A DNA stretch of 64,000 bases from Caulobacter ginsengisoli (GTDB lineage: Bacteria > Pseudomonadota > Alphaproteobacteria > Caulobacterales > Caulobacteraceae). This document shows, one piece after another, positions 1 through 64,000 of this stretch. The first letter of the stretch is position 1, and every line of letters begins with the position of its first letter. The notes beneath the pieces were generated by a model. The model was not told the origin of the DNA. It saw only the letters and a list, made by a program, of their open reading frames with translations, and ran no database searches. The translations under genes were made by a program, and so were the position numbers. The stretch covers positions 496,001 to 560,000 of the forward strand of contig NZ_JAUSVS010000002.1 of assembly GCF_030814835.1 (NCBI RefSeq), written 5' to 3'.

Positions 1-305
1 GGCGGGCCGGGCTCGGCCTGGACGGCGTCGTGCACCAGGTCGAGCAGACGGACCAGGTCCGGCCGTGCCCGCAGCATGCCGCTGCCCTTGGAGCCTTCGG
101 CTGCCCTGACGATGGCCAGGGCCCCGGCGGTGTCGCAGCGGCCGATGTTGGTCAGGTCCAGGGTGACGGCGTTGGTGTGGATCAGCAGCTCGGCCAGCCG
201 GTCGCCCGCCCGGTCGAGAGACTCGGCTGTCCAGTCCCCGGCCAGCATGGCCGTGGGTCCAGACGTCGTCTGTTCCAGCTTGAAGTCGGCCTGCGCCGGC
301 GTCAT
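1..305 (-). CDS. STAS-domain protein, probably N-terminus of an MlaE-type ABC permease (partial)
   Basis: The reverse strand reads open from an ATG at 305 to the left edge, giving about 101 residues. The segment VTLDLTNIGRCDTAGALAIV (about residues 47-66) has the pattern of a STAS domain: a hydrophobic beta strand followed by the D-T-A-G phospho-acceptor-like loop and a helix. Alphaproteobacterial MlaE phospholipid-transport permeases often carry such an N-terminal STAS domain, so this is probably the start of one. A stand-alone MlaB-like STAS protein is the alternative, since the rest lies outside the window. A G-rich stretch upstream of the ATG could act as ribosome binding site. Confidence 0.6.
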   Translation of the reverse strand, partial: MTPAQADFKLEQTTSGPTAMLAGDWTAESLDRAGDRLAELLIHTNAVTLDLTNIGRCDTAGALAIVRAAEGSKGSGMLRARPDLVRLLDLVHDAVQAEPGP

Positions 306-689
306 TCCGCGTGACCCCCCCTCGGATCCGGCGGGAGCCTGCCACGGCTGGATGGTCCAGGGAAAGGCGTCACCGGCGTTGGGGGGCATGGATTCCCTGA
401 ACGGGCGAGAATTGAAGCGGTTGCTGCGGGCCAGTCTGAATCGAGTCTAGGTCAAACGCCCGCGAAAGCTAGCACTGAACCTGGGCCCGCAACCGGCAGC
501 CGCAGTCTGTGCCTTCCTGGCGACAGCGAAGCCTCCGAAAAGGGGGCCATGCCCGCCGCCCGATCCTCCCAGGCTCGGCGAGGCCTGGCGGCGGAACTGT
601 GCCTGGCTTGGCGGATTTCGGCGGGTTGTGCCGGGTTGCGGCGCCCCGGACGGGCGCGCAGTCTGCCCAGGCTTGGGGAGAGCGGTTTC
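306..689. other. 384-bp intergenic region between divergent genes
   Basis: No convincing gene is seen between the leftward STAS gene and the rightward DUF4153 gene. The reading frame of the DUF4153 gene stays open back to 549, but the extension is Arg/Ala-rich and looks like translated GC-rich leader. Two abutting GANTC sites (GAATCGAGTC, 438-447), the CcrM methylation motif of alphaproteobacteria, lie mid-way. Both divergent promoters should be here, but no -35/-10 pair could be assigned. Confidence 0.5.
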
Positions 690-2480
690 ATGGCCTGGAT
701 GAAGAACGGACGCCCGGATTTCGAGCACCCCGCCATCGCGCGGCTGATGGTGGGCCTGATCTGGGGCGTCGCCCTGGCCCTACTCGACCCCTTCGCGCCG
801 CAGCGGGCGGGCGACCAGGGCCCGCGCCTGATCCATTTCACCCTGCTGTGGATGCTGCTGACGGCGCCGTTTGTCCTGCTGGCGGGCCTGGGCCATATGC
901 GCCGCCTCACCCTGCAGATCTGGACCGTGGTCGCCGCCCCGTTGGCGGCCGGCCTGGTGCTGCACGACCTGACGCGGCAGGCCATCGGGGGCGGCCGACC
1001 GTTCCCGTCGGGCCTGCTGATTCCGATGACGGCGGTGTTCTTCTTCGCCCTGCACCAGTGGGTGGCGGCGGCCGACGAGGCGCGGCGCTGGATACCGCCC
1101 TACGACAGGCTGTTCGGCCAGGCCACGCGCCAGGCGGTGCAGTTTGGCCTATCGGTCGCGCTGACCGTGCTGTTCTGGGGCGTGCTGAACCTGGGGGCGG
1201 CGCTGTTCGGCCTGATCGGGCTCAAGGGTTTCGGCGAGATCATCGCCAGGCCCTGGTTCTCTTTCCCAGCCACCACCCTGGTCTTCGCCCTGGCGGTGCA
1301 GCTTTCCGACCTGCGGGCGGAGTTGATCGAGGGGCTGAAGACCTTCGGCCTGGCCCTGCTGTCCTGGTTGGGTCCGCTGCTGACCGGCCTGACTCTGGCC
1401 TTCCTGGTCAGCCTGCCGTTCGTGGGCCTGCAGCCCCTCTGGGCGACCAAGGCGGCGACGCCGATCCTGCTGACCGCGGCCATCATGCTGATCGCCCTGA
1501 TCAACGCCGCCTATCAGGACGGCCGGCGCGAGCCGCCCCCGCCCTCGATCCTGCGGTTTTCGGCCCGCGCGGCGGCCCTGCTGACCGTGCCCCTGGTGGG
1601 CCTGGCCGCCTACGCCACGGCCCTGCGGATCGGCCAGTACGGCCTGACCCCCGATCGGGTCATCGCCGTGGCCGTCGTCCTGGTCGCCGGTCTCGTGGCG
1701 CTCGGCTATGCGGTGGCCGCGCTGTCGCCCGGGCCCTGGATGAAGCGGCTGGAGCCGGCCAACCTGGCCGGCCTGGTCCTGGCCCTAGCCGTCGCCCTGG
1801 CCCTGTTCTCGCCGCTGGCCGACCCTGCAAGGCTGTCGGTCGACAGCCAGATGGCGCGGCTGAACGGCAAGCGGATCGCGCCGGAACGCTTCGATTTCGA
1901 GTTCCTGGCCAGGGGCGGCCAGCGCTATGGCCAGGCGGCGCTCAAGGGCTTGGCGCAGCGCAAGGACCGTATCGGCGAACTGGCGAGGCTGCAGAAAAAG
2001 CCGAGCCAGGCGCCGCCCGCCCCCGAATTCGCCTCGCCGCAGTATGTCGTCTATCCGAAAGGCGCGGTGCTTCCGGCCGATTTCCTGGCGACCAAATGGC
2101 GATCGAATGCCTTGGGCTCGCCAGCTTGTGAGGCAGCCTATGGCGGGCCTTGCGACGCCTTCATGATCGACTTGGACGGCGATGGGGTGCAGGAAATCCT
2201 GCTGCAGATAGTCACCGCCAAGGGCATCGTCGGTCGTATGGAAATCTATCGGCGCGAGGCAACCGGGTGGCTGCATCTGGGCGGGGCGACGGCCATGCTG
2301 TGCGCGGGGGACCTGGAGACCCTGCGCGGCGGCAGCGCGACGACGGCGCCCTCGCGGATGCGCGATCTGGTCGTCAACGGCCGGCGCATCGGCGTCGAGG
2401 TCGAGGACAACTGCCAAGTCGATCCCGCTCCGCCTCAGCTCGACAATAAGGGCGGACGGCTCAATCCCTGGACATTTTAG
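690..2480 (+). CDS. DUF4153 domain-containing polytopic membrane protein
   Basis: The 596-residue protein has a run of about ten hydrophobic segments over roughly residues 15-375, which is the DUF4153 layout, followed by a soluble C-terminal region of about 220 residues. That tail contains DLDGDGVQEI (about 493-502), a calcium-loop-like FG-GAP-type motif, so the tail probably folds outside the membrane. The start at 690 is chosen because GGGGAG at 675-680 sits nine bases upstream; an in-frame start at 549 is rejected. A lipoprotein gene follows after 10 bases, so the two are probably co-transcribed. Function of the family is unknown. Confidence 0.75.
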   Translation: MAWMKNGRPDFEHPAIARLMVGLIWGVALALLDPFAPQRAGDQGPRLIHFTLLWMLLTAPFVLLAGLGHMRRLTLQIWTVVAAPLAAGLVLHDLTRQAIGGGRPFPSGLLIPMTAVFFFALHQWVAAADEARRWIPPYDRLFGQATRQAVQFGLSVALTVLFWGVLNLGAALFGLIGLKGFGEIIARPWFSFPATTLVFALAVQLSDLRAELIEGLKTFGLALLSWLGPLLTGLTLAFLVSLPFVGLQPLWATKAATPILLTAAIMLIALINAAYQDGRREPPPPSILRFSARAAALLTVPLVGLAAYATALRIGQYGLTPDRVIAVAVVLVAGLVALGYAVAALSPGPWMKRLEPANLAGLVLALAVALALFSPLADPARLSVDSQMARLNGKRIAPERFDFEFLARGGQRYGQAALKGLAQRKDRIGELARLQKKPSQAPPAPEFASPQYVVYPKGAVLPADFLATKWRSNALGSPACEAAYGGPCDAFMIDLDGDGVQEILLQIVTAKGIVGRMEIYRREATGWLHLGGATAMLCAGDLETLRGGSATTAPSRMRDLVVNGRRIGVEVEDNCQVDPAPPQLDNKGGRLNPWTF

Positions 2481-2490
2481 GAGCGCCTGC

Positions 2491-2913
2491 ATGAAGCCTG
2501 TGACGTGGGGTGTCCTGGCCCTGGCCGGACTGGGCCTGGCCGCCTGCGGCAGGCCGACGGTGGAAAGTCCGTCGGCCCATCATGGCCGCTATGTCGGCAT
2601 CGGCATCTATGAGCCGGGCGATCTCTGGCAGCGGATGACCACGGCCGCGCCGGCCGCCAACGCCTCGGCGGACGCCGCGCGGCTGTCCGATGACGAGCAG
2701 GTCATTGTCGTGGTCGACAGCGACACCGGCGAGGTGCGCCAATGCGGCAATCTCTCCGGCTATTGCGTCGGCATGAACCCGTGGACCAAGGCGCTGCTGG
2801 CCCAGCAGCAGGCGCCGGTGAACCTGCAGGCGCACAATCTCAAGCTGCCCAGGGTCGATGGCGAACCCGTTCCGGCCGCCCCGGCCGCTCCGCCTCCGGC
2901 CAAGGCCCCCTGA
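2491..2913 (+). CDS. Small lipoprotein, function unknown
   Basis: The 140-residue product begins with a classic lipoprotein signal: hydrophobic core then LAAC, with Cys19 as the lipidated residue. The mature part has no recognised domain; it contains two further Cys (QCGNLSGYC, about 89-97) that could form a disulfide, and ends in a Pro/Ala-rich tail. It sits 10 bases after the DUF4153 gene, with GGAGCG just upstream of the ATG, and likely shares its transcript. It ends 7 bases from the convergent ArsR gene. Confidence 0.7.
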   Translation: MKPVTWGVLALAGLGLAACGRPTVESPSAHHGRYVGIGIYEPGDLWQRMTTAAPAANASADAARLSDDEQVIVVVDSDTGEVRQCGNLSGYCVGMNPWTKALLAQQQAPVNLQAHNLKLPRVDGEPVPAAPAAPPPAKAP

Positions 2914-2920
2914 GGCATTC

Positions 2921-3244
2921 CTACTGATCCATCCGGTTCAGCAGGTTTTCCAGGGCGTCGAACCGGTCGCGCCAAAAGGAGCCGTAGTCACCGATCCAGT
3001 CCATCAGCGGCGCCAGGCCCTCGGGGGCGGCGCTGTAGTGGGTCAGGCGGCCTTGCGGGCGGTCGCGGACCAGGCCGGCCTGCTTGAGGGCCGCCAGATG
3101 CTTGGAGACCGCCGGCTGCGAGACGCCGGCCTGGCTGGTCAGGGCCCCGACGGTCAGCTCGCCCTCGCGGGTCAGCCGCTCGAAGAGGGCCCGGCGGGTC
3201 GGGTCGCCCAGCAGCCGGAACAGGTCGTCGGGAGAGACGGTCAT
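2921..3244 (-). CDS. ArsR-family winged-helix transcriptional regulator
   Basis: The 107-residue protein has the standard ArsR/SmtB layout: LFRLLGDPTRRALFERL (helix 1), LTVGALTSQAGVSQPAVSKHLAALKQAGLV (HTH with recognition helix, about 30-60) and a wing (RDRPQGRLTHYSA). No metal-binding Cys motif is present, so it is not a classic arsenic sensor. It resembles the ArsR members that control SRPBCC or dehydrogenase genes. A perfect 16-bp palindrome lies 10 bases upstream of its ATG, and no Shine-Dalgarno sequence is evident. The divergent SDR gene at 3333 is a plausible target. Confidence 0.85.
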   Translation of the reverse strand: MTVSPDDLFRLLGDPTRRALFERLTREGELTVGALTSQAGVSQPAVSKHLAALKQAGLVRDRPQGRLTHYSAAPEGLAPLMDWIGDYGSFWRDRFDALENLLNRMDQ

Positions 3245-3253
3245 GACAAAGCA

Positions 3254-3269
3254 ATAACCCCGGGGTTAT
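3254..3269. promoter_or_regulatory. Palindromic operator ATAACCCCGGGGTTAT, probably bound by the adjacent ArsR regulator
   Basis: A perfect 16-bp palindrome lies between the divergent ArsR (start 3244) and SDR (start 3333) genes. ArsR dimers bind such twofold-symmetric sites, and autoregulation from an adjacent site is usual for the family. Its position close to the ArsR start codon suggests it overlaps that promoter. Binding is inferred. Confidence 0.6.
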
Positions 3270-3332
3270 GAGTTGGTCAAGCGCCGCCGCTGCTGCTAAA
3301 AGAACAGTGATCACAAACGCGGGGCGTGAACC

Positions 3333-4136
3333 ATGGCCAAGAAGAAACCCGGCGAAGGCCGCACCGCGCTGGTCACCGGCGCCTCGACCGGCATCGGCGT
3401 CGACCTGGCCGAGTGCTTCGCCCGGGACGGCTACGACCTGATCCTGGCGGCCCGCAGCGAGCCCGGTTTGCGCGCCGTCGCCGACCGGCTGTCGAACAGC
3501 TACAAGGTCAAGGCCGCCGTCTTCCCGGTCGACCTGATGGCCCATGGCGGCGGCTCGCGCCTGGCCGAGGCGATCGCCGCCGCCGGCCTCACCGTCGATG
3601 TGCTGGTCAACAACGCCGGCTACGGCCAGGCCGGGGCGTTCGACGGTTCGGACCTCGACACCCAGCTGGGGATGATCGATCTCAACGACCGGGCCCTGGT
3701 CGAGCTGACCCACATCTACTGGCACGGCATGCTGGCCAAGGGCTCGGGCGGCGTCCTCAATGTCGCCTCGATGGCCGCCTTCGTGCCCGGCCCGCTGATG
3801 GCCATCTACTACGCCTCCAAGGCCTTCGTGCTGCGCTTTTCCGAGGCGCTGTGGGAGGAGGCGCGGGGAACGGGGGTGCATGTCAGCTGCCTCTGCCCCG
3901 GCGCCACGGCCAGCGAGTTCCGCAAACGGGCCGGCACCGGCGCGACGCGGCTGGGCCAGACCGCCGAGGTCATGGGCTCGATGCCGGTGGCCGAGGCCGG
4001 CTATAACGGTTTCAAGAAGAACAACCCGGTGGTCATCACCGGCAAGGGCAACGCCCGCACCGCCTTCCTGACCCGCTTCATGCCGCGCGCCACCATCCTG
4101 AAGATGGTGCGGGGCATCCAGAGCCCGGCGACCTAG
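3333..4136 (+). CDS. SDR-family NAD(P)-dependent oxidoreductase
   Basis: The 267-residue classical short-chain dehydrogenase shows the cofactor motif TGASTGIG (about 15-22), NNAGYG (about 92-97), the catalytic Ser in NVASMAAF and the YxxxK pair in YYASKAF (about 149-155). The region after the active site (CLCPGATASEFRKRAG) matches the DltE/SadH-like SDRs that act on varied alcohols; the substrate cannot be told. It diverges from the ArsR gene across the palindrome at 3254, which suggests ArsR control. A second SDR gene follows in the same direction. Confidence 0.85.
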   Translation: MAKKKPGEGRTALVTGASTGIGVDLAECFARDGYDLILAARSEPGLRAVADRLSNSYKVKAAVFPVDLMAHGGGSRLAEAIAAAGLTVDVLVNNAGYGQAGAFDGSDLDTQLGMIDLNDRALVELTHIYWHGMLAKGSGGVLNVASMAAFVPGPLMAIYYASKAFVLRFSEALWEEARGTGVHVSCLCPGATASEFRKRAGTGATRLGQTAEVMGSMPVAEAGYNGFKKNNPVVITGKGNARTAFLTRFMPRATILKMVRGIQSPAT

Positions 4137-4200
4137 GCCTATTGCATGACCCTGGGGCGCCGGCGCTGAAGTGCCGCAAACAGCCTTGGAGGGAACGCAG

Positions 4201-4992
4201 ATGAAGATGGACAGCAACGCCGCGGCCGTGGTCACCGGCGGCGCATCGGGCCTGGGCGCGGCGACGGTCAAGGCGCTGCGCGACCTGGGCGTCAAGGTCG
4301 CCATCTTCGACATGAACGCCGAGACCGGGGAGAAGAAGGCCGCCGAGACCGGCGCCCTGTTCTGCCATGTCAACGTCATGGACGAGGCCTCGGTCGACGC
4401 CGGCTTCGCCAAGGCCCGGGCCGCCCATGGCCAGGAGCGCTACCTGGTCAACTGCGCCGGCGGCGGGCGCGGCGGCAAGACCATCGCCCGGGACAAGCAG
4501 ACCGGCGAGATCAAGCCGTTCAATGTCGCCGACTTCGAATGGGTGCTGGGCCTCAACACCGTCGGCACCTTCCGCTGCATCGTCAAAAGCGCGGCGGGCA
4601 TGGCGACCCTGGAACCCGACGAGGACGGCGCGCGCGGGGCCATCGTCAACACCGGCTCGGTGGCGGCCGAGGACGGCCAGGTCGGCCAGGTCGCCTACGC
4701 GGCGGCCAAGGCGGCCATCAAGGGCATGACCCTGGTCATCGCCCGGGACCTGTCGAACGAGGGGATCCGCATCAACACCATCCTCCCGGGCATCATGGCC
4801 ACCCCGCCGATGCTCGGGGTGAAGACGCGGGCTCCGGCCATCTTTGAGAGCCTGTCGAAGTCGGTGCCGTTTCCTCGACGGTTGGGGCATCCGGAGGAGT
4901 ACGCCGACTTGGCGGTGACCATGCTGCGCAACGGCTATTTCAACGGCGAGACGGTGCGGCTGGATGGTGCGATCCGGATGCCGCCGCGCTAA
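4201..4992 (+). CDS. SDR-family dehydrogenase, 3-hydroxyacyl-CoA dehydrogenase type II-like
   Basis: The 263-residue SDR has TGGASGLG (about 12-19), NCAGGGRGGKT, a catalytic Ser in NTGSVAAEDGQ and the Tyr/Lys pair in YAAAKAA. The layout and C-terminal PFPRRLGHPEEYADL resemble the HSD17B10-like 3-hydroxyacyl-CoA dehydrogenases of fatty-acid or branched-chain oxidation, though an unusual insertion lies after the NAG motif. The start at 4201 is preferred because GGAGGG at 4188-4193 is correctly spaced; an in-frame GTG 30 bases upstream lacks a site. Confidence 0.8.
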   Translation: MKMDSNAAAVVTGGASGLGAATVKALRDLGVKVAIFDMNAETGEKKAAETGALFCHVNVMDEASVDAGFAKARAAHGQERYLVNCAGGGRGGKTIARDKQTGEIKPFNVADFEWVLGLNTVGTFRCIVKSAAGMATLEPDEDGARGAIVNTGSVAAEDGQVGQVAYAAAKAAIKGMTLVIARDLSNEGIRINTILPGIMATPPMLGVKTRAPAIFESLSKSVPFPRRLGHPEEYADLAVTMLRNGYFNGETVRLDGAIRMPPR

Positions 4993-5000
4993 ACTGCGGC

Positions 5001-5750
5001 ATGACCATCGAAAACGACGAAGACCTGCAGGGCCTGAAGGCCGCCGGCCGGCTGGTGGCCCGCACGCTGGCCGCCATGGGCAAGGCGCTGGAGCCGGGGA
5101 TCACCACCCGCGAACTGGACCAGCTGGGCCGGGCCATGCTGGAGCGGGAAGGGGCCCGTTCGGCGCCGGAGATCACCTATGGCTTTCCGGGGGCGACCTG
5201 CATCTCGGTCGGGCCCGACTGCGCGCACGGCATACCCGACGATCGCCAAGTGGCGGCCGGCGACCTGATCAATATCGATGTCTCGGCCGAGCTGGGCGGC
5301 TATTTCGGCGACACCGGGGCCAGCTTCGCCGTGCCGCCGACGGCGCCGAAGATCGCCCGCCTCTGCCGGGACGGGCGGCGGGCGATGTGGAGCGGCATCC
5401 GGGCGGTCAAGCCGGGCGGACGGCTGAACGAGATCGGCCGGGCCATCGAGACCTTCGCGGGCCGCAACGGCTATTCGCTGGTCCGCAACCTGGCCAGCCA
5501 CGGGGTCGGCCGCTCGCTGCATGACGAGCCGCGCGAGATCCCGACCTGGTATGAAGCGCGCGACACCCGCCGCATCCATGAGGGCCTGGTCTTCACCATC
5601 GAGCCCTTCCTGTCCCTGGGCGCCGACTGGGTGGAGGAGGGCGACGACGGCTGGACCCTGACCCCGCCCGGCGGCCAGCCGACCGTGCAGTACGAGCACA
5701 CCCTGGTGGCGACCCGCAACGGGCCGGTGATTCTGACTTTGAGTGATTGA
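5001..5750 (+). CDS. map: Type I methionine aminopeptidase
   Basis: The 249-residue cytosolic metalloprotease removes the initiator Met from nascent chains. The pita-bread metal site is visible: NIDVSAELGGYFGDTG (the two Asp ligands, about 92-107), SHGVGRSLHDEP (the His ligand region, about 165-176) and the Glu ligands in FTIEPFL and YEHTL. The length is that of type I enzymes without an N-terminal zinc extension. The gene starts 8 bases after the upstream SDR stop, so the two are likely co-transcribed. Caulobacterial genomes may carry more than one map. Confidence 0.9.
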   Translation: MTIENDEDLQGLKAAGRLVARTLAAMGKALEPGITTRELDQLGRAMLEREGARSAPEITYGFPGATCISVGPDCAHGIPDDRQVAAGDLINIDVSAELGGYFGDTGASFAVPPTAPKIARLCRDGRRAMWSGIRAVKPGGRLNEIGRAIETFAGRNGYSLVRNLASHGVGRSLHDEPREIPTWYEARDTRRIHEGLVFTIEPFLSLGADWVEEGDDGWTLTPPGGQPTVQYEHTLVATRNGPVILTLSD

Positions 5751-5754
5751 GACT

Positions 5755-5793
5755 GGATGGCCCGCCATCCGAAGCCCGCAGGGCGAAGGATGG
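5755..5793. repeat. Palindromic element joined to the tRNA-Val 3' end
   Basis: The sequence contains CCATCC-GAA-GCCC-GCA-GGGC-GAA-GGATGG (5765-5793), an imperfect palindrome with two symmetric GAA internal-loop strands. A second GGATGG at 5755-5760 can pair with the same CCATCC (5765-5770), giving a competing hairpin. The last three bases (5791-5793) are the complement of the tRNA CCA end. It resembles dispersed REP-type palindromes and may be the tRNA trailer or terminator, but a T-run is absent. Confidence 0.6.
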
Positions 5794-5865
5794 TGGATGC
5801 GACAGGGATTGAACCTGTGACCCCCTCGGTGTGAACGAGGTGCTCTCCCGCTGAGCTACGCATCC
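5791..5865 (-). tRNA. tRNA-Val (anticodon CAC)
   Basis: The reverse strand folds as a full cloverleaf. The acceptor stem is GGATGCG/CGCATCC with discriminator A and an encoded CCA. The anticodon stem is CCTCG/CGAGG around loop TTCACAC (anticodon CAC at 5833-5831), and the T arm is ACAGG-TTCAATC-CCTGT. It decodes GUG, a very common Val codon in this GC-rich genome. It lies 26 bases downstream of the phosphoglycolate phosphatase gene on the same strand. Confidence 0.96.
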
Positions 5866-5891
5866 GCTTCCGCGTCTGGGAAGGGCCGGGT

Positions 5892-6593
5892 CTATAGCGA
5901 GGCTTGGACGGCCGGGCAAGTAGCCAGGCGCCGGCAGGCGTCCGCCAGTTCCGAGAAATGGCTGATCAGGATGTCGCCGCCCAGCTCGGCCGCCGGGATG
6001 GTGGTGTAGCCGAAGTCGACGATGACCAGCGGCACACCCGCGGCCCTGGCCGCCCCGGCGTCGGGCTCGCCGTCGCCGACCATGATGGCCCGGGCCGGGT
6101 CGCCGCCGGCCTGGGCGATGGCGGCGAGCAGGTGGTTGGGGTCGGGCTTGCGGGCGCCCACCGCGTCCGGGCCGACGATGGCGGCGAACCAGTGGCTCAT
6201 GCCCAGGGCCTCGAACAGGGCGACGGAAAGCTCGGTGCGCTTGTTGGTGCAGACGCAGAAGATGGCGCCGGCTTCGCGCAGGGCCGTCAACGCCTCGATG
6301 CAGCCCGGGAAGGGGCGGCTCTTCTCGGCGAGGCGGGGGCGATACAGGTCGACGAAGCGGTCGACCAACTCGTCCAGCCGCGCCTCGGCCACCGTCGCGC
6401 CGGCGGCTACGAAGCCCCGCTGCACCAGCGCCCGCGCGCCCCGGCCGACCAGCAGCCGCGCCTGCTCGTAGGGGAGGGGTGGAATTCCCTCCTCCTCAAG
6501 CAGGTCGTTCAGGACCGCGCAGATGTCCGACGCGGTCTCGACCAGGGTGCCGTCCAGGTCGAAGACGATGGTCCAACCCTCGAGAGCCCTCAT
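5892..6593 (-). CDS. gph: Phosphoglycolate phosphatase (HAD superfamily)
   Basis: The 233-residue HAD hydrolase has the nucleophile motif FDLDGTLVET (about 11-20), the motif II threonine region CVCTNKR, the motif III lysine in GARKPDPNHL and the acidic motif MVGDGEPDAGAARAAG. The cap domain and size match Gph, which dephosphorylates 2-phosphoglycolate from DNA repair and metabolism. Its ATG overlaps the stop of the upstream M28 peptidase gene by four bases (ATGA), so the two are translationally coupled. Other small phosphoester substrates are possible. Confidence 0.85.
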   Translation of the reverse strand: MRALEGWTIVFDLDGTLVETASDICAVLNDLLEEEGIPPLPYEQARLLVGRGARALVQRGFVAAGATVAEARLDELVDRFVDLYRPRLAEKSRPFPGCIEALTALREAGAIFCVCTNKRTELSVALFEALGMSHWFAAIVGPDAVGARKPDPNHLLAAIAQAGGDPARAIMVGDGEPDAGAARAAGVPLVIVDFGYTTIPAAELGGDILISHFSELADACRRLATCPAVQASL

Positions 6594-8842
6594 TTGGCCG
6601 TCAGGATCGCGGTGGCCTTGTCCAGCCGGTCGGCATAGGCGTTGATCACCTTGGCTGTCAGCCCGACATAGGTGTCGGCGTCGGCCCAGCGGCGGTCCTC
6701 GATGGCCTCGCGCACCCCCGGCAGGGTCTTGGCGCCGTAGCCGGTGAAGCGGCCGGGGGCATAGATCATGTTGCGGTACCAGCCGCGCCCGCCCGGCAGG
6801 CCGGGCTCGGTGGTCAGGGTCTGGTCGATGTCGCGCAGGAGCGGCATCACCTTGGCGATCGTGGCCGGGGTCAGCGGGCCGGCGGCGGCCAGGGCCGCAT
6901 CATAGGCCTTGGCGCTGCGGGTGAGGCGGTCGGAGGCGTTCTCCAGCGGCGCGAAGCCGATAAAGGGCACCGGGCCCTCATAGACCGGCGGCAGCAGCGG
7001 CTTCCTGGGATCGCTGGCCAGCTTGTAGGCATTGGCCGCCAACAGTTTCTCCAGGCCGGTCGCCGCCTCGCGCCGGCTGTCGGCCAGCTTCTTCACCTCG
7101 TCGACATAGCCCGCCACGGTGACGGCGAAGTCGCTATAGCGCTGCGGCGGCAGCTCGGCCTCGGAGACCCGCAGGACCAGCCGGCCGGCGGTCTGGGCCA
7201 GGGCCTTGGCGTAGAGGAAGCCCGGATCGACCCAGCGGCTGTAATGCTCATAGGTGTCGTAGGCCGAGTGATAGACCCCGCCGCCGCCGCCCTCGCCGCC
7301 GAAGCCCAGGTTGAGGGCCGGCAGGCCCAGGTGCTGGATGAAGGCCGAATAGTCCGAGCCCGACCCCATCGGGTCGATCGGCACGTCGCCGTCGCTGGCG
7401 GCGGCCTTGGCCAGGGCCTTGGCGCGGTCGCTGGCCCCCGGCGCAGTGGCGTCGACCATCAGTCCGGCCCGCATCCGCTTGGCGACGCTGACGTTGGTCT
7501 CAGGATCGCTGACGTCGCCGGCCACCTGGTTGACCAGATGCTGGTAGTCGTGGCTGCCGTCGACATTGAGGAAGCCGCTGCCGTTGCCGTCGGTGTTGAT
7601 ATAGATGACGCCCTTGGCCTTCAGCTCGGCGGCATGGTCCTCGACCCACTCGGTCGAGCCCAGCAGCATCGGCTCCTCGGCGTCCCAGCTGGCATAGACC
7701 AGGGTGCGCTTGGGCCGCCAGCCGGACTTGGCCAACTCGCCGATGGCCTTGGCCTCGGCCATCAGGGCGACATGGCCCGACAGCGGATCGCTGGCCCCGA
7801 AGACCCAGCCGTCGCGATGGTTGCCGCGCAGCACCCACTGGTCGGGATACTGGGCGCCCTTCATCACGGCGATGACGTTGTAGACGGTCTTCAGCGACCA
7901 GTCGGCCTTGGTGGCCAGGTGGACCTTCGCGCCTTCCCCGCCGACATGGTAGGTCAGCGCCAGGCCGCCCCGGAAGCTGGCGGGGGCCAGCGGGCCCTTC
8001 AGCCGGCCCAGGAAGACCTGGGCGTCGCCCCAGGAGATGGGCAGCACGGGGATCTTCAGGATGGTCGCCGCGTCCTTGCGGTCGATGCGCTTGGCGTCCT
8101 TGGTGGCGCCGATCCCGGGGGTCAGCGGGTCGCCCGGATACAGCGGCATGTCGGCGACCGAGCCGCGCTGGAAGCTGCGCTCGGGCCGGGCGGGACCGTC
8201 GGGATAGGCGTCGTCCTGGCCATAGCCGTCGTCCTTGGGGTCGGAATAGATGATGCAGCCGACCGCGCCATGCATCTGGGCCAGCAGGGGCTTGAGCCCC
8301 CGCCAGCCGCCGCCGTAGCGGGCGATGACGATCTTGCCCTTGACGTCGATGTTCAGGCGCTCCAGCGCCTTGTAGTCGTCGGGCATGCCGTAGTTGACGT
8401 AGACCAGGTCGGCGGTGACATCGCCGTCGGCCCCGAAGGCGACCCAGGCCGGCAGGGCCTTGTCCAGGCCCCGCTCGGTGCTGTCGCCGGGTATGGGCGG
8501 CTCCTGTAGGGTGGCCTTGAAGGGCTTGTCGCCGACGATCTCCAGGGTCTCGCTGATCGGGGTGGGATAGAGCACCTCATAGGTGTCGATGCGCGCGTCC
8601 CAGCCCCACTTCTTGAACAGGCCCAGGGTGAACTCGGCGTTGGCCTTGTCGTGCGGCGAGCCGACATGGTTGGGCTCATAGGCCAGCTGCTTCATCCAGC
8701 CGTCCATGTCGGCCGGGTTGATCAGGGCGTCGAAGCGCTTTTCCAACTCGGCCTGGCCCAGCGGCGGCGGGGCGGCGGTGGTCGTGGCGCCGACGGTCAG
8801 AACGGCGGCGGCGGCCATCAGGCCGAGGAGGAGCTTGCGCAT
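6590..8842 (-). CDS. Secreted M28-family metallopeptidase, glutamate carboxypeptidase II-like
   Basis: The 750-residue protein has a Sec signal peptide (about 1-23, cleavage near TTAA-PP), a PA-type inserted domain (about 130-300) and the M28 catalytic core. Metal and catalytic residues are recognisable: NHRD (341-344), DAEE (387-390), the Asp in INTDGNGSG (about 415-423) and the His in VYHSAYDTYEHY (about 523-534). A transferrin-receptor-like dimerisation domain follows. This is the NAALADase/GCPII arrangement, probably periplasmic and releasing amino acids from peptides. The start at 8842 is chosen because the signal peptide begins there; a 25-residue upstream extension is not signal-like. 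Confidence 0.88.
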   Translation of the reverse strand: MRKLLLGLMAAAAVLTVGATTTAAPPPLGQAELEKRFDALINPADMDGWMKQLAYEPNHVGSPHDKANAEFTLGLFKKWGWDARIDTYEVLYPTPISETLEIVGDKPFKATLQEPPIPGDSTERGLDKALPAWVAFGADGDVTADLVYVNYGMPDDYKALERLNIDVKGKIVIARYGGGWRGLKPLLAQMHGAVGCIIYSDPKDDGYGQDDAYPDGPARPERSFQRGSVADMPLYPGDPLTPGIGATKDAKRIDRKDAATILKIPVLPISWGDAQVFLGRLKGPLAPASFRGGLALTYHVGGEGAKVHLATKADWSLKTVYNVIAVMKGAQYPDQWVLRGNHRDGWVFGASDPLSGHVALMAEAKAIGELAKSGWRPKRTLVYASWDAEEPMLLGSTEWVEDHAAELKAKGVIYINTDGNGSGFLNVDGSHDYQHLVNQVAGDVSDPETNVSVAKRMRAGLMVDATAPGASDRAKALAKAAASDGDVPIDPMGSGSDYSAFIQHLGLPALNLGFGGEGGGGGVYHSAYDTYEHYSRWVDPGFLYAKALAQTAGRLVLRVSEAELPPQRYSDFAVTVAGYVDEVKKLADSRREAATGLEKLLAANAYKLASDPRKPLLPPVYEGPVPFIGFAPLENASDRLTRSAKAYDAALAAAGPLTPATIAKVMPLLRDIDQTLTTEPGLPGGRGWYRNMIYAPGRFTGYGAKTLPGVREAIEDRRWADADTYVGLTAKVINAYADRLDKATAILTAK

Positions 8843-8960
8843 GGATGGAGTCCCCAGAGAGGTCGGCAGGCTAGACCCGCAAAGCCCAACGCCGCAAGCG
8901 GTCGAAACCCGGCCCATATTCGTCTAAACGCGGGTGAGCCTTTCGATGGAGTCGCCCCGT

Positions 8961-10301
8961 ATGACGCAACGCGCCGCCGTGATCATGGCCGCCGGCCAGG
9001 GCACGCGCATGAAGTCGCCGCTGCCCAAGGTGCTGCACAGGGTCGGCGGCCGGGCCATGCTGGACCTCGCCATCGATGCGGCCCAGGCCGCCGGCTGTTC
9101 ACGGGTCGTGGTGGTTTGCGGCACGCATAGCCCCGCCGTCGCCGAGCATGTCCGCAAACGCCTGGGGGATTCGGCCGTGGCCATTCAGGACCCGCCGCTC
9201 GGAACCGCCCATGCGGTGCTGGCGGCGCGGGAGGCCTTAGCGGACTTCGAGGGCGATGTGCTCGTTTCCAACGCTGATTGCCCGCTGCTGGGCCCGGACG
9301 ATATCGTCTCGCTGTTCGAGGCCGGCGCGGACCTGACGGTTCTGGGTTTCGAGGCGACTGAACCGGGCCTCTACGGCCGATTGATCCGGGATTCGACGGG
9401 ACGGCTGGACCGCATCGTCGAGGCGCGTGACGCCACCGACGAGGAGAAGGCCGAACGGGTCTGCTATGCCGGCATCATGGCCGCGCCGGCGACCAAGCTG
9501 TTCCCCTGGCTCGCCCAGGTCGGCAACGCCAACTCCAAGGGCGAATACTACCTGACCGAGGTCGTGGCCGTGGCCAATCGGGCTGGCGCCAACGTCGCTG
9601 TGCGCATCGCCGACGAAACCGCCGTCATGCCCGCCGATAACCAGACGGACCTCGCCGCCGCCGAGGCCGTCTTCCAGCAAGATCGACGCGCGGCGCTGAT
9701 GGCGCAGGGCGTCTCGATGGTCGCGCCGCAGACGGTGTTCCTGTCCTGGGACACTCAGGTCGCCGGCGGCGCTGTGCTGGAGCCCAACATCGTCTTTGGT
9801 CCCGGCGTGACGGTCGAGGGCGGGGCCACCATCCGCGCCTTCACCCATCTGGAGGGCTGCGTGGTCCGCGCCGGCGCCATCGTCGGCCCCTATGCCCGGC
9901 TGCGACCTGGCGCCGACATCGGCGAGGAGGCCCATATCGGCAACTTCGTGGAGGTGAAGAAGGTCAAGGTCGGCAAGGGCGCCAAGGCCAACCACCTGGC
10001 CTATCTGGGCGACGGCAGCATCGGGGCCAAGGCCAACATCGGGGCCGGCACGATCTTCTGCAACTACGACGGTTTCGACAAGTTCGAGACCCATGTGGGG
10101 GAGGGCGCCTTCGTGGGCTCCAATTCCTCGCTGGTCGCCCCGGTCACCGTCGGGGCGGGGGCCTATACCGGCTCAGGCTCGGTGATCACCAAGGATGTGG
10201 CGCCGGACGCGCTGGCGCTGGAACGCGGGGTGCAGACCGAGAAGCCGGGCTGGGCGGCGCGGTTCCGGGCGATGAAGCTGGCGCGGAAGGGCGCGAAATG
10301 A
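8961..10301 (+). CDS. glmU: Bifunctional GlcN-1-P acetyltransferase / GlcNAc-1-P uridylyltransferase
   Basis: The 446-residue enzyme makes UDP-GlcNAc for peptidoglycan and LPS. The N-terminal pyrophosphorylase carries [17 protein letters not shown] (about 10-26). The C-terminal left-handed beta helix shows hexapeptide repeats and the acetyltransferase region [20 protein letters not shown]. The start at 8961 has GGAG at 8948-8951; in-frame GTG 8934 and ATG 8946 would add residues outside the conserved fold. The stop overlaps the next gene by ATGA. Confidence 0.93.
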
Positions 10302-10870
10302 ACCAGTGCGATCGATTTGCGCGGACTAGCATAGCGGCCTTTTGCGCCGTTGTTGGCTTGACCTTGGGCGCCGCGACCGCCGCGGAGGCTAGCCCGGAGA
10401 CGGACTTCCGCGCCATTTGCCTCGCCAACCTCGGCAAGATTGACGCCCAGGTTTCTGCCGCGCGGGGCGCTGGCTACCAGGAGGATGTATCGAAGCGATC
10501 CGAGAGGGGCTTCACGCTTATCAAAAACGATGGCGGTGATGAGCTTTCCATCAACTTTTCGACGACCCCGGTTAAGGCAACTCGCGTAGCGCCGGCTGAG
10601 ACAGTCTATCAATGCAATGCCGGCGGCCCGGACGATGGCCACCGAACCAGGGACATTCAAAACTGGGTTGGTTTCGAAGGCTCGCAGATGGGCGACGGCT
10701 TGGTTGGATATTCCTTCACCAGCAAGGCCGGCAAGCAAAGCTATTTGGACCCCAAGGACCAAGCCGGGACTTTGAGCGCGCTCGCCGGTCAAGGGTACTA
10801 TCTGATGCTCGTCTACACGAAGCCGAGAAAGATCAGCTACATCCTTGTTCACTTCGAAGCTGCTAAATGA
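10298..10870 (+). CDS. Secreted protein of unknown function inserted between glmU and rpiA
   Basis: The 190-residue product has an export signal (about 1-31, ending ATAAEA) and two later Cys (about 43 and 106) that could form a disulfide. No family is recognised. It overlaps glmU by ATGA at its start and rpiA by ATGA at its end, so it is translationally coupled on both sides. Its DNA is visibly poorer in G/C than both neighbours, with AAA, TTT and CAA codons that the flanking genes avoid. That suggests later acquisition or relaxed selection. It is probably periplasmic. Confidence 0.75.
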
Positions 10871-11547
10871 CCGCCGACGACCAGAAAAAGGCCGCTGGCG
10901 AGGCCGCCGCCGAGCTCGTGCAGTCCGGCATGATCGTCGGCCTGGGCACCGGCTCGACCGCCGCTCATTTCGTGAGGGCCCTGGCGGCGCGGAAGCTCGA
11001 CATCCAGGGCGTCCCGACCTCGGACGCCACCGCCGAGCTGGCGCGGGAACTGGGCATCGCCCTGGTCGCGCTGGACGACGTCAAACGGGTCGACCTCACC
11101 GTCGATGGCGCCGACGAGATCGGGCCGGCCCTGTCGCTGATCAAGGGGGGTGGGGCGGCGCTGCTGCGCGAGAAGCTGGTCTGGGAGGCCTCCCGGCGCT
11201 GCGTGGTTATCGCCGACGCGGCCAAGCGGGTCGAGGCGCTGGGGAAGTTCCCGCTGCCGATCGAGGTGGTGCGGTTTGGCCATGTCCATACCGGCCAGCG
11301 GCTGGCCGACATCGCCGCCGAGTTCGACCTGCTGCCGCCGCGCCCGCGCCGCTCGGAGCGCGGGCTGACCATCACCGACGGCGGCAACCTGATCTACGAC
11401 ATGTCGCCCGGCCGCATCGAGAGCCCGGCGGCCTTGGCCGAGGCCCTGAAATCGGTGACCGGGGTGGTCGACCACGGCCTCTTCCTGGACCTCGCCGACG
11501 AGGCCCTGGTCGGCACGGACGCCGGCGTGGTGCGGCTGACGCCCTGA
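10867..11547 (+). CDS. rpiA: Ribose-5-phosphate isomerase A
   Basis: The 226-residue enzyme interconverts ribose 5-phosphate and ribulose 5-phosphate in the pentose phosphate pathway. Diagnostic motifs are GLGTGSTAAHFV (phosphate loop, about 25-36), DGADEI (catalytic Asp region, about 80-85) and KGGGAALLREK (catalytic Glu, about 93-103). The ATG overlaps the stop of the small secreted protein gene. Glutathione reductase follows 44 bases later; shared expression would link NADPH generation and use, but that is inference. Confidence 0.93.
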   Translation: MTADDQKKAAGEAAAELVQSGMIVGLGTGSTAAHFVRALAARKLDIQGVPTSDATAELARELGIALVALDDVKRVDLTVDGADEIGPALSLIKGGGAALLREKLVWEASRRCVVIADAAKRVEALGKFPLPIEVVRFGHVHTGQRLADIAAEFDLLPPRPRRSERGLTITDGGNLIYDMSPGRIESPAALAEALKSVTGVVDHGLFLDLADEALVGTDAGVVRLTP

Positions 11548-11591
11548 ACCCCTACATAGCTTAAACAGACTGACCGCGACCGGAGCGCCTG

Positions 11592-12977
11592 ATGGCCAAG
11601 TACGACTACGACCTGTTTGTCATTGGCGCCGGATCGGGCGGGGTGCGGGCGGCGAGACTGGCGGCGATGACCGGGGCGCGGGTCGCCGTCGCCGAGGAGC
11701 ACAGGGTCGGCGGGACCTGCGTCATCCGCGGCTGCGTCCCCAAGAAGTTCATGGTCTACGCCAGCGAATTCTCCAGCCATTTCAAGACCGCCGAGGGCTT
11801 CGGCTGGACGGTGGGCAAACCCAGTTTCGACTGGAAGGAATTCATCACCGCCAAGGACATCGAGATCGCCCGCCTGTCGGGCATCTATGTGACCAACCTG
11901 CAGAAGGCCGGGGCCGAGCTGGTCCATGCCCGGGCGGTGCTGAAGGACGCCCACACCGTCGAAATCGTCGGCAAGGACATGACGGTGACCGCCGACAAGA
12001 TCCTGGTCGCCACCGGCGGCCGTCCGGTGCGGCCCGAGGGGTTGCCCGGCGCCGAGTTCGGCATCACCTCGGAAGAGGCCTTCCATCTCGACAAGCTGCC
12101 CGAGAGCATCCTGATCGTCGGGGGCGGCTATATCGCCGTGGAGTTCGCCGGCATCTTCGCGGGGCTGGGCTCGAAGGTGACCCTGCTCTATCGCGGCCCC
12201 AACATCCTGCGCGGCTTTGACGATGACCTGCGGCTCCACCTGACCACCGAACTGGAACGCAAGGGCGTTCGGGTGGTGCTGGGCTGCCAGCATGAGAAGA
12301 TCGTCAAGACCGCCGGTGGGCTGGTCAGCACCCTGAGCAACGACATCGAGCTGACCACCGAGCAGGTGATGTTCGCCACGGGGCGCAACCCGCACGTCGT
12401 GGGCCTGGGCCTGGAAGCCGCCGGGGTCGAGCTGAACGACAAGGGGGCGATCAAGGTCGACAAGTATTCCAAGACCACGGCCGACAACATCTGGGCCGTC
12501 GGCGATGTCACCGACCGCATCAACCTGACCCCGGTGGCCATCCGCGAGGCCGTCGCCTTCGCCGAGACGGCCTTCAAGGACAATCCCACGGCCTTTGACC
12601 ACGACATGGTGGCCAGCGCCGTCTTCAGCCAGCCGCCGATCGGTTCGGTCGGCATGACCGAGGCCGAGGCCCGCAAGGAATTCGGCCAGATCGACGTCTA
12701 CCGCGCCGTGTTCCGGCCGATGAAATACACCTTCACCGGTGGCGAGGAGCGCTGCCTGATGAAGCTCCTGGTCAAGCCCGACGACCAGAAGGTGGTGGGC
12801 GTCCATATGTGCGGCCCCGACGCCCCGGAGATCATCCAGATGGCCGCCATCGCCGTGAAGATGGGCGTCACCAAGGCCCAGTGGGACTCCACCTGCGCCG
12901 TCCATCCGACGGCGGCGGAGGAGTTCGTGACCATGCGCGAGAAATACAGCCCGCCCGAGCTGGGGGCGGTGGCCTGA
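11592..12977 (+). CDS. gor: Glutathione-disulfide reductase
   Basis: The 461-residue flavoprotein reduces GSSG with NADPH. It shows the FAD fold (GAGSGGVRAARLAA, about 12-25), the redox-active disulfide GGTCVIRGCVPKK (about 43-55), the NADPH fold (GGGYIAVEFAGIFAGLG) and the C-terminal catalytic His in AVHPTAAEEF. The CVIRGC spacing and Arg are typical of glutathione rather than lipoamide enzymes. It lies downstream of rpiA and is probably in the same transcription unit. Confidence 0.9.
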   Translation: MAKYDYDLFVIGAGSGGVRAARLAAMTGARVAVAEEHRVGGTCVIRGCVPKKFMVYASEFSSHFKTAEGFGWTVGKPSFDWKEFITAKDIEIARLSGIYVTNLQKAGAELVHARAVLKDAHTVEIVGKDMTVTADKILVATGGRPVRPEGLPGAEFGITSEEAFHLDKLPESILIVGGGYIAVEFAGIFAGLGSKVTLLYRGPNILRGFDDDLRLHLTTELERKGVRVVLGCQHEKIVKTAGGLVSTLSNDIELTTEQVMFATGRNPHVVGLGLEAAGVELNDKGAIKVDKYSKTTADNIWAVGDVTDRINLTPVAIREAVAFAETAFKDNPTAFDHDMVASAVFSQPPIGSVGMTEAEARKEFGQIDVYRAVFRPMKYTFTGGEERCLMKLLVKPDDQKVVGVHMCGPDAPEIIQMAAIAVKMGVTKAQWDSTCAVHPTAAEEFVTMREKYSPPELGAVA

Positions 12978-13022
12978 GGCCGCCATCGCGGTATTCTGTG
13001 GCGGGGATATCAGGAGCGCGCC

Positions 13023-13682
13023 ATGCAACGCCGAGATTTCATCACCGCCGCCGGAGCCCTGGCCCTGACCTCCGGCTCGGCCCTTGCCCAGACGACGGCC
13101 GAACCCGCCCCGCCGCCCGCCGCCCCGCCGCCGCTGGCGCCGCCGGCCCCCGGCGTCGTCCGGCTGACCATGACGACCGGGGCAGGCGTGCTGATCCTGG
13201 ACCTGTTCAGGGACAAGGCCCCGCTCACCGTCGCCAACTTCCTGAAATATGTCGACGCTCACCGCTATGACGGCGCCAAGGTGTTCCGGGCCGTGCGGAC
13301 CGAGGGCGCCCCGACCACGGGGCTGGTGCAGTTCAACGCCAAGCCGATCCCCAATCCGCAGATTCCACCTGTCGCCCACGAAAGCACTCTGAAGACCGGC
13401 CTCAAGCACCTGGACGGCACCCTGTCCCTGGCCCGCTTCGCGGTCGGCAGCGGGACCTCCAGCGTCTTCATCTGCGTGGGCGACGCCCCCTATCTCGACG
13501 CCCATCCCGACCAGCCCGGCGACAACGCCGGCTTCGCCGCCTTCGGCCAGGTGGCGCAGGGCATGGACGTGGCCCGGGCAATCCTGGCCATGCCGACCGG
13601 GGACGACCCCAAGATCCCATGGATGAAGGGCCAGATTCTCAAGCCGCCGGTGCCGATCATCAGCGTCCGGCGCAAGGCCTGA
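13023..13682 (+). CDS. Exported cyclophilin-type peptidyl-prolyl isomerase
   Basis: The 219-residue protein begins MQRRDFITAAGALAL, a signal with paired Arg and a hydrophobic core ending SALAQ (about 22), compatible with Tat as well as Sec export. After a Pro/Ala linker (about 25-45) comes a cyclophilin fold: LFRDKAPLTVANFLKYVDA, then DGAKVFRAVR in place of the usual FHRV. The canonical catalytic region is therefore only partly kept, as in several bacterial periplasmic cyclophilins. AGGAG precedes the ATG. A MAPEG gene starts four bases after the stop. Confidence 0.8.
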   Translation: MQRRDFITAAGALALTSGSALAQTTAEPAPPPAAPPPLAPPAPGVVRLTMTTGAGVLILDLFRDKAPLTVANFLKYVDAHRYDGAKVFRAVRTEGAPTTGLVQFNAKPIPNPQIPPVAHESTLKTGLKHLDGTLSLARFAVGSGTSSVFICVGDAPYLDAHPDQPGDNAGFAAFGQVAQGMDVARAILAMPTGDDPKIPWMKGQILKPPVPIISVRRKA

Positions 13683-13686
13683 CACG

Positions 13687-14091
13687 ATGGCCGATCAGAA
13701 CCTGGTGGCGCTGATAACGGTTCTGGCCCTGGCGCTTTGCATGTGGGCGCTGATCCGGGTGTCGCTGGCCCGGGCCAGGTTCGGCATCCTGGCGCCGGCG
13801 ACGGTGGGTCATCCGGAATTCGAGCGGCATTTCCGCGTCCACATGAACACGCTGGAGAGCCTGGCGCTCTTCCTGCCGTCGCTGTGGCTGTTCGCCCAGT
13901 ACTGGAGCCAATGGGCGGCCGCCGGACTGGGCGCGGTCTGGCTGCTGGGGCGGGTGCTCTACATGTTCGGCTATGTGAAGGATCCCAAGGGTCGGGCCCT
14001 GGGCTTCATGATCCAGGGCGGGGCGACCACCCTGCTGCTGCTCGGGGCGCTGGCCGGCGTCGTCAGGGCGCTGTTTAGCGCCGGCGGTTGA
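13687..14091 (+). CDS. MAPEG-family membrane protein
   Basis: The 134-residue protein has four hydrophobic segments and the family motif FERHFRVHMNTLESLALFLP (about 41-60), close to the conserved ERxxRVxxNxxE of MAPEG proteins. Eukaryotic members are membrane glutathione S-transferases or eicosanoid enzymes; bacterial roles are largely unknown. It is four bases downstream of the cyclophilin gene and therefore co-transcribed. A glutathione-linked role would fit the nearby gor gene, but that is speculative. Confidence 0.82.
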   Translation: MADQNLVALITVLALALCMWALIRVSLARARFGILAPATVGHPEFERHFRVHMNTLESLALFLPSLWLFAQYWSQWAAAGLGAVWLLGRVLYMFGYVKDPKGRALGFMIQGGATTLLLLGALAGVVRALFSAGG

Positions 14092-14204
14092 TCCCGCTGC
14101 AACAGCCGTGCGCGCCGCGGCGGATTTTCGCGACCCGCGCGCATCTTTTTGCCTAAAAGCCCCGGTTCCTGTAAGCAACCGCTCCCGTTTGTGAAGTGAC
14201 GACC

Positions 14205-15581
14205 ATGACTGACCGCTGGACCCCGACGACCTGGAGAGAGAAGCCCGCCAAGCACATCCCGTCCGACTATCCGGACGCGGCCGACCTGGCGCGGGTGGAA
14301 GGTGAGCTGAAGGCTCTGCCGCCTCTGGTGTTTGCCGGCGAGGCCCGGCGGCTGACCGAACTGCTGGGCGACGTGGCGGCGGGCAAGGCCTTCCTGCTGC
14401 AGGGCGGCGACTGCGCCGAAAGCTTCAAGGAATTCAAGGCGGACAACATCCGCGACACCTTCCGCCTGATCCTGCAGATGGCGGTGGTGCTGACCTTCGC
14501 CGGCGGCAAGCCGATCGTGAAGGTTGGCCGCATCGCCGGCCAGTTCGCCAAGCCGCGCTCCGAGCCGATCGAGACTATCGGCGGTGTCACCCTGCCGTCC
14601 TACCGCGGCGACATCATCAACGGCATGGATTTTACCGAGAGCGAACGGGTCCCCGATCCCCAGCGCCTGCTGAAGGCCTACACCCAGTCGGCGGCGACCC
14701 TGAACCTGCTGCGGGCCTTCGCCGGCGGCGGCTACGCCGACCTGCACAACATCCACCGCTGGTCGCTCGACTTCGTCAACAAGAGCCCGCAGGGCGCCCG
14801 CTACCGCGAACTGTCGGACAAGATCAGCGAGTCGCTGGACTTCATGGCCGCCATCGGGGTGACGCCGCAGTCGCACCCCTCGATGCACCAGGTCGAGTTC
14901 TTCACCAGCCACGAGGCGCTGCTGCTGGGCCTGGAAGAGGCGATGACCCGGGTCGATTCCACCTCGGGCGACTGGTACGACACCTCGGCCCACATGCTGT
15001 GGATCGGCGAGCGCACCCGCCAGCTGGACGGCGCCCATGTCGAATTCCTGCGCGGGGTGAAGAACCCCATCGGCATGAAGGTCGGCCCGACCCTCGACCC
15101 TGACGACCTGCTGCGGCTGGTCGAGAGGCTGGACCCCGAGAACAAGGCCGGCCGCCTGACCCTGATCGGCCGGTTCGGGGCCGACAAGGTGGCCGAACGC
15201 CTGCCGCGCCTGATGCAGGCCACCAAGGCGGCCGGCCGCAATGTCGTCTGGGCCATCGACCCGATGCACGGCAACACCCGCAAGGCCAACAGCGGCTACA
15301 AGACCCGCCCGTTCAAGCAGATCCTGGCCGAGGTCTCGGGTTTCATCGACGTGGCCCGGGCCGAGGGCGTACACCCCGGCGGCGTCCACCTGGAAATGAC
15401 CGGCCAGGACGTCACCGAATGCATCGGCGGGGCGCGGGAACTGCTCGAGGGCGACCTGGGCGACCGCTACCACACCCACTGCGACCCGCGGCTGAACGGC
15501 GAGCAGGCGCTGGAGCTGGCCTTCCTGGTGGCCGAGAAGCTGAAGGACCTGCGCGACGAGGATCTGCGCAAGGCCAGCTAG
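14205..15581 (+). CDS. Class II 3-deoxy-7-phosphoheptulonate (DAHP) synthase
   Basis: The 458-residue enzyme condenses PEP and erythrose 4-phosphate in the first step of the shikimate pathway. The size and motifs are those of the plant/mycobacterial class II type: [10 protein letters not shown] (about 66-75, with a metal-binding Cys), [21 protein letters not shown] and [16 protein letters not shown] near the C-terminus. The ATG at 14205 is preferred to an in-frame GTG nine bases upstream because family members begin at this point. The gene stands alone after a 113-base gap that should hold its promoter. Confidence 0.92.
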
Positions 15582-16018
15582 AAGGCCCCGCCGGCCCGCA
15601 GGTTGATCCCGTATTCGATGTAGGCCTTCAGGCAGGCCAGCATGTGCATCCAGCCGCCGGCGTTGCCGTGCGAGGACTTGAAGCCGGCCTCGGTGGCGGG
15701 CCAGCCGGACTCGCTGATCTGGACCATGGTGCTTCCCCCATCCAACGGCTTGAAGACCATTTCGACATGGGTGTCGGGACTGTCCTTGCCGGACGGCCAG
15801 TCGAACTCGATGCGCTCGTTGGCGACCACCTTGCCGACGACGACGTCGAAGGGCTCTTCGACCTCCTGGAATTTCCACTTCACCGTCGCGCCCTCCACGA
15901 GCGGGCCGCTGGAGGTCTGCAGGAAATAGCCGGTCAGCTTGGCGGGATTGACCACCGCGTCGAACACCTCGGCGACCGGCTTTCTGATTTTCAGTTGGAC
16001 TTGGAACTTCGGTTCCAT
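15578..16018 (-). CDS. SRPBCC (AHSA1-type) domain protein
   Basis: The 146-residue protein is a single START-like SRPBCC fold: [20 protein letters not shown] at the N-terminus, a central beta sheet, and a C-terminal helix starting [15 protein letters not shown]. Such proteins bind hydrophobic ligands, and they commonly pair with an ArsR regulator, as here. AAAGG lies about eight bases before the ATG. The stop overlaps that of the convergent DAHP synthase gene by four bases. The operator at 16053 lies upstream, between this gene and the divergent ArsR gene. Confidence 0.85.
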
Positions 16019-16052
16019 GGAAGCGCCTTTCGTTGCGATCTGCGGCTCAATA

Positions 16053-16070
16053 TGTTATAAGAATATAACA
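16053..16070. promoter_or_regulatory. Operator-like inverted repeat TGTTATA-N4-TATAACA between ArsR and SRPBCC genes
   Basis: This perfect 7-bp inverted repeat (16053-16059 and 16064-16070) runs directly into the ATG of the ArsR gene. It is strikingly AT-rich in this GC-rich DNA. Placement in the divergent intergenic region suggests that the ArsR protein binds here and controls both itself and the SRPBCC gene. It leaves no room for a Shine-Dalgarno sequence for the ArsR gene. Confidence 0.65.
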
Positions 16071-16414
16071 TGTCAAGCGACGACGAAGACGACCTGGTGT
16101 TCAAGGCCCTGGCGGACCGGCGGCGGCGGCAGATCCTCGATCTGTTGAAAGCCGAGCCGCGCACCACCGGCGATCTCTGCGCGCGGTTCGGGGACAGCCT
16201 CGACCGCTGCACGGTCATGCAGCACATCGGCGTGCTGGAAAAAGCCGGGCTGATCATCGCCCGGCGCGAGGGGCGCCAGCGCTGGAACTACCTCAACGCC
16301 GGCCCCTTCAAGGACATCTCCGACCGCTGGATCTCGCCCTACGCGGCCGAGGCGGTCAGCCTGCTGGCTCGGCTGAAGCGGGACCTTGAGAGCCAGGAGG
16401 GGGAGGGCGCCTGA
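16070..16414 (+). CDS. ArsR-family winged-helix regulator paired with SRPBCC gene
   Basis: The 114-residue protein has an ArsR winged helix: DLVFKALADRRRRQILDLL, then TTGDLCARFGDSLDRCTVMQHIGVLEKAGL (HTH with recognition helix, about 33-62) and a wing (ARREGRQRWNYL). No metal-site motif is present. It diverges from the SRPBCC gene across the inverted repeat at 16053. The ATG immediately follows the operator and there is no ribosome binding site, so the mRNA may be leaderless. Its last 59 bases overlap the tail of the convergent DUF418 gene. Confidence 0.88.
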   Translation: MSSDDEDDLVFKALADRRRRQILDLLKAEPRTTGDLCARFGDSLDRCTVMQHIGVLEKAGLIIARREGRQRWNYLNAGPFKDISDRWISPYAAEAVSLLARLKRDLESQEGEGA

Positions 16415-17669
16415 CGAAGGGCTGGGGCTTCCACTGCACCAGGCTGCGCCAGACCCATTCGAACGGCCCGTACTGGAAGCGCTCCAGCCAGGGCTTGCTC
16501 CAGACCAGGATGAAGACCCAGATTCCGCCGACCACATAGAGCTGCTCGAAGCGCGACAGGTGGCCGTAGAGGCCCAGCCCGAAACCGCAGAACAGGAAGG
16601 TCGTGATGATCGAGGTCATCAGATAGTTGGAAAACGCCATGCGCCCGGCGGCCGCGAAGCGGTCGATCAGCCAGGAAAGCGCGCCGGAGCGGACCAGCAA
16701 CAACAGCGCCGAGCCGTGGGCGATGGCGATGAAGGGCCGGGGAATGGCGCCCCAGGCGTCCAGGTTCATCCGCAGCAGGGGATCAAAGCCGTTGTCCCAG
16801 ATTTCCCAGGTGATCCAGGCCGTGACCGGGACGGCGATCAGATAGCCGACGGCCATGGCTGTGGCATAGGCTTTGGTCGACCATTTCAAGGTGAAGAAGC
16901 CGCTCTTGAACAGGGCCATGCCGATCAGCATCTGGCCGATGGCCTCGGGGAAGCCGTCCGGCGGCTCGACGAAGAGCTGCATCAGCACGGCGACATAGGC
17001 CCTGGCCTGCAGCGCCTCCATGAAGCCGCCGCGGAACAGGCGGATCTCGCCATCGCCCATGCTGGCGGGCGGGCTGATCAGCAGCTGGGCCTGGTTCCAC
17101 TCGGCGGTCATGGCGGGGGTCGCCGTCCCGCTGGCGATGGCGTCGGAGAGGGCCCGCATCTGGTTTGCGCCGTAGACATTGTGGGCGACGACGAGGACCA
17201 GGATCAGGGCGCCCAGCGCCACCAGCAGTTTCGGATCGAGCTTGCGGAACGGGAAGACCAGCAGGCCCGCCACCGCGTAGCAGACCAGGATGTCGCCCCA
17301 CCACAGGAAGTAGGCGTGCAGCATGCCGATCACCAGCAGCCAGAACATCCGCCGATAGTGGGTGGCGACCGGCCCGAGGCCCCCACCTTGCTGGATTCGG
17401 CCCTGCTCGGCCCGGTCGGCGATCAGCACCGTCGAAGCCCCGAACAGCATGGTGAAGAGGCCGCGCATCTTGCCGTCGGTCAGCACGTGATTGACGGCCC
17501 AGGTCCACAGGTCGGCGGGCGTGGTGCCGCCGGCATAGGTGGGGTCGATATAGCCGAAGGTCGGGCCGGCCATGCCGGTGATGTTCATCAGCAGGATGCC
17601 CAGCACAGCGAAACCGCGCACCGCATCGATGCTGAGATAGCGGTCGCCTGTCGGCGCTGTGGCGGTCAT
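16356..17669 (-). CDS. DUF418 domain-containing membrane protein
   Basis: The 437-residue protein begins near the characteristic RYLSIDAVRGFAVLGILLMN (about 9-28), shared by DUF418 and heparan-alpha-glucosaminide acyltransferase-like families. It continues with roughly nine membrane spans, and the DUF418 region (about 260-410) ends RFQYGPFEWVWRSLVQWK. GGGGGAGG precedes the ATG at 17669; a longer frame to 17789 lacks support. Function is unknown, though membrane acyl transfer has been suggested for related folds. The extreme C-terminus is Pro-rich and overlaps the convergent ArsR gene. Confidence 0.85.
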   Translation of the reverse strand: MTATAPTGDRYLSIDAVRGFAVLGILLMNITGMAGPTFGYIDPTYAGGTTPADLWTWAVNHVLTDGKMRGLFTMLFGASTVLIADRAEQGRIQQGGGLGPVATHYRRMFWLLVIGMLHAYFLWWGDILVCYAVAGLLVFPFRKLDPKLLVALGALILVLVVAHNVYGANQMRALSDAIASGTATPAMTAEWNQAQLLISPPASMGDGEIRLFRGGFMEALQARAYVAVLMQLFVEPPDGFPEAIGQMLIGMALFKSGFFTLKWSTKAYATAMAVGYLIAVPVTAWITWEIWDNGFDPLLRMNLDAWGAIPRPFIAIAHGSALLLLVRSGALSWLIDRFAAAGRMAFSNYLMTSIITTFLFCGFGLGLYGHLSRFEQLYVVGGIWVFILVWSKPWLERFQYGPFEWVWRSLVQWKPQPFVRRPPPPGSQGPASAEPAG

Positions 17670-17785
17670 GGGCGGTCCTCCCCCGAGGTCTCGGTTGAGG
17701 GGAAGGTGGACCGGGCCAGCGCCCAACGCAACTTGAGGCGACGCAACACAGGCTTCCGCCGCCGAAGCGGCGGAAGCCTGGCTGG

Positions 17786-18793
17786 TCATTCCCCGAAGTA
17801 GGCGCCGATCGCGGCGTCCGGCGGCTCCAGCCGGTAACCCGGTTGCAGAGCGCCCCAGGTGTCGCGTTGCAGCTGCCAGTACGACCGGCCGACATGGACG
17901 CCCATCCCGCGCAGCTCAGCGATCAGAGGCTCGCGGTCGGCGGGCGTCATCACGTTGTTGTCGCGCAGGCGGGCCTCATCCAGCCGCCAGCCCCACACCG
18001 GATCCTGCATGATCTCCACCACGGCGCCCGGCGGACCCAGCCACTCGTAGTAGGCTCGGCTGCCGTCGGCCGCCGCGCCGATGTGATCGCGCAGGCAGTT
18101 GTTGAACCGCCCGGCCGCTTCCCGCATCGCCGCCTTGGTCGCCAGCGGCCGCAGCCGCGCCGTGCCCGGGAAGGGCGGCGGCGCGACCTCGCCGACCATT
18201 TCCTCGCGCAGATGCTCGAAGAGCTGGGTCGGGCCGTTCAGCCGCGCCATCCGCTCGGCGAGACGCCGGCCGGCTTGCGGGCCGTCGCGGGTCACGATCG
18301 CCTGCCAGATCTCGCTGGCGATGGCGGCTTGGTCCGGTGACAGCTTCAGCCGCGCCAGCCCCGCTTCGAGCAGCGGGGCCGGAAAGGCCGTCAGCCCGCC
18401 GACCAGATCGGGGTCGATGGCGGCGGCGTGGTTCAGCACCTTGGCGGCATCCGGCCGATCCAGCAGGACCAGCAGCCGGCGGTAGTCGGCTTCTGACCAG
18501 GCGGTCTCCCCCAGCCGGTCCAGCGCCCGGACCAGGCCGTCCGGCGCGTCGGGCAGCAGGGCGCGCACCGCCCGCTTTACCGGCCGCTCCAGGTTGGCCC
18601 GGATCGCCGCGTACGGGGTCTCGACCGTCAGCGCGATGAAGATCAGGTGCCGCTGACCGGTGCTGGAGGTCAGGAACGGGGTATGGGGCGCTGGCCACAG
18701 TTCCCCGACCCGGACGGCGAAGTCGCCGGCCAGATGCCGCAGCAGCGGCGTGGGGGTGCAGGATTGGCCCCTGAATTGGGTCCAGACGTACAT
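17786..18793 (-). CDS. Uncharacterised protein, 335 residues
   Basis: No family is recognised. The protein is soluble with no signal peptide, rich in Ala/Leu/Arg and predicted mainly helical. A notable stretch is MREAAGRFNNCLRDHIGAA (about 222-240) followed by SRAYYEW, which vaguely recalls the Cys-containing core of PcfJ-like domains. The C-terminal part contains aromatic segments (VWGWRLDEARLRDNN, SYWQLQRDTWG). GGAAGACC precedes the ATG. It is the first gene after a 279-base region (18794-19072) in which nothing was recognised. Codon use looks native. Confidence 0.6.
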   Translation of the reverse strand: MYVWTQFRGQSCTPTPLLRHLAGDFAVRVGELWPAPHTPFLTSSTGQRHLIFIALTVETPYAAIRANLERPVKRAVRALLPDAPDGLVRALDRLGETAWSEADYRRLLVLLDRPDAAKVLNHAAAIDPDLVGGLTAFPAPLLEAGLARLKLSPDQAAIASEIWQAIVTRDGPQAGRRLAERMARLNGPTQLFEHLREEMVGEVAPPPFPGTARLRPLATKAAMREAAGRFNNCLRDHIGAAADGSRAYYEWLGPPGAVVEIMQDPVWGWRLDEARLRDNNVMTPADREPLIAELRGMGVHVGRSYWQLQRDTWGALQPGYRLEPPDAAIGAYFGE

Positions 18794-19072
18794 GGCGGTC
18801 TTCCGGTTGGCGTCGTCGCGCGACGCCTCCGGGTGCCGCGCTGGATCAGGTGTTCGAGTTCAGGCGCGCGCCGGAGAGGTTCCACCCAGGCGCGCGCAGC
18901 CGCAGGCCTTCCGGCCGCTGGCAATATGTTTTGGCGCGCATGATCATGCGGGGTGGGCCTCGTTCCAAAGTTGGGAGCGGGCGTTTGTCATGGATAACGC
19001 CGCTCGGCAAGCGGGCTCATGGCGGGACGGAAACAGGAAGGGCAGGGGCGTGGCGTCGAAGCCACAGCGCCT

Positions 19073-19981
19073 CTAGACCCCCAGAATCCAGCCTTCTTCC
19101 CGCTCGACGATCTCGCGCTCTTCGTCCGACGGCGGCTTGGCCGGGGCGAAGGCGGCGCCCAGCTTGCCCGCCTCGTCCAGGCGGGTGAAGTGCTCGCACA
19201 GGGCCCGGACATGAGCGCGGTCGACGACCTCGCCGGGCTCGGGCTTGACCTCGACCAGGGCCGGATAGACCTCGGCGAACACCACCGCCACGCCGTCGAG
19301 ATCGGCCTCGGTCAGCGTCTTCCAGCCGGTCTGGAACGGCCAGACCCTGGCCTTGTCGCCCAGTTCGGCCGCCAGGGTCCGCACCCGCGGAATGCCGGTG
19401 ATGGCCTGGCTGCCGACGGTGCCGTTGCCGAACACCTGCCAGGTGCTCTTGGCGCCGGCCTTGCCCTTGCCGGCGGTGGCTTCCTCGGCCAGGCGAAATT
19501 GCGGCGGCAGGCCGGCGGCGTCGTAGGTCGGCTTGGTCGAGGACAGCCAGCGCTGGGCGTCCTTGGGCGGGCAGCCCCAGAACGGCCAGGCCTGGTCGGT
19601 CATCAGCCGGTTCATCTTGGCGGCGACGGCGAAGCGGTTGTTCACATTGTTGGGCTTGTCGGCGACGTTGGCGCCCAGGAAGGCCCACATGGCCGCCCAG
19701 TCATTGGTCTTCAGCTTCAGCGCCTCGGCCGTGCCGCGCGGATAGCCCAGGCTGAAATCAAAGCCGATCAGCGCCCGCTCGCTGCGCCGGCGCAGGTCGG
19801 CCAGGATGTCGCGCAGCTGGGCCATCGCCGCCTCGCGGGTCGGCGGGTTGAAGGCCTCGAAGGTCGGGCGGAAGCGGATGTCGCGCTTGGTCACGCCGAT
19901 CCAGATGGAGTCCTTGCCTTCGCGCGGGGCGGCGGCGGCGCTCCAGTCGACCATGATGTAGGCGTTGAACAGGCGGGACAC
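19073..19981 (-). CDS. Uncharacterised cytosolic protein, possibly RNase H-like (DUF429-like)
   Basis: The 302-residue product starts at a GTG with AGGAG well placed upstream; a longer frame to 20074 reads through a hairpin-rich leader. It begins with an Asp-bearing strand (AYIMVDWSAAAAPREGKDSIWIG), and later has IGFDFSLGYP (about 89-98) and LTEADLDGVAVVFAEVYPAL. Repeated short acidic strands suggest an RNase H-like fold as in DUF429 proteins. Related alphaproteobacterial proteins have been labelled cobalamin or molybdopterin related, but nothing here supports a cofactor role. Confidence 0.6.
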   Translation of the reverse strand: MSRLFNAYIMVDWSAAAAPREGKDSIWIGVTKRDIRFRPTFEAFNPPTREAAMAQLRDILADLRRRSERALIGFDFSLGYPRGTAEALKLKTNDWAAMWAFLGANVADKPNNVNNRFAVAAKMNRLMTDQAWPFWGCPPKDAQRWLSSTKPTYDAAGLPPQFRLAEEATAGKGKAGAKSTWQVFGNGTVGSQAITGIPRVRTLAAELGDKARVWPFQTGWKTLTEADLDGVAVVFAEVYPALVEVKPEPGEVVDRAHVRALCEHFTRLDEAGKLGAAFAPAKPPSDEEREIVEREEGWILGV

Positions 19982-20047
19982 TGCGCAGGCTCCTGGTGGA
20001 GGCGGCGCATCGCCGCTAACCGCTGGGCTTGTAACCCCCAGGCGAGC

Positions 20048-20077
20048 GGGGTGAAAGCGGCATCTCGCCTTCACCCC
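20048..20077 (-). terminator. Hairpin downstream of the MDR oxidoreductase gene
   Basis: GGGGTGAA (20048-20055) pairs perfectly with TTCACCCC (20070-20077), ten bases past the oxidoreductase stop on the reverse strand, with further partial pairing in the loop. No T-run follows, so this is at best a weak intrinsic terminator or an mRNA 3'-end stabiliser. Confidence 0.35.
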
Positions 20078-20086
20078 CTGTCGTGA

Positions 20087-21088
20087 TCAGGAGAGCCTGA
20101 CCAGCATCTTGCCCAGGTTCTCGCCCTTGAAGAGCTTGATGAAGGCCCCGGGCGCGGCCGCGATGCCCTCGTCGACCGTGTCCTTCCACTTCATCTGGCC
20201 GGACGCGATCCAAGCCGACATGTCGCGCAGGAAGTCGGGCAGCATGTCGTAGTGGTTGGAGACGATGAAGCCTTCCAGGCGCAGACTCTTGCCCACCGCC
20301 TGGATGATGTTGGACGGGCCCTTGGGCTCGCCGGTCTCGTTATACTGGCTGATCATCCCGCAGAGGGCGAAGCGGGCGAAGGGGCGGGCGGCGTTGATGG
20401 CCGCCTCCAGGTGCTCGCCGCCGACATTCTCGAAATAGACGTCGATGCCCTTGGGCGCCGCTTCCATGAGGGCGGCGGTCAGGTCCTTGGTGGCCTTGTA
20501 GTCGATGACGTGGTCGACGCCGATCTCCTTGAGGAAGGCGCACTTCTCCGCGCCGCCGGCCGAGCCGATGACCGTGTGGCCCTTGAGCTTGGCGATCTGG
20601 CAGACGACCGAACCCACCGCCCCGGCGGCGGCCGAGACGAAGACCACATCGCCCTCCTTCAACGCCGCGATCCGCAAGAGGCCGGCATAGGCGGTCATGC
20701 CGGGCATGCCGGCCACGCCCAGCAAGGCCTGGGGCGGCAGGCCGTGGGCGTCGGACTTCTGCAACGCGCTGGCCGGGGCGTTGAAGGCTTCGCGCCAGCC
20801 GAACATCGACTGCACCAGGTCGCCTTCCTTCAGCGACGGGTCGTTCGAAGCCACCACCGTGCCGATGGCGCCGCCCTGCAGGGCCTGGCCGATCTGGAAG
20901 GGCGGCACATAGCTGGGGCGGTCATACATGCGGCCGCGCATATAGGGATCGACCGACATGAAGAGGTTGCGGACCTGGACCTCGCCGGGGCCGGGGGCGG
21001 GCAGGTCGACGCTGGCCAGTTCGAAATTGTCAGCCGTGGGCAGGCCGACCGGGCGGGACTTCAGGCGGATTTCCTTCGAGGTCGTCAT
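20087..21088 (-). CDS. NADP-dependent oxidoreductase, MDR superfamily (curcumin/alkenal reductase-like)
   Basis: The 333-residue zinc-independent medium-chain reductase has the leukotriene B4 dehydrogenase/CurA layout: FMSVDPYMRGRM (about 41-52), the nucleotide-binding GAAAGAVGSVVCQIAKLKG region (about 150-170) and FENVGGEHLEAAI. Such enzymes reduce activated double bonds with NADPH in detoxification. GGGAGAGAG precedes the ATG at 21088; an 11-residue upstream extension is rejected. A TetR-type inverted repeat lies 32 bases upstream, so expression is probably inducible, although no TetR gene is nearby. Confidence 0.87.
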   Translation of the reverse strand: MTTSKEIRLKSRPVGLPTADNFELASVDLPAPGPGEVQVRNLFMSVDPYMRGRMYDRPSYVPPFQIGQALQGGAIGTVVASNDPSLKEGDLVQSMFGWREAFNAPASALQKSDAHGLPPQALLGVAGMPGMTAYAGLLRIAALKEGDVVFVSAAAGAVGSVVCQIAKLKGHTVIGSAGGAEKCAFLKEIGVDHVIDYKATKDLTAALMEAAPKGIDVYFENVGGEHLEAAINAARPFARFALCGMISQYNETGEPKGPSNIIQAVGKSLRLEGFIVSNHYDMLPDFLRDMSAWIASGQMKWKDTVDEGIAAAPGAFIKLFKGENLGKMLVRLS

Positions 21089-21119
21089 GGCTCTCTCCCA
21101 GGGTTTATGATGTAAATTC

Positions 21120-21131
21120 AAACAATCGTTT
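21120..21131. promoter_or_regulatory. TetR-type operator candidate AAACAATCGTTT
   Basis: The arms AAAC and GTTT flank a 4-base core, with near-symmetric flanks (TTC..AGA), 32 bases upstream of the oxidoreductase ATG. The sequence resembles CAAACRATYGTTTG sites bound by TetR regulators of reductase genes. The region also lies 52 bases upstream of the divergent Gfo/Idh/MocA gene. The regulator is not encoded here. Confidence 0.45.
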
Positions 21132-21182
21132 AGACCCTGGCGGGGGTTCGCGAAAGCCTCCGAATTGCGCTACAGGGCGAGC

Positions 21183-22082
21183 ATGAGCGCAATATTGAAG
21201 GCCGGCGTGATCGGCACGGGCGTCTTCGGCGGCTACCACGCCAAGAAATACGCCGAGATGGACGGCATCCAGCTGATGGGGGTCTACGACACCCATCCGG
21301 AGCGCTGCTTCATGATGGCCGAGCAGCTGAACGTCGAAGCCTATGGCGACCTGGCCGACCTGTTCGCCGCCTGCGACATCATCACGGTGGCCTCGCCCGC
21401 CACCACCCACGCCGCCAGCGCCCTGGCGGCGCTGAAGGCCGGCAAGTCGGTCTATGTCGAAAAGCCGCTGGCCGCGAACCTGGACGACGCCGACAAGCTG
21501 CTGGCGGCCGCCGCCAAGGCCGGGCTGGTGCTGGCCTGCGGCCACCAGGAGCGTGTGGTGTTCCGGGCCATGGGACTGTTCGACGTCCCCGAAAAGCCGC
21601 TGCGGCTGGAAGCGGTGCGGCGCGGCACGCCCTCGCCGCGCAGCCAGGACGTCTCGGTGGTGCTGGACCTGATGATCCATGACCTGGACCTGGCGCTCGC
21701 CCTGACCGACGCCGAGCCGCTGGCGGTCGAGGCCGAGGGCACGCCGGACAACATCTGGGCCGAGGCCACCTTCGCCGACGGCTTCACCGCTGTGTTCGAG
21801 GCCAGCCGCGTCCACGACTCCCGCGAGCGGACCATGACCCTGATCTATCCGTCGGGCCGGCTGGAGATCGACTTCGTGGCCCGCACCTTCGTCAACTCGA
21901 CCCCGTTCAAGCTCAACGAGGCCTTCGCCGACACCCCGGCCGGCCGCGATCCGTTGGGGGCCAGCGTCGGCGGCTTTGTCGCCGCCGTGCGGGGCGAGGC
22001 GCCGCGTCCAGTCGTGACCGCCGAGGAGGCCGCCCGGGCTCTGGACCTGGGCCTGGCCGTCGAAACCGCCGCCGGATTCTGA
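21183..22082 (+). CDS. Gfo/Idh/MocA-family NAD(P)-dependent oxidoreductase
   Basis: The 299-residue protein starts with a Rossmann motif GVIGTGVFGGYHAKKYAEM (about 8-26) and carries the family's EKPLAANLDDADKLL segment (about 97-111), whose Lys is catalytic. The C-terminal half includes MIHDLDLALAL, a typical substrate-domain motif. The small size fits UDP-sugar or inositol dehydrogenase-like members, but the substrate is unknown. ATG 21183 is preferred to an upstream TTG. A glutathione peroxidase gene follows 11 bases after the stop. Confidence 0.85.
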   Translation: MSAILKAGVIGTGVFGGYHAKKYAEMDGIQLMGVYDTHPERCFMMAEQLNVEAYGDLADLFAACDIITVASPATTHAASALAALKAGKSVYVEKPLAANLDDADKLLAAAAKAGLVLACGHQERVVFRAMGLFDVPEKPLRLEAVRRGTPSPRSQDVSVVLDLMIHDLDLALALTDAEPLAVEAEGTPDNIWAEATFADGFTAVFEASRVHDSRERTMTLIYPSGRLEIDFVARTFVNSTPFKLNEAFADTPAGRDPLGASVGGFVAAVRGEAPRPVVTAEEAARALDLGLAVETAAGF

Positions 22083-22093
22083 GAGGGAAAACC

Positions 22094-22570
22094 ATGTCCA
22101 ACGCCTACGACTTCGATTTCAAAGCGCTCGACGGTTCCGACCTGCCGCTAACGACCTTCAAGGACAAGGTGGTGCTGGTGGTCAACGTCGCGTCCAAGTG
22201 CGGCCTGACCCCGCAGTATGACGGGCTGGAAAAGCTCTATAGCGAGCTGAAGGACGAGGGCTTCGTCGTGCTGGGCGTGCCCAGCAACCAGTTCGCCGGC
22301 CAGGAGCCGGGCAGCGCCGAAGAGATCCAGGAGTTCTGCCGCACCACCTACGGCATCGACTTCCCGATGACCGAGAAGGTCGATGTGAAAGGCCCCGACG
22401 CCCACCCCTTCTACAAATGGGCGGTCTCGGAAGTGGGCGAGCCGGCCGAGCCGGTCTGGAACTTCCACAAGCTGCTGGTCGGCAAGGACGGCAGCCTGAT
22501 CAACGTCTTCGGCCCCCGCACCACCCCGGACGATCCGGAACTGGTCGGGGCCATCAAGGCGGCGCTGTAG
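22094..22570 (+). CDS. Glutathione peroxidase family protein
   Basis: The 158-residue thioredoxin-fold peroxidase has a Cys-type active site in VNVASKCGLTPQY (about 31-43, Cys37), the downstream PSNQFAGQEPGS (Gln of the catalytic set) and the C-terminal WNFHKLLVGKDG (catalytic Trp, about 130-141). It reduces hydroperoxides with glutathione or, as for most non-metazoan members, thioredoxin. AGAGGGAAAA precedes the ATG. Spacing of 11 bases from the Gfo/Idh/MocA gene implies one transcript. Confidence 0.92.
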   Translation: MSNAYDFDFKALDGSDLPLTTFKDKVVLVVNVASKCGLTPQYDGLEKLYSELKDEGFVVLGVPSNQFAGQEPGSAEEIQEFCRTTYGIDFPMTEKVDVKGPDAHPFYKWAVSEVGEPAEPVWNFHKLLVGKDGSLINVFGPRTTPDDPELVGAIKAAL

Positions 22571-22678
22571 CAGCGTCTTGCCGGCGCCGGGGCGTTTGCG
22601 GCGCCCTGGCGCAAGATTTCTCCCTTTTGCTGCGACGCGGCGCCCGCTATGGCAGTCGCCAGATCGGGAGTGATGACC

Positions 22679-24415
22679 ATGGCCAGGAAGCCGGACGGAA
22701 GCTGGGACAAGTCGGGCCTGCCGAGCCGCCATGTGACGGAGGGACCGTCGCGCGCACCGCACCGCTCCTACTATTACGCCATGGGCCTTGGCAGCCGCGA
22801 GATCGCCCAGCCCTTCGTCGGCGTGGCCTCGTGCTGGAACGAGGCGGCGCCCTGCAATACCGCCCTGATGCGCCAGGCCCACGCCGTCTCGGTCGGGGTC
22901 AAGCGGGCCGGGGGGACGCCGCGCGAGTTCTGCACCATCACCGTCACCGACGGCATCGCCATGGGCCATGAGGGCATGCGCAGTTCGCTGGTCAGCCGCG
23001 AGGTCATCGCCGACTCGGTCGAACTGACCATGCGCGGCCACAGCTACGACGCCCTGGTCGGGGTGGCCGGCTGCGACAAGAGCCTGCCGGGCATGATGAT
23101 GGCCATGCTGCGGCTCAACGTGCCCAGCGTCTTCCTCTATGGCGGCTCGATTCTGCCCGGCCTCTACAAGGAGCGGGAAGTCACCGTGCAGGACGTCTTC
23201 GAAGGCGTCGGCCAGCACTCGGCCGGCAAGATGAGCCTGGAAGACCTGTGCGAGCTCGAGCAGCACGCCTGCCCCGGTGACGGCGCCTGTGGTGGCCAGT
23301 ACACGGCCAACACCATGGCCTGCGTGTCGGAAGCCATCGGCCTGGCCCTGCCGCTGTCCTCGGCCCTGCCGGCCCCCTATCTCGACCGCGACCGCTATGC
23401 CGAGGCCTCGGGCGAGGCCGTGATGAAGCTGATCGAACGGAACATCCGCCCGCGCGACATCTGCACCCGCAAGGCCTTCGAGAACGCCGCCCGCGTCGTG
23501 GCGGCGACCGGCGGCTCGACCAACGGCGGGCTGCACCTGCCGGCCATGGCCCATGAGTGCGGCATCGACTTCACCCTGCGCGACGTCTGCGAGATCATGA
23601 AGGCCACGCCCTACCTCGCCGACCTGATGCCCGGCGGCCGGTTCGTGGCCAAGCATATGGGTGAGGCGGGCGGGGTGCCGATGCTGCTCAAGACCCTGCT
23701 GGAGGGCGGCTTCCTGCACGGCGATTGCATGACCGTGACCGGCCAGACCATCGCCGAGACCCTGAAGGGCGTGAAGTGGCGCGACGACCAGGTGGTCATC
23801 CGCCCGGTCTCCGAGCCGCTGTCGCCGACCGGCGGGGTGGTGGGCCTGTGGGGCTCGCTCGCCCCCGACGGGGCCATCGTCAAGGTCGCCGGCAACACCT
23901 CCCACCGCAAGCACCGCGGCCCGGCCCGGGTGTTCGACGGCGAGCAGGCCTGTTTCGACGCGGTCGAGGCCGGCGACTACCAGGACGGCGATGTCCTGGT
24001 CATCCGCTACGAGGGCGCCAAGGGCGGTCCCGGCATGCGCGAGATGCTGTCGACCACCGCCGCCATCTCCGGCCAGGGCCGGGGCGAGAAGGTGGCCCTG
24101 ATCACCGACGGCCGGTTCTCCGGCGCCACGCGGGGCCTGTGCATCGGCCATGTGGGCCCCGAAGCCCAGGAGGGCGGCCCCATCGGCCTGGTCCGCGACG
24201 GCGACATCATCGCCATCGACGCCGACGCCGGGACGCTGGATCTGGAGGTCGATGAGGCCGAGCTGGAACGCCGCCGGGCCGAGTGGAAACCCAAGGTCAC
24301 GGCCTATGGCTCAGGGGCGCTGTGGAAGTTCGCCCAGACCGTCGGGCCAGCGCACCTGGGGGCGGTGACGCATCCCGGGTTCGCGGGCGAGCGGCACGTC
24401 TACGCGGATATCTAA
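22679..24415 (+). CDS. ilvD: Dihydroxy-acid dehydratase
   Basis: The 578-residue Fe-S enzyme catalyses the last common step of branched-chain amino acid synthesis. Conserved cysteines lie in SCWNEAAPCNTALMR (about 51-65), VAGCDKSLPGMMMAML and CPGDGACGGQYTANTMA. The active-site region near the C-terminus reads ITDGRFSGATRG. ATG 22679 is chosen because GGGAG (22666-22670) is eight bases upstream, whereas ATG 22673 is too close. The 108-base leader contains GC-rich partly complementary arms that could form a hairpin. The stop overlaps the convergent NnrU gene by four bases. Sugar-acid dehydratases share the family. Confidence 0.88.
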   Translation: MARKPDGSWDKSGLPSRHVTEGPSRAPHRSYYYAMGLGSREIAQPFVGVASCWNEAAPCNTALMRQAHAVSVGVKRAGGTPREFCTITVTDGIAMGHEGMRSSLVSREVIADSVELTMRGHSYDALVGVAGCDKSLPGMMMAMLRLNVPSVFLYGGSILPGLYKEREVTVQDVFEGVGQHSAGKMSLEDLCELEQHACPGDGACGGQYTANTMACVSEAIGLALPLSSALPAPYLDRDRYAEASGEAVMKLIERNIRPRDICTRKAFENAARVVAATGGSTNGGLHLPAMAHECGIDFTLRDVCEIMKATPYLADLMPGGRFVAKHMGEAGGVPMLLKTLLEGGFLHGDCMTVTGQTIAETLKGVKWRDDQVVIRPVSEPLSPTGGVVGLWGSLAPDGAIVKVAGNTSHRKHRGPARVFDGEQACFDAVEAGDYQDGDVLVIRYEGAKGGPGMREMLSTTAAISGQGRGEKVALITDGRFSGATRGLCIGHVGPEAQEGGPIGLVRDGDIIAIDADAGTLDLEVDEAELERRRAEWKPKVTAYGSGALWKFAQTVGPAHLGAVTHPGFAGERHVYADI

Positions 24416-25104
24416 CCGCGCTGGATCGCCGCCACGCCGAACATCGCGCCGTGGAACCAGGCTGTCAGACCCCACAGGACCAACGCCAGGGCGATCCGCC
24501 ACCAGCCGATCTCGCCAATCTTCAGCGGCTGTTTGCCGGTCAGGATGGCGGCGAACGGGACGTTCGAGGTCTTGGCGGTAAAGGCGGCGTAGCTTTCGCC
24601 CAGCGCCTTGCGGCGCTTGGCGTCGATGCTGACCGTTCCGAAGATGGCCAGCAGCAGCATGGTCCCGAACAGGATGACGCTGGGCGTGTCGCCGTTCAGG
24701 AACAGGTGGCCGGCCGCCCAGAGCGCCACGCCCCACAGGAAGGGGTGGCGGGTGATGCGCACCATGCCCTTCACCGCGTCGGGCTTGTCCAGCACGCCCT
24801 CCTGCTTGACGCTGGTGGGGTTGGGGGTGGTCAGGCCCGGCACGATCAACAGGAAGGCCAGCAGGGTGACGGCCATCTGCAGGTGACGGCCCCAGTCGGG
24901 CGCCTGCCAGTAGACCTCGCCCAGGCCGCGCGCCTGGATATAGCCCCAGATCAGCGCCCCCAGGCCGGCGAACGAGGCCAGGGTGAAGAGGCCCATATAA
25001 GGGCCTTCGCCGATGACCCTGACCAGCCCGCCCCGGATGGCGGTGCCGGAAATCAGCAGGTGGATAGCCAGGAAGAACAGCGCGGCGGCGATCAGCAGGG
25101 TCAT
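24412..25104 (-). CDS. NnrU-family membrane protein
   Basis: The 230-residue polytopic protein has about six hydrophobic spans and the NnrU core RITRHPFLWGVALWAAGHLFLNG (about 117-139), in which the RHPFLWG segment is characteristic. NnrU proteins were linked to nitric oxide reduction in rhodobacters, while relatives act as carotenoid isomerases (15-cis-zeta-carotene isomerase-like). No denitrification or carotenoid genes lie in the window, so the role is open. The upstream DNA is unusually AT-rich and contains promoter and operator-like sequences. Confidence 0.85.
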   Translation of the reverse strand: MTLLIAAALFFLAIHLLISGTAIRGGLVRVIGEGPYMGLFTLASFAGLGALIWGYIQARGLGEVYWQAPDWGRHLQMAVTLLAFLLIVPGLTTPNPTSVKQEGVLDKPDAVKGMVRITRHPFLWGVALWAAGHLFLNGDTPSVILFGTMLLLAIFGTVSIDAKRRKALGESYAAFTAKTSNVPFAAILTGKQPLKIGEIGWWRIALALVLWGLTAWFHGAMFGVAAIQRG

Positions 25105-25135
25105 GGCGGTCTCTCCGATTGGCGGGAGGATGGGC

Positions 25136-25161
25136 CTATAAATTTACACTGTCAATTATAG
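25136..25161 (-). promoter_or_regulatory. AT-rich promoter/operator region of the NnrU gene
   Basis: On the reverse strand GGCTATAATTGACA contains a consensus -10 TATAAT (complement of 25155-25160), followed by TTGACAGTGTAAA (complement of 25143-25155). That near-palindrome has one asymmetric pair and resembles TetR-type operators. CTATAA and TTATAG (25136-25141, 25156-25161) form outer inverted arms. No good -35 was found. A repressor bound here would cover the transcription start. Confidence 0.5.
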
Positions 25162-25162
25162 C

Positions 25163-25795
25163 CTATTCGTCTTCGTCCCAGGGCAGTTCGGGATCGTTGT
25201 CCGTCGCGGCGGGAGGAGGAGCGCGCGCGGGTTCGGGACGGGCGACGACCGGGGCGGGCTGAGGGGCGGCGGGTGGGCGGCGCAGAACCGCCTCGCTGCG
25301 GGCCAGCCAGCGGTTGGCCTCCTGGATGGCGGCGGCGGGGGAGGTGGCTTCGCGGCGGGCCTCGTCGCCGATCAGCCACAGGTCCAGCTCGAAATCGGGA
25401 TGGCGCGGGTCGTCGAAGATCAGCCGCAGGGTGACCTGGCTGGCCGTGGAGACCACCTGGTCCAGGGCCCGGCGCGGTTCGTTGCGGAAGGCCCGGGCCA
25501 CCACCCGGCCGTCGATCAGCAGCTCGGCTCCCATCAGCTCGTCGATGCGATAGACCAGGCACCAGGCGCCGCGGTCCCAGGCCACCGCCGCCAGGCCGCT
25601 CTCGAAGGCGAAGCCGGCGCCCCGACCGCGGCCCCTGGCGATCACCAGGCTGTCGGGCTCGGCCTTCAGCACCCGGCGCAGGGCCCGGCGGATACGGCGG
25701 TCCTCGTCCATCATCCAGATCGCCGCGCTGCCCAGGAAGGTGACCACCGTCCCGGCCAGTCCCAGCAGCAGCAGCATCCGCGCCAGATCGCCCAT
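25163..25795 (-). CDS. Uncharacterised protein with one N-terminal membrane anchor
   Basis: The 210-residue protein has one membrane segment at about residues 6-28, then a positively charged juxtamembrane stretch (DRRIRRALRRVLKAEP), a soluble beta-rich domain (about 45-150) and a Pro/Ala-rich tail ending in acidic residues (ELPWDEDE). The family is not recognised. The segment WDRGAWCLVYRIDELMGAELLIDG suggests a small ligand- or protein-binding sheet. GGGAG lies just before the ATG. It is co-directional with the DUF2145 operon upstream, 32 bases away, and may be its last gene. Confidence 0.6.
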   Translation of the reverse strand: MGDLARMLLLLGLAGTVVTFLGSAAIWMMDEDRRIRRALRRVLKAEPDSLVIARGRGRGAGFAFESGLAAVAWDRGAWCLVYRIDELMGAELLIDGRVVARAFRNEPRRALDQVVSTASQVTLRLIFDDPRHPDFELDLWLIGDEARREATSPAAAIQEANRWLARSEAVLRRPPAAPQPAPVVARPEPARAPPPAATDNDPELPWDEDE

Positions 25796-25827
25796 GGTCT
25801 CCCGCTTAACCGGAGTCCGGGGCCGCG

Positions 25828-26625
25828 TCAGCCAGGGCGTTGAAACGAATAGCTGGTCGCCGACAGAGCGTTGTCGGCCATGAAGGGGGCGATCGACTCA
25901 TAGGCGGCGGTGACGATGGGCCCGTCCTGGTCGTCGACGGCCAGGCGGCCATCCAGCATCGGTCCGATCAGCCGGGTCAGCGGGTCGACCTTGATGACCG
26001 AGGGCTTGAACCATTTCCGAAGGTTCACCCGGACCTGGTCGGGATCGTTGGTCTGCCAGGCGGCGCAGGCGACGATATCCAGCACGAAGGTGTTGCAGTT
26101 CTGGTGGCGGCTCTCGAACGGGTTGGCGACCAGTCCGTAGGAGGGGATGTGCATCGCCGCATAGGTCGGCGAGTCGATCACCGCCAGCAGCCGCCGCTGC
26201 ATCTCGGGCGTGGGCAGGATCACCGCCACATCGTCCTCGACCGAGCCCTGCATGAAGTTGGTTGGCCAGTCCTGGACCAGGGACGAGCGGTCCTTGGGCA
26301 GGGCTTTGCCGTCGCCCTGGTAGAGATTGTAGACCGCATAGCCCTTGAGCTGGCCGCCGTCGGTCTTGATGTCGCGATACACCCAGAAGGCGCCGTGGGT
26401 GTAGCTAAGTCCCTCGGGCATCGAACGCCGCGCCCTCCCCGAGCGAAAGACCATGGCCACGCGCCCCCCTCGGGTGGCCAGGTCCTTCTCCAGCGCCTTG
26501 CCGAAGGCTGCGGCCTGCGGCGGCGTCAGATGTTTGGCGGATCCAGCCGCCGAACTGTCCTGGGCGAGCGCCGGCTCGGCCGCCGGCAGGGCGGCCAGGG
26601 CCAGCAGCAAGGATCGCCGGTTCAC
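25828..26625 (-). CDS. DUF2145 domain-containing exported protein
   Basis: The 265-residue protein begins at a GTG that overlaps the upstream stop (GTGA). The signal MNRRSLLLALAALPAAEPALAQ has paired Arg before the hydrophobic core and may use Tat or Sec. The mature part carries the DUF2145 signatures YTHGAFWVYR (about 83-92), YNLYQGDG and SRHQNCNTFVLDI (about 170-182). The conserved Cys, His and Asn recall NlpC/P60-like or papain-like hydrolases. Exact biochemical role is unknown. It is coupled to the 124-residue exported protein gene upstream. Confidence 0.8.
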   Translation of the reverse strand: MNRRSLLLALAALPAAEPALAQDSSAAGSAKHLTPPQAAAFGKALEKDLATRGGRVAMVFRSGRARRSMPEGLSYTHGAFWVYRDIKTDGGQLKGYAVYNLYQGDGKALPKDRSSLVQDWPTNFMQGSVEDDVAVILPTPEMQRRLLAVIDSPTYAAMHIPSYGLVANPFESRHQNCNTFVLDIVACAAWQTNDPDQVRVNLRKWFKPSVIKVDPLTRLIGPMLDGRLAVDDQDGPIVTAAYESIAPFMADNALSATSYSFQRPG

Positions 26626-26996
26626 TTCGGTTTCTGGACTTCGTAGGGGACGACCGGGGCCGGCTGGGGCGCCAGCACCACCCGGTCAGTCACCGTCAAG
26701 GGCTGGCCGGAGAAGTCGGCGGCGTCCGAGCCGGCCTGGCTGGTCCCGTCGGCCAGGGCCATGCTGCTGTCGCCCACCCCCTGGGCGGTGCTGCCCACCG
26801 CCGCCGAGCCCCCAGCCGCCACCATCAGGGGCAGGGCGACGACGCCGGCCACGGTCTTGACCCCCGCCTCGGCGAAGGCGGAGACGGCCTGGGCCGACTG
26901 GTCGGAGGCGGTGGAATAGTTGGTGACGCTGTCGGCCTGGGCGAGGGCCGGAGCCGCGAAGATGAGGGCTGTGATGGGCAGAATGGCGAGACGCAT
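26622..26996 (-). CDS. Small exported protein, function unknown
   Basis: The 124-residue product has a Sec signal (about 1-20, ending ALAQ) and a low-complexity mature part rich in Ala, Ser and Gly (about 30-90) that includes a hydrophobic stretch VKTVAGVVALPLMVAAGG. It is four-base coupled to the DUF2145 gene downstream, so the two probably work together in the envelope. Two adjacent inverted repeats lie 20 bases upstream of its ATG, marking a likely regulated promoter. Confidence 0.7.
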   Translation of the reverse strand: MRLAILPITALIFAAPALAQADSVTNYSTASDQSAQAVSAFAEAGVKTVAGVVALPLMVAAGGSAAVGSTAQGVGDSSMALADGTSQAGSDAADFSGQPLTVTDRVVLAPQPAPVVPYEVQKPK

Positions 26997-27015
26997 GAAC
27001 GCTTCCTCGTCGTGA

Positions 27016-27042
27016 GTGAGCGCTCACAATCAAATTGGATTG
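27016..27042. promoter_or_regulatory. Adjacent inverted repeats upstream of the DUF2145 operon
   Basis: GTGAGCGCTCAC (27016-27027) is a perfect 12-bp palindrome, immediately joined to CAATC-N6-GATTG (27027-27042), a second inverted repeat in AT-rich DNA. They lie 20-46 bases before the ATG at 26996, where promoter and operator are expected. GTGAGCGCTCAC-type sequences are common TetR-family sites. The regulator is not identified. Confidence 0.5.
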
Positions 27043-27068
27043 CGGCCGAATTGTGGCAAGGCGGCCGG

Positions 27069-27434
27069 CTAGAAGACCACCTTCTCCTCGCCCCACCACA
27101 GCGGTGAGCGGGGCAGGTCGATGAATTTCCGCTCGTCCTCCAGCAGCAGCCGGCCGGCCTCGGCGGCTTTGGGATCGGTGGCGCTGAGAGCCATGTCCTC
27201 GAAACTGTCCCACCACAGCTGAGCGACGCCGTCATAGCCCTCGGGGCCGGCCCGGGCGGTCCGCAGGTCGGCGGAGATCTCAGCCGGCAGGCTGTGCATC
27301 TGCACATAGCGGCGGATACGCAGCGGCTCTCGGACGCTGGCCACCAGCGGGGCGTGGGTGTTCCACCAGTAGTCCTGGAAGGCCTCTCTGCTGAGGGTGG
27401 GCAGGCGGGTCAGGCAGAAGGTCAGCTTGATCAT
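27069..27434 (-). CDS. EthD-domain protein
   Basis: The 121-residue dimeric alpha/beta-barrel protein starts IKLTFCLTRLPTLSREAFQD and continues with the EthD hallmark YWWNTHAPLV (about 22-31). The C-terminus LPRSPLWWGEEKVVF matches the conserved pattern of family members that keep a functional Glu. EthD proteins include small oxygenase or polyketide-tailoring barrels, and the substrate here is unknown. Its ATG overlaps the stop of the upstream GNAT gene by four bases, so the genes are translationally coupled. Confidence 0.82.
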   Translation of the reverse strand: MIKLTFCLTRLPTLSREAFQDYWWNTHAPLVASVREPLRIRRYVQMHSLPAEISADLRTARAGPEGYDGVAQLWWDSFEDMALSATDPKAAEAGRLLLEDERKFIDLPRSPLWWGEEKVVF

Positions 27435-27958
27435 GACAATGTCTCGCGTTCGAGGCCGTAGAGGATGGTCTTGAGGCCACTCTCCAGGAAGACGCCCTGG
27501 CGCTGGAAGCCGACGGACCGCGAGCAGCCCTGGGCGGCGTCGTTGTCGGCCTCGTGGGCGATCCAGGCGGTGCGGGCCTCCGGGAACAGCGGAAAGGCGA
27601 CCTGGGCCAGGTAGGCGCGCAGCATGGCCGCGCCCAGGCCGATGCCGATCAGGTCGGGCTCGCCGATATAGAGGTCGACACCGATTCCTTCTTCCTGGCC
27701 GATCATCGCGGCCCAGTCAGGGAAGTCGCTGAGCCGGTAGCACTGCAGATAGCCGAAGGGCGCGTCCAGCCAGGCCAGGTGACAGTGGGTGGCCGTGTCT
27801 CCGGAAAGGCGCGGGTCGTATTTCTCGGCGATCTCGTCCAGCGAGATCGGGGTCTTCTGGAAGAAGCGGCGCAGGTGGCGCCGGTTCAGCCAGTCATGCA
27901 GCAGCGGGAAGTCGGCGCCGGTCAGCTCAGTGAAGCCGATGACCGGCGGGCTCGTCAC
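27431..27958 (-). CDS. GNAT acetyltransferase, AAC(6')/siderophore-type
   Basis: The 175-residue protein resembles the aminoglycoside 6'-acetyltransferase/IucB-like GNAT group: LLHDWLNRRHLRRFF (about 19-33), CYRLSDFPDW, GVDLYIGEPDLIGIGLGAAMLRAYL (acetyl-CoA loop, about 93-117) and NDAAQGCSRSVGF near the C-terminus. Similar chromosomal genes mostly acetylate small amines; resistance should not be assumed. It lies between exonuclease III and EthD genes, with four-base overlaps on both sides, in one operon. Confidence 0.83.
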   Translation of the reverse strand: MTSPPVIGFTELTGADFPLLHDWLNRRHLRRFFQKTPISLDEIAEKYDPRLSGDTATHCHLAWLDAPFGYLQCYRLSDFPDWAAMIGQEEGIGVDLYIGEPDLIGIGLGAAMLRAYLAQVAFPLFPEARTAWIAHEADNDAAQGCSRSVGFQRQGVFLESGLKTILYGLERETLS

Positions 27959-28734
27959 AACGCCAGCTCGATGACCACCGGCACATGGTCGGACGGCTTT
28001 TCGCCCCCCCGCACGTCGCGGTGGATGTCGACCGCCCGCAGCCTGTCGGCGGCCTGGGGCGAGAGCAGGTGGTGGTCGATGCGGATGCCGTGATTCCTGG
28101 GCCAGGCGCCGGCCTGATAATCCCAGAAGGTGTAGCCGCCGGGCGTGCCGTCCAGCTGCATGTAGGCGTCGGTGAGGCCCAGGTTCTTGAGGGCCCGGAA
28201 GGCGCCCCGGCTCTCGGGCTGGAAGAGGGCGTCGCCCAGCCAGCCCTCCGGCTTGTCGGCGTCCTCCGGCTCGGGGATGACATTGTAGTCGCCGCAGATG
28301 ACCAGCGGCTCCTCCAGCGCCAGCAGGCCGCGGGCGTGGGTGTTCAGCCGCTTCATCCAGCCCAGCTTGTAGGTGAACTTCTCCGTCCCGATCGGATTGC
28401 CGTTGGGCAGGTAGATGCCGCAGACCCGCACCGGGCTGGGACCCGACACCACCGCCTCGATGTAGCGGGCGTGCTCGTCGCCATCATCGCCCGGCAGCCC
28501 CTTGCGGACATCCTCCAGCGGCGTCTTCGACAGCATGGCGACACCGTTGTAGGTCTTCTGGCCATGGACGGCGACGTTGTAGCCCAGCCGCTCGAACGCC
28601 TCGGCCGGGAACTTCTCGTCGATGCACTTGATCTCCTGCAGGCAGGCGACGTCGGGCGAGGCCTCCTCGAACCAGGCCAATACAGTTTCCAGGCGAGCAT
28701 TGACCGAGTTTACGTTCCAAGTGGCGATACGCAT
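27955..28734 (-). CDS. xthA: Exodeoxyribonuclease III
   Basis: The 259-residue AP endonuclease/3'-5' exonuclease acts in base excision repair. Catalytic motifs are ATWNVNSVNARL (about 4-15), CLQEIKCIDEKFP (metal-binding Glu, about 31-43), VCGIYLPNGNPIG, CGDYNVIPEPEDAD and the C-terminal SDHVPVVIEL (catalytic Asp-His). It is the first gene of the xthA-GNAT-EthD operon, coupled by ATGA overlap. It diverges from a small membrane protein gene across 36 bases. Confidence 0.92.
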   Translation of the reverse strand: MRIATWNVNSVNARLETVLAWFEEASPDVACLQEIKCIDEKFPAEAFERLGYNVAVHGQKTYNGVAMLSKTPLEDVRKGLPGDDGDEHARYIEAVVSGPSPVRVCGIYLPNGNPIGTEKFTYKLGWMKRLNTHARGLLALEEPLVICGDYNVIPEPEDADKPEGWLGDALFQPESRGAFRALKNLGLTDAYMQLDGTPGGYTFWDYQAGAWPRNHGIRIDHHLLSPQAADRLRAVDIHRDVRGGEKPSDHVPVVIELAL

Positions 28735-28770
28735 TGACGGCTCCGCGCGAGGTGAGGAAGGCTAGGTCGC

Positions 28771-29124
28771 ATGGCAGGGGCGCTCAAGACCAGAGGTGAA
28801 CGCGCCAGGGGCAGCCCTGAGCGCGGCGGGCAGATGGTGCTGCTGGTCATCGCCACCGGCCTGTGCGCCATCCTGGCGCCGATCGGGGCGGTGGGGGCGC
28901 TGTTCTCGCCGCTGGTGTTCGACGAGCGCGGCAACCTGCTCAACCCGCTGGCCTGGCTGGGCTTCCTGCTGATGGTCAGTTTCTGGATCGTCTGCATCAT
29001 CGCCCCGTTCATCGCCTGGGTGTTGTGGACCCGCAAGCAGGCGCGCGGCGCCTGGACCGCCATCGCCGCGCCGGCGGTGTGGATCCTGGCGACGGTGACC
29101 ATCCTGCAGTTCATTCCGGGCTAG
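28771..29124 (+). CDS. Small membrane protein, function unknown
   Basis: The 117-residue protein has a basic N-terminus (about 1-20) then three hydrophobic spans (about 22-42, 53-80, 92-113). No family is recognised. AGGAAGG lies about ten bases before ATG 28771; an internal ATG at 28834 would start at the first membrane span and is an alternative. It is followed 34 bases later by the FAD-dependent oxidoreductase gene on the same strand. Confidence 0.6.
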   Translation: MAGALKTRGERARGSPERGGQMVLLVIATGLCAILAPIGAVGALFSPLVFDERGNLLNPLAWLGFLLMVSFWIVCIIAPFIAWVLWTRKQARGAWTAIAAPAVWILATVTILQFIPG

Positions 29125-29158
29125 CTGCCCTAACGGTACGCGGCTAGTTGAAACGGCC

Positions 29159-30598
29159 ATGGACATGCCGCGCCGCGAGTCGCCCCCGCCTCAGACCATC
29201 GCCATCGTGGGCGGCGGGTTCAGCGGAACCGTACTGGCGCTGAAGCTCTCGGGCGCGGACCCGTCCCTCGACATCCTGCTGATCGAGCGCGACCGGCGGC
29301 TGGGCCGGGGCCTGGCCTACGGGGCCTGCGGACCCGAACACCTGCTCAACGTGCCGGTCAGCCGCATGGAGTTGGGCCTGACGCCCAGCTTCGCGGCGTT
29401 TCTGGACGATCACCGCGAGGCCCTGGCCGACGCCATCGCCGAAGCCGGCGGCGACCTGACCGCCGCCTTCGTGCCCAGGGCGCTGTTCGGCGACTATCTG
29501 CAGGCCCGCATCGAAGCCGCCGTAGCGGCGGGAACGATCCGCGCCGTCAAGGGCGAGGCCGTGGCGGTCGAGCCCGGCGCCCGGGCCACGATCGTCCTGG
29601 CCGACGGCCGGCGGCTGGCGGCCGACCGGGTGGTGCTGGCCACCGGCAACCTGCCGCCGGCCTCGCCGTTCCGGGCCGAGGAGGCGGTGGTCGACAGCCG
29701 CTTCTACGTGCCTGACCCCTGGGCGGCCGACGCCTTCGATGGGCTGGACCCGGACGCGCCGGTGCTGCTGGTCGGGGCCGGGCTGACCATGGTCGACATC
29801 GCCCTGAAACTGGCCGCCGAGGGCCATCGCGGCCTGATGCTGGCCACCTCCCGCCGGGGCCTGGCCCCCCGCTCGCACCGCCATGGCGGCGCCTGGACGG
29901 CCCAGCCGCTGCACACGGGCCTCAGCCCCCGGGCGCTGATGGGGGCCCTGCGCGCGCAGATCGACGAGGCCACCGCCGCCGACGTCCCCTGGCAGCGGGT
30001 GTTCGACGCCGCCCGGCCGGTGGTGGCCAGCGTCTGGTCCGGCTGGAGCCTCAAGCAGCGCCGCCAGTTCCTGCGCCACCTGCGCACCCGCTGGGACGTC
30101 CACCGCCACCGCATGGCCCCCCGCATCGGCGCGGCCCTGCAGGCCCTGCTGGACAGCGGCCAACTGCGAGTCGCGCCCGGCCGCCTGCGCCGCTTCGAGG
30201 CGGACGCGGCGGGGATCGCCGCCGAACTGGTCGCCCCACACGGCGCGGCCCAGTCCGTCCGCGCCGCCCGCATCATCAACTGCACCGGCCCCCGCAGCGA
30301 CTTCGGTCGCATCGAAATCCCCCTGGTCGCGGATTTGCGCCGCAGAGGGCTGCTGCGCCCCGATCCGCTGGGCCTGGGCCTGGACACCGACGACTGCGCC
30401 ATGGTGGGGCAGGGGGGCACGCCCTCGGCCTGGCTCTATGCTTTGGGTCCGCTGACAAGGCCGGCCTGGTGGGAGGTCACCGCCGTCCCCGAGATCGCCG
30501 TGCAGGCCGACCGGCTGGTCAAGGTCCTGACCCATCCGGAAGAGGCGGTGGCGACGCCGCTCAGCGACGCCTTCATCGACCTGGGCGCAGGGATCTAG
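29159..30598 (+). CDS. FAD/NAD(P)-binding protein (HcpA/SidA-like FAD-NAD(P) domain)
   Basis: The 479-residue protein starts with a dinucleotide fold IAIVGGGFSGTVLALKL (about 14-30), followed by RDRRLGRGLAYG and HLLNVPVSRM, typical of the FAD-NAD(P)-binding family. A second nucleotide site, VLLVGAGLTMVDIALKLA (about 202-219), is followed by SRRGLAPRSHR. Members are often annotated as hydroxyacylglutathione hydrolase-like or siderophore N-monooxygenase-like, but the reaction is unknown. Its stop overlaps the convergent erpA stop by four bases. Confidence 0.8.
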   Translation: MDMPRRESPPPQTIAIVGGGFSGTVLALKLSGADPSLDILLIERDRRLGRGLAYGACGPEHLLNVPVSRMELGLTPSFAAFLDDHREALADAIAEAGGDLTAAFVPRALFGDYLQARIEAAVAAGTIRAVKGEAVAVEPGARATIVLADGRRLAADRVVLATGNLPPASPFRAEEAVVDSRFYVPDPWAADAFDGLDPDAPVLLVGAGLTMVDIALKLAAEGHRGLMLATSRRGLAPRSHRHGGAWTAQPLHTGLSPRALMGALRAQIDEATAADVPWQRVFDAARPVVASVWSGWSLKQRRQFLRHLRTRWDVHRHRMAPRIGAALQALLDSGQLRVAPGRLRRFEADAAGIAAELVAPHGAAQSVRAARIINCTGPRSDFGRIEIPLVADLRRRGLLRPDPLGLGLDTDDCAMVGQGGTPSAWLYALGPLTRPAWWEVTAVPEIAVQADRLVKVLTHPEEAVATPLSDAFIDLGAGI

Positions 30599-30927
30599 AT
30601 CGAGAAACTTACGCCGCAGCCGCAGCTGCTCTTGGCATTGGGGTTGCGGACCTTGAATTCCGCTCCGGCCAGTTCGTCGACGAAATCGATCTCCGAGCCC
30701 TTCAGCAGGGCCAGCGAGATGTCATCCACCAACGCCGCGGCCCCGTCGCGCTCGATGCGCAGGTCGCCCGGCTCACCCGTCTCGACCAGGTCGAAGCGGT
30801 ACTGGAAGCCTGAGCAGCCGCCGCCGTCGACCGCCACCCGCAGCATCACCGGATGGCCTTCCTTGGCCGAAATGGCGTGCAGCCGCTGGGCGGCGCTGGC
30901 GGAAAGGGTGAGGGGTTGGTCGCGCAT
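30595..30927 (-). CDS. erpA: Iron-sulfur cluster insertion protein (A-type carrier)
   Basis: The 110-residue A-type carrier delivers Fe-S clusters to apo-enzymes. The three ligand cysteines are in [11 protein letters not shown] (about 34-44) and the C-terminal SSCGCGVSF (about 99-107). The N-terminal [14 protein letters not shown] is standard for ErpA/IscA. ErpA is favoured over IscA because there is no isc/suf cluster and the gene is next to dgt, as in other alphaproteobacteria. It diverges from dgt across 66 bases. Confidence 0.88.
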
Positions 30928-30993
30928 GCCTGTGGAAAACTCCTGGAACTCCTATATGTGCAACCCCGCGCCGCCTGGAAAGGGGCGCCGTCG

Positions 30994-32193
30994 ATGTCAG
31001 GGCCGCCGATGAGCTCCAGCTTCCAGTATCCGCCTCGGGCGGCCTATGCCGAAGATTTTTCGAAATCCCTCGGCCGCCAGCACCCGGAAGCCCCCAGCCG
31101 CACCCGCTCGCCCTTCGCCCGCGACCGCGACCGCATCATCCATTCCACCGCCTTCCGCCGGCTGAAGGAGAAGACCCAGGTCTTCGTCGCCCACGAAGGC
31201 GACCACTACCGCACTCGCCTGACCCACAGCCTGGAGGTCGCCCAGATCGCCCGCTCGCTGGCCGTGGCCCTGGGGCTGGACGCCGATCTCGCCGAGGCCA
31301 TCGCATTGGCCCACGACCTGGGCCACCCGCCGTTCGGCCATGCCGGCGAGGATCAGCTGGACGAGGACATGCAGCCGTTCGGCGGCTTCGATCACAATGT
31401 GCAGACCTTCCGGGTGGTGACCGAGCTGGAGCATCGCTATCCGGACTTCCTGGGCCTCAACCTGACCTGGGAGACGCTTGAGGGGGTCATCAAGCACAAC
31501 GGCCCGGTCACCGACCGGCTGGACCGGCCCAGCTGGACGGCGGTGGCGCGGTTCAACAACAGCTTCGACCTGCGCCTGGACGGCTGGCCCTCGGCCGAGG
31601 CCCAGGTCGCCGCCATCGCCGACGATATCGCCTACAACAACCATGACGTCGATGACGGCGTGCAGGCGGGCCTGCTGAAGCTGGACGAACTGCTCGACGT
31701 GCCGCTGATCGGCCCGATCCTGCATGGCGTGCAAAGCGAGCGGCCGGACCTGGACGAGCGACTGGTGCGCATGGAGGCGGTGCGCCGGATGATCGGGGCC
31801 ATGATCGACGACGTCATGGGCGAGACCCTGCGCCGCGCCCAGGTCGCCCGGCTGGACGGTCCCGAGGCGGTCCGCACGCTGGGGCATGCCCTGGTCGCCT
31901 TCTCGCCCGACATGGGCGAGGACCTGGCCCGGTTGCGCCAGTTCCTGTTCGACAGGATGTACCGCCACTGGCGCGTCAACCGCACCCGCAGCCAGGCCCG
32001 CCGAATTCTGGCCGAGATGTTCGGGTTGTATATGAGCGAACCCGAGGTGCTGCCCACCGAATGGTTCGCCCGCTCGCAGAACCGCGACGACGCCGGACGG
32101 GCCCGGGTGGTGTGCGACTACATCGCCGGAATGACCGACCGGTTCGCCATCGAGGAACACCGCCGCCTGTTCCAGCTCGACGCCTGGAACTGA
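30994..32193 (+). CDS. dgt: Deoxyguanosinetriphosphate triphosphohydrolase-like protein
   Basis: The 399-residue HD-domain enzyme releases triphosphate from dNTPs and helps balance nucleotide pools. The metal site is clear: [18 protein letters not shown] (His), [19 protein letters not shown] (His-Asp) and a later [12 protein letters not shown] (Asp). The N-terminal [22 protein letters not shown] matches the short dGTPase-like type. AAAGGGG at 30979-30985 supports ATG 30994; the frame is open further upstream but overlaps the divergent erpA gene. The argS gene that follows dgt in many rhizobia is absent here. Confidence 0.9.
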
Positions 32194-32300
32194 TCCACCG
32201 GTTTTATGGCGGTGAGGGGCCGGGCCTCGATACATTGTTAAGATTGGGTGTGTGATTCGTTAGCCACGTTTCCCACATTCCGCCCGGAGCTTTCCGTCCG

Positions 32301-33083
32301 ATGTCCGATCAAGAACGCGGCGCCTATACGCCCCGCAACGAAGCGCCCCTGGCGTTCGACGCCCGCCGGCCCGTGCGCGGGGGTGGACCGATGCCGGTCA
32401 CCCTGGTGGTGAGCGCGGTGATCCTGCTGGTCCTGGCCGGCGGATTTTTCTTCATCTACCGCGACGGCCTGCGCGGGGCGAACGATGCGCCCAAGCCGGT
32501 GGGCACGGTGGTGGCCGACGCCCGGACCGCGCCCAAGGGCGACGACACGCCGGAAGACCCCAGCACCGGCCTGCAGATCTACAACCAGGAGACCGGCCAG
32601 ACCGTCTCGGGCGCCCCGACCCTGGCCGCCCCGCCGGAAGAGCCGATGAGCCGCCCCACGCCCCGGCCGACCGAACCCGTCCAGACCGCCCAGCTGAAGC
32701 CCCCGGCGCCCAAGCCCGCCGCCGGCCCCGTGGCCGCCCAGCCGGCCTCGCCGGTCGAGCAGATGGCCCAGCAGGTCACCAAGCCGACCCCGGTCAAGCC
32801 GCCCGTCGCCGCCCCGACCCCCGAACCTCGCCAGAGCGGGGGGGCGATGGCCATGGTGCAGATCGGCGCCTTCACCTCGCCGGCCCTGGCCGACAAGGGC
32901 TGGAACGACGCCGCCGCCATCGCCCCGGGCGCCGCCGCCGGCAAGGGCAAGAAGGTCGAGACCATCGTCAAGGACGGCGTCACCCTCTACCGCACCCTGG
33001 TCACCGGCTTCCCGAGCCGCGCTGAGGCGTCCGCCTTTTGCGATCGCCTCAAGGCCGCATCCAAGAACTGCTTCGTGAAGTGA
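32301..33083 (+). CDS. SPOR-domain inner-membrane protein
   Basis: The 260-residue bitopic protein has a cytoplasmic N-terminus (about 1-31), one membrane span (about 32-53), a long Pro/Ala/Thr-rich periplasmic linker (about 70-180) and a C-terminal SPOR domain starting AMVQIGAFTSPALADKGW (about 184-201) and ending SRAEASAFCDRLKAASKNCF. SPOR domains bind denuded glycan strands at division sites. The gene directly precedes nagZ, as in other alphaproteobacteria, linking it to septal peptidoglycan turnover. Confidence 0.88.
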   Translation: MSDQERGAYTPRNEAPLAFDARRPVRGGGPMPVTLVVSAVILLVLAGGFFFIYRDGLRGANDAPKPVGTVVADARTAPKGDDTPEDPSTGLQIYNQETGQTVSGAPTLAAPPEEPMSRPTPRPTEPVQTAQLKPPAPKPAAGPVAAQPASPVEQMAQQVTKPTPVKPPVAAPTPEPRQSGGAMAMVQIGAFTSPALADKGWNDAAAIAPGAAAGKGKKVETIVKDGVTLYRTLVTGFPSRAEASAFCDRLKAASKNCFVK

Positions 33084-33096
33084 TTGGCTTGGTGAA

Positions 33097-34122
33097 GTGA
33101 GCGCCAGCGCCTGCATCCTGGGCTGCAAGGGCCATGAGCTGACGCCGGACGAGGTTGCGCTGTATCGGGACGCCAGGCCCTGGGGCTTCATCCTGTTCCG
33201 GCGCAATATCGACAACCCCAGCCAGGTCCGCGACCTGACCGCCGCCCTGCGCGAGAGCGTGGGCCGGCCCGATGCGCCGATCCTCATCGACCAGGAGGGC
33301 GGCCGGGTCGCCCGGCTGCAGCCGCCGCACTGGCGCAAATACCCGCCGGGCCGGGCCTATGGCGAGCTTGCGGCCAACGATCCGCTGCTGCGCCGCGAGA
33401 TCACCCGGCTGGGCGCCCGTCTGATGGCTCATGACCTCGCGGGTCTGGGGATAAATGTCGACTGCGTGCCGGTGCTCGACGTTCCTCAGCCGGGCGCCCA
33501 CGACATCATCGGCGACCGCGCCTATGCGACGACGGCTGAGGAGATCGCCCTGTTGGGCCGGGCCGCCGCCGAGGGGCTGATCGCCGGCGGGGTGCTGCCG
33601 GTGATCAAGCACATCCCGGGCCATGGCCGCTCGATGGCCGACAGCCATGAGCACCTGCCGGTGGTCGACGCGCCGCGCTCGGCGCTGGCGGCGGTGGATT
33701 TCGCGCCGTTCCGGGTGCTGTCGGACATGCCGATGGCGATGAGCGCCCATGTCGTCTACACCGCGTTGGATCCGAAACGGCCGGCCACGGCCTCGCGCCG
33801 GGTGATTTCCGAGATCATTCGCGGCGATATCGGCTTCAATGGACTGCTGATGACCGACGATCTCTCCATGAAGGCCCTGAGCGGCGATTTCACCGCCCGC
33901 GCCCGCACCGCGCTCGCCGCCGGCTGTGACATGGTCCTGCACTGCAATGGCGAGATGGACGAGATGACCGCCGTGCTGAAGGGCGTCAAACCCTTGGCCG
34001 GCAAGGCCCGCCGCCGGGCCGACGCCGCCCTGGCGCGCCTCGCCAAGGTGGTCGAGCCCTTTGACGCCGAGGCCGGCCGCGCCCGCTTCGAGGCCGCTTT
34101 CGAGGGCAGGCTGGCGGCATGA
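33097..34122 (+). CDS. nagZ: Beta-N-acetylhexosaminidase
   Basis: The 341-residue GH3 enzyme removes GlcNAc from anhydro-muropeptides during peptidoglycan recycling. It has DQEGGRVARLQPP (about 66-78), the catalytic His/Asp loop KHIPGHGRSMADSHEHLP (about 171-188) and the nucleophile region LLMTDDLSMKAL (about 250-261). Size and motifs match cytosolic NagZ. The gene starts with GTG 13 bases after the SPOR gene and overlaps scpA by ATGA, so the block is one operon. Confidence 0.92.
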   Translation: MSASACILGCKGHELTPDEVALYRDARPWGFILFRRNIDNPSQVRDLTAALRESVGRPDAPILIDQEGGRVARLQPPHWRKYPPGRAYGELAANDPLLRREITRLGARLMAHDLAGLGINVDCVPVLDVPQPGAHDIIGDRAYATTAEEIALLGRAAAEGLIAGGVLPVIKHIPGHGRSMADSHEHLPVVDAPRSALAAVDFAPFRVLSDMPMAMSAHVVYTALDPKRPATASRRVISEIIRGDIGFNGLLMTDDLSMKALSGDFTARARTALAAGCDMVLHCNGEMDEMTAVLKGVKPLAGKARRRADAALARLAKVVEPFDAEAGRARFEAAFEGRLAA

Positions 34123-34940
34123 GCGATGCGTTCCAGCCCGACCTGGACTTCGCCGCCGCCGGGGCCGCCGCCGAGGATGGCGAGGCGCTGGTCATCGACC
34201 TGGAGGGCTACGAAGGCCCGCTGCACGTGCTGTTGGCCCTGGCCCGCACCCAGAAGGTCGACCTGCTGCAATTATCGATTACAAAGTTGGCCGACCAGTA
34301 CCTGGCCTTCGTTCGCCAGGCGCGGACGCTGCGCTTCTCGCTGGCCGCCGACTATCTGGTGATGGCCGCCTGGCTGGCCTACCTCAAGTCGCGCCTGCTG
34401 CTGCCCAGGGCCGAGCGCCCCAAGGCCGACGAGGCCCAGCCCGAGGAAATCGCCGCCATGCTGGCCTTCCGGCTGGCCAAGCTCGACGCCATGCGCCGGG
34501 CGGTGGAGAATTTGCGGGTGCTGCCGCAGCTGAAGCGCGACGTCTTCATGCGGGGCGACCCCGAAGCGGTGAAGATCGTCTCGTCGGGCCGCATCGAGGG
34601 CGACCTCTATCAGCTGATGAGCGCCTATATCGGCCAGCGCAAACGCGAGGGCGAGCGCCACTATCGGCCCGCCGCCCCCACCGCCTACGCCCTGGACGAC
34701 GCCCGCTCGCGGCTGCGCGAACTGCTGCCGGAACTGGCCCACTGGACCTCGCTCAATGGCGTCGCCCCGATGGCCCATGCCGAGGGCGGCCCCAGCCGGG
34801 CCAGCTACCTGGCCTCGACCCTCTCGGCCGGGTTGGAGCTGGTCAAGGAAGGCGTGCTGGAGGCCCGGCAGCTCGAGGCCTTCGCCGATGTCTATCTGCG
34901 GACTCGCAAGGCTAAGGCGGCTAAAGAAGCCACGGCATGA
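34119..34940 (+). CDS. scpA: Segregation and condensation protein A
   Basis: The 273-residue kleisin partners with SMC and ScpB in chromosome condensation. The N-terminal kleisin domain is typical: DLEGYEGPLHVLLALARTQKVDL (about 27-49), followed by YLVMAAWLAYLKSRLLLP (about 84-101). The C-terminal winged-helix part is shorter and includes REGERHYRPAAPTAYALDDA. It is coupled to nagZ upstream and scpB downstream by four-base overlaps. Confidence 0.92.
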   Translation: MSDAFQPDLDFAAAGAAAEDGEALVIDLEGYEGPLHVLLALARTQKVDLLQLSITKLADQYLAFVRQARTLRFSLAADYLVMAAWLAYLKSRLLLPRAERPKADEAQPEEIAAMLAFRLAKLDAMRRAVENLRVLPQLKRDVFMRGDPEAVKIVSSGRIEGDLYQLMSAYIGQRKREGERHYRPAAPTAYALDDARSRLRELLPELAHWTSLNGVAPMAHAEGGPSRASYLASTLSAGLELVKEGVLEARQLEAFADVYLRTRKAKAAKEATA

Positions 34941-35590
34941 GTGATATCCCCGAAACCGCGCGGCGCATCGAGGCGCTGCTGTTCGCCGCCGCCGAGCCGC
35001 TGTCGGAAGCCGACCTGGCCCGCCGCCTGCCCGAAGGCGCCGAGGTGTCGGCCGCTCTGGCGCATCTGGCCGAGACCAGCGCGGGCAGGGGCGTGGAGCT
35101 GGCCTGCGTCGCCGGCCGCTGGCGGTTCCAGACCGCCGCCGACCTGGCCTTCCTGATGACCGAGGAGCGGGAAGAACCCCGCCGGCTCTCCAAGGCCGCC
35201 CAGGAGACCCTGGCCATCATCGCCTACCACCAGCCAGTCACCCGGGCCGAAATCGAATCGGTGCGGGGGGTGCAGGCCAGTCGTGGAACCCTCGATGTCC
35301 TGCTGGAGCTGGGCCTGGTGCGCATGCGCGGCCGCCGCCGCACGCCGGGACGCCCCGTCACCTACGGCACAACCGACGCCTTCCTGGAGCATTACGGCCT
35401 GGCGGCGCTGGCCGACCTGCCGGGCATGGCCGAGATGAAGGCCGCCGGCCTGCTGGACATGAACCTGCCGCCCGGATTCAACGTGCCCGATCCGACCATG
35501 CCGCGCAGCGAGGAAGAGGCCGAGGACGCCCTGGACCTGGAGGACGCGCCGGAATTCCACCAGGATTTCGTTGGGGATGAGACACCCTGA
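34937..35590 (+). CDS. scpB: Segregation and condensation protein B
   Basis: The 217-residue tandem winged-helix protein begins IEALLFAAAEPLSEADLARR and carries LSKAAQETLAIIAYHQPVTRAEIESVRG (about 75-102), the ScpB signature. It stabilises the SMC-ScpA complex. The C-terminal tail is acidic (RSEEEAEDALDLEDAPEF) and probably disordered. It overlaps scpA by four bases. A 119-base gap separates it from tatA and may hold a further promoter. Confidence 0.92.
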   Translation: MSDIPETARRIEALLFAAAEPLSEADLARRLPEGAEVSAALAHLAETSAGRGVELACVAGRWRFQTAADLAFLMTEEREEPRRLSKAAQETLAIIAYHQPVTRAEIESVRGVQASRGTLDVLLELGLVRMRGRRRTPGRPVTYGTTDAFLEHYGLAALADLPGMAEMKAAGLLDMNLPPGFNVPDPTMPRSEEEAEDALDLEDAPEFHQDFVGDETP

Positions 35591-35709
35591 CACGGCGCGC
35601 CAAAACGCCTTGTGGCCCAGGGCCTTGCTAACGCCTATATTGTCGGCGAAAGACTTGACGTCCCGCGGCGCCCCGGCGCCGGCCGGGGATCGCTTTAGGA
35701 GAGTTACCC

Positions 35710-35922
35710 ATGGGCGGCTTGCAACCCATTCACTGGATTTTCGTGGCCCTGGTCGCCCTGCTGCTGTTCGGCGGCCGCGGCAAGCTGTCGGGAATCATGG
35801 GCGATGCGGCCAAGGGCATCAAAGCCTTCCGTGAAGGCCTGAAGAACGAGGAAAAGCCGGAGGACGTGGTCGCCACGCCGCTGCCGCGCACCGAGCCCGC
35901 CAAGGACGAAGCCCGCAACTAG
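35710..35922 (+). CDS. tatA: Sec-independent translocase subunit TatA
   Basis: The 70-residue protein has a short N-terminal membrane helix (about 7-22) with the conserved [10 protein letters not shown] hinge, then an amphipathic helix ([19 protein letters not shown], about 33-51) and a charged tail. This is the pore-forming TatA of the twin-arginine pathway. AGGAGAG lies nine bases before the ATG. tatB follows after 75 bases that contain two hairpins, which may explain higher TatA levels. Confidence 0.93.
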
Positions 35923-35967
35923 GCGGGACGTTCAAACGCGGCTTATGGGGCAAAGGCGGCTTTGCCC
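35912..35967 (+). promoter_or_regulatory. Tandem hairpins between tatA and tatB
   Basis: CCCGC (35912-35916) pairs with GCGGG (35923-35927) across the tatA stop codon. Twenty bases later GGGCAAAG (35948-35955) pairs perfectly with CTTTGCCC (35960-35967) around a GCGG loop. No T-run follows, so termination is unlikely. Intercistronic hairpins of this type can protect upstream mRNA ends, consistent with the excess of TatA over TatB/TatC known in bacteria. Confidence 0.5.
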
Positions 35968-35997
35968 GAGCTGCAAAGGGGGCCATAAGGCGCGTCC

Positions 35998-36513
35998 ATG
36001 CTCGGACCTGACCTCAGTTTTTCGCACATCCTCATCGTCGCCGCCGTCGCCCTGATCGTCGTCGGCCCGAAGGATTTGCCCGTTCTGCTCCGCAAGGTCG
36101 GGCAGTTCGTCGCCCGCATGCGCGGCATGGCCGCCGAGTTCCGCTCCAGCTTCGACGAGATGGCCCGCCAGTCGGAGCTCGATGAGTTGCGCAAGGAAGT
36201 GGCGGCCATGCGCTCGGGCCAGTATGGCGCATCGAGCGTCATGGGTTCGGACGCCACCGAGATGTTCAACGACATCGATGCGACCCTGCGCGGCGGCGAT
36301 GTCAGCTTCAGCCCGGCCATGGCCCAGTACGAGCCGCCGGCGGACGAACCCGAGGCCAAGCCCAAGCGGGCCCGAAAGTCCAAGGCTGAGCCTGAAACTC
36401 AAACCATCCCCAAGCCCGCCGCGCGCAAGACCAAGACCGCCGCCGTGGTCGAGCCGGCCGCTAAACCGGCCCGCAAGCGCGCGCCCCGCAAGCCGCCGGA
36501 GATCGTCTCTTGA
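35998..36513 (+). CDS. tatB: Sec-independent translocase subunit TatB
   Basis: The 171-residue protein has the TatB N-terminal helix with SHILIVAAVALIVVGPKDLP (about 9-28; the Glu/Pro-Gly hinge of TatB proteins is recognisable) and an amphipathic helix (LRKVGQFVARMRGMAAEFR). The long tail is rich in Lys, Pro and Ala and probably disordered. TatB forms the receptor complex with TatC. The gene overlaps tatC by ATGA (start TTG for tatC), giving coupled expression. Confidence 0.9.
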   Translation: MLGPDLSFSHILIVAAVALIVVGPKDLPVLLRKVGQFVARMRGMAAEFRSSFDEMARQSELDELRKEVAAMRSGQYGASSVMGSDATEMFNDIDATLRGGDVSFSPAMAQYEPPADEPEAKPKRARKSKAEPETQTIPKPAARKTKTAAVVEPAAKPARKRAPRKPPEIVS

Positions 36514-37412
36514 ACGACCTGCCGCCCCCGGACGAGGCCGAGATCGAGGCCTCGCGCGCGCCGCTGCTGGATCATCTGGTCGAACTGCGCCGCCGGCTGA
36601 TCATCGCCGCCGTGGCGCTGGCCCTGGGTTCGGTGGTCAGCTTCGTCTATTCCGAGGACATCCTGAAATTCCTGGTGCGGCCGTTCATCGTCGCCCAGCA
36701 GATCCTCGAAACCCAGAAGGCCAGCGGCAACCACAACCCGCTCGACATGGTGTTCGCGCTGTTCCAGCCGCACACGGTCAAGCAGGACGCCAAGTTCGAG
36801 CTGATCTACACCGCGGTGCTGGAGATCTTCTTCACCCGGCTGAAGATCGCCCTGTTCGGCGGCCTGATCCTTAGCTTCCCGGTGCTGGCCTGGCAACTCT
36901 ACCGCTTCGTGGCCCCGGGCCTCTACAAGCGCGAGCGCGGGGCCTTCCTGCCGTTCCTGATCGCCTCTCCCGTGCTGTTCGCGGTCGGGGCGGCCATGGT
37001 CTACTACATCATGCTGCCGCTGGTGCTGTGGTTCTCGCTGTCCCAGGCCATCACCACCGGGCCGATCACCGTCGAGCTGAAGCCCAAGGTTTCCGAATAC
37101 CTCTCGCTGGTCACCACCCTCTTGATGGCCTTCGGCCTCTGCTTCCAGCTGCCGGTGGTGCTGACCCTGATCGGCATGGCCGGCCTGATCACCTCCAAGG
37201 CCCTGCGCGCCGGCCGCCGCTACGCCATCCTGGCCGTGGTCGCCGTCGCCGCCGTCATCACTCCGCCCGACCCGATCAGCCAGGTCATGCTGTCGGTGCC
37301 GATCTGCCTGCTCTACGAGGTCTCGATCTGGTGCGTCTGGCTGATCGAGCGCCGCCGCAAGCGCGAGGACGAGGCCGAGGCCGGCACGGACGTGGTGGTG
37401 AGGGGCGGATAA
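36510..37412 (+). CDS. tatC: Sec-independent translocase subunit TatC
   Basis: The 300-residue protein has six membrane spans and the TatC signatures LLDHLVELRRRLIIAAVAL (about 18-36) and YRFVAPGLYKRERGAFLPF (about 131-149). It recognises twin-arginine signals. The start is a TTG overlapping the tatB stop by four bases; the first residues (NDLPPPDEAEIEASRAPLL) are cytoplasmic as expected. The stop codon is followed after three bases by the palindromic repeat at 37416. Confidence 0.92.
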   Translation: MNDLPPPDEAEIEASRAPLLDHLVELRRRLIIAAVALALGSVVSFVYSEDILKFLVRPFIVAQQILETQKASGNHNPLDMVFALFQPHTVKQDAKFELIYTAVLEIFFTRLKIALFGGLILSFPVLAWQLYRFVAPGLYKRERGAFLPFLIASPVLFAVGAAMVYYIMLPLVLWFSLSQAITTGPITVELKPKVSEYLSLVTTLLMAFGLCFQLPVVLTLIGMAGLITSKALRAGRRYAILAVVAVAAVITPPDPISQVMLSVPICLLYEVSIWCVWLIERRRKREDEAEAGTDVVVRGG

Positions 37413-37415
37413 GCA

Positions 37416-37551
37416 ACTCCCTCCCCTTTATGGGGAGGGACGGCGACGAAGTCGCCAGGGTGGGGAACCCGCCTGTCAGGCAAACCACCGGGCGTGGGAG
37501 CCCCACCCGGGTCGCTTGCGCGACCGTCCCTCCCCATAAAGGGGAGGGAGT
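37416..37551. repeat. 136-bp palindromic intergenic repeat (REP/MITE-like) between tatC and serS
   Basis: A perfect 28-bp inverted repeat forms the ends: 37416-37443 (beginning ACTCCCTCCCC) and its exact complement 37524-37551. The 80-base interior is also partly self-complementary (GGGTGGGG against CCCCACCC; GCCTGTCAGGC at 37471-37481). Each end is itself quasi-palindromic (CCCTCCCC-TTTAT-GGGGAGGG). Elements of this kind are dispersed in caulobacterial genomes. Here it separates tatC from serS and may also act as terminator. No target-site duplication was resolved. Confidence 0.8.
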
Positions 37552-37623
37552 CTGATCTGCGGATTGCCCACCTTCCCAACGCGCCTTAGAGAAAGCCCCC
37601 TCACTCCAACCGGGCGCGATCCC

Positions 37624-39024
37624 ATGCACGACATCAGAGCCATCCGCGACAATCCCACCGTCTATGACGCCGGTTGGAGCTCGCGTGGGCTGTCGTCGCA
37701 GACGCCGGCCATTCTCGAACTGGATGCGATCCTTCGCGCCGCCCAGACCGCGCTGCAGGCCGCCCAGTCGCGCCGCAACGAGGCCTCCAAACAGATCGGC
37801 GCCGCCAAGGCCAAAAAGGACGAAGCCGCCGCCCAGGCCCTGATGGCCGAGGTCGAAGCCCTCAAGGCCGAGATGGCGACCCAGGCCGAGATCGAAACCT
37901 CGGTGGGCGCGACCCTGCGCGGTCTGCTGGCCAGCCTGCCCAACCTGCCCGATCCGGTCGTGCCGGCTGGGGCGGATGAGCACGACAATGTCGAGCAGCG
38001 CCGCCATGGCGAGCCGCGCAAGACCAACAATCCCCGCGACCATGTCGACCTGGGCGCGGCGCTGGGCGGCATGGACTTCGAGGCGGCCGCCCGCATGTCG
38101 GGTTCGCGCTTCGTGGTGCTCAAGGGCGGGATCGCCCGGCTGGAACGGGCCATCGGCCAGTTCATGATCGACCACCAGACCACGGTGAACGGCTATACCG
38201 AGATCTCGCCGCCGCTGCTGGTCAAGGACGAGGCCATGTTCGGCACCGGCCAGCTGCCCAAGTTCTATGACGACCAGTTCAGCGCCGCGCGGATGAGCGA
38301 GCGGGAGCGGCTGCTGCGCAAGGCGCTCTACGGCCTGAAGGACGAACTGAAGTCGCTCCCCGCGGCGACCGACCCGCTGGAGGCGGTGTTCAACCTGATC
38401 GACCGCGCCCCGACCGAGGAAGACCTCTGGCTCATTCCAACGGCCGAGGTTTCCCTGACCAACCTGGTCCGCGAGCAGATCACCGACGAGGCGGAACTGC
38501 CCCTGCGCCTGACGGCCCTGACCGCCAGCTTCCGCGCCGAAGCCGGCGCCTCGGGTCGCGACACCCGCGGCATGATCCGCCAGCACCAGTTCTACAAGGT
38601 CGAGCTGGTCTCGATCACGACGCCCGAGCAGTCGGACGCCGAGCACGAGCGGATGACCAATGCCGCCGAGAGCGTGCTGAAGGCGCTGGACCTGCCGTTC
38701 CGCACCATGCTGCTCTGCACCGGCGACATGGGGTTCTCGGCCCGGCGGACCTATGATCTGGAAGTCTGGCTGCCCAGCCAGAACGGCTACCGGGAAATCT
38801 CCAGCTGCTCGAACTGCGGCGACTTCCAGGCCCGGCGCATGGACGCCCGCTGCAAGGTGGCCGGGGAGAAGGGGACCCGCTTCGTCCACACCCTCAACGG
38901 CTCGGGGCTGGCGGTGGGCCGGACCTTGGTGGCGGTGATGGAGAACTATCAGGACGAGGGCGGGCGGATCGCCATTCCGGATGCGCTGAAGCCCTATATG
39001 GGCGGACTGGACCATATCGGCTGA
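37624..39024 (+). CDS. serS: Serine-tRNA ligase
   Basis: The 466-residue class II synthetase has an N-terminal coiled-coil tRNA-binding arm (about 25-105, rich in Ala/Lys/Glu), motif 2 in [20 protein letters not shown] (about 301-320), [14 protein letters not shown] and motif 3 in [18 protein letters not shown] near the C-terminus. ATG 37624 fits the conserved [11 protein letters not shown] start; the 20-residue extension upstream reaches into the repeat flank and is rejected. The stop overlaps the surE start. Confidence 0.94.
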
Positions 39025-39806
39025 TGCGTATCCTGCTGACCAATGACGATGGCATCCATGCCGAGGGCCTGGTTTCGCTCGAGAAGATCGCCCGGGCGCT
39101 GAGCGACGACGTCTGGATCGTGGCCCCGGAATACGAGCAGTCCGGGGCCAGCCGCGCCCTGACCCTCTCGGATCCCCTGCGGGTGCGCAAGGCCGGCCCG
39201 CAGCGCTGGTCGGTCGAGGGCACGCCGACCGACTGCGTGATGATGGCGGTCCGTGAGTTGATCGATGGCGCCGCGCCGGACCTGGTGCTGTCGGGCGTCA
39301 ATCGCGGCCAGAACATCGCCGAGGACGTCACCCTGTCGGGCACCGTGGCCGGGGCCATCGAGGGCATGGCGTTGGGCATCCCGTCCATCGCCCTGTCGCA
39401 GGCCGTGCGGATCTTCCATGACGAGGCGGTCATCCACTGGGAGACCGCCGAGCACTTCGGCCCCGGCGTCGTCAAACGGCTGATCGAGATCGGCTGGCCC
39501 AAGGACGCGGTGATGAACGTCAACTTCCCGGCCCGGCCGCCGGAGCGGGTCGATACGATCGAGGTCACCCGCCAGGGCTTCCGCGACAGCCATGTCCGCA
39601 CCGCCGAAAAGCGCACCGACCTGCGTGGCCGCGACTACTATTGGATGGGCTTTACGGGCGAGCTTTCCGACCCCGCCGAGGGCACCGACCTGAAGGCCAT
39701 CTATTCGGGCAGGATCTCGGTGACGCCGCTGCATATCGACCTGACGCACAACGAAGCTCTGCATCGCCTCAAGGGCCTGCTGGGCGGCGTGCCTCCGAAG
39801 GCGTAG
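39024..39806 (+). CDS. surE: 5'/3'-nucleotidase SurE
   Basis: The 260-residue phosphatase has the metal-binding start [16 protein letters not shown] (Asp8-Asp9 pair), [11 protein letters not shown] (about 38-48), GTPTDCVMM and [22 protein letters not shown] (about 90-110). SurE dephosphorylates nucleoside monophosphates and supports stationary-phase survival. It sits between serS and pcm, the classic surE-pcm pair, with its ATG overlapping the serS stop codon by one base. Confidence 0.94.
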
Positions 39807-39815
39807 AGATCGCCG

Positions 39816-40481
39816 ATGGCAGACCCGCATGGCGAGGACGATTCCCCAGAGACCCGCACCGCGCGGCTGATCCTGGCTCTGCGCTCGCAGGGGGTCACCG
39901 ACCCCGGCGTGCTGAACGCCATCGAGCGCACCCCGCGCGAGCTGTTCACGCCGGACCTGTTCAAGGAGCGGGCCTGGGAGGATTCGGCCCTGCCCATCGC
40001 CTGCGGCCAGACCATCAGCCAGCCCTTCATCGTCGGCTTGATGACCCAGGCCCTGACCCTGGAGCCCCGGGCCCGGGTGCTGGAGATCGGCACGGGGTCT
40101 GGCTACCAGACCGCGGTGCTCTCGCCGCTGGCCCGGCTGGTCTACACCGTCGAGCGCTATCGAACCCTGATGCGCGAGGCGGAATCCCGCTTCAAAATCC
40201 TGGGCCTGACGAATGTGATCACCCGGTTTGGCGACGGCGGCGAGGGCTGGCCGGAACAGGCGCCTTTTGACCGCATTTTGGTCACGGCGGCGGCGCCGGA
40301 AGAACCCAAGGCTCTTCTGGCGCAGCTGAAACCGGGCGGGGTTCTGGTGGCGCCGATCGGCAAGGGGCCGGTGCAGTCTCTGCGCCGGTACGCGGGCGAC
40401 GGGAAGGGCGGCTTCAAGGTCGAGCTTCTGGGCGATGTCCGTTTCGTGCCCCTGCTGGACGGCGTGGCGCGCGAACTGTGA
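39816..40481 (+). CDS. pcm: Protein-L-isoaspartate O-methyltransferase
   Basis: The 221-residue SAM-dependent enzyme repairs isomerised aspartyl residues. It shows ALPIACGQTISQPFIVGLM (about 61-79), the SAM loop EIGTGSGYQTAVLSPLA (about 90-106), and the post-motif RILVTAAAPEEP. It is located 9 bases after surE. A 6-bp GC hairpin without T-run (40487-40503) follows the stop. Confidence 0.93.
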   Translation: MADPHGEDDSPETRTARLILALRSQGVTDPGVLNAIERTPRELFTPDLFKERAWEDSALPIACGQTISQPFIVGLMTQALTLEPRARVLEIGTGSGYQTAVLSPLARLVYTVERYRTLMREAESRFKILGLTNVITRFGDGGEGWPEQAPFDRILVTAAAPEEPKALLAQLKPGGVLVAPIGKGPVQSLRRYAGDGKGGFKVELLGDVRFVPLLDGVAREL

Positions 40482-40540
40482 ACCGGGGGGTCTTGCCGAC
40501 CCCGGGGATCGACAATCGGGGTTGGGTTTCGCGGGCGTGC

Positions 40541-40555
40541 TTAACGCCAGTTTAA
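40541..40555 (+). promoter_or_regulatory. CtrA-type site TTAA-N7-TTAA upstream of the dipM-like gene
   Basis: TTAACGCCAGTTTAA is an exact match to the TTAA-N7-TTAA consensus bound by the cell-cycle regulator CtrA in Caulobacter. It is 43 bases upstream of the ATG, in the only 117-base gap of the block, a location expected for a promoter. Cell-cycle control of a division-linked gene would make sense, but binding is unproven. Confidence 0.6.
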
Positions 40556-40598
40556 CGCGCTGGGCCCACATCCTTCGAACCTATCGATCGGAGTGGCG

Positions 40599-42182
40599 AT
40601 GACTCATGTCCTGACCCGTGTGCTGCTGCTGGGCGCCGCGACGAGCCTGCTGACGGCCTGCGCCTCCACCCCCCGCTATCCCGTCAACGAGGGCGAGACG
40701 GCGGGCAGCGGCCCGCAGATGCCGCAGATGCCGCTGCCAAAGTATCCCACGGGCTCGGCCCCTCAGGCCGCTTACAACCCCGACGCCGTGCGCAACGAAC
40801 GCGCCGCCGGGGCCGGGCTGGCGGGCGGCTATCTGGACCGCACCGTCGACGACTACGCCCCGCCGCGCGCCGCTCCGGTCGGGCGGGTGCAGGTCGCCTA
40901 CCTGACCCAGGACGACACGCCCCAGACCACCGACGCGCCGGGCCAGGTCGACAGCCAGCCGATCCCCGACAATGACGGCGTCGAGGTCAGCGCCCCCATT
41001 TCACGCCCCGGCGCGCCGGTGATCGCCCCGGCCCGTCCCTATTCGCCGCCTCCGCCGCCGCCGGCTTCGCCGCCGCCCTCGTCCTTCGAGCCGGCCTATT
41101 CGCCGCCGCCGCCCCCGACCCGCAGCGCCCCGCCGCCCAAGCCGCAGACCAAGACCGTGGTCAGCGTCGGCGGCGCCGTCGTCACGGTCGAAGGCAAGCC
41201 GGTCATCTACACGGTCAAGGAAGGCCAGGGCCTCGACGCCGTGGCCCGCGCCCTGGACACCACCCGCAAGCAGCTGGCCGACGACAACAAGCTGAAGGAG
41301 CCCTACCGGCTCAAGCCCGGCCAGAAGCTGAAAGGCCCGGTCACCAAGGCCAAGGCCTATGTCGTGCAGTCCGGCGACACCCTCTCGGCGGTGGCCAAGC
41401 GCTTCAGCGTCACGCCCAAGGCCCTGGCCGCCGAGAACGGCCTGTCGGTCAAGGCGGCGATCAAGGGCGGCCAGAAGCTGCGCCTGCCGTCGGGCTACAA
41501 GGATACCGGCCCGGTCAAGAAGACGATCACCATCAACCCGCCGTCGCCCCCGCCGCCGCCGCCGGCCTATTCGCCACCGCCGGTCTATTCGCCCCCGCCG
41601 CCCCCGCCGTCGACGTATCGTCCGCCGTCACCGCCTCCGCCGCCGCCCCTGCCGCTGCGGCCGCCTGTGACGACATCGCCGCCGCCCTACCGGCCGCCTT
41701 CGCCGCCGCCGAGCACGGCCCCGCCGATCCTGACCACCAAGCCGACCGACGTTTCGGACGCCGATATCGCCCGGCTGGGCCGCGGCCTCTTCACCTGGCC
41801 GCTGCAGGGCAATGTCATCCAGGGCTTCGGCCCCGGGCCGGATGGCAAGATCAGCGATGGCCTGAACATCGCCGCGCCGGAAGGCACGATGGTGCGCGCC
41901 GCCGCCGCCGGGACGGTCGTCTACGCCGGCAGCGACTACAAGGTGCTGGGCATCACGGTGCTGATCCACCATGACGACGGCTCCTGGCTGACCAGCTACA
42001 GCTATCTGAGCCGCAAGTCGGTGCAGACCGGCGACCGCGTCGCCCAGGGCCAGCCGATCGGCGTGGTCGGCGCGCCGGCCGGCACGACCCAGACCCAGGT
42101 GCATTTCGTGGTGCTCTACACTCCCGTGTTCGGCCGCGACAAAGCCAAGCCGCGCGATCCGATGCTGGTGATGCCCCGGTAG
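40599..42182 (+). CDS. dipM: DipM-like LysM/LytM-domain lipoprotein with degenerate M23 site
   Basis: The 527-residue protein has a lipoprotein-type signal (LLTAC, Cys about 21), a Pro-rich linker (about 148-182), two LysM domains (about 203-246 and 253-297), a second Pro-rich linker with YSPPP/SPPPPP repeats (about 315-380) and a C-terminal LytM/M23 domain (about 398-527). The usual LytM zinc and catalytic residues are mostly replaced: SDGLN for HxGxD, YSYL for YAHL, and QVH for HLH. That suggests a non-catalytic activator of other cell-wall hydrolases, as for Caulobacter DipM in cell division. CGGAG lies just before the ATG. Synteny (surE-pcm-here) supports the name. Confidence 0.82.
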   Translation: MTHVLTRVLLLGAATSLLTACASTPRYPVNEGETAGSGPQMPQMPLPKYPTGSAPQAAYNPDAVRNERAAGAGLAGGYLDRTVDDYAPPRAAPVGRVQVAYLTQDDTPQTTDAPGQVDSQPIPDNDGVEVSAPISRPGAPVIAPARPYSPPPPPPASPPPSSFEPAYSPPPPPTRSAPPPKPQTKTVVSVGGAVVTVEGKPVIYTVKEGQGLDAVARALDTTRKQLADDNKLKEPYRLKPGQKLKGPVTKAKAYVVQSGDTLSAVAKRFSVTPKALAAENGLSVKAAIKGGQKLRLPSGYKDTGPVKKTITINPPSPPPPPPAYSPPPVYSPPPPPPSTYRPPSPPPPPPLPLRPPVTTSPPPYRPPSPPPSTAPPILTTKPTDVSDADIARLGRGLFTWPLQGNVIQGFGPGPDGKISDGLNIAAPEGTMVRAAAAGTVVYAGSDYKVLGITVLIHHDDGSWLTSYSYLSRKSVQTGDRVAQGQPIGVVGAPAGTTQTQVHFVVLYTPVFGRDKAKPRDPMLVMPR

Positions 42183-42185
42183 GGC

Positions 42186-43022
42186 CTAGGCGGGCAGGGG
42201 AACACCCAGCTCGCCGGCCAGGTCGCGAATGAACTGCCAGGCTACCCGGCCGGAGCGGGCGCCGCGCAGCTGCGCCCATTGCAGGGCGCGGCGATCCAGG
42301 TCCTTGTGCTTCAGGCCGAACCGGGTGGCGTAACTGCGCACCGCCGCCAGATAGGCGGTCTGGTCCATGGGCGGGAAGCCGATCCACAGGCCGAAGCGGT
42401 CCGAGACGCTTACCTCCTCCTCGGCGTCCTCGGCGGCGGCGATCAGGCCCCGGCCCTCGGCATGGTCGCGGGGCATCAGGTGGCGGCGGTTGGAGGTGGC
42501 CACGAACAGCACGTTGGCCGGGGGACCGGCCACGCCGCCCTCCAGGGCCGACTTCAGCGCCTTGGCCGCCGCTGCGCCATCCTCGAAGGACAGATCGTCG
42601 CACAGCACCACGAAATGCTCGGGGCGCTCGCGCAGGGCGTCGAACAGGGCGGGCAGGGCGGTGACCTCGTCGCGGTCGACTTCGACCAGCCGCAGTGAGG
42701 GCTGGCCGGACGCCAGATGCATGAAGGCGGCCTTGGCCAGCGAGCTCTTCCCGGTCCCACGCACGCCCCACAGCAGGGCGTGATTGGCGGGGAGCCCCGA
42801 GGCGAAACGGCTGAGATTCTCCACGAACCGGGCCTTCTGCGCCTCGATCCCGACCAGCAGGTCGAGCGCCAGGCCATAGTCCGGCGCGGCCAGGAAGGCG
42901 CCGTTCGGGTCGTGACGGAACATCCGTGCGCCCTCGAATGCGGCGGCCGGGGCGGGCGGCGGGGCCAGCCGTTCGAGCGCCTCGGCGATGCGGGCGAGCA
43001 ACGTATTCAGGTCAGTGTCCAC
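42186..43022 (-). CDS. DUF815-type AAA ATPase
   Basis: The 278-residue P-loop protein has Walker A WGVRGTGKSSLAKA (about 83-96), Walker B VVLCDDLSFE (about 138-147) and the sensor region VLFVATSNRRHLMP (about 167-180) typical of DUF815 ATPases, whose role is unknown. The start is uncertain: a GTG at 43022 is preceded by GGAAGG 12 bases upstream and fits the first conserved residues; an ATG at 43033 is in another frame. It is transcribed opposite to the block, ending four bases from the dipM-like stop. Confidence 0.8.
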   Translation of the reverse strand: MDTDLNTLLARIAEALERLAPPPAPAAAFEGARMFRHDPNGAFLAAPDYGLALDLLVGIEAQKARFVENLSRFASGLPANHALLWGVRGTGKSSLAKAAFMHLASGQPSLRLVEVDRDEVTALPALFDALRERPEHFVVLCDDLSFEDGAAAAKALKSALEGGVAGPPANVLFVATSNRRHLMPRDHAEGRGLIAAAEDAEEEVSVSDRFGLWIGFPPMDQTAYLAAVRSYATRFGLKHKDLDRRALQWAQLRGARSGRVAWQFIRDLAGELGVPLPA

Positions 43023-43131
43023 CCGCGGCTCATACCTTCCGTGGCGCTCATTGCAAATCGAAGGTCGAACACATAGTTTCCGCCGACCTGAACGCGGCCC
43101 GGTTCCGCGCCGCCGTCCTATCGGAGTCAAA

Positions 43132-43434
43132 ATGCCCAACCTTGGTTCGCTCAGCCAGATGCTCCCCATCCTGCTGATGATCCCGCTGTTCTACTTCCTG
43201 ATCATCCGGCCTCAGCAGAAGCGCGCCAAGGATCACCAGGCGACCATCAACGCCATCAAGCGCGGTGACAACGTGGTGCTGTCCAACGGCATGCTGGGCA
43301 AGGTGGTCCGGGTCGAGGACAAGGAAGTCGGGGTCGAGATCGCCCAGGGCGTCACCGTCAAGGTGATCAAGGCGATGGTGGCCGAAGTGCGCACGCGGGG
43401 CGAACCCGCCGCCGCCAACGACGCCAAGAACTAG
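43132..43434 (+). CDS. yajC: Preprotein translocase accessory subunit YajC
   Basis: The 100-residue protein has one membrane span with the signature LMIPLFYFLIIRPQQKRAKD (about 16-35), followed by INAIKRGDNVVLSNGMLGKV and a short cytoplasmic domain. It associates with SecDF. GGAG at 43123-43126 precedes the ATG. It diverges from the DUF815 gene across 109 bases and begins the yajC-secD-secF operon, 26 bases before secD. Confidence 0.93.
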   Translation: MPNLGSLSQMLPILLMIPLFYFLIIRPQQKRAKDHQATINAIKRGDNVVLSNGMLGKVVRVEDKEVGVEIAQGVTVKVIKAMVAEVRTRGEPAAANDAKN

Positions 43435-43460
43435 CTGACCAGCCGGGAGGGCCTCCGGCC

Positions 43461-45059
43461 ATGATGACGCTATCGCGTTGGAAACTTTGGGCCGTTGGGC
43501 TCGCGCTGGTGTTCGGGATCGTCTTCTCGCTCCCCAACCTGCTGCCGGCCAGCGTCCGCGCCAGCCTGCCGGGCTTCGTGCCCAAGCAGACCCTGAATCT
43601 GGGTCTGGACCTGCAGGGCGGGGTCTACCTGCTCTATGAGGTCGACACGGCCGCCCTGCGCAAGGAAAAGACCACCAACCTGGTCGAGGACGTGCGCTCC
43701 AACCTGTCGGACGCCAGCATCGCCAGCACGGGCCTGGGCGTAACGTCCGACGGCGCGGTGACGGTGCGGATCAGCGACCCGGCCCAGATGGACGAGGCCT
43801 ACAAGGCGCTGCAGAAGCTGGCCCTGCCGGATTCGGCCGGCGTGCAGGAGGTCAGTCTCGACCGAGCCGCCGACCAGAGGCTGAAGCTCTCCTTCTCCGA
43901 CAGCGCCCTGCGCAAGCAGGCCGATGACGCGGTCGGCCAGACCATCAACACCATCCGGCGGCGGATCGACCTGCTCGGCACCAAGGAGCCGGCGATCACC
44001 CAGCAGGGCAGCAGCCGGATCGTCGTGCAGGCGCCCGGCGAAAAGAACCCCGACCAGCTGAAGAAGCTGATCGGCACGACCGCCAAGATGACCTTCCAGC
44101 TGGTCGACGAGAACGCCTCGGTCGAAGAGGCCCTGGCCGGCACCCTGCCGCCGGGGAGCGAGGTGCTGCCCAGCACCGACAAGTCCACCGGTCCCTTCGT
44201 GGTGGTCAAGAAGCGGGCCCTGGTCACCGGGGCGATGCTCAAGAAGGCCACCGGCACCATCGACACCCAGACCGGACAGGCGGTCGTCGCCTTCTCGTTC
44301 AAGGCCGTCGGCGCGCAGAAGTTCGGCCAGGCCACGATCGCCAATGTCGGCAAGCGCTTCGCCATCATCCTGGACGGCAACGTCATCTCGGCGCCCAGCA
44401 TCAACGAGCCCATCCTGGGCGGCAACGGTCAGATCAGCGGCAATTTCACCGTGCAGAGCGCCGATGAACTGGCCACCCTGCTGAACGGCGGCGCCCTGCC
44501 GGCGCCATTGAAGCTGATGTCCGAACAGTCGGTCGGGCCGGAAATGGGCGACGAGGCGATCCGGGCCGGCAAGATCTCGGTGGCCCTGGGGCTGGTGGCC
44601 ATCGTGGCCTTCATCTTCCTGGCCTATGGGGCCCTGTTCGGCGGCGTGGCCATCGCCTCGCTGATCCTGAACCTCCTGATGATGTTCGGCGTGCTGTCGA
44701 TGACCCAGTCGACCCTGACCCTGCCCGGCATCGCCGGTCTGGTGCTGACCCTCGCTGTGGCCGTCGACGCCAGCGTGCTGATCTATGAGCGGATCCGCGA
44801 TGAGGAGCGGGCGGGACGAACGCCGATCGCGGCCATGGACACCGGCTTCAGCCGCGCCCTGGTCTCGATCTTCGACGCCAACATCACCTCGCTGATCGCC
44901 GCCCTGATCCTGTTCTCGGTGGGGGCGGGTCCGGTGCGGGGCTTTGCCGTCACCCTGTCGTTCGGGGTGTTCACCTCGGTGTTCTCGGCCATCCTGGTCA
45001 CCCAGGTCCTGTTGGGCCTGTGGCTGCGCATGACGCGGCCCAAGAAGCTTCCGATCTGA
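43461..45059 (+). CDS. secD: Protein translocase subunit SecD
   Basis: The 532-residue RND-type protein has an N-terminal span (about 8-27), the periplasmic P1 head starting TLNLGLDLQGGVYLLYEVD (about 46-64), and five C-terminal spans with LTLAVAVDASVLIYERIRDE (about 430-449), where the Asp and Arg take part in proton coupling. SecD uses the proton gradient to pull exported chains. GGGAGG lies ten bases upstream. A few Ala/Lys-rich linkers separate the P1 repeats. secF follows 10 bases after. Confidence 0.94.
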   Translation: MMTLSRWKLWAVGLALVFGIVFSLPNLLPASVRASLPGFVPKQTLNLGLDLQGGVYLLYEVDTAALRKEKTTNLVEDVRSNLSDASIASTGLGVTSDGAVTVRISDPAQMDEAYKALQKLALPDSAGVQEVSLDRAADQRLKLSFSDSALRKQADDAVGQTINTIRRRIDLLGTKEPAITQQGSSRIVVQAPGEKNPDQLKKLIGTTAKMTFQLVDENASVEEALAGTLPPGSEVLPSTDKSTGPFVVVKKRALVTGAMLKKATGTIDTQTGQAVVAFSFKAVGAQKFGQATIANVGKRFAIILDGNVISAPSINEPILGGNGQISGNFTVQSADELATLLNGGALPAPLKLMSEQSVGPEMGDEAIRAGKISVALGLVAIVAFIFLAYGALFGGVAIASLILNLLMMFGVLSMTQSTLTLPGIAGLVLTLAVAVDASVLIYERIRDEERAGRTPIAAMDTGFSRALVSIFDANITSLIAALILFSVGAGPVRGFAVTLSFGVFTSVFSAILVTQVLLGLWLRMTRPKKLPI

Positions 45060-45069
45060 GGTCGCCCAG

Positions 45070-46017
45070 ATGCATTGGCCATTGATCAAGAACCTGCCGC
45101 CGGTGACGAACTTCCGGTTCGTCCAGCTGGCGCCGTACCTCGCCGTCGTCTCCATCCTGCTCGTGCTGGGATCGGGGGTGTCCTACTTCACCAAGGGCAT
45201 GAACCTGGGCATCGACTTCGCCGGCGGTGTCGCCATGGAAGTCCACACGCCCACGGCCATTCCCAAGACCCAGCTGCAGGAAGACCTGCTGCGCTTTGGG
45301 GCCCACGATCCGTCGGTGGTGTCCATCGTCGGCGATCCCAACTCGGCGATGCTCCGCTTCCGCGCCGCCGAGGGCCAGGACCTCAACACGGTCGGCCAGC
45401 AGGTCGCCGCCAGGCTGAAGGCCGAGGTCCCGGGCCTGACCATCAAGCGCCAGGACGTCATCGGCTCGCAGGTTTCCAAGGAGCTGTTGTGGTCGGGCCT
45501 GGAGGCTATGGGCCTGGCCCTGGGCCTGATGCTTCTCTACATCTGGTTCCGCTTCCAGCTGCAGTTCGGCTTCGGCGCCGTGCTGGCCGTGCTGCACGAC
45601 ATCGTGCTGACCATCGGCATGCTGTCCTTCCTGCAGATCGAGTTCTCGCTGACCACCGTGGCGGGCCTGTTGACCGTCATCGGCTATTCGATGAACGAGA
45701 AGGTCATCACCTTCGACCGGCTTCGGGAAAACCTGCGGAAATACAAGGTCACGCCCCTGGGCGACCTGATCAACCTGTCGGAAAACGAGCGGTTGTCGCG
45801 GACCATCATCACCGGCTCGACGGCGCTGCTGGCGCTGGGCGGCATGCTGTTCCTGGGCGGTCCGGCCCTGTTCCCGCTGGTCTTCACCATGGTGTTCGGC
45901 ATCTTCATCGGCACCTATTCGTCGGTCTATGTGGCCCTGCCGCTGATCCTGCTGTGGGGCGTCAAGCGCGGCGACGAGGACGCCACCCCGATCAAGCTCG
46001 GCCCGGCCCGCTACTAG
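45070..46017 (+). CDS. secF: Protein translocase subunit SecF
   Basis: The 315-residue protein has six membrane spans, the SecF signature YFTKGMNLGIDFAGGVAMEV (about 39-58) and the coupling segment LTVIGYSMNEKVITFDRLRE (about 199-218). It forms the SecDF complex with the upstream gene product. Its TAG stop shares a base with the GTG start of the Mth938-like gene (TAGTG), so translation is coupled. Confidence 0.94.
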   Translation: MHWPLIKNLPPVTNFRFVQLAPYLAVVSILLVLGSGVSYFTKGMNLGIDFAGGVAMEVHTPTAIPKTQLQEDLLRFGAHDPSVVSIVGDPNSAMLRFRAAEGQDLNTVGQQVAARLKAEVPGLTIKRQDVIGSQVSKELLWSGLEAMGLALGLMLLYIWFRFQLQFGFGAVLAVLHDIVLTIGMLSFLQIEFSLTTVAGLLTVIGYSMNEKVITFDRLRENLRKYKVTPLGDLINLSENERLSRTIITGSTALLALGGMLFLGGPALFPLVFTMVFGIFIGTYSSVYVALPLILLWGVKRGDEDATPIKLGPARY

Positions 46018-46382
46018 TGGCTGACCTGCGACAGCCGCCGTCCATCGACGCCTGGGGCGGCGGCGGATTTCGGGTGTCGGGGCAGTGGCGGCCCGGCTCG
46101 CTGCTCATCCTGAACGACGAGCCGCTGGCCTGGCGTCCGGTGAGCTTCGATCAGGTGGGCGCCGCCGATCTGGCCGAAATCCTCGCGGCCGGCCCCGCCG
46201 CCGTCGAGTTTGTGCTGTTCGGCACGGGCCTCACCCAGATGCTGCCCAGCCGCGACCTGCGCGAGGCGGTGAAGAACGCGGGCCTCGGCCTGGAGTTCAT
46301 GTCCACCCAGGCGGCCGCCCAGCAGTATAACGTCCTGGCCTCCGACGGCCGGCGGCTGGCGGCGGCCCTGATCGCCGTCTGA
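46017..46382 (+). CDS. Mth938/NDUFAF3-like domain protein
   Basis: The 121-residue protein belongs to the DUF498/Mth938 fold: SIDAWGGGGFRVSGQWRPGS (about 9-28), LFGTGLTQMLPSRDLREAV (about 67-85) and a C-terminal TQAAAQQYNVLASDGRRLAAALI. Its human relative NDUFAF3 is an assembly factor of respiratory complex I. The gene is joined to secF by a one-base stop/start overlap, a neighbourhood reported for bacterial NDUFAF3 homologues. The start is GTG. Role in this organism is inferred only. Confidence 0.88.
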   Translation: MADLRQPPSIDAWGGGGFRVSGQWRPGSLLILNDEPLAWRPVSFDQVGAADLAEILAAGPAAVEFVLFGTGLTQMLPSRDLREAVKNAGLGLEFMSTQAAAQQYNVLASDGRRLAAALIAV

Positions 46383-46411
46383 GGCTGCTTGGCAGCCGCC
46401 CGGGAACGGGC
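46383..46411 (+). ncRNA. Tandem-hairpin leader upstream of the urate-oxidase-N-domain gene (candidate)
   Basis: Immediately after the preceding stop, GGCTGC-TTG-GCAGCC (46383-46397) and GCCCG-GGAA-CGGGC (46398-46411, a GNRA tetraloop) form two perfect adjacent hairpins. A third small one, AGGGAATCCCT, follows before the start codon at 46455. They are not followed by T-runs, so a structured 5' leader or a stability element is more likely than a terminator. No known riboswitch class is recognised. Confidence 0.4.
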
Positions 46412-46454
46412 CTATAGCTGGACCTCTGGTAGGGAATCCCTGGGGACGAAAGCT

Positions 46455-47069
46455 ATGGCTGGATTTCTGTCGAACTTCCGCAACACCATGATCGTCAGCG
46501 TCATTTTGGCGCTCATCATGATCGTTGGCTACTATCTGCACGGGCCCGATCACGGCGGCGCCATCTTCTGGCAGGCCGTGTTCCGCTGGCTGCACGTGTT
46601 CTTCGGCATCCTGTGGATCGGGCTGCTCTACTACTTCAACTTCGTGCAGATCCGGGTGATGCCCAACGTGCCGGCCGAGCTGAAGCCGGCGGTGTCGAAA
46701 TACATCGCGCCCGAAGCGCTGTTCTGGTTCCGCTGGGCCGCCCTGGCGACCTGGGTCATGGGCGTGATCCTGGCGATCAGCCGCGGCTATCTGATGGAAG
46801 TCCTGACCCTGGGCTTCGCCGGCGGCTACGACGCCGGCCAGATCAACTACACCTTCCTTGGGGTGGGTGTGTGGCTGGGCACGATCATGTTCATCAACGT
46901 CTGGGGCTTCATCTGGCCGGCGCAGAAGATCGCGCTGGGCATCAAGGAGGCCGACGCCGACGCCAAGGCCGCCGCCGCCAAGAAGGCGATGATGTTCTCG
47001 CGCATCAACGTCCTGCTGTCGCTGCCGATGCTCACCGCGATGGCGATGAACCAGACCGTCTTCGGCTGA
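46455..47069 (+). CDS. Urate oxidase N-terminal domain (PuuD-like) membrane protein
   Basis: The 204-residue protein has about five membrane spans and the segment FRWLHVFFGILWIGLLYYFNF (about 40-60), typical of the DUF989/urate oxidase N-terminal domain. PuuD itself carries a C-terminal cytochrome c domain, absent here, so urate oxidation should not be assumed. His and Trp residues in the spans could bind heme. ATG 46455 begins at the first conserved residues; an upstream extension covers the hairpin leader. A strong terminator follows the stop. Confidence 0.78.
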   Translation: MAGFLSNFRNTMIVSVILALIMIVGYYLHGPDHGGAIFWQAVFRWLHVFFGILWIGLLYYFNFVQIRVMPNVPAELKPAVSKYIAPEALFWFRWAALATWVMGVILAISRGYLMEVLTLGFAGGYDAGQINYTFLGVGVWLGTIMFINVWGFIWPAQKIALGIKEADADAKAAAAKKAMMFSRINVLLSLPMLTAMAMNQTVFG

Positions 47070-47090
47070 TCTGGACACAAGGCAAGGAGG

Positions 47091-47123
47091 GGGCCCGTCA
47101 TCGCGACGGGCCCTTTTCGTTTT
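47091..47123 (+). terminator. Rho-independent terminator
   Basis: GGGCCCGTC (47091-47099) pairs perfectly with GACGGGCCC (47105-47113) around loop ATCGC, followed by TTTTCGTTTT (47114-47123). It ends the secDF-linked block 22 bases after the preceding stop. The next gene starts only four bases later. Confidence 0.88.
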
Positions 47124-47127
47124 GAGC

Positions 47128-47844
47128 ATGGATGACCTCGAAGACATCGACGCCATCGTCAGGCGGGCCGACCCGGACCGCTGGCTGGCCAGCCGTTTCG
47201 TCGCCGATCCGGCGGCGCGGGCCGATGTGCTCGCCCTCTACGCCTTCAACCAGGAACTGGCCCGCATCCCCTTCGCGGTCAGCGATCCGCTGATGGGCGA
47301 GATCCGCCTGACCTGGTGGCGCGAGGCGATGGACGAGATTGCCCTCGGCCGCCCGCCGCGCCGCCATCCGGTGGTGCTGGCCGTCGCCGCCTCCAGCCTC
47401 CCGCCCCAGGCCCTGGCCGACCTGACCGAGGCCCGCGACGCCGACCTGGAAACAGAGCCGTTCGCGGATCGCGAGGCCGTGCTGGCCTATCTGGACGCCA
47501 CGGTCGGGGCGGTGACCGCGCTGGCGGCCAGGCGGCTGGATCCAGCGAGCGATGCCGCCCACGTCGTCTCCGCCGCGCGGGCCTATGGCCTGGCCGCCCT
47601 GTGGCGGCTCAAGCAGACCGGCCATCGCTGCCGCCTGCCACAGGCCTGGAGCGGCCAGGACATCCGCCTGGAGGTCGACGGAGCCCTGGCCGCGGCCCGC
47701 GCGGAAGTCGGCCCTTTGCCAGTCGCGGCTTTCCCCGCGGTGGCCCCCGCCGCCCTCGCCCGGGCGTCCATGGCCGGCGAGCCAGGGGCCCTGGTCAAGC
47801 GGCTGCGCCTGACCCTGGCCGTGGCGACCGGACGGTTGGGGTAG
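47128..47844 (+). CDS. Squalene/phytoene synthase-family protein, NDUFAF6-like
   Basis: The 238-residue protein has the trans-isoprenyl synthase fold: VLALYAFNQELARIPFAV (about 34-51) and GEIRLTWWREAMDEI (about 58-72). The two Asp-rich substrate motifs of true phytoene synthases are missing (FNQEL and LWRLKQTGHR stand in their place), so catalysis is unlikely. This matches NDUFAF6, a complex I assembly factor, and the group next to secDF and trmFO in alphaproteobacteria. ATG 47128 begins four bases after the upstream terminator, so its own promoter or readthrough is needed; a TTG at 47122 is an alternative. Confidence 0.82.
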   Translation: MDDLEDIDAIVRRADPDRWLASRFVADPAARADVLALYAFNQELARIPFAVSDPLMGEIRLTWWREAMDEIALGRPPRRHPVVLAVAASSLPPQALADLTEARDADLETEPFADREAVLAYLDATVGAVTALAARRLDPASDAAHVVSAARAYGLAALWRLKQTGHRCRLPQAWSGQDIRLEVDGALAAARAEVGPLPVAAFPAVAPAALARASMAGEPGALVKRLRLTLAVATGRLG

Positions 47845-47847
47845 CCG

Positions 47848-48234
47848 CTACTTGAAGACCGGATCGGGCGAGACCTTCTCGGCCACCACCGAGCACTTGT
47901 AGGCCGTCGCATTGTGGTTGTAGCAGATGGCGATCGCCTGATAGCGGCCCCGGCCCGACACGATATAGGAGACCTGGGTTTCGGCCTTGGCGGCGGTCGT
48001 GTCCACCACGTCCCGGCCGTTGACGTTCAGCACGATCCGCGTGGTGTTGCCGTTGATGGTGTCGACGGTGAGGTTGCTGGCGGTGATCTTCACCATCACA
48101 TCGCCCTCGATGCTGAATGAAGTCTGGGCCCAGTCCTTGCCCTCCAGGCCAGGCGGCGTGATCTGGGCGAAGGCGGCCGAACCGGCCATGGCCAACGCCA
48201 TGGCGAGCGCCGGCATGCGGAAAAGCGATTTCAT
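47848..48234 (-). CDS. Small exported protein, function unknown
   Basis: The 128-residue product has a Sec signal (about 1-24, ending AFAQ) and a mature domain of about 100 residues that alternates beta strands (FSIEGDVMVKITASNLTVDTI, split by turns) and has two Cys (about 104 and 114) in ICYNHNATAYKC that may pair. No family is recognised. The gene is convergent with the NDUFAF6-like gene and lies 115 bases downstream of the S9 peptidase gene. That gap includes a (GCC)n tract and a small hairpin (48312-48327). Confidence 0.65.
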   Translation of the reverse strand: MKSLFRMPALAMALAMAGSAAFAQITPPGLEGKDWAQTSFSIEGDVMVKITASNLTVDTINGNTTRIVLNVNGRDVVDTTAAKAETQVSYIVSGRGRYQAIAICYNHNATAYKCSVVAEKVSPDPVFK

Positions 48235-48349
48235 CTTGGTGTTCCCCGGACAAGCTTCTCTGTTGAAGCCCGCCGGGAAACTAGGTCGGCCGCCGCCGCC
48301 GCCGCCGCGACCGTGACCGGAGTCACGCCGCGACGGATTTTACGCAAGA

Positions 48350-50437
<2,088 letters not shown>

Positions 50438-50512
50438 TCTGGGCGGTTCCCCGTGAATATCGTGCGGTTTGTGGGGCGCACCCTAATGATCGCTTGCGCC
50501 CGATGCCAGGGC

Positions 50513-51031
50513 TCAGGGTCGGTCTTTGTCGTCGGGAGTCCAGGCCTTGCGGCGCGGCAGCCAGGCGGGCACGGCGGCGGCGTATTTCGGCCAGTCCTCG
50601 GGATAGGCGCCGCGCAGGGTCGGCTCCTCATAGACCTTGACGAAGACCGCGAAGGCCACGGCGATGACGGCGGCGTAGACGAGCAGCCAGAGGTTGGCCA
50701 GAGCCAGGGCCTGGCCCAGCAGGATAGCCAGCACCGCCAGGTACATCGGGTTGCGGACATGGCGGTAGAGGCCTTCGACCACCAGTTTCTGGGTCGGCGC
50801 CATCGGGGCCGGCGTGCCCTCGCCCTGCAGGGCGAAACGGACGAAACAGCCGATCAGGGCCAGCAGGCCCAGGGTGACCAGGGTCAGGCCCAGCGGGATC
50901 ATCAGCGGGTGGTCGTCGGTCAGCGGGCCCGGGCGCCAGCCGCTGATCCAGGCCGGAATGGCGAACCCGACAATCCCCGGGGCCAGCAGGAAGAAGGCGA
51001 TCGAGCCCAGGATGGCGCGGTTTCGGGTCAT
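50513..51031 (-). CDS. Isoprenylcysteine carboxyl methyltransferase-like membrane protein
   Basis: The 172-residue protein has about five hydrophobic spans and the ICMT/PEMT signature VVEGLYRHVRNPMYLAVLAI (about 83-102), followed by VYEEPTLRGAYPEDWPKYAA, which binds SAM and substrate in the family. Bacterial members probably methylate small lipids or thiols; no protein prenylation is expected. The start at 51031 has GAGAG upstream; a 27-residue extension overlaps trmFO and is rejected. It lies 10 bases after trmFO, so it is co-transcribed. Confidence 0.85.
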   Translation of the reverse strand: MTRNRAILGSIAFFLLAPGIVGFAIPAWISGWRPGPLTDDHPLMIPLGLTLVTLGLLALIGCFVRFALQGEGTPAPMAPTQKLVVEGLYRHVRNPMYLAVLAILLGQALALANLWLLVYAAVIAVAFAVFVKVYEEPTLRGAYPEDWPKYAAAVPAWLPRRKAWTPDDKDRP

Positions 51032-51041
51032 GAAGGCTCTC

Positions 51042-52448
51042 TTACTCCGCGGCGGCCGAGGCGACTGCGCCGCGCCAGGCGTCAAGGTCGTCCAGGGCGC
51101 GCAGGGAGGCAAGCCGCTTGCGGGCCCGGCCTCGCTCGGCCGGCTTCAGGCGGCGGCCATCGTCGGCCTTCTTCGGCGTGGCGTCCTCGATGGGCGGCAA
51201 CAGGCCGTAGTTGATGTTCATCGGCTGGAAGCTGGCGGGCTGGCCTTCGAGGTGGCCGCCGGTGATGTGGTTGACCAGGGCGCCCAGCGCCGTGGTGGCC
51301 GGCGGGGCTTCCAGGGCCTGGCCCAGGCGCTCGGCGGCGGCCAGGCGGCCGGCCAGCAGCCCGATGCCGGCGCTTTCGACATAGCCCTCGACCCCGGTGA
51401 CCTGGCCGGCGAAGCGCAGGCGGGGTTGGACCTTCAGCCGCAGCTGGCGGTCCAGCAGGCGGGGGCTGTTGAGGAAGGTGTTGCGATGCAGCCCGCCCAG
51501 CCGGGCGAACTGGGCGTCCTGCAGGCCCGGGATGGTGCGGAAGACCTCGGTCTGGGCGCCGTGCTTCAGCTTGGTCTGGAAGCCCACCATGTTCCACAGC
51601 GTGCCCAGGGCGTTGTCCTGTCGCAGCTGGACGATGGCGTAGGCCTTCTCGGTAGGATTATGGGCGTTGGTCAGGCCCACCGGCTTCATCGGGCCGTGGC
51701 GCAGGGTCTCGCGGCCGCGCTCGGCCATCACCTCGATGGGCAGGCAGCCGTCGAAATAGGGGACGTTCTCCCACTCCTTGAACTCGGACTTGGGCCCGGC
51801 CATCAGGGCGTCGATGAAGGCCTCGTACTGGGCCTTGTCCATCGGACAGTTGATGTAGGCGGCTGCGTCGCCCCCCGGGCCTTCCTTGTCGTAGCGTGAC
51901 TGGCGCCAGGCCACGCTCATGTCGATGCTGTCGAGATGGATGATCGGTGCGATGGCGTCGAAGAAGGCCAGCTGGCCCTCGCCGGTCAGGTCCAGGATGG
52001 CCTGCGCCAAGGCCGGAGAGGTGAGGGGGCCGGTGGCGACGATGACGCTGTCCCAGTCGGCGGGCGGCAGGCCGGCGATCTCCTCGCGGGCGATGGTGAT
52101 CAGCGGATGGGCCTCGATGCGCCGGGTGACCTCGGCCGAGAAGCCGTCGCGGTCGACCGCCAGCGCCCCGCCGGCCGGCACCTGGCTGAGGTCGGCGGCG
52201 GCCATGATCACCGAGTCCAGCCGCCGCATCTCGGCGTGCAGCAGGCCCACGGCATTGTGCTCCCAGTCGTCGGAGCGGAACGAGTTGGAGCAGACCATCT
52301 CGGCCAGGCCGTCGGTCTGGTGGGCGTCGGTGCCGCGAATGGGCCGCATCTCGTGCAGGATCACGGGCGCCCCGGCCTGGGCCGCCTGCCAGGCGGCCTC
52401 CGAGCCGGCCAGGCCGCCGCCGATGACGTGGATGGGTTTTTGGGTCAT
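51042..52448 (-). CDS. trmFO: Methylenetetrahydrofolate-tRNA-(uracil-54-C5)-methyltransferase
   Basis: The 468-residue flavoprotein makes ribothymidine at tRNA position 54, with methylenetetrahydrofolate as carbon donor. The FAD motif [18 protein letters not shown] (about 6-23) is followed by [20 protein letters not shown] (about 38-57), with the conserved Cys region, and later [15 protein letters not shown], all TrmFO signatures (formerly Gid). The gene diverges from the membrane-protein array across 105 bases and is followed by the ICMT-like gene. Confidence 0.94.
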
Positions 52449-52506
52449 GGCGTCTCAATAGGCGTGGTGGGCGCCAGGGCCAAGCCGGTTGCGATGGCGC
52501 CCGCGC

Positions 52507-52534
52507 CCGTTTTGTGATGCTGTCGGCAAAACGG
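52507..52534. promoter_or_regulatory. Inverted repeat CCGTTTTG-N12-CAAAACGG
   Basis: A perfect 8-bp inverted repeat with a 12-base spacer (52507-52514 and 52527-52534) lies 20-47 bases upstream of the first gene of the membrane-protein array, in the divergent region shared with trmFO. It could be an operator or a leader hairpin. No regulator gene is nearby. Confidence 0.4.
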
Positions 52535-52553
52535 AGTTCTTCGGGAGGGGCTC

Positions 52554-53477
52554 ATGGCTAAATTCGACGTGGCCGACGCCGCATTGGCGGGGTTCGGTGT
52601 GATCCGGCGCAAGCCGCTGGCGGTGCTGGTCTGGGGGCTGGTGATCTATGTGCTGGCCATCGTGCCGGCCATCGGCATCATCGGCGCGCTGTTCAATTTC
52701 GTCCATCAGATGAGCGAGATCGCCCGCAGCGGCGTCGAGCCCAGTCCACATGATATCCTGAGGGCGGAGAGCCAGCTCTTCTTCCAGAATCCGCTGGCGA
52801 CGATCGGCAGCCTGCTGGTGCGGGTCCTGCTGGCGGCGGCGATCTGCCGGGCCGTCGTGACGCCCAAGGACGACCGCTTCTTCTATCTGCGGCTGGGTCG
52901 GGGCGAGCTGATGCTGGCCCTGGTCATCATCGTCGCCGCCGTCCTGCTGACCCTGGCCATCATGGTCTATGCGGGCGTGGCCGTGGCGCTGGGCTTCCTG
53001 GCCTACAAGATTTCGCAGGGCGTCATGATCGCTTGGTGCATCATCGCCGCCATTGGCTACATCGTTGGCCTGATCTGGGTGCTGCTGCGCTTCTCGCTGA
53101 TCGCCCCCGCCAGCGTCATCGAGAAGGAATTCCGCCTGTTCGAGTCCTGGCGGCTGACCAAGGGTCACGCCGGTTCGCTGTTCCTGGTTGGCCTGCTCAA
53201 CCTGGTCGTTGTCTTCCTGGTTCAGTCCCTGCTCAGCGCCCTGCTGTTTGGGGTGGGCGGGGTGGCGCTGATCAGCACCAACGCCATGGGCAGTCTCACC
53301 GAGGCCAACATCGAGGCCTTCTTCAGCCAGCCGCCCGGCGTGGTCACCCAGCAACTCCTGCCCTGGTTCCTGGGGTTGGGGCTGATCGTGGCGATGGTCG
53401 CCTCGGTGATGATCACCGTGGCGATGGCGCCCTGGGCCCATGTCTACAAGGCGCTGACGGAGCCGGTGGAGGGTTAA
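52554..53477 (+). CDS. Polytopic membrane protein, array paralogue 1 of 4
   Basis: The 307-residue protein has about six hydrophobic spans. It shares five motif positions with three neighbouring genes: ALAGFGVIRRKPL near the N-terminus, AAAICRAVVTP (about 94-104), YLRLGRGELM, LFESWRLTKGHAGSL (about 195-209) and APWAHVYKAL at the C-terminus. The layout resembles the GPDPase_memb/YciC-like superfamily of unknown function. GGGAGGGG precedes the ATG. Between the spans are charged loops that could contact lipid head groups. No catalytic residues are obvious. Confidence 0.7.
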   Translation: MAKFDVADAALAGFGVIRRKPLAVLVWGLVIYVLAIVPAIGIIGALFNFVHQMSEIARSGVEPSPHDILRAESQLFFQNPLATIGSLLVRVLLAAAICRAVVTPKDDRFFYLRLGRGELMLALVIIVAAVLLTLAIMVYAGVAVALGFLAYKISQGVMIAWCIIAAIGYIVGLIWVLLRFSLIAPASVIEKEFRLFESWRLTKGHAGSLFLVGLLNLVVVFLVQSLLSALLFGVGGVALISTNAMGSLTEANIEAFFSQPPGVVTQQLLPWFLGLGLIVAMVASVMITVAMAPWAHVYKALTEPVEG

Positions 53478-53562
53478 TTCGTTAAGGGGTTTGAGAGGCC
53501 CGGCGGTCTAGACTGAAAGTCCGGGCGATTCGTCCGTTCAATTCAGTCTCAGACCGTTGCGC

Positions 53563-54480
53563 ATGTCCGACTTTTCGCCAACCGACGCCGCCTTCGAGGG
53601 CTTCAGGATCATCCGGGACAAACCCGGCGCGACGCTGGGCTGGACGGCCTTCGGCTTCCTCTGGTTCCTGCTGCTGGTCGGGGTGCTGTCCACGGGTCTG
53701 CTGACCCACCTGACCGAGATCAGCCGCGAGCTGCGGCCCACGGGCGGCGGCCGCGACTGGGAAGAACTGGCCGCCCGGTTCGGCCCGGCCGCCACGGTGG
53801 GCTTCATCCTGTCGTTCGCCATCTACTGCATCATCAAGTCGGCCATCTACCGGGCGGTGCTGCATCCCGACTGGCGGGGCCTGTCGCACCTCAATCTGGG
53901 CAAGGACGAGCTGAGGGTCTTCGGGGTCGAGCTGGCCTCGCTGCTGATCCTGGCCGCCTACTGGGCCATCGGTTTCGCCCTGGTGGTGCTGGTCACCCAG
54001 CCGCTGGCCTGGCCGCTGCGGTTCCCGATCCGGCTGCTGCTGGGCTTTGTGCTGATGGCGGGCTGGGTGTGGTGGGGCGTTCGGCTGGCCCTCAACAAGG
54101 TAGCCTCCTATGCCGAGGCCCAGGTGAGCGTCTTCGGATCCTGGGCTCTGACCCGGGGCCGGTTCTGGCCGTTGCTGGGCATGTTCCTGGCCGCCGGCGT
54201 GATGGGCGTGCTGCTGGCCCTGTTCGGGCTGGCGGTCACCCTGGGCGTCATCCGGGCGGTCGGCCTCAGCGCCAAGGGCGCCGTCGAAGGGCATCTGGAC
54301 GTGGCCGGGGCCCTGGCGGCGCTGGGCAAGATCCTGCTGGCGGCGGCGGTCAACATCCTGGCGCTGATCCTGCAGCTGACCATCACCATCGCCCCGACTG
54401 CCCGAGCCTATGAGCGCATCAAGGCCGCCGGCGCCGCGCCGCCTTTAGCGTCCGCCGACGCTGCGCCGGCAACGGCCTAA
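53563..54480 (+). CDS. Polytopic membrane protein, array paralogue 2 of 4
   Basis: The 305-residue protein follows paralogue 1 by 85 bases and has the same plan: AAFEGFRIIRDKPG (about 8-21), KSAIYRAVLHPDWRG (about 90-104), LNLGKDELRVF, VFGSWALTRGRFWPLLG (about 189-205) and APTARAYERIKAAG at the end. Six or so membrane spans lie between. ATG 53563 is used, since the TTG six bases upstream lacks support. The stop overlaps the convergent GST gene by four bases. Confidence 0.7.
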   Translation: MSDFSPTDAAFEGFRIIRDKPGATLGWTAFGFLWFLLLVGVLSTGLLTHLTEISRELRPTGGGRDWEELAARFGPAATVGFILSFAIYCIIKSAIYRAVLHPDWRGLSHLNLGKDELRVFGVELASLLILAAYWAIGFALVVLVTQPLAWPLRFPIRLLLGFVLMAGWVWWGVRLALNKVASYAEAQVSVFGSWALTRGRFWPLLGMFLAAGVMGVLLALFGLAVTLGVIRAVGLSAKGAVEGHLDVAGALAALGKILLAAAVNILALILQLTITIAPTARAYERIKAAGAAPPLASADAAPATA

Positions 54481-55088
54481 GCGTTGGCGCTGGGCCGCGC
54501 CGCCAGGCCTTCCCGCCAGGCCGCCAGGTGCGTCGCTTCCGCCGGCGGCTCCAGCCCGGTGAAGCCGGCGAAGTCCAGGGTGGTCTGGGCGACGATGTCG
54601 GCCATGCTGTAGCGGCCCGCCAGATAGGGTCGGCCGTCGGCCAGTTCCCGGTCTAGCCACAGGCAGACGCGGGCGAAGATCTCGCGGTTGGACTCGCCGA
54701 ACTCGCGGTTCTGGGTCAGCAGGGCGGCGGTGAGCGGGTGGGCGTGGCGCCAGAACATGCCGACCGGCGTCATCAGCTGAAACTCGATGCGGCGGATCCA
54801 CATGTCGATCAGCGCCGCCTCCAGGGGCGTTTCGCCAAACAGCTTGGGCCCCTCGCAGGTGGCATCCAGATAGCGGCAGATCGAGACGCTTTCCGAGATC
54901 ATCGTGCCGTCGTCCAGTTCCAGCACCGGCACCTGGCCCAGGCTGTTGCGGGCCTTGTGCTCGGCGCTCTTGTGCTCGCGCTCGCGCAGGTTGACCCGGG
55001 TCTCGGGCAGGTCGATCCCCTTCTCGGCGATGAAGATGCGCACCCGGCGCGGATTGGGGGCGGGGTTTCGCTCGCCGTAGAAGATCAT
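54477..55088 (-). CDS. Glutathione S-transferase family protein
   Basis: The 203-residue protein has a thioredoxin-like N-domain (MIFYGERNPAPNPRRVRIF, then NSLGQVPVLELDDG about 49-62 and the SESVSICRYL glutathione-binding loop about 65-74) and an all-helical C-domain with GRYSMADIVAQTTLDF (about 157-172). The catalytic residue is not obvious (Tyr or Ser near residue 4). The gene is on the opposite strand inside the membrane-protein array, overlapping paralogue 2 convergently, and has no evident link to it. Confidence 0.88.
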   Translation of the reverse strand: MIFYGERNPAPNPRRVRIFIAEKGIDLPETRVNLREREHKSAEHKARNSLGQVPVLELDDGTMISESVSICRYLDATCEGPKLFGETPLEAALIDMWIRRIEFQLMTPVGMFWRHAHPLTAALLTQNREFGESNREIFARVCLWLDRELADGRPYLAGRYSMADIVAQTTLDFAGFTGLEPPAEATHLAAWREGLAARPSANA

Positions 55089-55174
55089 GGGTCGGCTCCG
55101 TTGGAAGAGCGCTTGTTGCCGACGGGGCGGGGTGTGTCTAGTCTCGCCTGATAGGTGAACCGCAGGGGGCTGCG

Positions 55175-56062
55175 ATGAAGGTCAATGTTGGCGGCGCTGT
55201 CGTCGAAGGATTCCGGGTTATCGGGCGCGAGCCGCTCAGCCTGGTCGGATGGGCGCTTGCCCTGGTCGGCTACTATATCGTCCAGTTTGTCGTCGGACTG
55301 ATCTCCGGCGGGCTGGGCGTGGGCATGATGGCCCAGATGTCCCAGCTCCGGACGGGCCAGTTCAACAGCGGCGCGGTCGGCGGCCTTCTCCTCATGTTCC
55401 TGATGATCATGGCGGTGGGTTATATCTTCTTCGGGATCGTCGGCTCGGCGATCTACCGGGCGGTGCTGGACCCGACCGGCAGCCGGGCCTGGGCCCGGAT
55501 GCGGCTGGGCGCGAACGAGTTTCGCATGGCCCTAACCCTGTTCCTGGTCACCCTGATCTATATCGTCTGGTACATCCTGACGGTGATCGTGCTGTTCATG
55601 CTGTTCCGCATGGGCGGCCTTGGCAACCTGCTGGGCTTCATCGCCGGGGTATTCTCAGCCCTGTCCTTCCTATCGCTTTTCGCCTTCGTGGGGCCTATGA
55701 CGCTGGACAAGGGCCGGATCAGCATCTTCCCGGCCGTCAGCGCCGCGGCGAGCAACTACTGGCGGCTGATGGGCATGAACGCCCTGCTCTGCCTGATGCT
55801 GATCGTCCTCTACATCGTGCTGGTCCTGCTGGTCCTCGTCCTCATGGGCGGCAGCATGGCGGCGCTTTCCAGCGGCGATCCGGCCCAGACCGAACAGGCC
55901 ATTCTGGGCATGTTCACCTCGCCGATCACCATCGTCTCGATCCTGATCGTGGGGCCGCTGCTGGCCGCGGTGGTGCAGGTTCTGTTCGTCAGTCCGGCCG
56001 CCCGCGCCTATGCGGACGTCGCTGGCTCCAGTTCGGCCCAGCAGGCCGAAGCGTTTAGCTGA
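55175..56062 (+). CDS. Polytopic membrane protein, array paralogue 3 of 4
   Basis: The 295-residue protein repeats the array plan: AVVEGFRVIGREPLSLVGW (about 8-26), GSAIYRAVLDPTGS (about 90-103), RLGANEFRMALTLF and SPAARAYADVAG near the C-terminus. The fourth motif is weaker (ASNYWRLMGMNALL), so it is the most diverged copy. Five or six hydrophobic spans are rich in Met, Val and Leu. It starts 86 bases after the GST start on the other strand and is followed, 10 bases after its stop, by the sulfotransferase-like gene, with which it is probably co-transcribed. Confidence 0.7.
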   Translation: MKVNVGGAVVEGFRVIGREPLSLVGWALALVGYYIVQFVVGLISGGLGVGMMAQMSQLRTGQFNSGAVGGLLLMFLMIMAVGYIFFGIVGSAIYRAVLDPTGSRAWARMRLGANEFRMALTLFLVTLIYIVWYILTVIVLFMLFRMGGLGNLLGFIAGVFSALSFLSLFAFVGPMTLDKGRISIFPAVSAAASNYWRLMGMNALLCLMLIVLYIVLVLLVLVLMGGSMAALSSGDPAQTEQAILGMFTSPITIVSILIVGPLLAAVVQVLFVSPAARAYADVAGSSSAQQAEAFS

Positions 56063-56072
56063 GGGCCCGACT

Positions 56073-56690
56073 GTGGTGCTGAAAGTCATTGGCGCGGGCC
56101 TTGGCCGCACCAGCACAATGTCGCTGAAACTGGCCCTGGAGCAGCTGGGCCTGGGTCGCTGCCACCATATGATGGAGGTGTTCGGCCGGCCGGAGGACAT
56201 CGACCTCTGGCGGCGGGCCGGAGAGGGCGAGGCGGTCGACTGGGAGGTGCTGTTCGACGGCTTCAGCTGCGCGGTCGACTGGCCTTCGGCCGAGTTCTAC
56301 GGCGTGCTGGCCCAGCGCTATCCCGACGCCAAGGTGATCCTGACTACCCGCGACGCCGACAGCTGGTTCAGGTCCACCCAGGCGACCATCTTCGCCGATC
56401 CGGACTTCAAGAACGCGCCGCCGGGCTTCGCAGCGATGGTCGCGGCGGTGATCGGCCAGAAGTTCGACGGCCGGCTGAACGACCGCGACCACTGCATCGC
56501 CGTCTATGAACGCCATAACGCCCAGGTGCGCGCCAGCATTCCCGCGGACCGCCTGCTGGAATACCACCCCGGCCAGGGCTGGGGGCCGCTCTGCGACTTC
56601 CTGGGCCTGCCGGTCCCGGAGGCGCCCTATCCAAAGGTCAACAGCACCGAAGAGTTCGTCCAGCGGCAGGCCGCCGCTGGACCCCACTGA
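56073..56690 (+). CDS. Sulfotransferase-family protein (Sulfotransfer_4-like)
   Basis: The 205-residue protein starts at a GTG (the next codon is also GTG) with the PAPS-binding-like loop IGAGLGRTSTMSLKLALEQL (about 5-24), followed by RCHHMMEVF, VILTTRDADSWFRST (about 89-103, 3'-phosphate Arg/Ser region) and ASIPADRLLEYHPGQGWGPLCDFLGL. These are the motifs of the group of small sulfotransferase-like proteins with unknown acceptors. It follows paralogue 3 at 10 bases. P-loop nucleotide binding is likely; the acceptor is not known. Confidence 0.83.
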   Translation: MVLKVIGAGLGRTSTMSLKLALEQLGLGRCHHMMEVFGRPEDIDLWRRAGEGEAVDWEVLFDGFSCAVDWPSAEFYGVLAQRYPDAKVILTTRDADSWFRSTQATIFADPDFKNAPPGFAAMVAAVIGQKFDGRLNDRDHCIAVYERHNAQVRASIPADRLLEYHPGQGWGPLCDFLGLPVPEAPYPKVNSTEEFVQRQAAAGPH

Positions 56691-56840
56691 GGCGGCCTGG
56701 TGGCGCAGCCTGGGCCCGTGATGCGATGTCCGGCCGCCGTATTCGAGTGAGACCGGCGCGAACGAGGGTTTCCTTGGCGGGTGGGACGGCTACCATCGCC
56801 CAAACGCCGGCCAGGCCGGCTCGATAGGGAGTAGGGGACC

Positions 56841-57767
56841 ATGGCATTTTCACCATCGGAGGTCGCGTTCGAGGGTTTCCGCCTGGCGCGGCAGCGGCCG
56901 CTGACGGTCGTAGCGCTGAGCGTGGTCGGGCTGGCCGCGGCCTTCGCCACCTACTGGGTCATGGGCGCCTCGGGCTACATGCAGGCGGTAAGCCAGGTCG
57001 CCGCCGCCGGGCCCAGCGCCGATCCCTCCGCGGCGCTTGGCCTGCTTCGGCCGATGTTCCTCTTCTTCGCCGGCTGTGCGCTGATCGGCTGTGTTTCGAC
57101 CGCGATTCAGGCCGGCGCCATCTATCGCGGCGTCCTTCGACCGCAGGAGCATGGCTTTCTGGGCCTGTCCTTTGGGGCCGACGAGCTACGGCTGTTGCTG
57201 CTGGGCGTGATCCTGGTGCTGCTGGGCACGCTTGTCGGCATCGCGCTGATCATCGTGCTGGCGATCGTGTTGAGCGTCCTGGGCGCTGTTCTGGGCGCGT
57301 CGGGCATGGTCGGCGGGGCGATCCTGATGGTCCTGCTCTCCTACGTGGTGATGGGGGTGGTTGCGCTCTGGCTGGGCGTGAAGATGTCGTTCGCCGGGCC
57401 GGCCACCTTTGCGCGCCGTGAGCTCAGCGTGTTCGCCAGCTGGTCGCAGACCAGGGGAAATTTCTGGAACCTGCTGGGCTGCTATTTCCTGGCCTTCATC
57501 CTGGCCCTGCTGATCGGCTTCATCATGTTCGTCGTCGGAGTGACGGTGGCCAGCGTCGTGGCCGGCGTGCCGTTCATGACCGCGGTGCGCGAGTTCTTCC
57601 CGAGCAAGCCGACCGGGTCGATGGACCTCTATTCGCCCGTACGCCTGACCTACACCCTGGTCTCGGCCTTGTTCGGCGGCCTGCTGAACATGGTGCTGAT
57701 GGCGCCGGCGGCCGAGGCCTATCGCCAGGTCGTTCAGACCGGGACGCAGGCCGACACCTTCAACTGA
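56841..57767 (+). CDS. Polytopic membrane protein, array paralogue 4 of 4
   Basis: The 308-residue protein carries the array motifs VAFEGFRLARQRPLTVVAL (about 8-26), AGAIYRGVLRPQEHG (about 92-106), LSFGADELRLLLLG, VFASWSQTRGNFWNLLG (about 197-213) and APAAEAYRQVVQ at the end. It is closest in motif 1 and 4 to paralogue 2. The 150-base gap upstream (56691-56840) separates it from the sulfotransferase gene and could hold a promoter. A hairpin follows between this gene and the convergent uvrA. Confidence 0.7.
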   Translation: MAFSPSEVAFEGFRLARQRPLTVVALSVVGLAAAFATYWVMGASGYMQAVSQVAAAGPSADPSAALGLLRPMFLFFAGCALIGCVSTAIQAGAIYRGVLRPQEHGFLGLSFGADELRLLLLGVILVLLGTLVGIALIIVLAIVLSVLGAVLGASGMVGGAILMVLLSYVVMGVVALWLGVKMSFAGPATFARRELSVFASWSQTRGNFWNLLGCYFLAFILALLIGFIMFVVGVTVASVVAGVPFMTAVREFFPSKPTGSMDLYSPVRLTYTLVSALFGGLLNMVLMAPAAEAYRQVVQTGTQADTFN

Positions 57768-57786
57768 CCCAAACGGTCATAGCGAC

Positions 57787-57817
57787 CAGGCCGGCGCGCG
57801 CCGTCGTCGCCGGCCTG
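57787..57817. terminator. Bidirectional terminator-like hairpin between paralogue 4 and uvrA
   Basis: CAGGCCGGCG (57787-57796) and CGCCGGCCTG (57808-57817) form a perfect 10-bp stem with an 11-base loop, located midway between two convergent stops. No clear T-run flanks it on either strand, so efficiency is uncertain. Confidence 0.5.
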
Positions 57818-57829
57818 TTCGAGTAGCTC

Positions 57830-60709
<2,880 letters not shown>

Positions 60710-60811
60710 GGGGTCTTTGGTAACGCGGGAGTTGGGAACGGGTTGTCAGGGCTCGCGCGTACGCGAGACGCAAGCGGCTATATGTAGTGCGCAGACTCGC
60801 CGATTGCACAA

Positions 60812-60826
60812 GAACATTTTGAGAAC
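60812..60826 (-). promoter_or_regulatory. LexA (SOS) box GTTC-N7-GTTC upstream of uvrA
   Basis: The reverse strand reads GTTCTCAAAATGTTC, an exact match to the alphaproteobacterial LexA direct repeat GTTC-N7-GTTC. uvrA is a classical SOS gene. The box is 103 bases before the uvrA ATG and 6 bases after the stop of the preceding same-strand gene. A TTGTGC and a downstream TACATA on the reverse strand may form the -35/-10. Confidence 0.85.
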
Positions 60827-60832
60827 TTCATC

Positions 60833-61360
60833 TCAGCGGGCCCGCTTGGCGGCGTCGGCCAGCATGGCGGTCAGCCCGACAACCGTGGGAATCGTCGGAA
60901 ACCGGGGATCGGCGTCGCAGACATTGCGCAGGACCAGCGCCAGCTCGCTATCGGCCTGCGCCTTCTCCCAGGGCTGGGGACTGTCGTAATAGTCCAGCTG
61001 CTCGCCATCCGCCGCGTGCAGGGCGCCGCGCTGCAGACTGAAGCGCCGGCCCTCGCAGTCGAACAGATAGAGGCCGCCCGCATAGGCCGCCGTCTTGCCC
61101 TTGAAGGGCCAGGGCGTGACGAAGGCGTCGATCACCCAGACCGCCAGCAGGCCATCCGCCTGTGGCGCTTCGGGCAGGGTGTGATAGCCGATCGACCGGC
61201 CGGCCGCCTTGTTGTCGGACTCGGCGACGTAGAGCAGCCGGGCGTTGACCGGGATGTCCCGTTCCAGGCGGCTGGCCGGGGCGGTCATCTGGGTCTGAAG
61301 TTGCGCCCGGGCGGGCGCCGCGCAGGCCAGCATCGCCAGCAGAATAAGGATCAGCCGCAT
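60833..61360 (-). CDS. Exported protein, surface-adhesin-E-like fold (tentative)
   Basis: The 175-residue product has a Sec signal (about 1-19, ending ARAQ). The mature part is about 150 residues of beta strands with [17 protein letters not shown] (about 99-115), then a Trp-containing PQPWEKA and a final Cys (LRNVCDADP, about 150). A two-Cys pattern with a Trp between resembles the surface-adhesin-E-like domain (Adhesin_E), but the match is only by eye. A periplasmic location is likely. It is upstream of uvrA on the same strand but separated by the LexA box. Confidence 0.6.
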
Positions 61361-61463
61361 CGGTCCCCCCCGTGGACAGTCCGGAAGCCATATCGCGAGG
61401 CGCGAGCCAGTTCCACCGGCGCGGCTGATCCAGGGCCGGCGCGGCTTCGTATTTCTGGAGTCG

Positions 61464-61901
61464 ATGATCGTTCAGAGCCTTCCCGCCGCGCGCCGCGCCC
61501 CAATCCCGGGCCAGGCCCAGCTGTGGGTCTGCCGGACCCTCGGCCCGGCCTATGCCGCCTTCGGCGTCTTCCACCTGGTCGCCAGCCAGAGGTTTCTGCC
61601 GATCATGCCGGACTGGGTCCCGTACCCGCTGCTGGTCATCCAACTCACCGGCCTGGCCGAGATCGCCGGCGGGTTGGGCCTGCAGATTCCGGCTCTGCGG
61701 CGCTGGGCGGGGATCGGGCTGGCGCTGTATGCGGTCTGCGTCTTCCCGGCCAACCTTCACCACGCCTTCGACCATGTGACGGTGCCGGGGCTGCCGAGCA
61801 ACTGGTGGTACCACGGGCCTCGGCTCGCCCTGCAGCCGGTGCTGGTCTGGCTGGCCCTGGTGGCGGCGGGCGTGGTGCGGTGGCCAACGAAAAATGGCTG
61901 A
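61464..61901 (+). CDS. DoxX-like membrane protein
   Basis: The 145-residue protein has four hydrophobic spans: LGPAYAAFGVFHLV, LLVIQLTGLAEIAGGLGLQ (about 55-73, with the conserved Glu), GIGLALYAVCVFPANLHHAF, and a C-terminal span (LVWLALVAAGVVRW). The GLAEI and PANLHHAF motifs match the DoxX/DoxD-like family, whose members act in thiosulfate-quinone or related redox chains or are uncharacterised. No partner genes are nearby, so the function is open. Confidence 0.78.
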   Translation: MIVQSLPAARRAPIPGQAQLWVCRTLGPAYAAFGVFHLVASQRFLPIMPDWVPYPLLVIQLTGLAEIAGGLGLQIPALRRWAGIGLALYAVCVFPANLHHAFDHVTVPGLPSNWWYHGPRLALQPVLVWLALVAAGVVRWPTKNG

Positions 61902-61965
61902 ATCACCCCCTGGACCAGCCTGAGCTGGCTATGCCAGCTTGCCGCCGCAACGGGAGACGCTTCGA

Positions 61966-62175
61966 ATGGTCAAGGCCGAGTATTGGGATGTCACCGACGC
62001 CCAGGTGATCGAGAAGACCGGCCAGCCCCTGGCCCACTGGATGGGCGTGCTGGAGGCGTTCGGGGCGCGGGACAAGCCGTCCAAGGCGGCCGTGGATCTG
62101 CTGCAGAACGACCACGGCGTTCCCCGCTACTGGGCCCGCACCCTGACCACCCACCACCTGAAGCAGGGCCAGTAG
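61966..62175 (+). CDS. DUF4287 domain-containing small protein
   Basis: The 69-residue protein has the DUF4287 pattern: VIEKTGQPLAHWMGVLEAFGA (split about 14-35), DKPSKAAVDLLQNDHGVPRYWARTL, with the conserved Gly-Val-Pro and Trp-Ala. GGGAG lies about ten bases before ATG 61966. These small proteins are often fused or adjacent to DUF5655 proteins and are of unknown role. It stands alone between the DoxX-like gene and the next small gene. Confidence 0.8.
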   Translation: MVKAEYWDVTDAQVIEKTGQPLAHWMGVLEAFGARDKPSKAAVDLLQNDHGVPRYWARTLTTHHLKQGQ

Positions 62176-62290
62176 GCGTTTACCAAACCTGATCGCCAAG
62201 GCTTGATCTCGGGTTGCGCGGCAGGTCTTGCGGCGGCTTCGGAAAGGGACAACGATCAGGGTCCGATCGATCCACCCTGGAGATTCCGCC

Positions 62291-62461
62291 ATGGCCGACC
62301 CCACCAACGACGACACGCCCGATCAGGAAGCCGAAGTCGGCAAGCGCGAGGAACTGCAGCGGCCCCACAAGGGCGTCAAGGACGCCGGCCACACCGTCGT
62401 GGGCGCCGGCGACGAGCCGTTCAGCGGCACCATCGCCGACATCACCGACGGCGACCGCTAG
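62291..62461 (+). CDS. Very small acidic hydrophilic protein, unknown
   Basis: The 56-residue protein is hydrophilic, rich in Asp, Glu, Thr and Gly, and has no membrane segment or signal. It reads in the middle KREELQRPHKGVKDAGHTVV, which could be a basic helix, and ends DEPFSGTIADITDGDR. TGGAG is nine bases upstream of the ATG, which supports translation. The stop overlaps that of the convergent DUF1203 gene by four bases. It could be a stress or DNA-associated small protein; nothing decides this. Confidence 0.6.
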   Translation: MADPTNDDTPDQEAEVGKREELQRPHKGVKDAGHTVVGAGDEPFSGTIADITDGDR

Positions 62462-62937
62462 GCCCGGTCCACCCGCGCCGCGAAGCAGCCGCGCCGGGCG
62501 TAGTGGGCGTGCAGGTAGGCCGTGCGCGGGTCGGCGAAGAACCGCTCGATCATCGCGGGCAATTCAGCGCCCTCAACCACCTCGGCGTCGATCATCATGT
62601 CCTCGGCGTCGAAGGCCCGCAGGGCCAGCAGGCGCACGGCCAGGGCCGGGGGAACCTCATCGACATAGCGGGCGGCGGGCGCGGCGGTCTCGCGGACATA
62701 GATGGCGTGGCGGCTGCGGTAGGGGGTGTCGACCGCCAGATGCTCGTGATTGAGCAGCAGCACCGTCTCGCCGGGCTCGGCGTCCTCCAGGGTGATGCGG
62801 CAGGGCGCGCTGGGCTTGGTCTCCACCGCGACGCGGATAACGCCCTGGGCGGCGAGCACGGCTTCGGGCTGGCCAAACAGTTGGGCGAAGGGGGCAGGGT
62901 CGAGGCCGGTGATGGCGTAGGGCGTCTTTGGGGTCAT
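62458..62937 (-). CDS. DUF1203 domain-containing protein
   Basis: The 159-residue protein has the DUF1203 core: PCRITLEDAEPGETVLLLNH (about 45-64), then TPYRSRHAIYVRET (about 71-84) and a C-terminal AYLHAHYARRGCFAARV. Members are small soluble proteins of unknown activity; the His, Arg and Cys residues near the ends are conserved. The GGAGCCTCGTC leader before the ATG gives a fair ribosome site. The gene diverges from the secreted-protein gene at 63048. Confidence 0.85.
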   Translation of the reverse strand: MTPKTPYAITGLDPAPFAQLFGQPEAVLAAQGVIRVAVETKPSAPCRITLEDAEPGETVLLLNHEHLAVDTPYRSRHAIYVRETAAPAARYVDEVPPALAVRLLALRAFDAEDMMIDAEVVEGAELPAMIERFFADPRTAYLHAHYARRGCFAARVDRA

Positions 62938-63047
62938 GACGAGGCTCCTCTGCGATGAGGAGTCCAGTCTGAGCTTGCGCCGAGGGGTGGGCGACCCGAT
63001 CCTTGCGGTCGGTTTCCGAATGAGGCGGCCAACTGGAGAGGAATGCG

Positions 63048-63584
63048 ATGCGCTTGGCGATCCTGGCGGCGATGGCGGTTCTGGCGACCGCGGGGGCCGC
63101 GCCGGCCGGTGTCTCAGAATTCGAGATTTTCCAGAAGATCTGCATCGAGCACCCCCACGACATGGCGGCGGCGGAAACGGTGGCCCGAAGTCTGGGCTTC
63201 AACGACGATGGCCGGCCCACCGATAGGGATCCCGCTACCGGCGCCCGGGTCGTCAACCTGCAGATGGGGGCGGGCGCCAATCTGATCCTCGTCGGGGTCG
63301 ACGAAAAGCCTACCCTTCAGGATCCGTCACTCCTGATCTACCGGTGCGGCATCATCAAATTCGGCAGCCACCCCGAGTTGGGGACCGATCTGCAGCAATG
63401 GACCGGCGCCGAGCCGGGAACGACTCCCGGGGGCCTGCAGACCTACAGCTACGCTGTCGCGGGCGACTGGACCCGCGCTGTGTCAGGCTCGACGGTTGCC
63501 GGAAAGCCGCATGTCACTCTGCTTTTCGGGGACAACGAGGGGACCTCAAATCTGCTCATGCTGGATTTCCGCAAGGCGCCCTGA
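63048..63584 (+). CDS. Exported protein, function unknown
   Basis: The 178-residue product has a Sec signal (about 1-20, cleavage near APAG), then FEIFQKICIEHPHDMAAAE (about 25-43), with Cys at about 32 and 99 that may form a disulfide. Mature domain size and the FxxICxxH start resemble several small alphaproteobacterial periplasmic proteins, but no family is recognised. GGAGAGGAATGCG precedes the ATG with a strong AGGAG-like site. The ABC-F gene follows 118 bases later. Confidence 0.68.
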   Translation: MRLAILAAMAVLATAGAAPAGVSEFEIFQKICIEHPHDMAAAETVARSLGFNDDGRPTDRDPATGARVVNLQMGAGANLILVGVDEKPTLQDPSLLIYRCGIIKFGSHPELGTDLQQWTGAEPGTTPGGLQTYSYAVAGDWTRAVSGSTVAGKPHVTLLFGDNEGTSNLLMLDFRKAP

Positions 63585-63702
63585 CCGCCTTGCCCACGCG
63601 CCGGCGGCGGCCTATATCGCCGGGCTCATCCGATGGAGGCGACCATGATCATGAGGACGGAAGACCGCAGAGCCCTTCCCCTCGATCCGATCGTGAGCCG
63701 CC

Positions 63703-64000
63703 ATGTCTATCGTCACCCTGGACAATCTCGCCGTCGCCACGCCTGACGGCCGCGTCCTTTTCGAAAACCTGAGCCTGACGCTGGGCGCCGAGCGCACCGG
63801 CCTGGTCGGCGCCAACGGCGTGGGCAAGTCGACCCTGCTGGCCATCGTGGCCGGCGAGCGGGCGCCCGCCGCCGGAACCGTCGCGTGCAACGGGCGGATC
63901 GGTGTCCTGCGCCAGACCCTGAGCCCGCCGCCGGGCGCCAGTGTCGCCGACCGGCTGGGCATTGCCGAGGATCTGGCGCGGCTGGCCCGGGCCGAAGCGG
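63703..64000 (+). CDS. ABC-F family ATPase, N-terminal part (partial)
   Basis: The open frame runs from ATG 63703 to the right edge (about 99 residues). It begins SIVTLDNLAVATPDGRVLFE and has Walker A GLVGANGVGKSTLLAIVAGE (about 35-54), then RIGVLRQTLSPPPGASVADRL. This is the start of the first cassette of an ABC-F protein, a soluble ATPase that acts on ribosomes (Uup/EttA-like group). The second cassette and linker lie outside the window, so the subgroup is unknown. Confidence 0.85.
   Translation, partial: MSIVTLDNLAVATPDGRVLFENLSLTLGAERTGLVGANGVGKSTLLAIVAGERAPAAGTVACNGRIGVLRQTLSPPPGASVADRLGIAEDLARLARAEA

Follow-up and report, generated by a model that had tools for sequence, protein, structure and literature searches.

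Paralogous membrane proteins arrayed between trmFO and uvrA in Caulobacteraceae: placement in the GPDPase_memb/YciC superfamily and a predicted CysZ/CTL-like fold

Eukaryotic CTL/SLC44 proteins, whose function is disputed, have a fold that a 2026 description calls unusual. Its core is built from three hairpins plus interfacial helices, shows threefold pseudosymmetry and is carried in human CTL1 and yeast PNS1 by proteins of 10 membrane helices (PMC13160678). In the sections of that paper cited here, CTL1, PNS1 and CherI gave no choline transport in oocytes, the CTL1 and PNS1 maps contain an unidentified ligand together with lipid-like densities, and the authors find the fold hard to square with transport; the prokaryotic look-alike that they name is CysZ. 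CysZ moves sulfate and, according to the part of its description cited here, forms a trimer of antiparallel dimers (PMC5967866). A second bacterial reference point is YciC of Escherichia coli, for which the cited portion of one report predicts six membrane regions, describes a lowering of intracellular d-alanine on overexpression and proposes the role of an exporter (PMC10299036); the export evidence in that portion comes from overexpression in this one study. The yciC gene also features in a gene-association study, again cited in part (PMC10321414).

We compared with these systems an array of four genes, A to D, in a 64,000-nucleotide stretch of Caulobacter ginsengisoli DNA (the window). The locus reads as follows:

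51042..52448, minus strand: trmFO, the conserved left flank (NCBIfam PRK05335, 1.8e-201)
52554..53477, plus strand: paralogue A, first of the array, 307 aa
53563..54480, plus strand: paralogue B, 305 aa, ATG start
54477..55088, minus strand: glutathione S-transferase (GST) gene within the array (Pfam GST_N_2, 2.1e-15)
55175..56062, plus strand: paralogue C, 295 aa, the most divergent copy
56073..56690, plus strand: sulfotransferase-like gene (Pfam Sulfotransfer_4, E 8.9e-61)
56841..57767, plus strand: paralogue D, last of the array and adjoining uvrA, 308 aa, structure modelled
57830..60709, minus strand: uvrA, the conserved right flank, named from its translation

A preliminary description of this DNA had reported four genes in one orientation, interrupted by a GST gene and a sulfotransferase-like gene. 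All four indeed lie on the plus strand, and Pfam matches confirm both interruptions; the protein lengths, given as 295-307 residues, are corrected to 307, 305, 295 and 308 aa for A-D. The start of B is the ATG at 53563 (MSDFS..., compare the family consensus M-x-x-F-S) and not the upstream TTG at 53557. For the sulfotransferase-like gene, the longest frame begins at 56010, and GTG starts at 56073 or 56076 avoid an overlap with C.

That the four proteins form one paralogous family is borne out by pairwise blastp (E from 1.4e-19 for B-D to about 5e-6 for A-C, at 25-32% identity) and by a profile built from A-D, which recovers all four and two further members in the same genome. The reported count of about six membrane spans also holds, with six hydrophobic windows predicted in each of B, C and D, seven in A, and six long helices in the model of D. 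Five motifs had been said to be shared by all four proteins; this fails for F-x-S-W-x-x-T-[RK]-G, which is absent from C. That copy carries L181, V201 and S206 (D numbering) where the family has R181, W201 and G206. No curated profile covers any of A-D at its cut-off. A weak DUF898 match to C (0.035) was rejected as an affiliation, since the family profile retrieves no DUF898 protein at E 10; at another locus, L150, a DUF898-M48 pair adjoins the array. Among open-licence PMC papers, preprints excluded, we recognised none on this array.

The profile of A-D matches 115 of 119 sampled Caulobacteraceae genomes, representing 21 of 22 genera, which is more than chance. All 51 fetched loci with both flanking genes, from 16 genera, have the family between trmFO and uvrA in uniform orientation, so the array is conserved in relatives, a point that the preliminary description had proposed to check. 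Its picture of four copies kept in one place proved too narrow. Copy number, counted by match position with a score floor (L086 counts as 3, with one weak member below the floor), ranges from 1 to 7 per locus; 8 of the 51 loci have a single copy, and 29 have three or more. A fixed four-subunit complex is therefore unlikely as a general rule. A GST gene is found inside the array in 21 of the 51 loci, and at two loci (L065 and L072) the trmFO reading frame extends into the array. Of 20 loci hand-picked outside Caulobacteraceae, 7 had members flanked by both genes. Gene neighbours outside Caulobacteraceae were mixed (amidases, PALP, PhyH, ketopantoate hydroxymethyltransferase and subtilase); neither these nor trmFO, uvrA, GST and the sulfotransferase-like gene gave a clue to the substrate.

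The duplication had been called old, and the gene tree agrees. Array-position labels change 30 times on the tree, against 63.2 times in shuffles, and none of 200 shuffles was as low. A belongs to a set of 32 tree rows of which 24 are the first gene after trmFO (SH-aLRT 96), B to a set of 12 of which 9 occupy middle positions (SH-aLRT 95), and the nearest rows to D are last-in-array genes (support 80-92). Because tree groups track array position, many of the paralogues are older than the genera. The range of 1-7 copies and the loss of conserved residues from C could also be produced by neutral expansion, in which tandem duplicates of little individual function are retained by chance at a recombination-prone spot. 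We consider this highly improbable: positional groups persist across genera, coding GC3 is 0.885-0.921 in all four genes, and all 117 family members have R96 and E115, while of the 29 divergent array members of 230-310 aa, 28 keep the former and 27 the latter.

With high confidence, we place A-D in the GPDPase_memb/UPF0259 (YciC) superfamily, with the CysZ/CTL fold. The GPDPase_memb profile (PF10110) matched none of A-D at E 1, so that none reaches its gathering score of 29.6 bits, and matched 16 of the 117 family members weakly (at E 0.5; best 2.3e-5). HHalign aligned the family with GPDPase_memb at 90% (E 1.6e-6) over 201 columns, spanning the S-W-x-L-T-x-G motif region; a second run gave 80% and a score of 45.4, with a maximum of 18.7 in 30 shuffles and 14.1 on reversal. 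A distant relative from the same class, L117, bridges the two, scoring 32.6 bits against the GPDPase_memb cut-off of 29.6 and matching the 117-member family profile at 4.5e-27. For UPF0259/YciC, HHalign gave 72% (E 3.4e-5, score 40.5; 30-shuffle maximum 16.5, reversed 16.7), in a comparison with 13 YciC-like sequences. Only 68 columns aligned; they lie around helices 4-5 and take in about one quarter of the protein. The UPF0259 profile itself matched neither A-D nor anything else in the window's genome. Profiles thus assign A-D, as homologues, to one superfamily and not to unrelated families. GPDPase_memb has profile homology to the A-D family, and the models of both share CTL and CysZ look-alikes, but R96 and E115 are not among the residues invariant in the GPDPase_memb set. 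In L164 and L166, moreover, the GPDPase_memb domain is fused to a glycerophosphodiester phosphodiesterase (GDPD), whereas the 295-308 aa proteins A-D showed no match to the GDPD catalytic domain.

A sequence relationship to CysZ was rejected as unproven: HHalign gave 0.9% and a score of 19.5, while 10 column shuffles reached scores of up to 22.4 and unrelated neighbour families up to 19.3. Nor did CysZ match GPDPase_memb (0.25%) or YciC (0.16%). The CysZ profile (EI24, PF07264) found nothing among A-D or in the window's genome and weakly matched 2 of the 117 members (best 0.18). Since no profile match is significant, the link to CysZ is structural only, the fold being shared with the D model and the sequence profile not. 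Choline_transpo (PF04515) likewise matched none of A-D at E 1 and nothing in the window's genome. Bacterial Choline_transpo proteins were discarded as a sequence bridge, with weak matches at E 0.1 in 11 of 150 phylum-sample genomes and none over the cut-off.

The AlphaFold2 model of D (pLDDT 94.3, pTM 0.90) was realigned to solved structures, giving Z scores of 12.9 for CysZ, 12.7 for CTL1 and 12.4 for PNS1 (range 12.2-12.9), with the next structure at 7.2. The CysZ alignment covers 222 residues of a 236-residue chain at an rmsd of 4.7 and is borderline, as the aligner itself notes that Z near 13 is possible for unrelated helical bundles. The GPDPase_memb model, realigned, reached Z 19.0 for PNS1 and 16.2 for CTL1 (15.8-19.0 over the two), and 12.9 for CysZ, with the next unrelated structure at 6.9. 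With Foldseek alone, neither model had a match at E 0.001 or better; ABC exporters headed the list for D with TM-scores near 0.2 and PNS1 was tenth (probability 0.99, TM 0.40), and for GPDPase_memb, PNS1 was first (E 0.044, TM 0.41). Our reading of the fold therefore follows the realignment ranking and not the Foldseek ranking. By sequence, the first third of the protein matches the last (E 2.1e-6), and the middle-last comparison (6.4%, score 17.5 against 13.2 in shuffles) is not significant; a threefold repeat was rejected at this level, the first-middle comparison giving 0.58% and a score of 11.4 against 11.8 in shuffles. By prediction, the superfamily has the CysZ and CTL/SLC44 fold, with three two-helix hairpins, interfacial helices and an internal repeat. 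CTL1 and PNS1 differ in having, in the description cited above, 10 membrane helices against the six long helices of D. Viral structures yielded no match at E 0.001. Searched by sequence, the PDB yielded two designed proteins for the family (near E 0.05) and Ninjurin-1 for GPDPase_memb (from E 0.047), all of which were set aside.

We see an even chance that the GPDPase_memb/YciC superfamily is the prokaryotic counterpart of eukaryotic CTL/SLC44, with the same fold and probably a common origin; as part of this evenly balanced reading, the trmFO-uvrA arrays would be a lineage-specific expansion of the superfamily. No paper linking GPDPase_memb to CTL was recognised among the open-licence PMC papers, preprints excluded. 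If the reading is true, the GDPD fusion would suggest that the ancestral function common to both concerned phospholipid head groups or products of their breakdown, and the role of CTL/SLC44 could be worked out in a genetically tractable bacterium that has 1-7 paralogues by nature. A large, little-characterised bacterial superfamily on the CTL fold would provide genetic and biochemical handles that the eukaryotic proteins lack, in the form of enzyme fusions and a conserved multi-copy locus. For Caulobacterales, a fixed locus whose genes had no curated family now has a defined one with position-specific groups.

On the two sides of the membrane, the proteins carry 15.5 and 3.9 K+R per 100 residues, and the same side is the richer in 117 of 117 members. 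Because the positive charge is one-sided, a single fixed orientation in the inner membrane is the most likely arrangement for each protein, with both ends predicted to be cytoplasmic. CysZ, in the cited part of its description, is an inverted, dual-topology assembly (PMC5967866), an arrangement that the charge bias of this family argues against. Different paralogues might nevertheless combine as antiparallel dimers or hexamers into an ion or solute channel, which would give the hetero-oligomers raised in the preliminary description. The Z of 12.9 between D and CysZ, the CysZ trimer of antiparallel dimers and the three or more co-located paralogues at 29 of 51 loci are in keeping with such assemblies, but the charge bias in all 117 members argues for a single orientation and 8 loci have one copy, making them unlikely. 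The third conserved position, R/K181, is nearly invariant. R96 ends helix 2, E115 starts helix 3 and R/K181 ends helix 4; read from these helix ends, the three would cluster at the cytoplasmic base of a bowl open to the periplasm, and they provide a testable signature for the family.

The family and fold of A-D are well supported; their function we infer. The leading reading, to which we give somewhat less than an even chance, is that A-D act in the inner membrane, with fixed topology, as permeases or exporters of small solutes that are polar or zwitterionic, and that the copies are specialised by substrate. This reading is suggested by the proposal of YciC as a d-alanine exporter (PMC10299036) and by sulfate movement through CysZ (PMC5967866), both as given in the parts cited here. 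The mechanism, which we hold just as tentatively, would have the R96/E115/R/K181 cluster at the floor of the periplasm-open bowl bind a small anionic or zwitterionic group. The solutes moved would be small and polar, such as amino-acid-like compounds or phospholipid head-group products, and every copy would be tuned to its own substrate. Against transport stand the lack of choline transport by CTL1, PNS1 and CherI in the cited sections and the authors' difficulty in squaring the fold with it (PMC13160678), the lack of R181 in C and the absence of a substrate clue from the gene neighbours.

Almost as likely is a role other than transport, in which the bowl binds the head group of a phospholipid, or else a lyso- or glycerophospho-compound, and the proteins serve as lipid sensors, as scaffolds or as partners of lipid enzymes; GDPD-fused relatives would then present substrate to the enzyme. 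The fusions in L164 and L166 and the Z of 19.0 between the modelled GPDPase_memb domain and PNS1 favour such a role, which has also been suggested for eukaryotic CTL, where the cited sections report ligand and lipid-like densities in CTL1 and PNS1 and no choline transport (PMC13160678). The reported activities of YciC and CysZ speak for transport instead; no lipid gene was recognised beside the arrays among the neighbours scanned, a minority of all, and this family and the GPDPase_memb set differ in their invariant residues. The lipid handling suggested in the preliminary description stands as an indirect lead, because GPDPase_memb, whose model shows the CTL/SLC44 fold, is fused to GDPD.

Four paralogous membrane-protein genes, A to D, lie in one orientation between trmFO and uvrA, the array being interrupted by two other genes:

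trmFO, left flank of the array
52554-53477, + strand, A, paralogue and array member
53563-54480, + strand, B, paralogue with an ATG start at 53563
54477-55088, - strand, glutathione S-transferase (GST) gene interrupting the array
55175-56062, + strand, C, divergent paralogue
gene for a Sulfotransfer_4 protein, also interrupting the array
56841-57767, + strand, D, paralogue modelled with AlphaFold2
uvrA, right flank of the array, named from its translation

The start of B, initially listed as TTG at 53557, was assigned to the ATG at 53563, which matches the family start M-x-x-F-S. The four proteins are homologous: they share 25-32% identity, and blastp gave E-values between 1.4e-19 for B-D and about 5e-6 for A-C. 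No family reached the cut-off in a Pfam/NCBIfam scan of A-D, Choline_transpo was not matched by any of the four, and the lowest E-value in a PHROG comparison was just 0.34. A preliminary description had credited all four with five common motifs; this does not hold for F-x-S-W-x-x-T-[RK]-G, which is missing in C together with the arginine at position 181 (D numbering).

The family could nevertheless be placed by profile comparison. Pfam GPDPase_memb matched 16 of 117 family members weakly (best E, 2.3e-5). Against an alignment of 32 GPDPase_memb domains, all of which match PF10110, the family reached 90% probability (E, 1.6e-6; 201 columns), and a second run gave 80% with a score of 45.4, versus a maximum of 18.7 for 30 column shuffles and 14.1 for the reversed profile. 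Comparison with UPF0259/YciC gave 72% (E, 3.4e-5; score, 40.5 versus 16.5) over just 68 columns. One protein from the class sample (L117) scored above the PF10110 cut-off and matched the profile of the 117-member alignment at 4.5e-27. CysZ was undetectable when compared with the family profile from sequence alone. A DUF6159 protein (L169:1396-2304, - strand; reading frame shared with L305) weakly matches GPDPase_memb and DUF7847, and for one genome also Choline_transpo, under the cut-off (E, 0.007); it may link the bacterial superfamily to SLC44 at the sequence level.

For D, an AlphaFold2 model based on the 117-member alignment reached a mean pLDDT of 94.3 and a pTM of 0.90. Foldseek itself returned nothing at E 0.001. 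Upon realignment against its highest-ranked chains, CysZ came first with a Z of 12.9 (222 residues aligned in a chain of 236), ahead of human CTL1 (12.7) and yeast PNS1 (12.4), values near 13 being by themselves borderline for a helical protein; the next entry dropped to 7.2. A homologous GPDPase_memb domain was modelled as well (L224:501-1535; pLDDT, 90.9; pTM, 0.86), and it matched PNS1 with a Z of 19.0 over 272 residues at 4.0 Å, CTL1 with 16.2 and 15.8, and CysZ with 12.9, followed by 6.9. These higher scores remove much of the doubt over the fold match of D. Far down the same list, mitochondrial ADP/ATP carriers aligned over long stretches but scored low (Z of 5.8 across 214 residues and 5.4 across 205), echoing the SLC25 resemblance reported for CTL1 and PNS1. 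A 2026 CTL paper names CysZ and SLC25 as look-alikes and describes CTL1 and PNS1 as having three hairpins and short interfacial helices (PMC13160678), with which the predicted helix list of D is compatible. A-D form a new family in a known, little-understood superfamily. The predicted link of this superfamily, phosphodiesterase-fused members included, to the CTL/SLC44 fold may also be new: among the open-licence papers that our literature searches listed, we recognized none stating it.

The first and last thirds of the family alignment (1-102 and 191-308) resemble each other as homologous repeats would (89%; E, 2.1e-6; score, 35.1 versus a maximum of 12.9 in 40 shuffles and 19.7 reversed), while the middle third reached significance against neither. 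On the modelled helix list, G-F-R...P precedes and A-x-x-R-A-V-L-x-P follows hairpin 1, L-G-x-D-E-L precedes hairpin 2, and S-W-x-L-T-x-G precedes and P-x-A-x-A-Y follows hairpin 3, so that by our reading the motifs sit at matching places relative to the hairpins. With membrane sides assigned from the same list, Lys plus Arg per 100 residues amounted to 15.5 on the motif side versus 3.9 on the other, the motif side being higher in 117/117 members. This uniform pattern argues for a single orientation, in contrast to the inverted assembly of CysZ; CysZ-like mixed assemblies of the paralogues are considered improbable. R96 and E115 are invariant (117/117), with R or K at position 181 in 113/117; 29 divergent array members of 230-310 amino acids have R96 in 28, E115 in 27, and R/K181 in 28. 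All three residues are predicted to be at helix ends (helices 2, 3, and 4) on the presumed cytoplasmic side.

What these proteins do can be judged from their relatives. CysZ moves sulfate (PMC5967866), and overexpression of E. coli YciC lowers intracellular d-alanine, for which an exporter role was proposed (PMC10299036). On the other hand, the CTL study reports that CTL1, PNS1, and CherI did not transport choline in oocytes, and its authors found the fold hard to square with transport (PMC13160678), which would suit a role in binding lipid head groups. Weighing these data, we tentatively favor a role for the A-D family in transporting some small solute, polar or zwitterionic, and rank lipid-head-group binding, also a serious candidate, slightly below it.

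The family is widespread. A four-protein profile matched in 115 of 119 sampled Caulobacteraceae genomes (21/22 genera), and the 117-member profile matched in 99 of the 100 genomes drawn from the order, a sample that included 21 Caulobacteraceae, and in 40 of 190 from the class. Among 60 loci (57 from other Caulobacteraceae genomes, two more from the window's own genome, and the window), 51, spanning 16 of the 22 sampled genera, contained both trmFO and uvrA. All 51 had family members between these flanks, on the opposite strand; since loci were chosen for holding members, this count shows the location of the family and gives no frequency of empty loci. The other nine comprised one with trmFO only (L092) and eight showing no flank at all, which are either copies located elsewhere or unresolved loci. 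Copy number was one in 8 loci, two in 14, three in 8, four in 13, five in 3, six in 3, and seven in 2; the single-copy loci argue against an obligate four-part complex. The GST gene tends to accompany the locus, lying inside 21/51, including 6 of the 8 single-copy loci. Among 20 hand-picked loci outside Caulobacteraceae, members lay between trmFO and uvrA in 7, several with additional genes there; 4 had one flank and 9 neither. The array and trmFO are separated by genes for a DUF898 membrane protein and an M48 peptidase in one genome from the order (L150:8944-11584, + strand).

In a maximum-likelihood tree of the 117 members, grouping largely followed array position, with 30 label changes versus a shuffled mean of 63.2 (0/200 shuffles as low). 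A fell within a supported 32-row set, 24 of them first in their arrays (SH-aLRT, 96), which also held the divergent C; B fell within a 12-row set with nine middle genes (support, 95); and the nearest rows to D were last-in-array genes, with lower support (80-92). Details of the tree are unsure, since only 41/114 inner branches were highly supported and a few loci carry younger local duplicates. By this phylogeny, many duplications predate the genera, which bears out the earlier proposal of old duplication with specialization; drift of duplicates is very improbable.

Several minor features were also observed. The window's genome encodes two more family members away from the array and one further protein with a GPDPase_memb match under the cut-off:

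L084:242-1186 (- strand), L085:8034-8786 (- strand), and L171:1129-1902 (+ strand), extra copies and GPDPase_memb-like protein
L046, L050, L055, L059, L062, L065, L067-L080, L082, L086, L087, L091, L093, and L094, loci with an extra divergent class

This class, found in many arrays and absent from the window, is mostly 250-300 amino acids long, scores about 20-80 bits, and mostly retains R96, E115, and R/K181. Phenylalanine occupies the next-to-last position in 31/139 full-length members versus 28/2363 preceding tail positions; C (...AEAFS) and D (...ADTFN) carry it, A and B do not, and a role as a tag for degradation or interaction is conceivable. Two members (L046:3515-4576, - strand; L081:7924-9489, + strand) have C-terminal extensions with many His, Asp, and Gly residues, which resemble metal-binding sequences.
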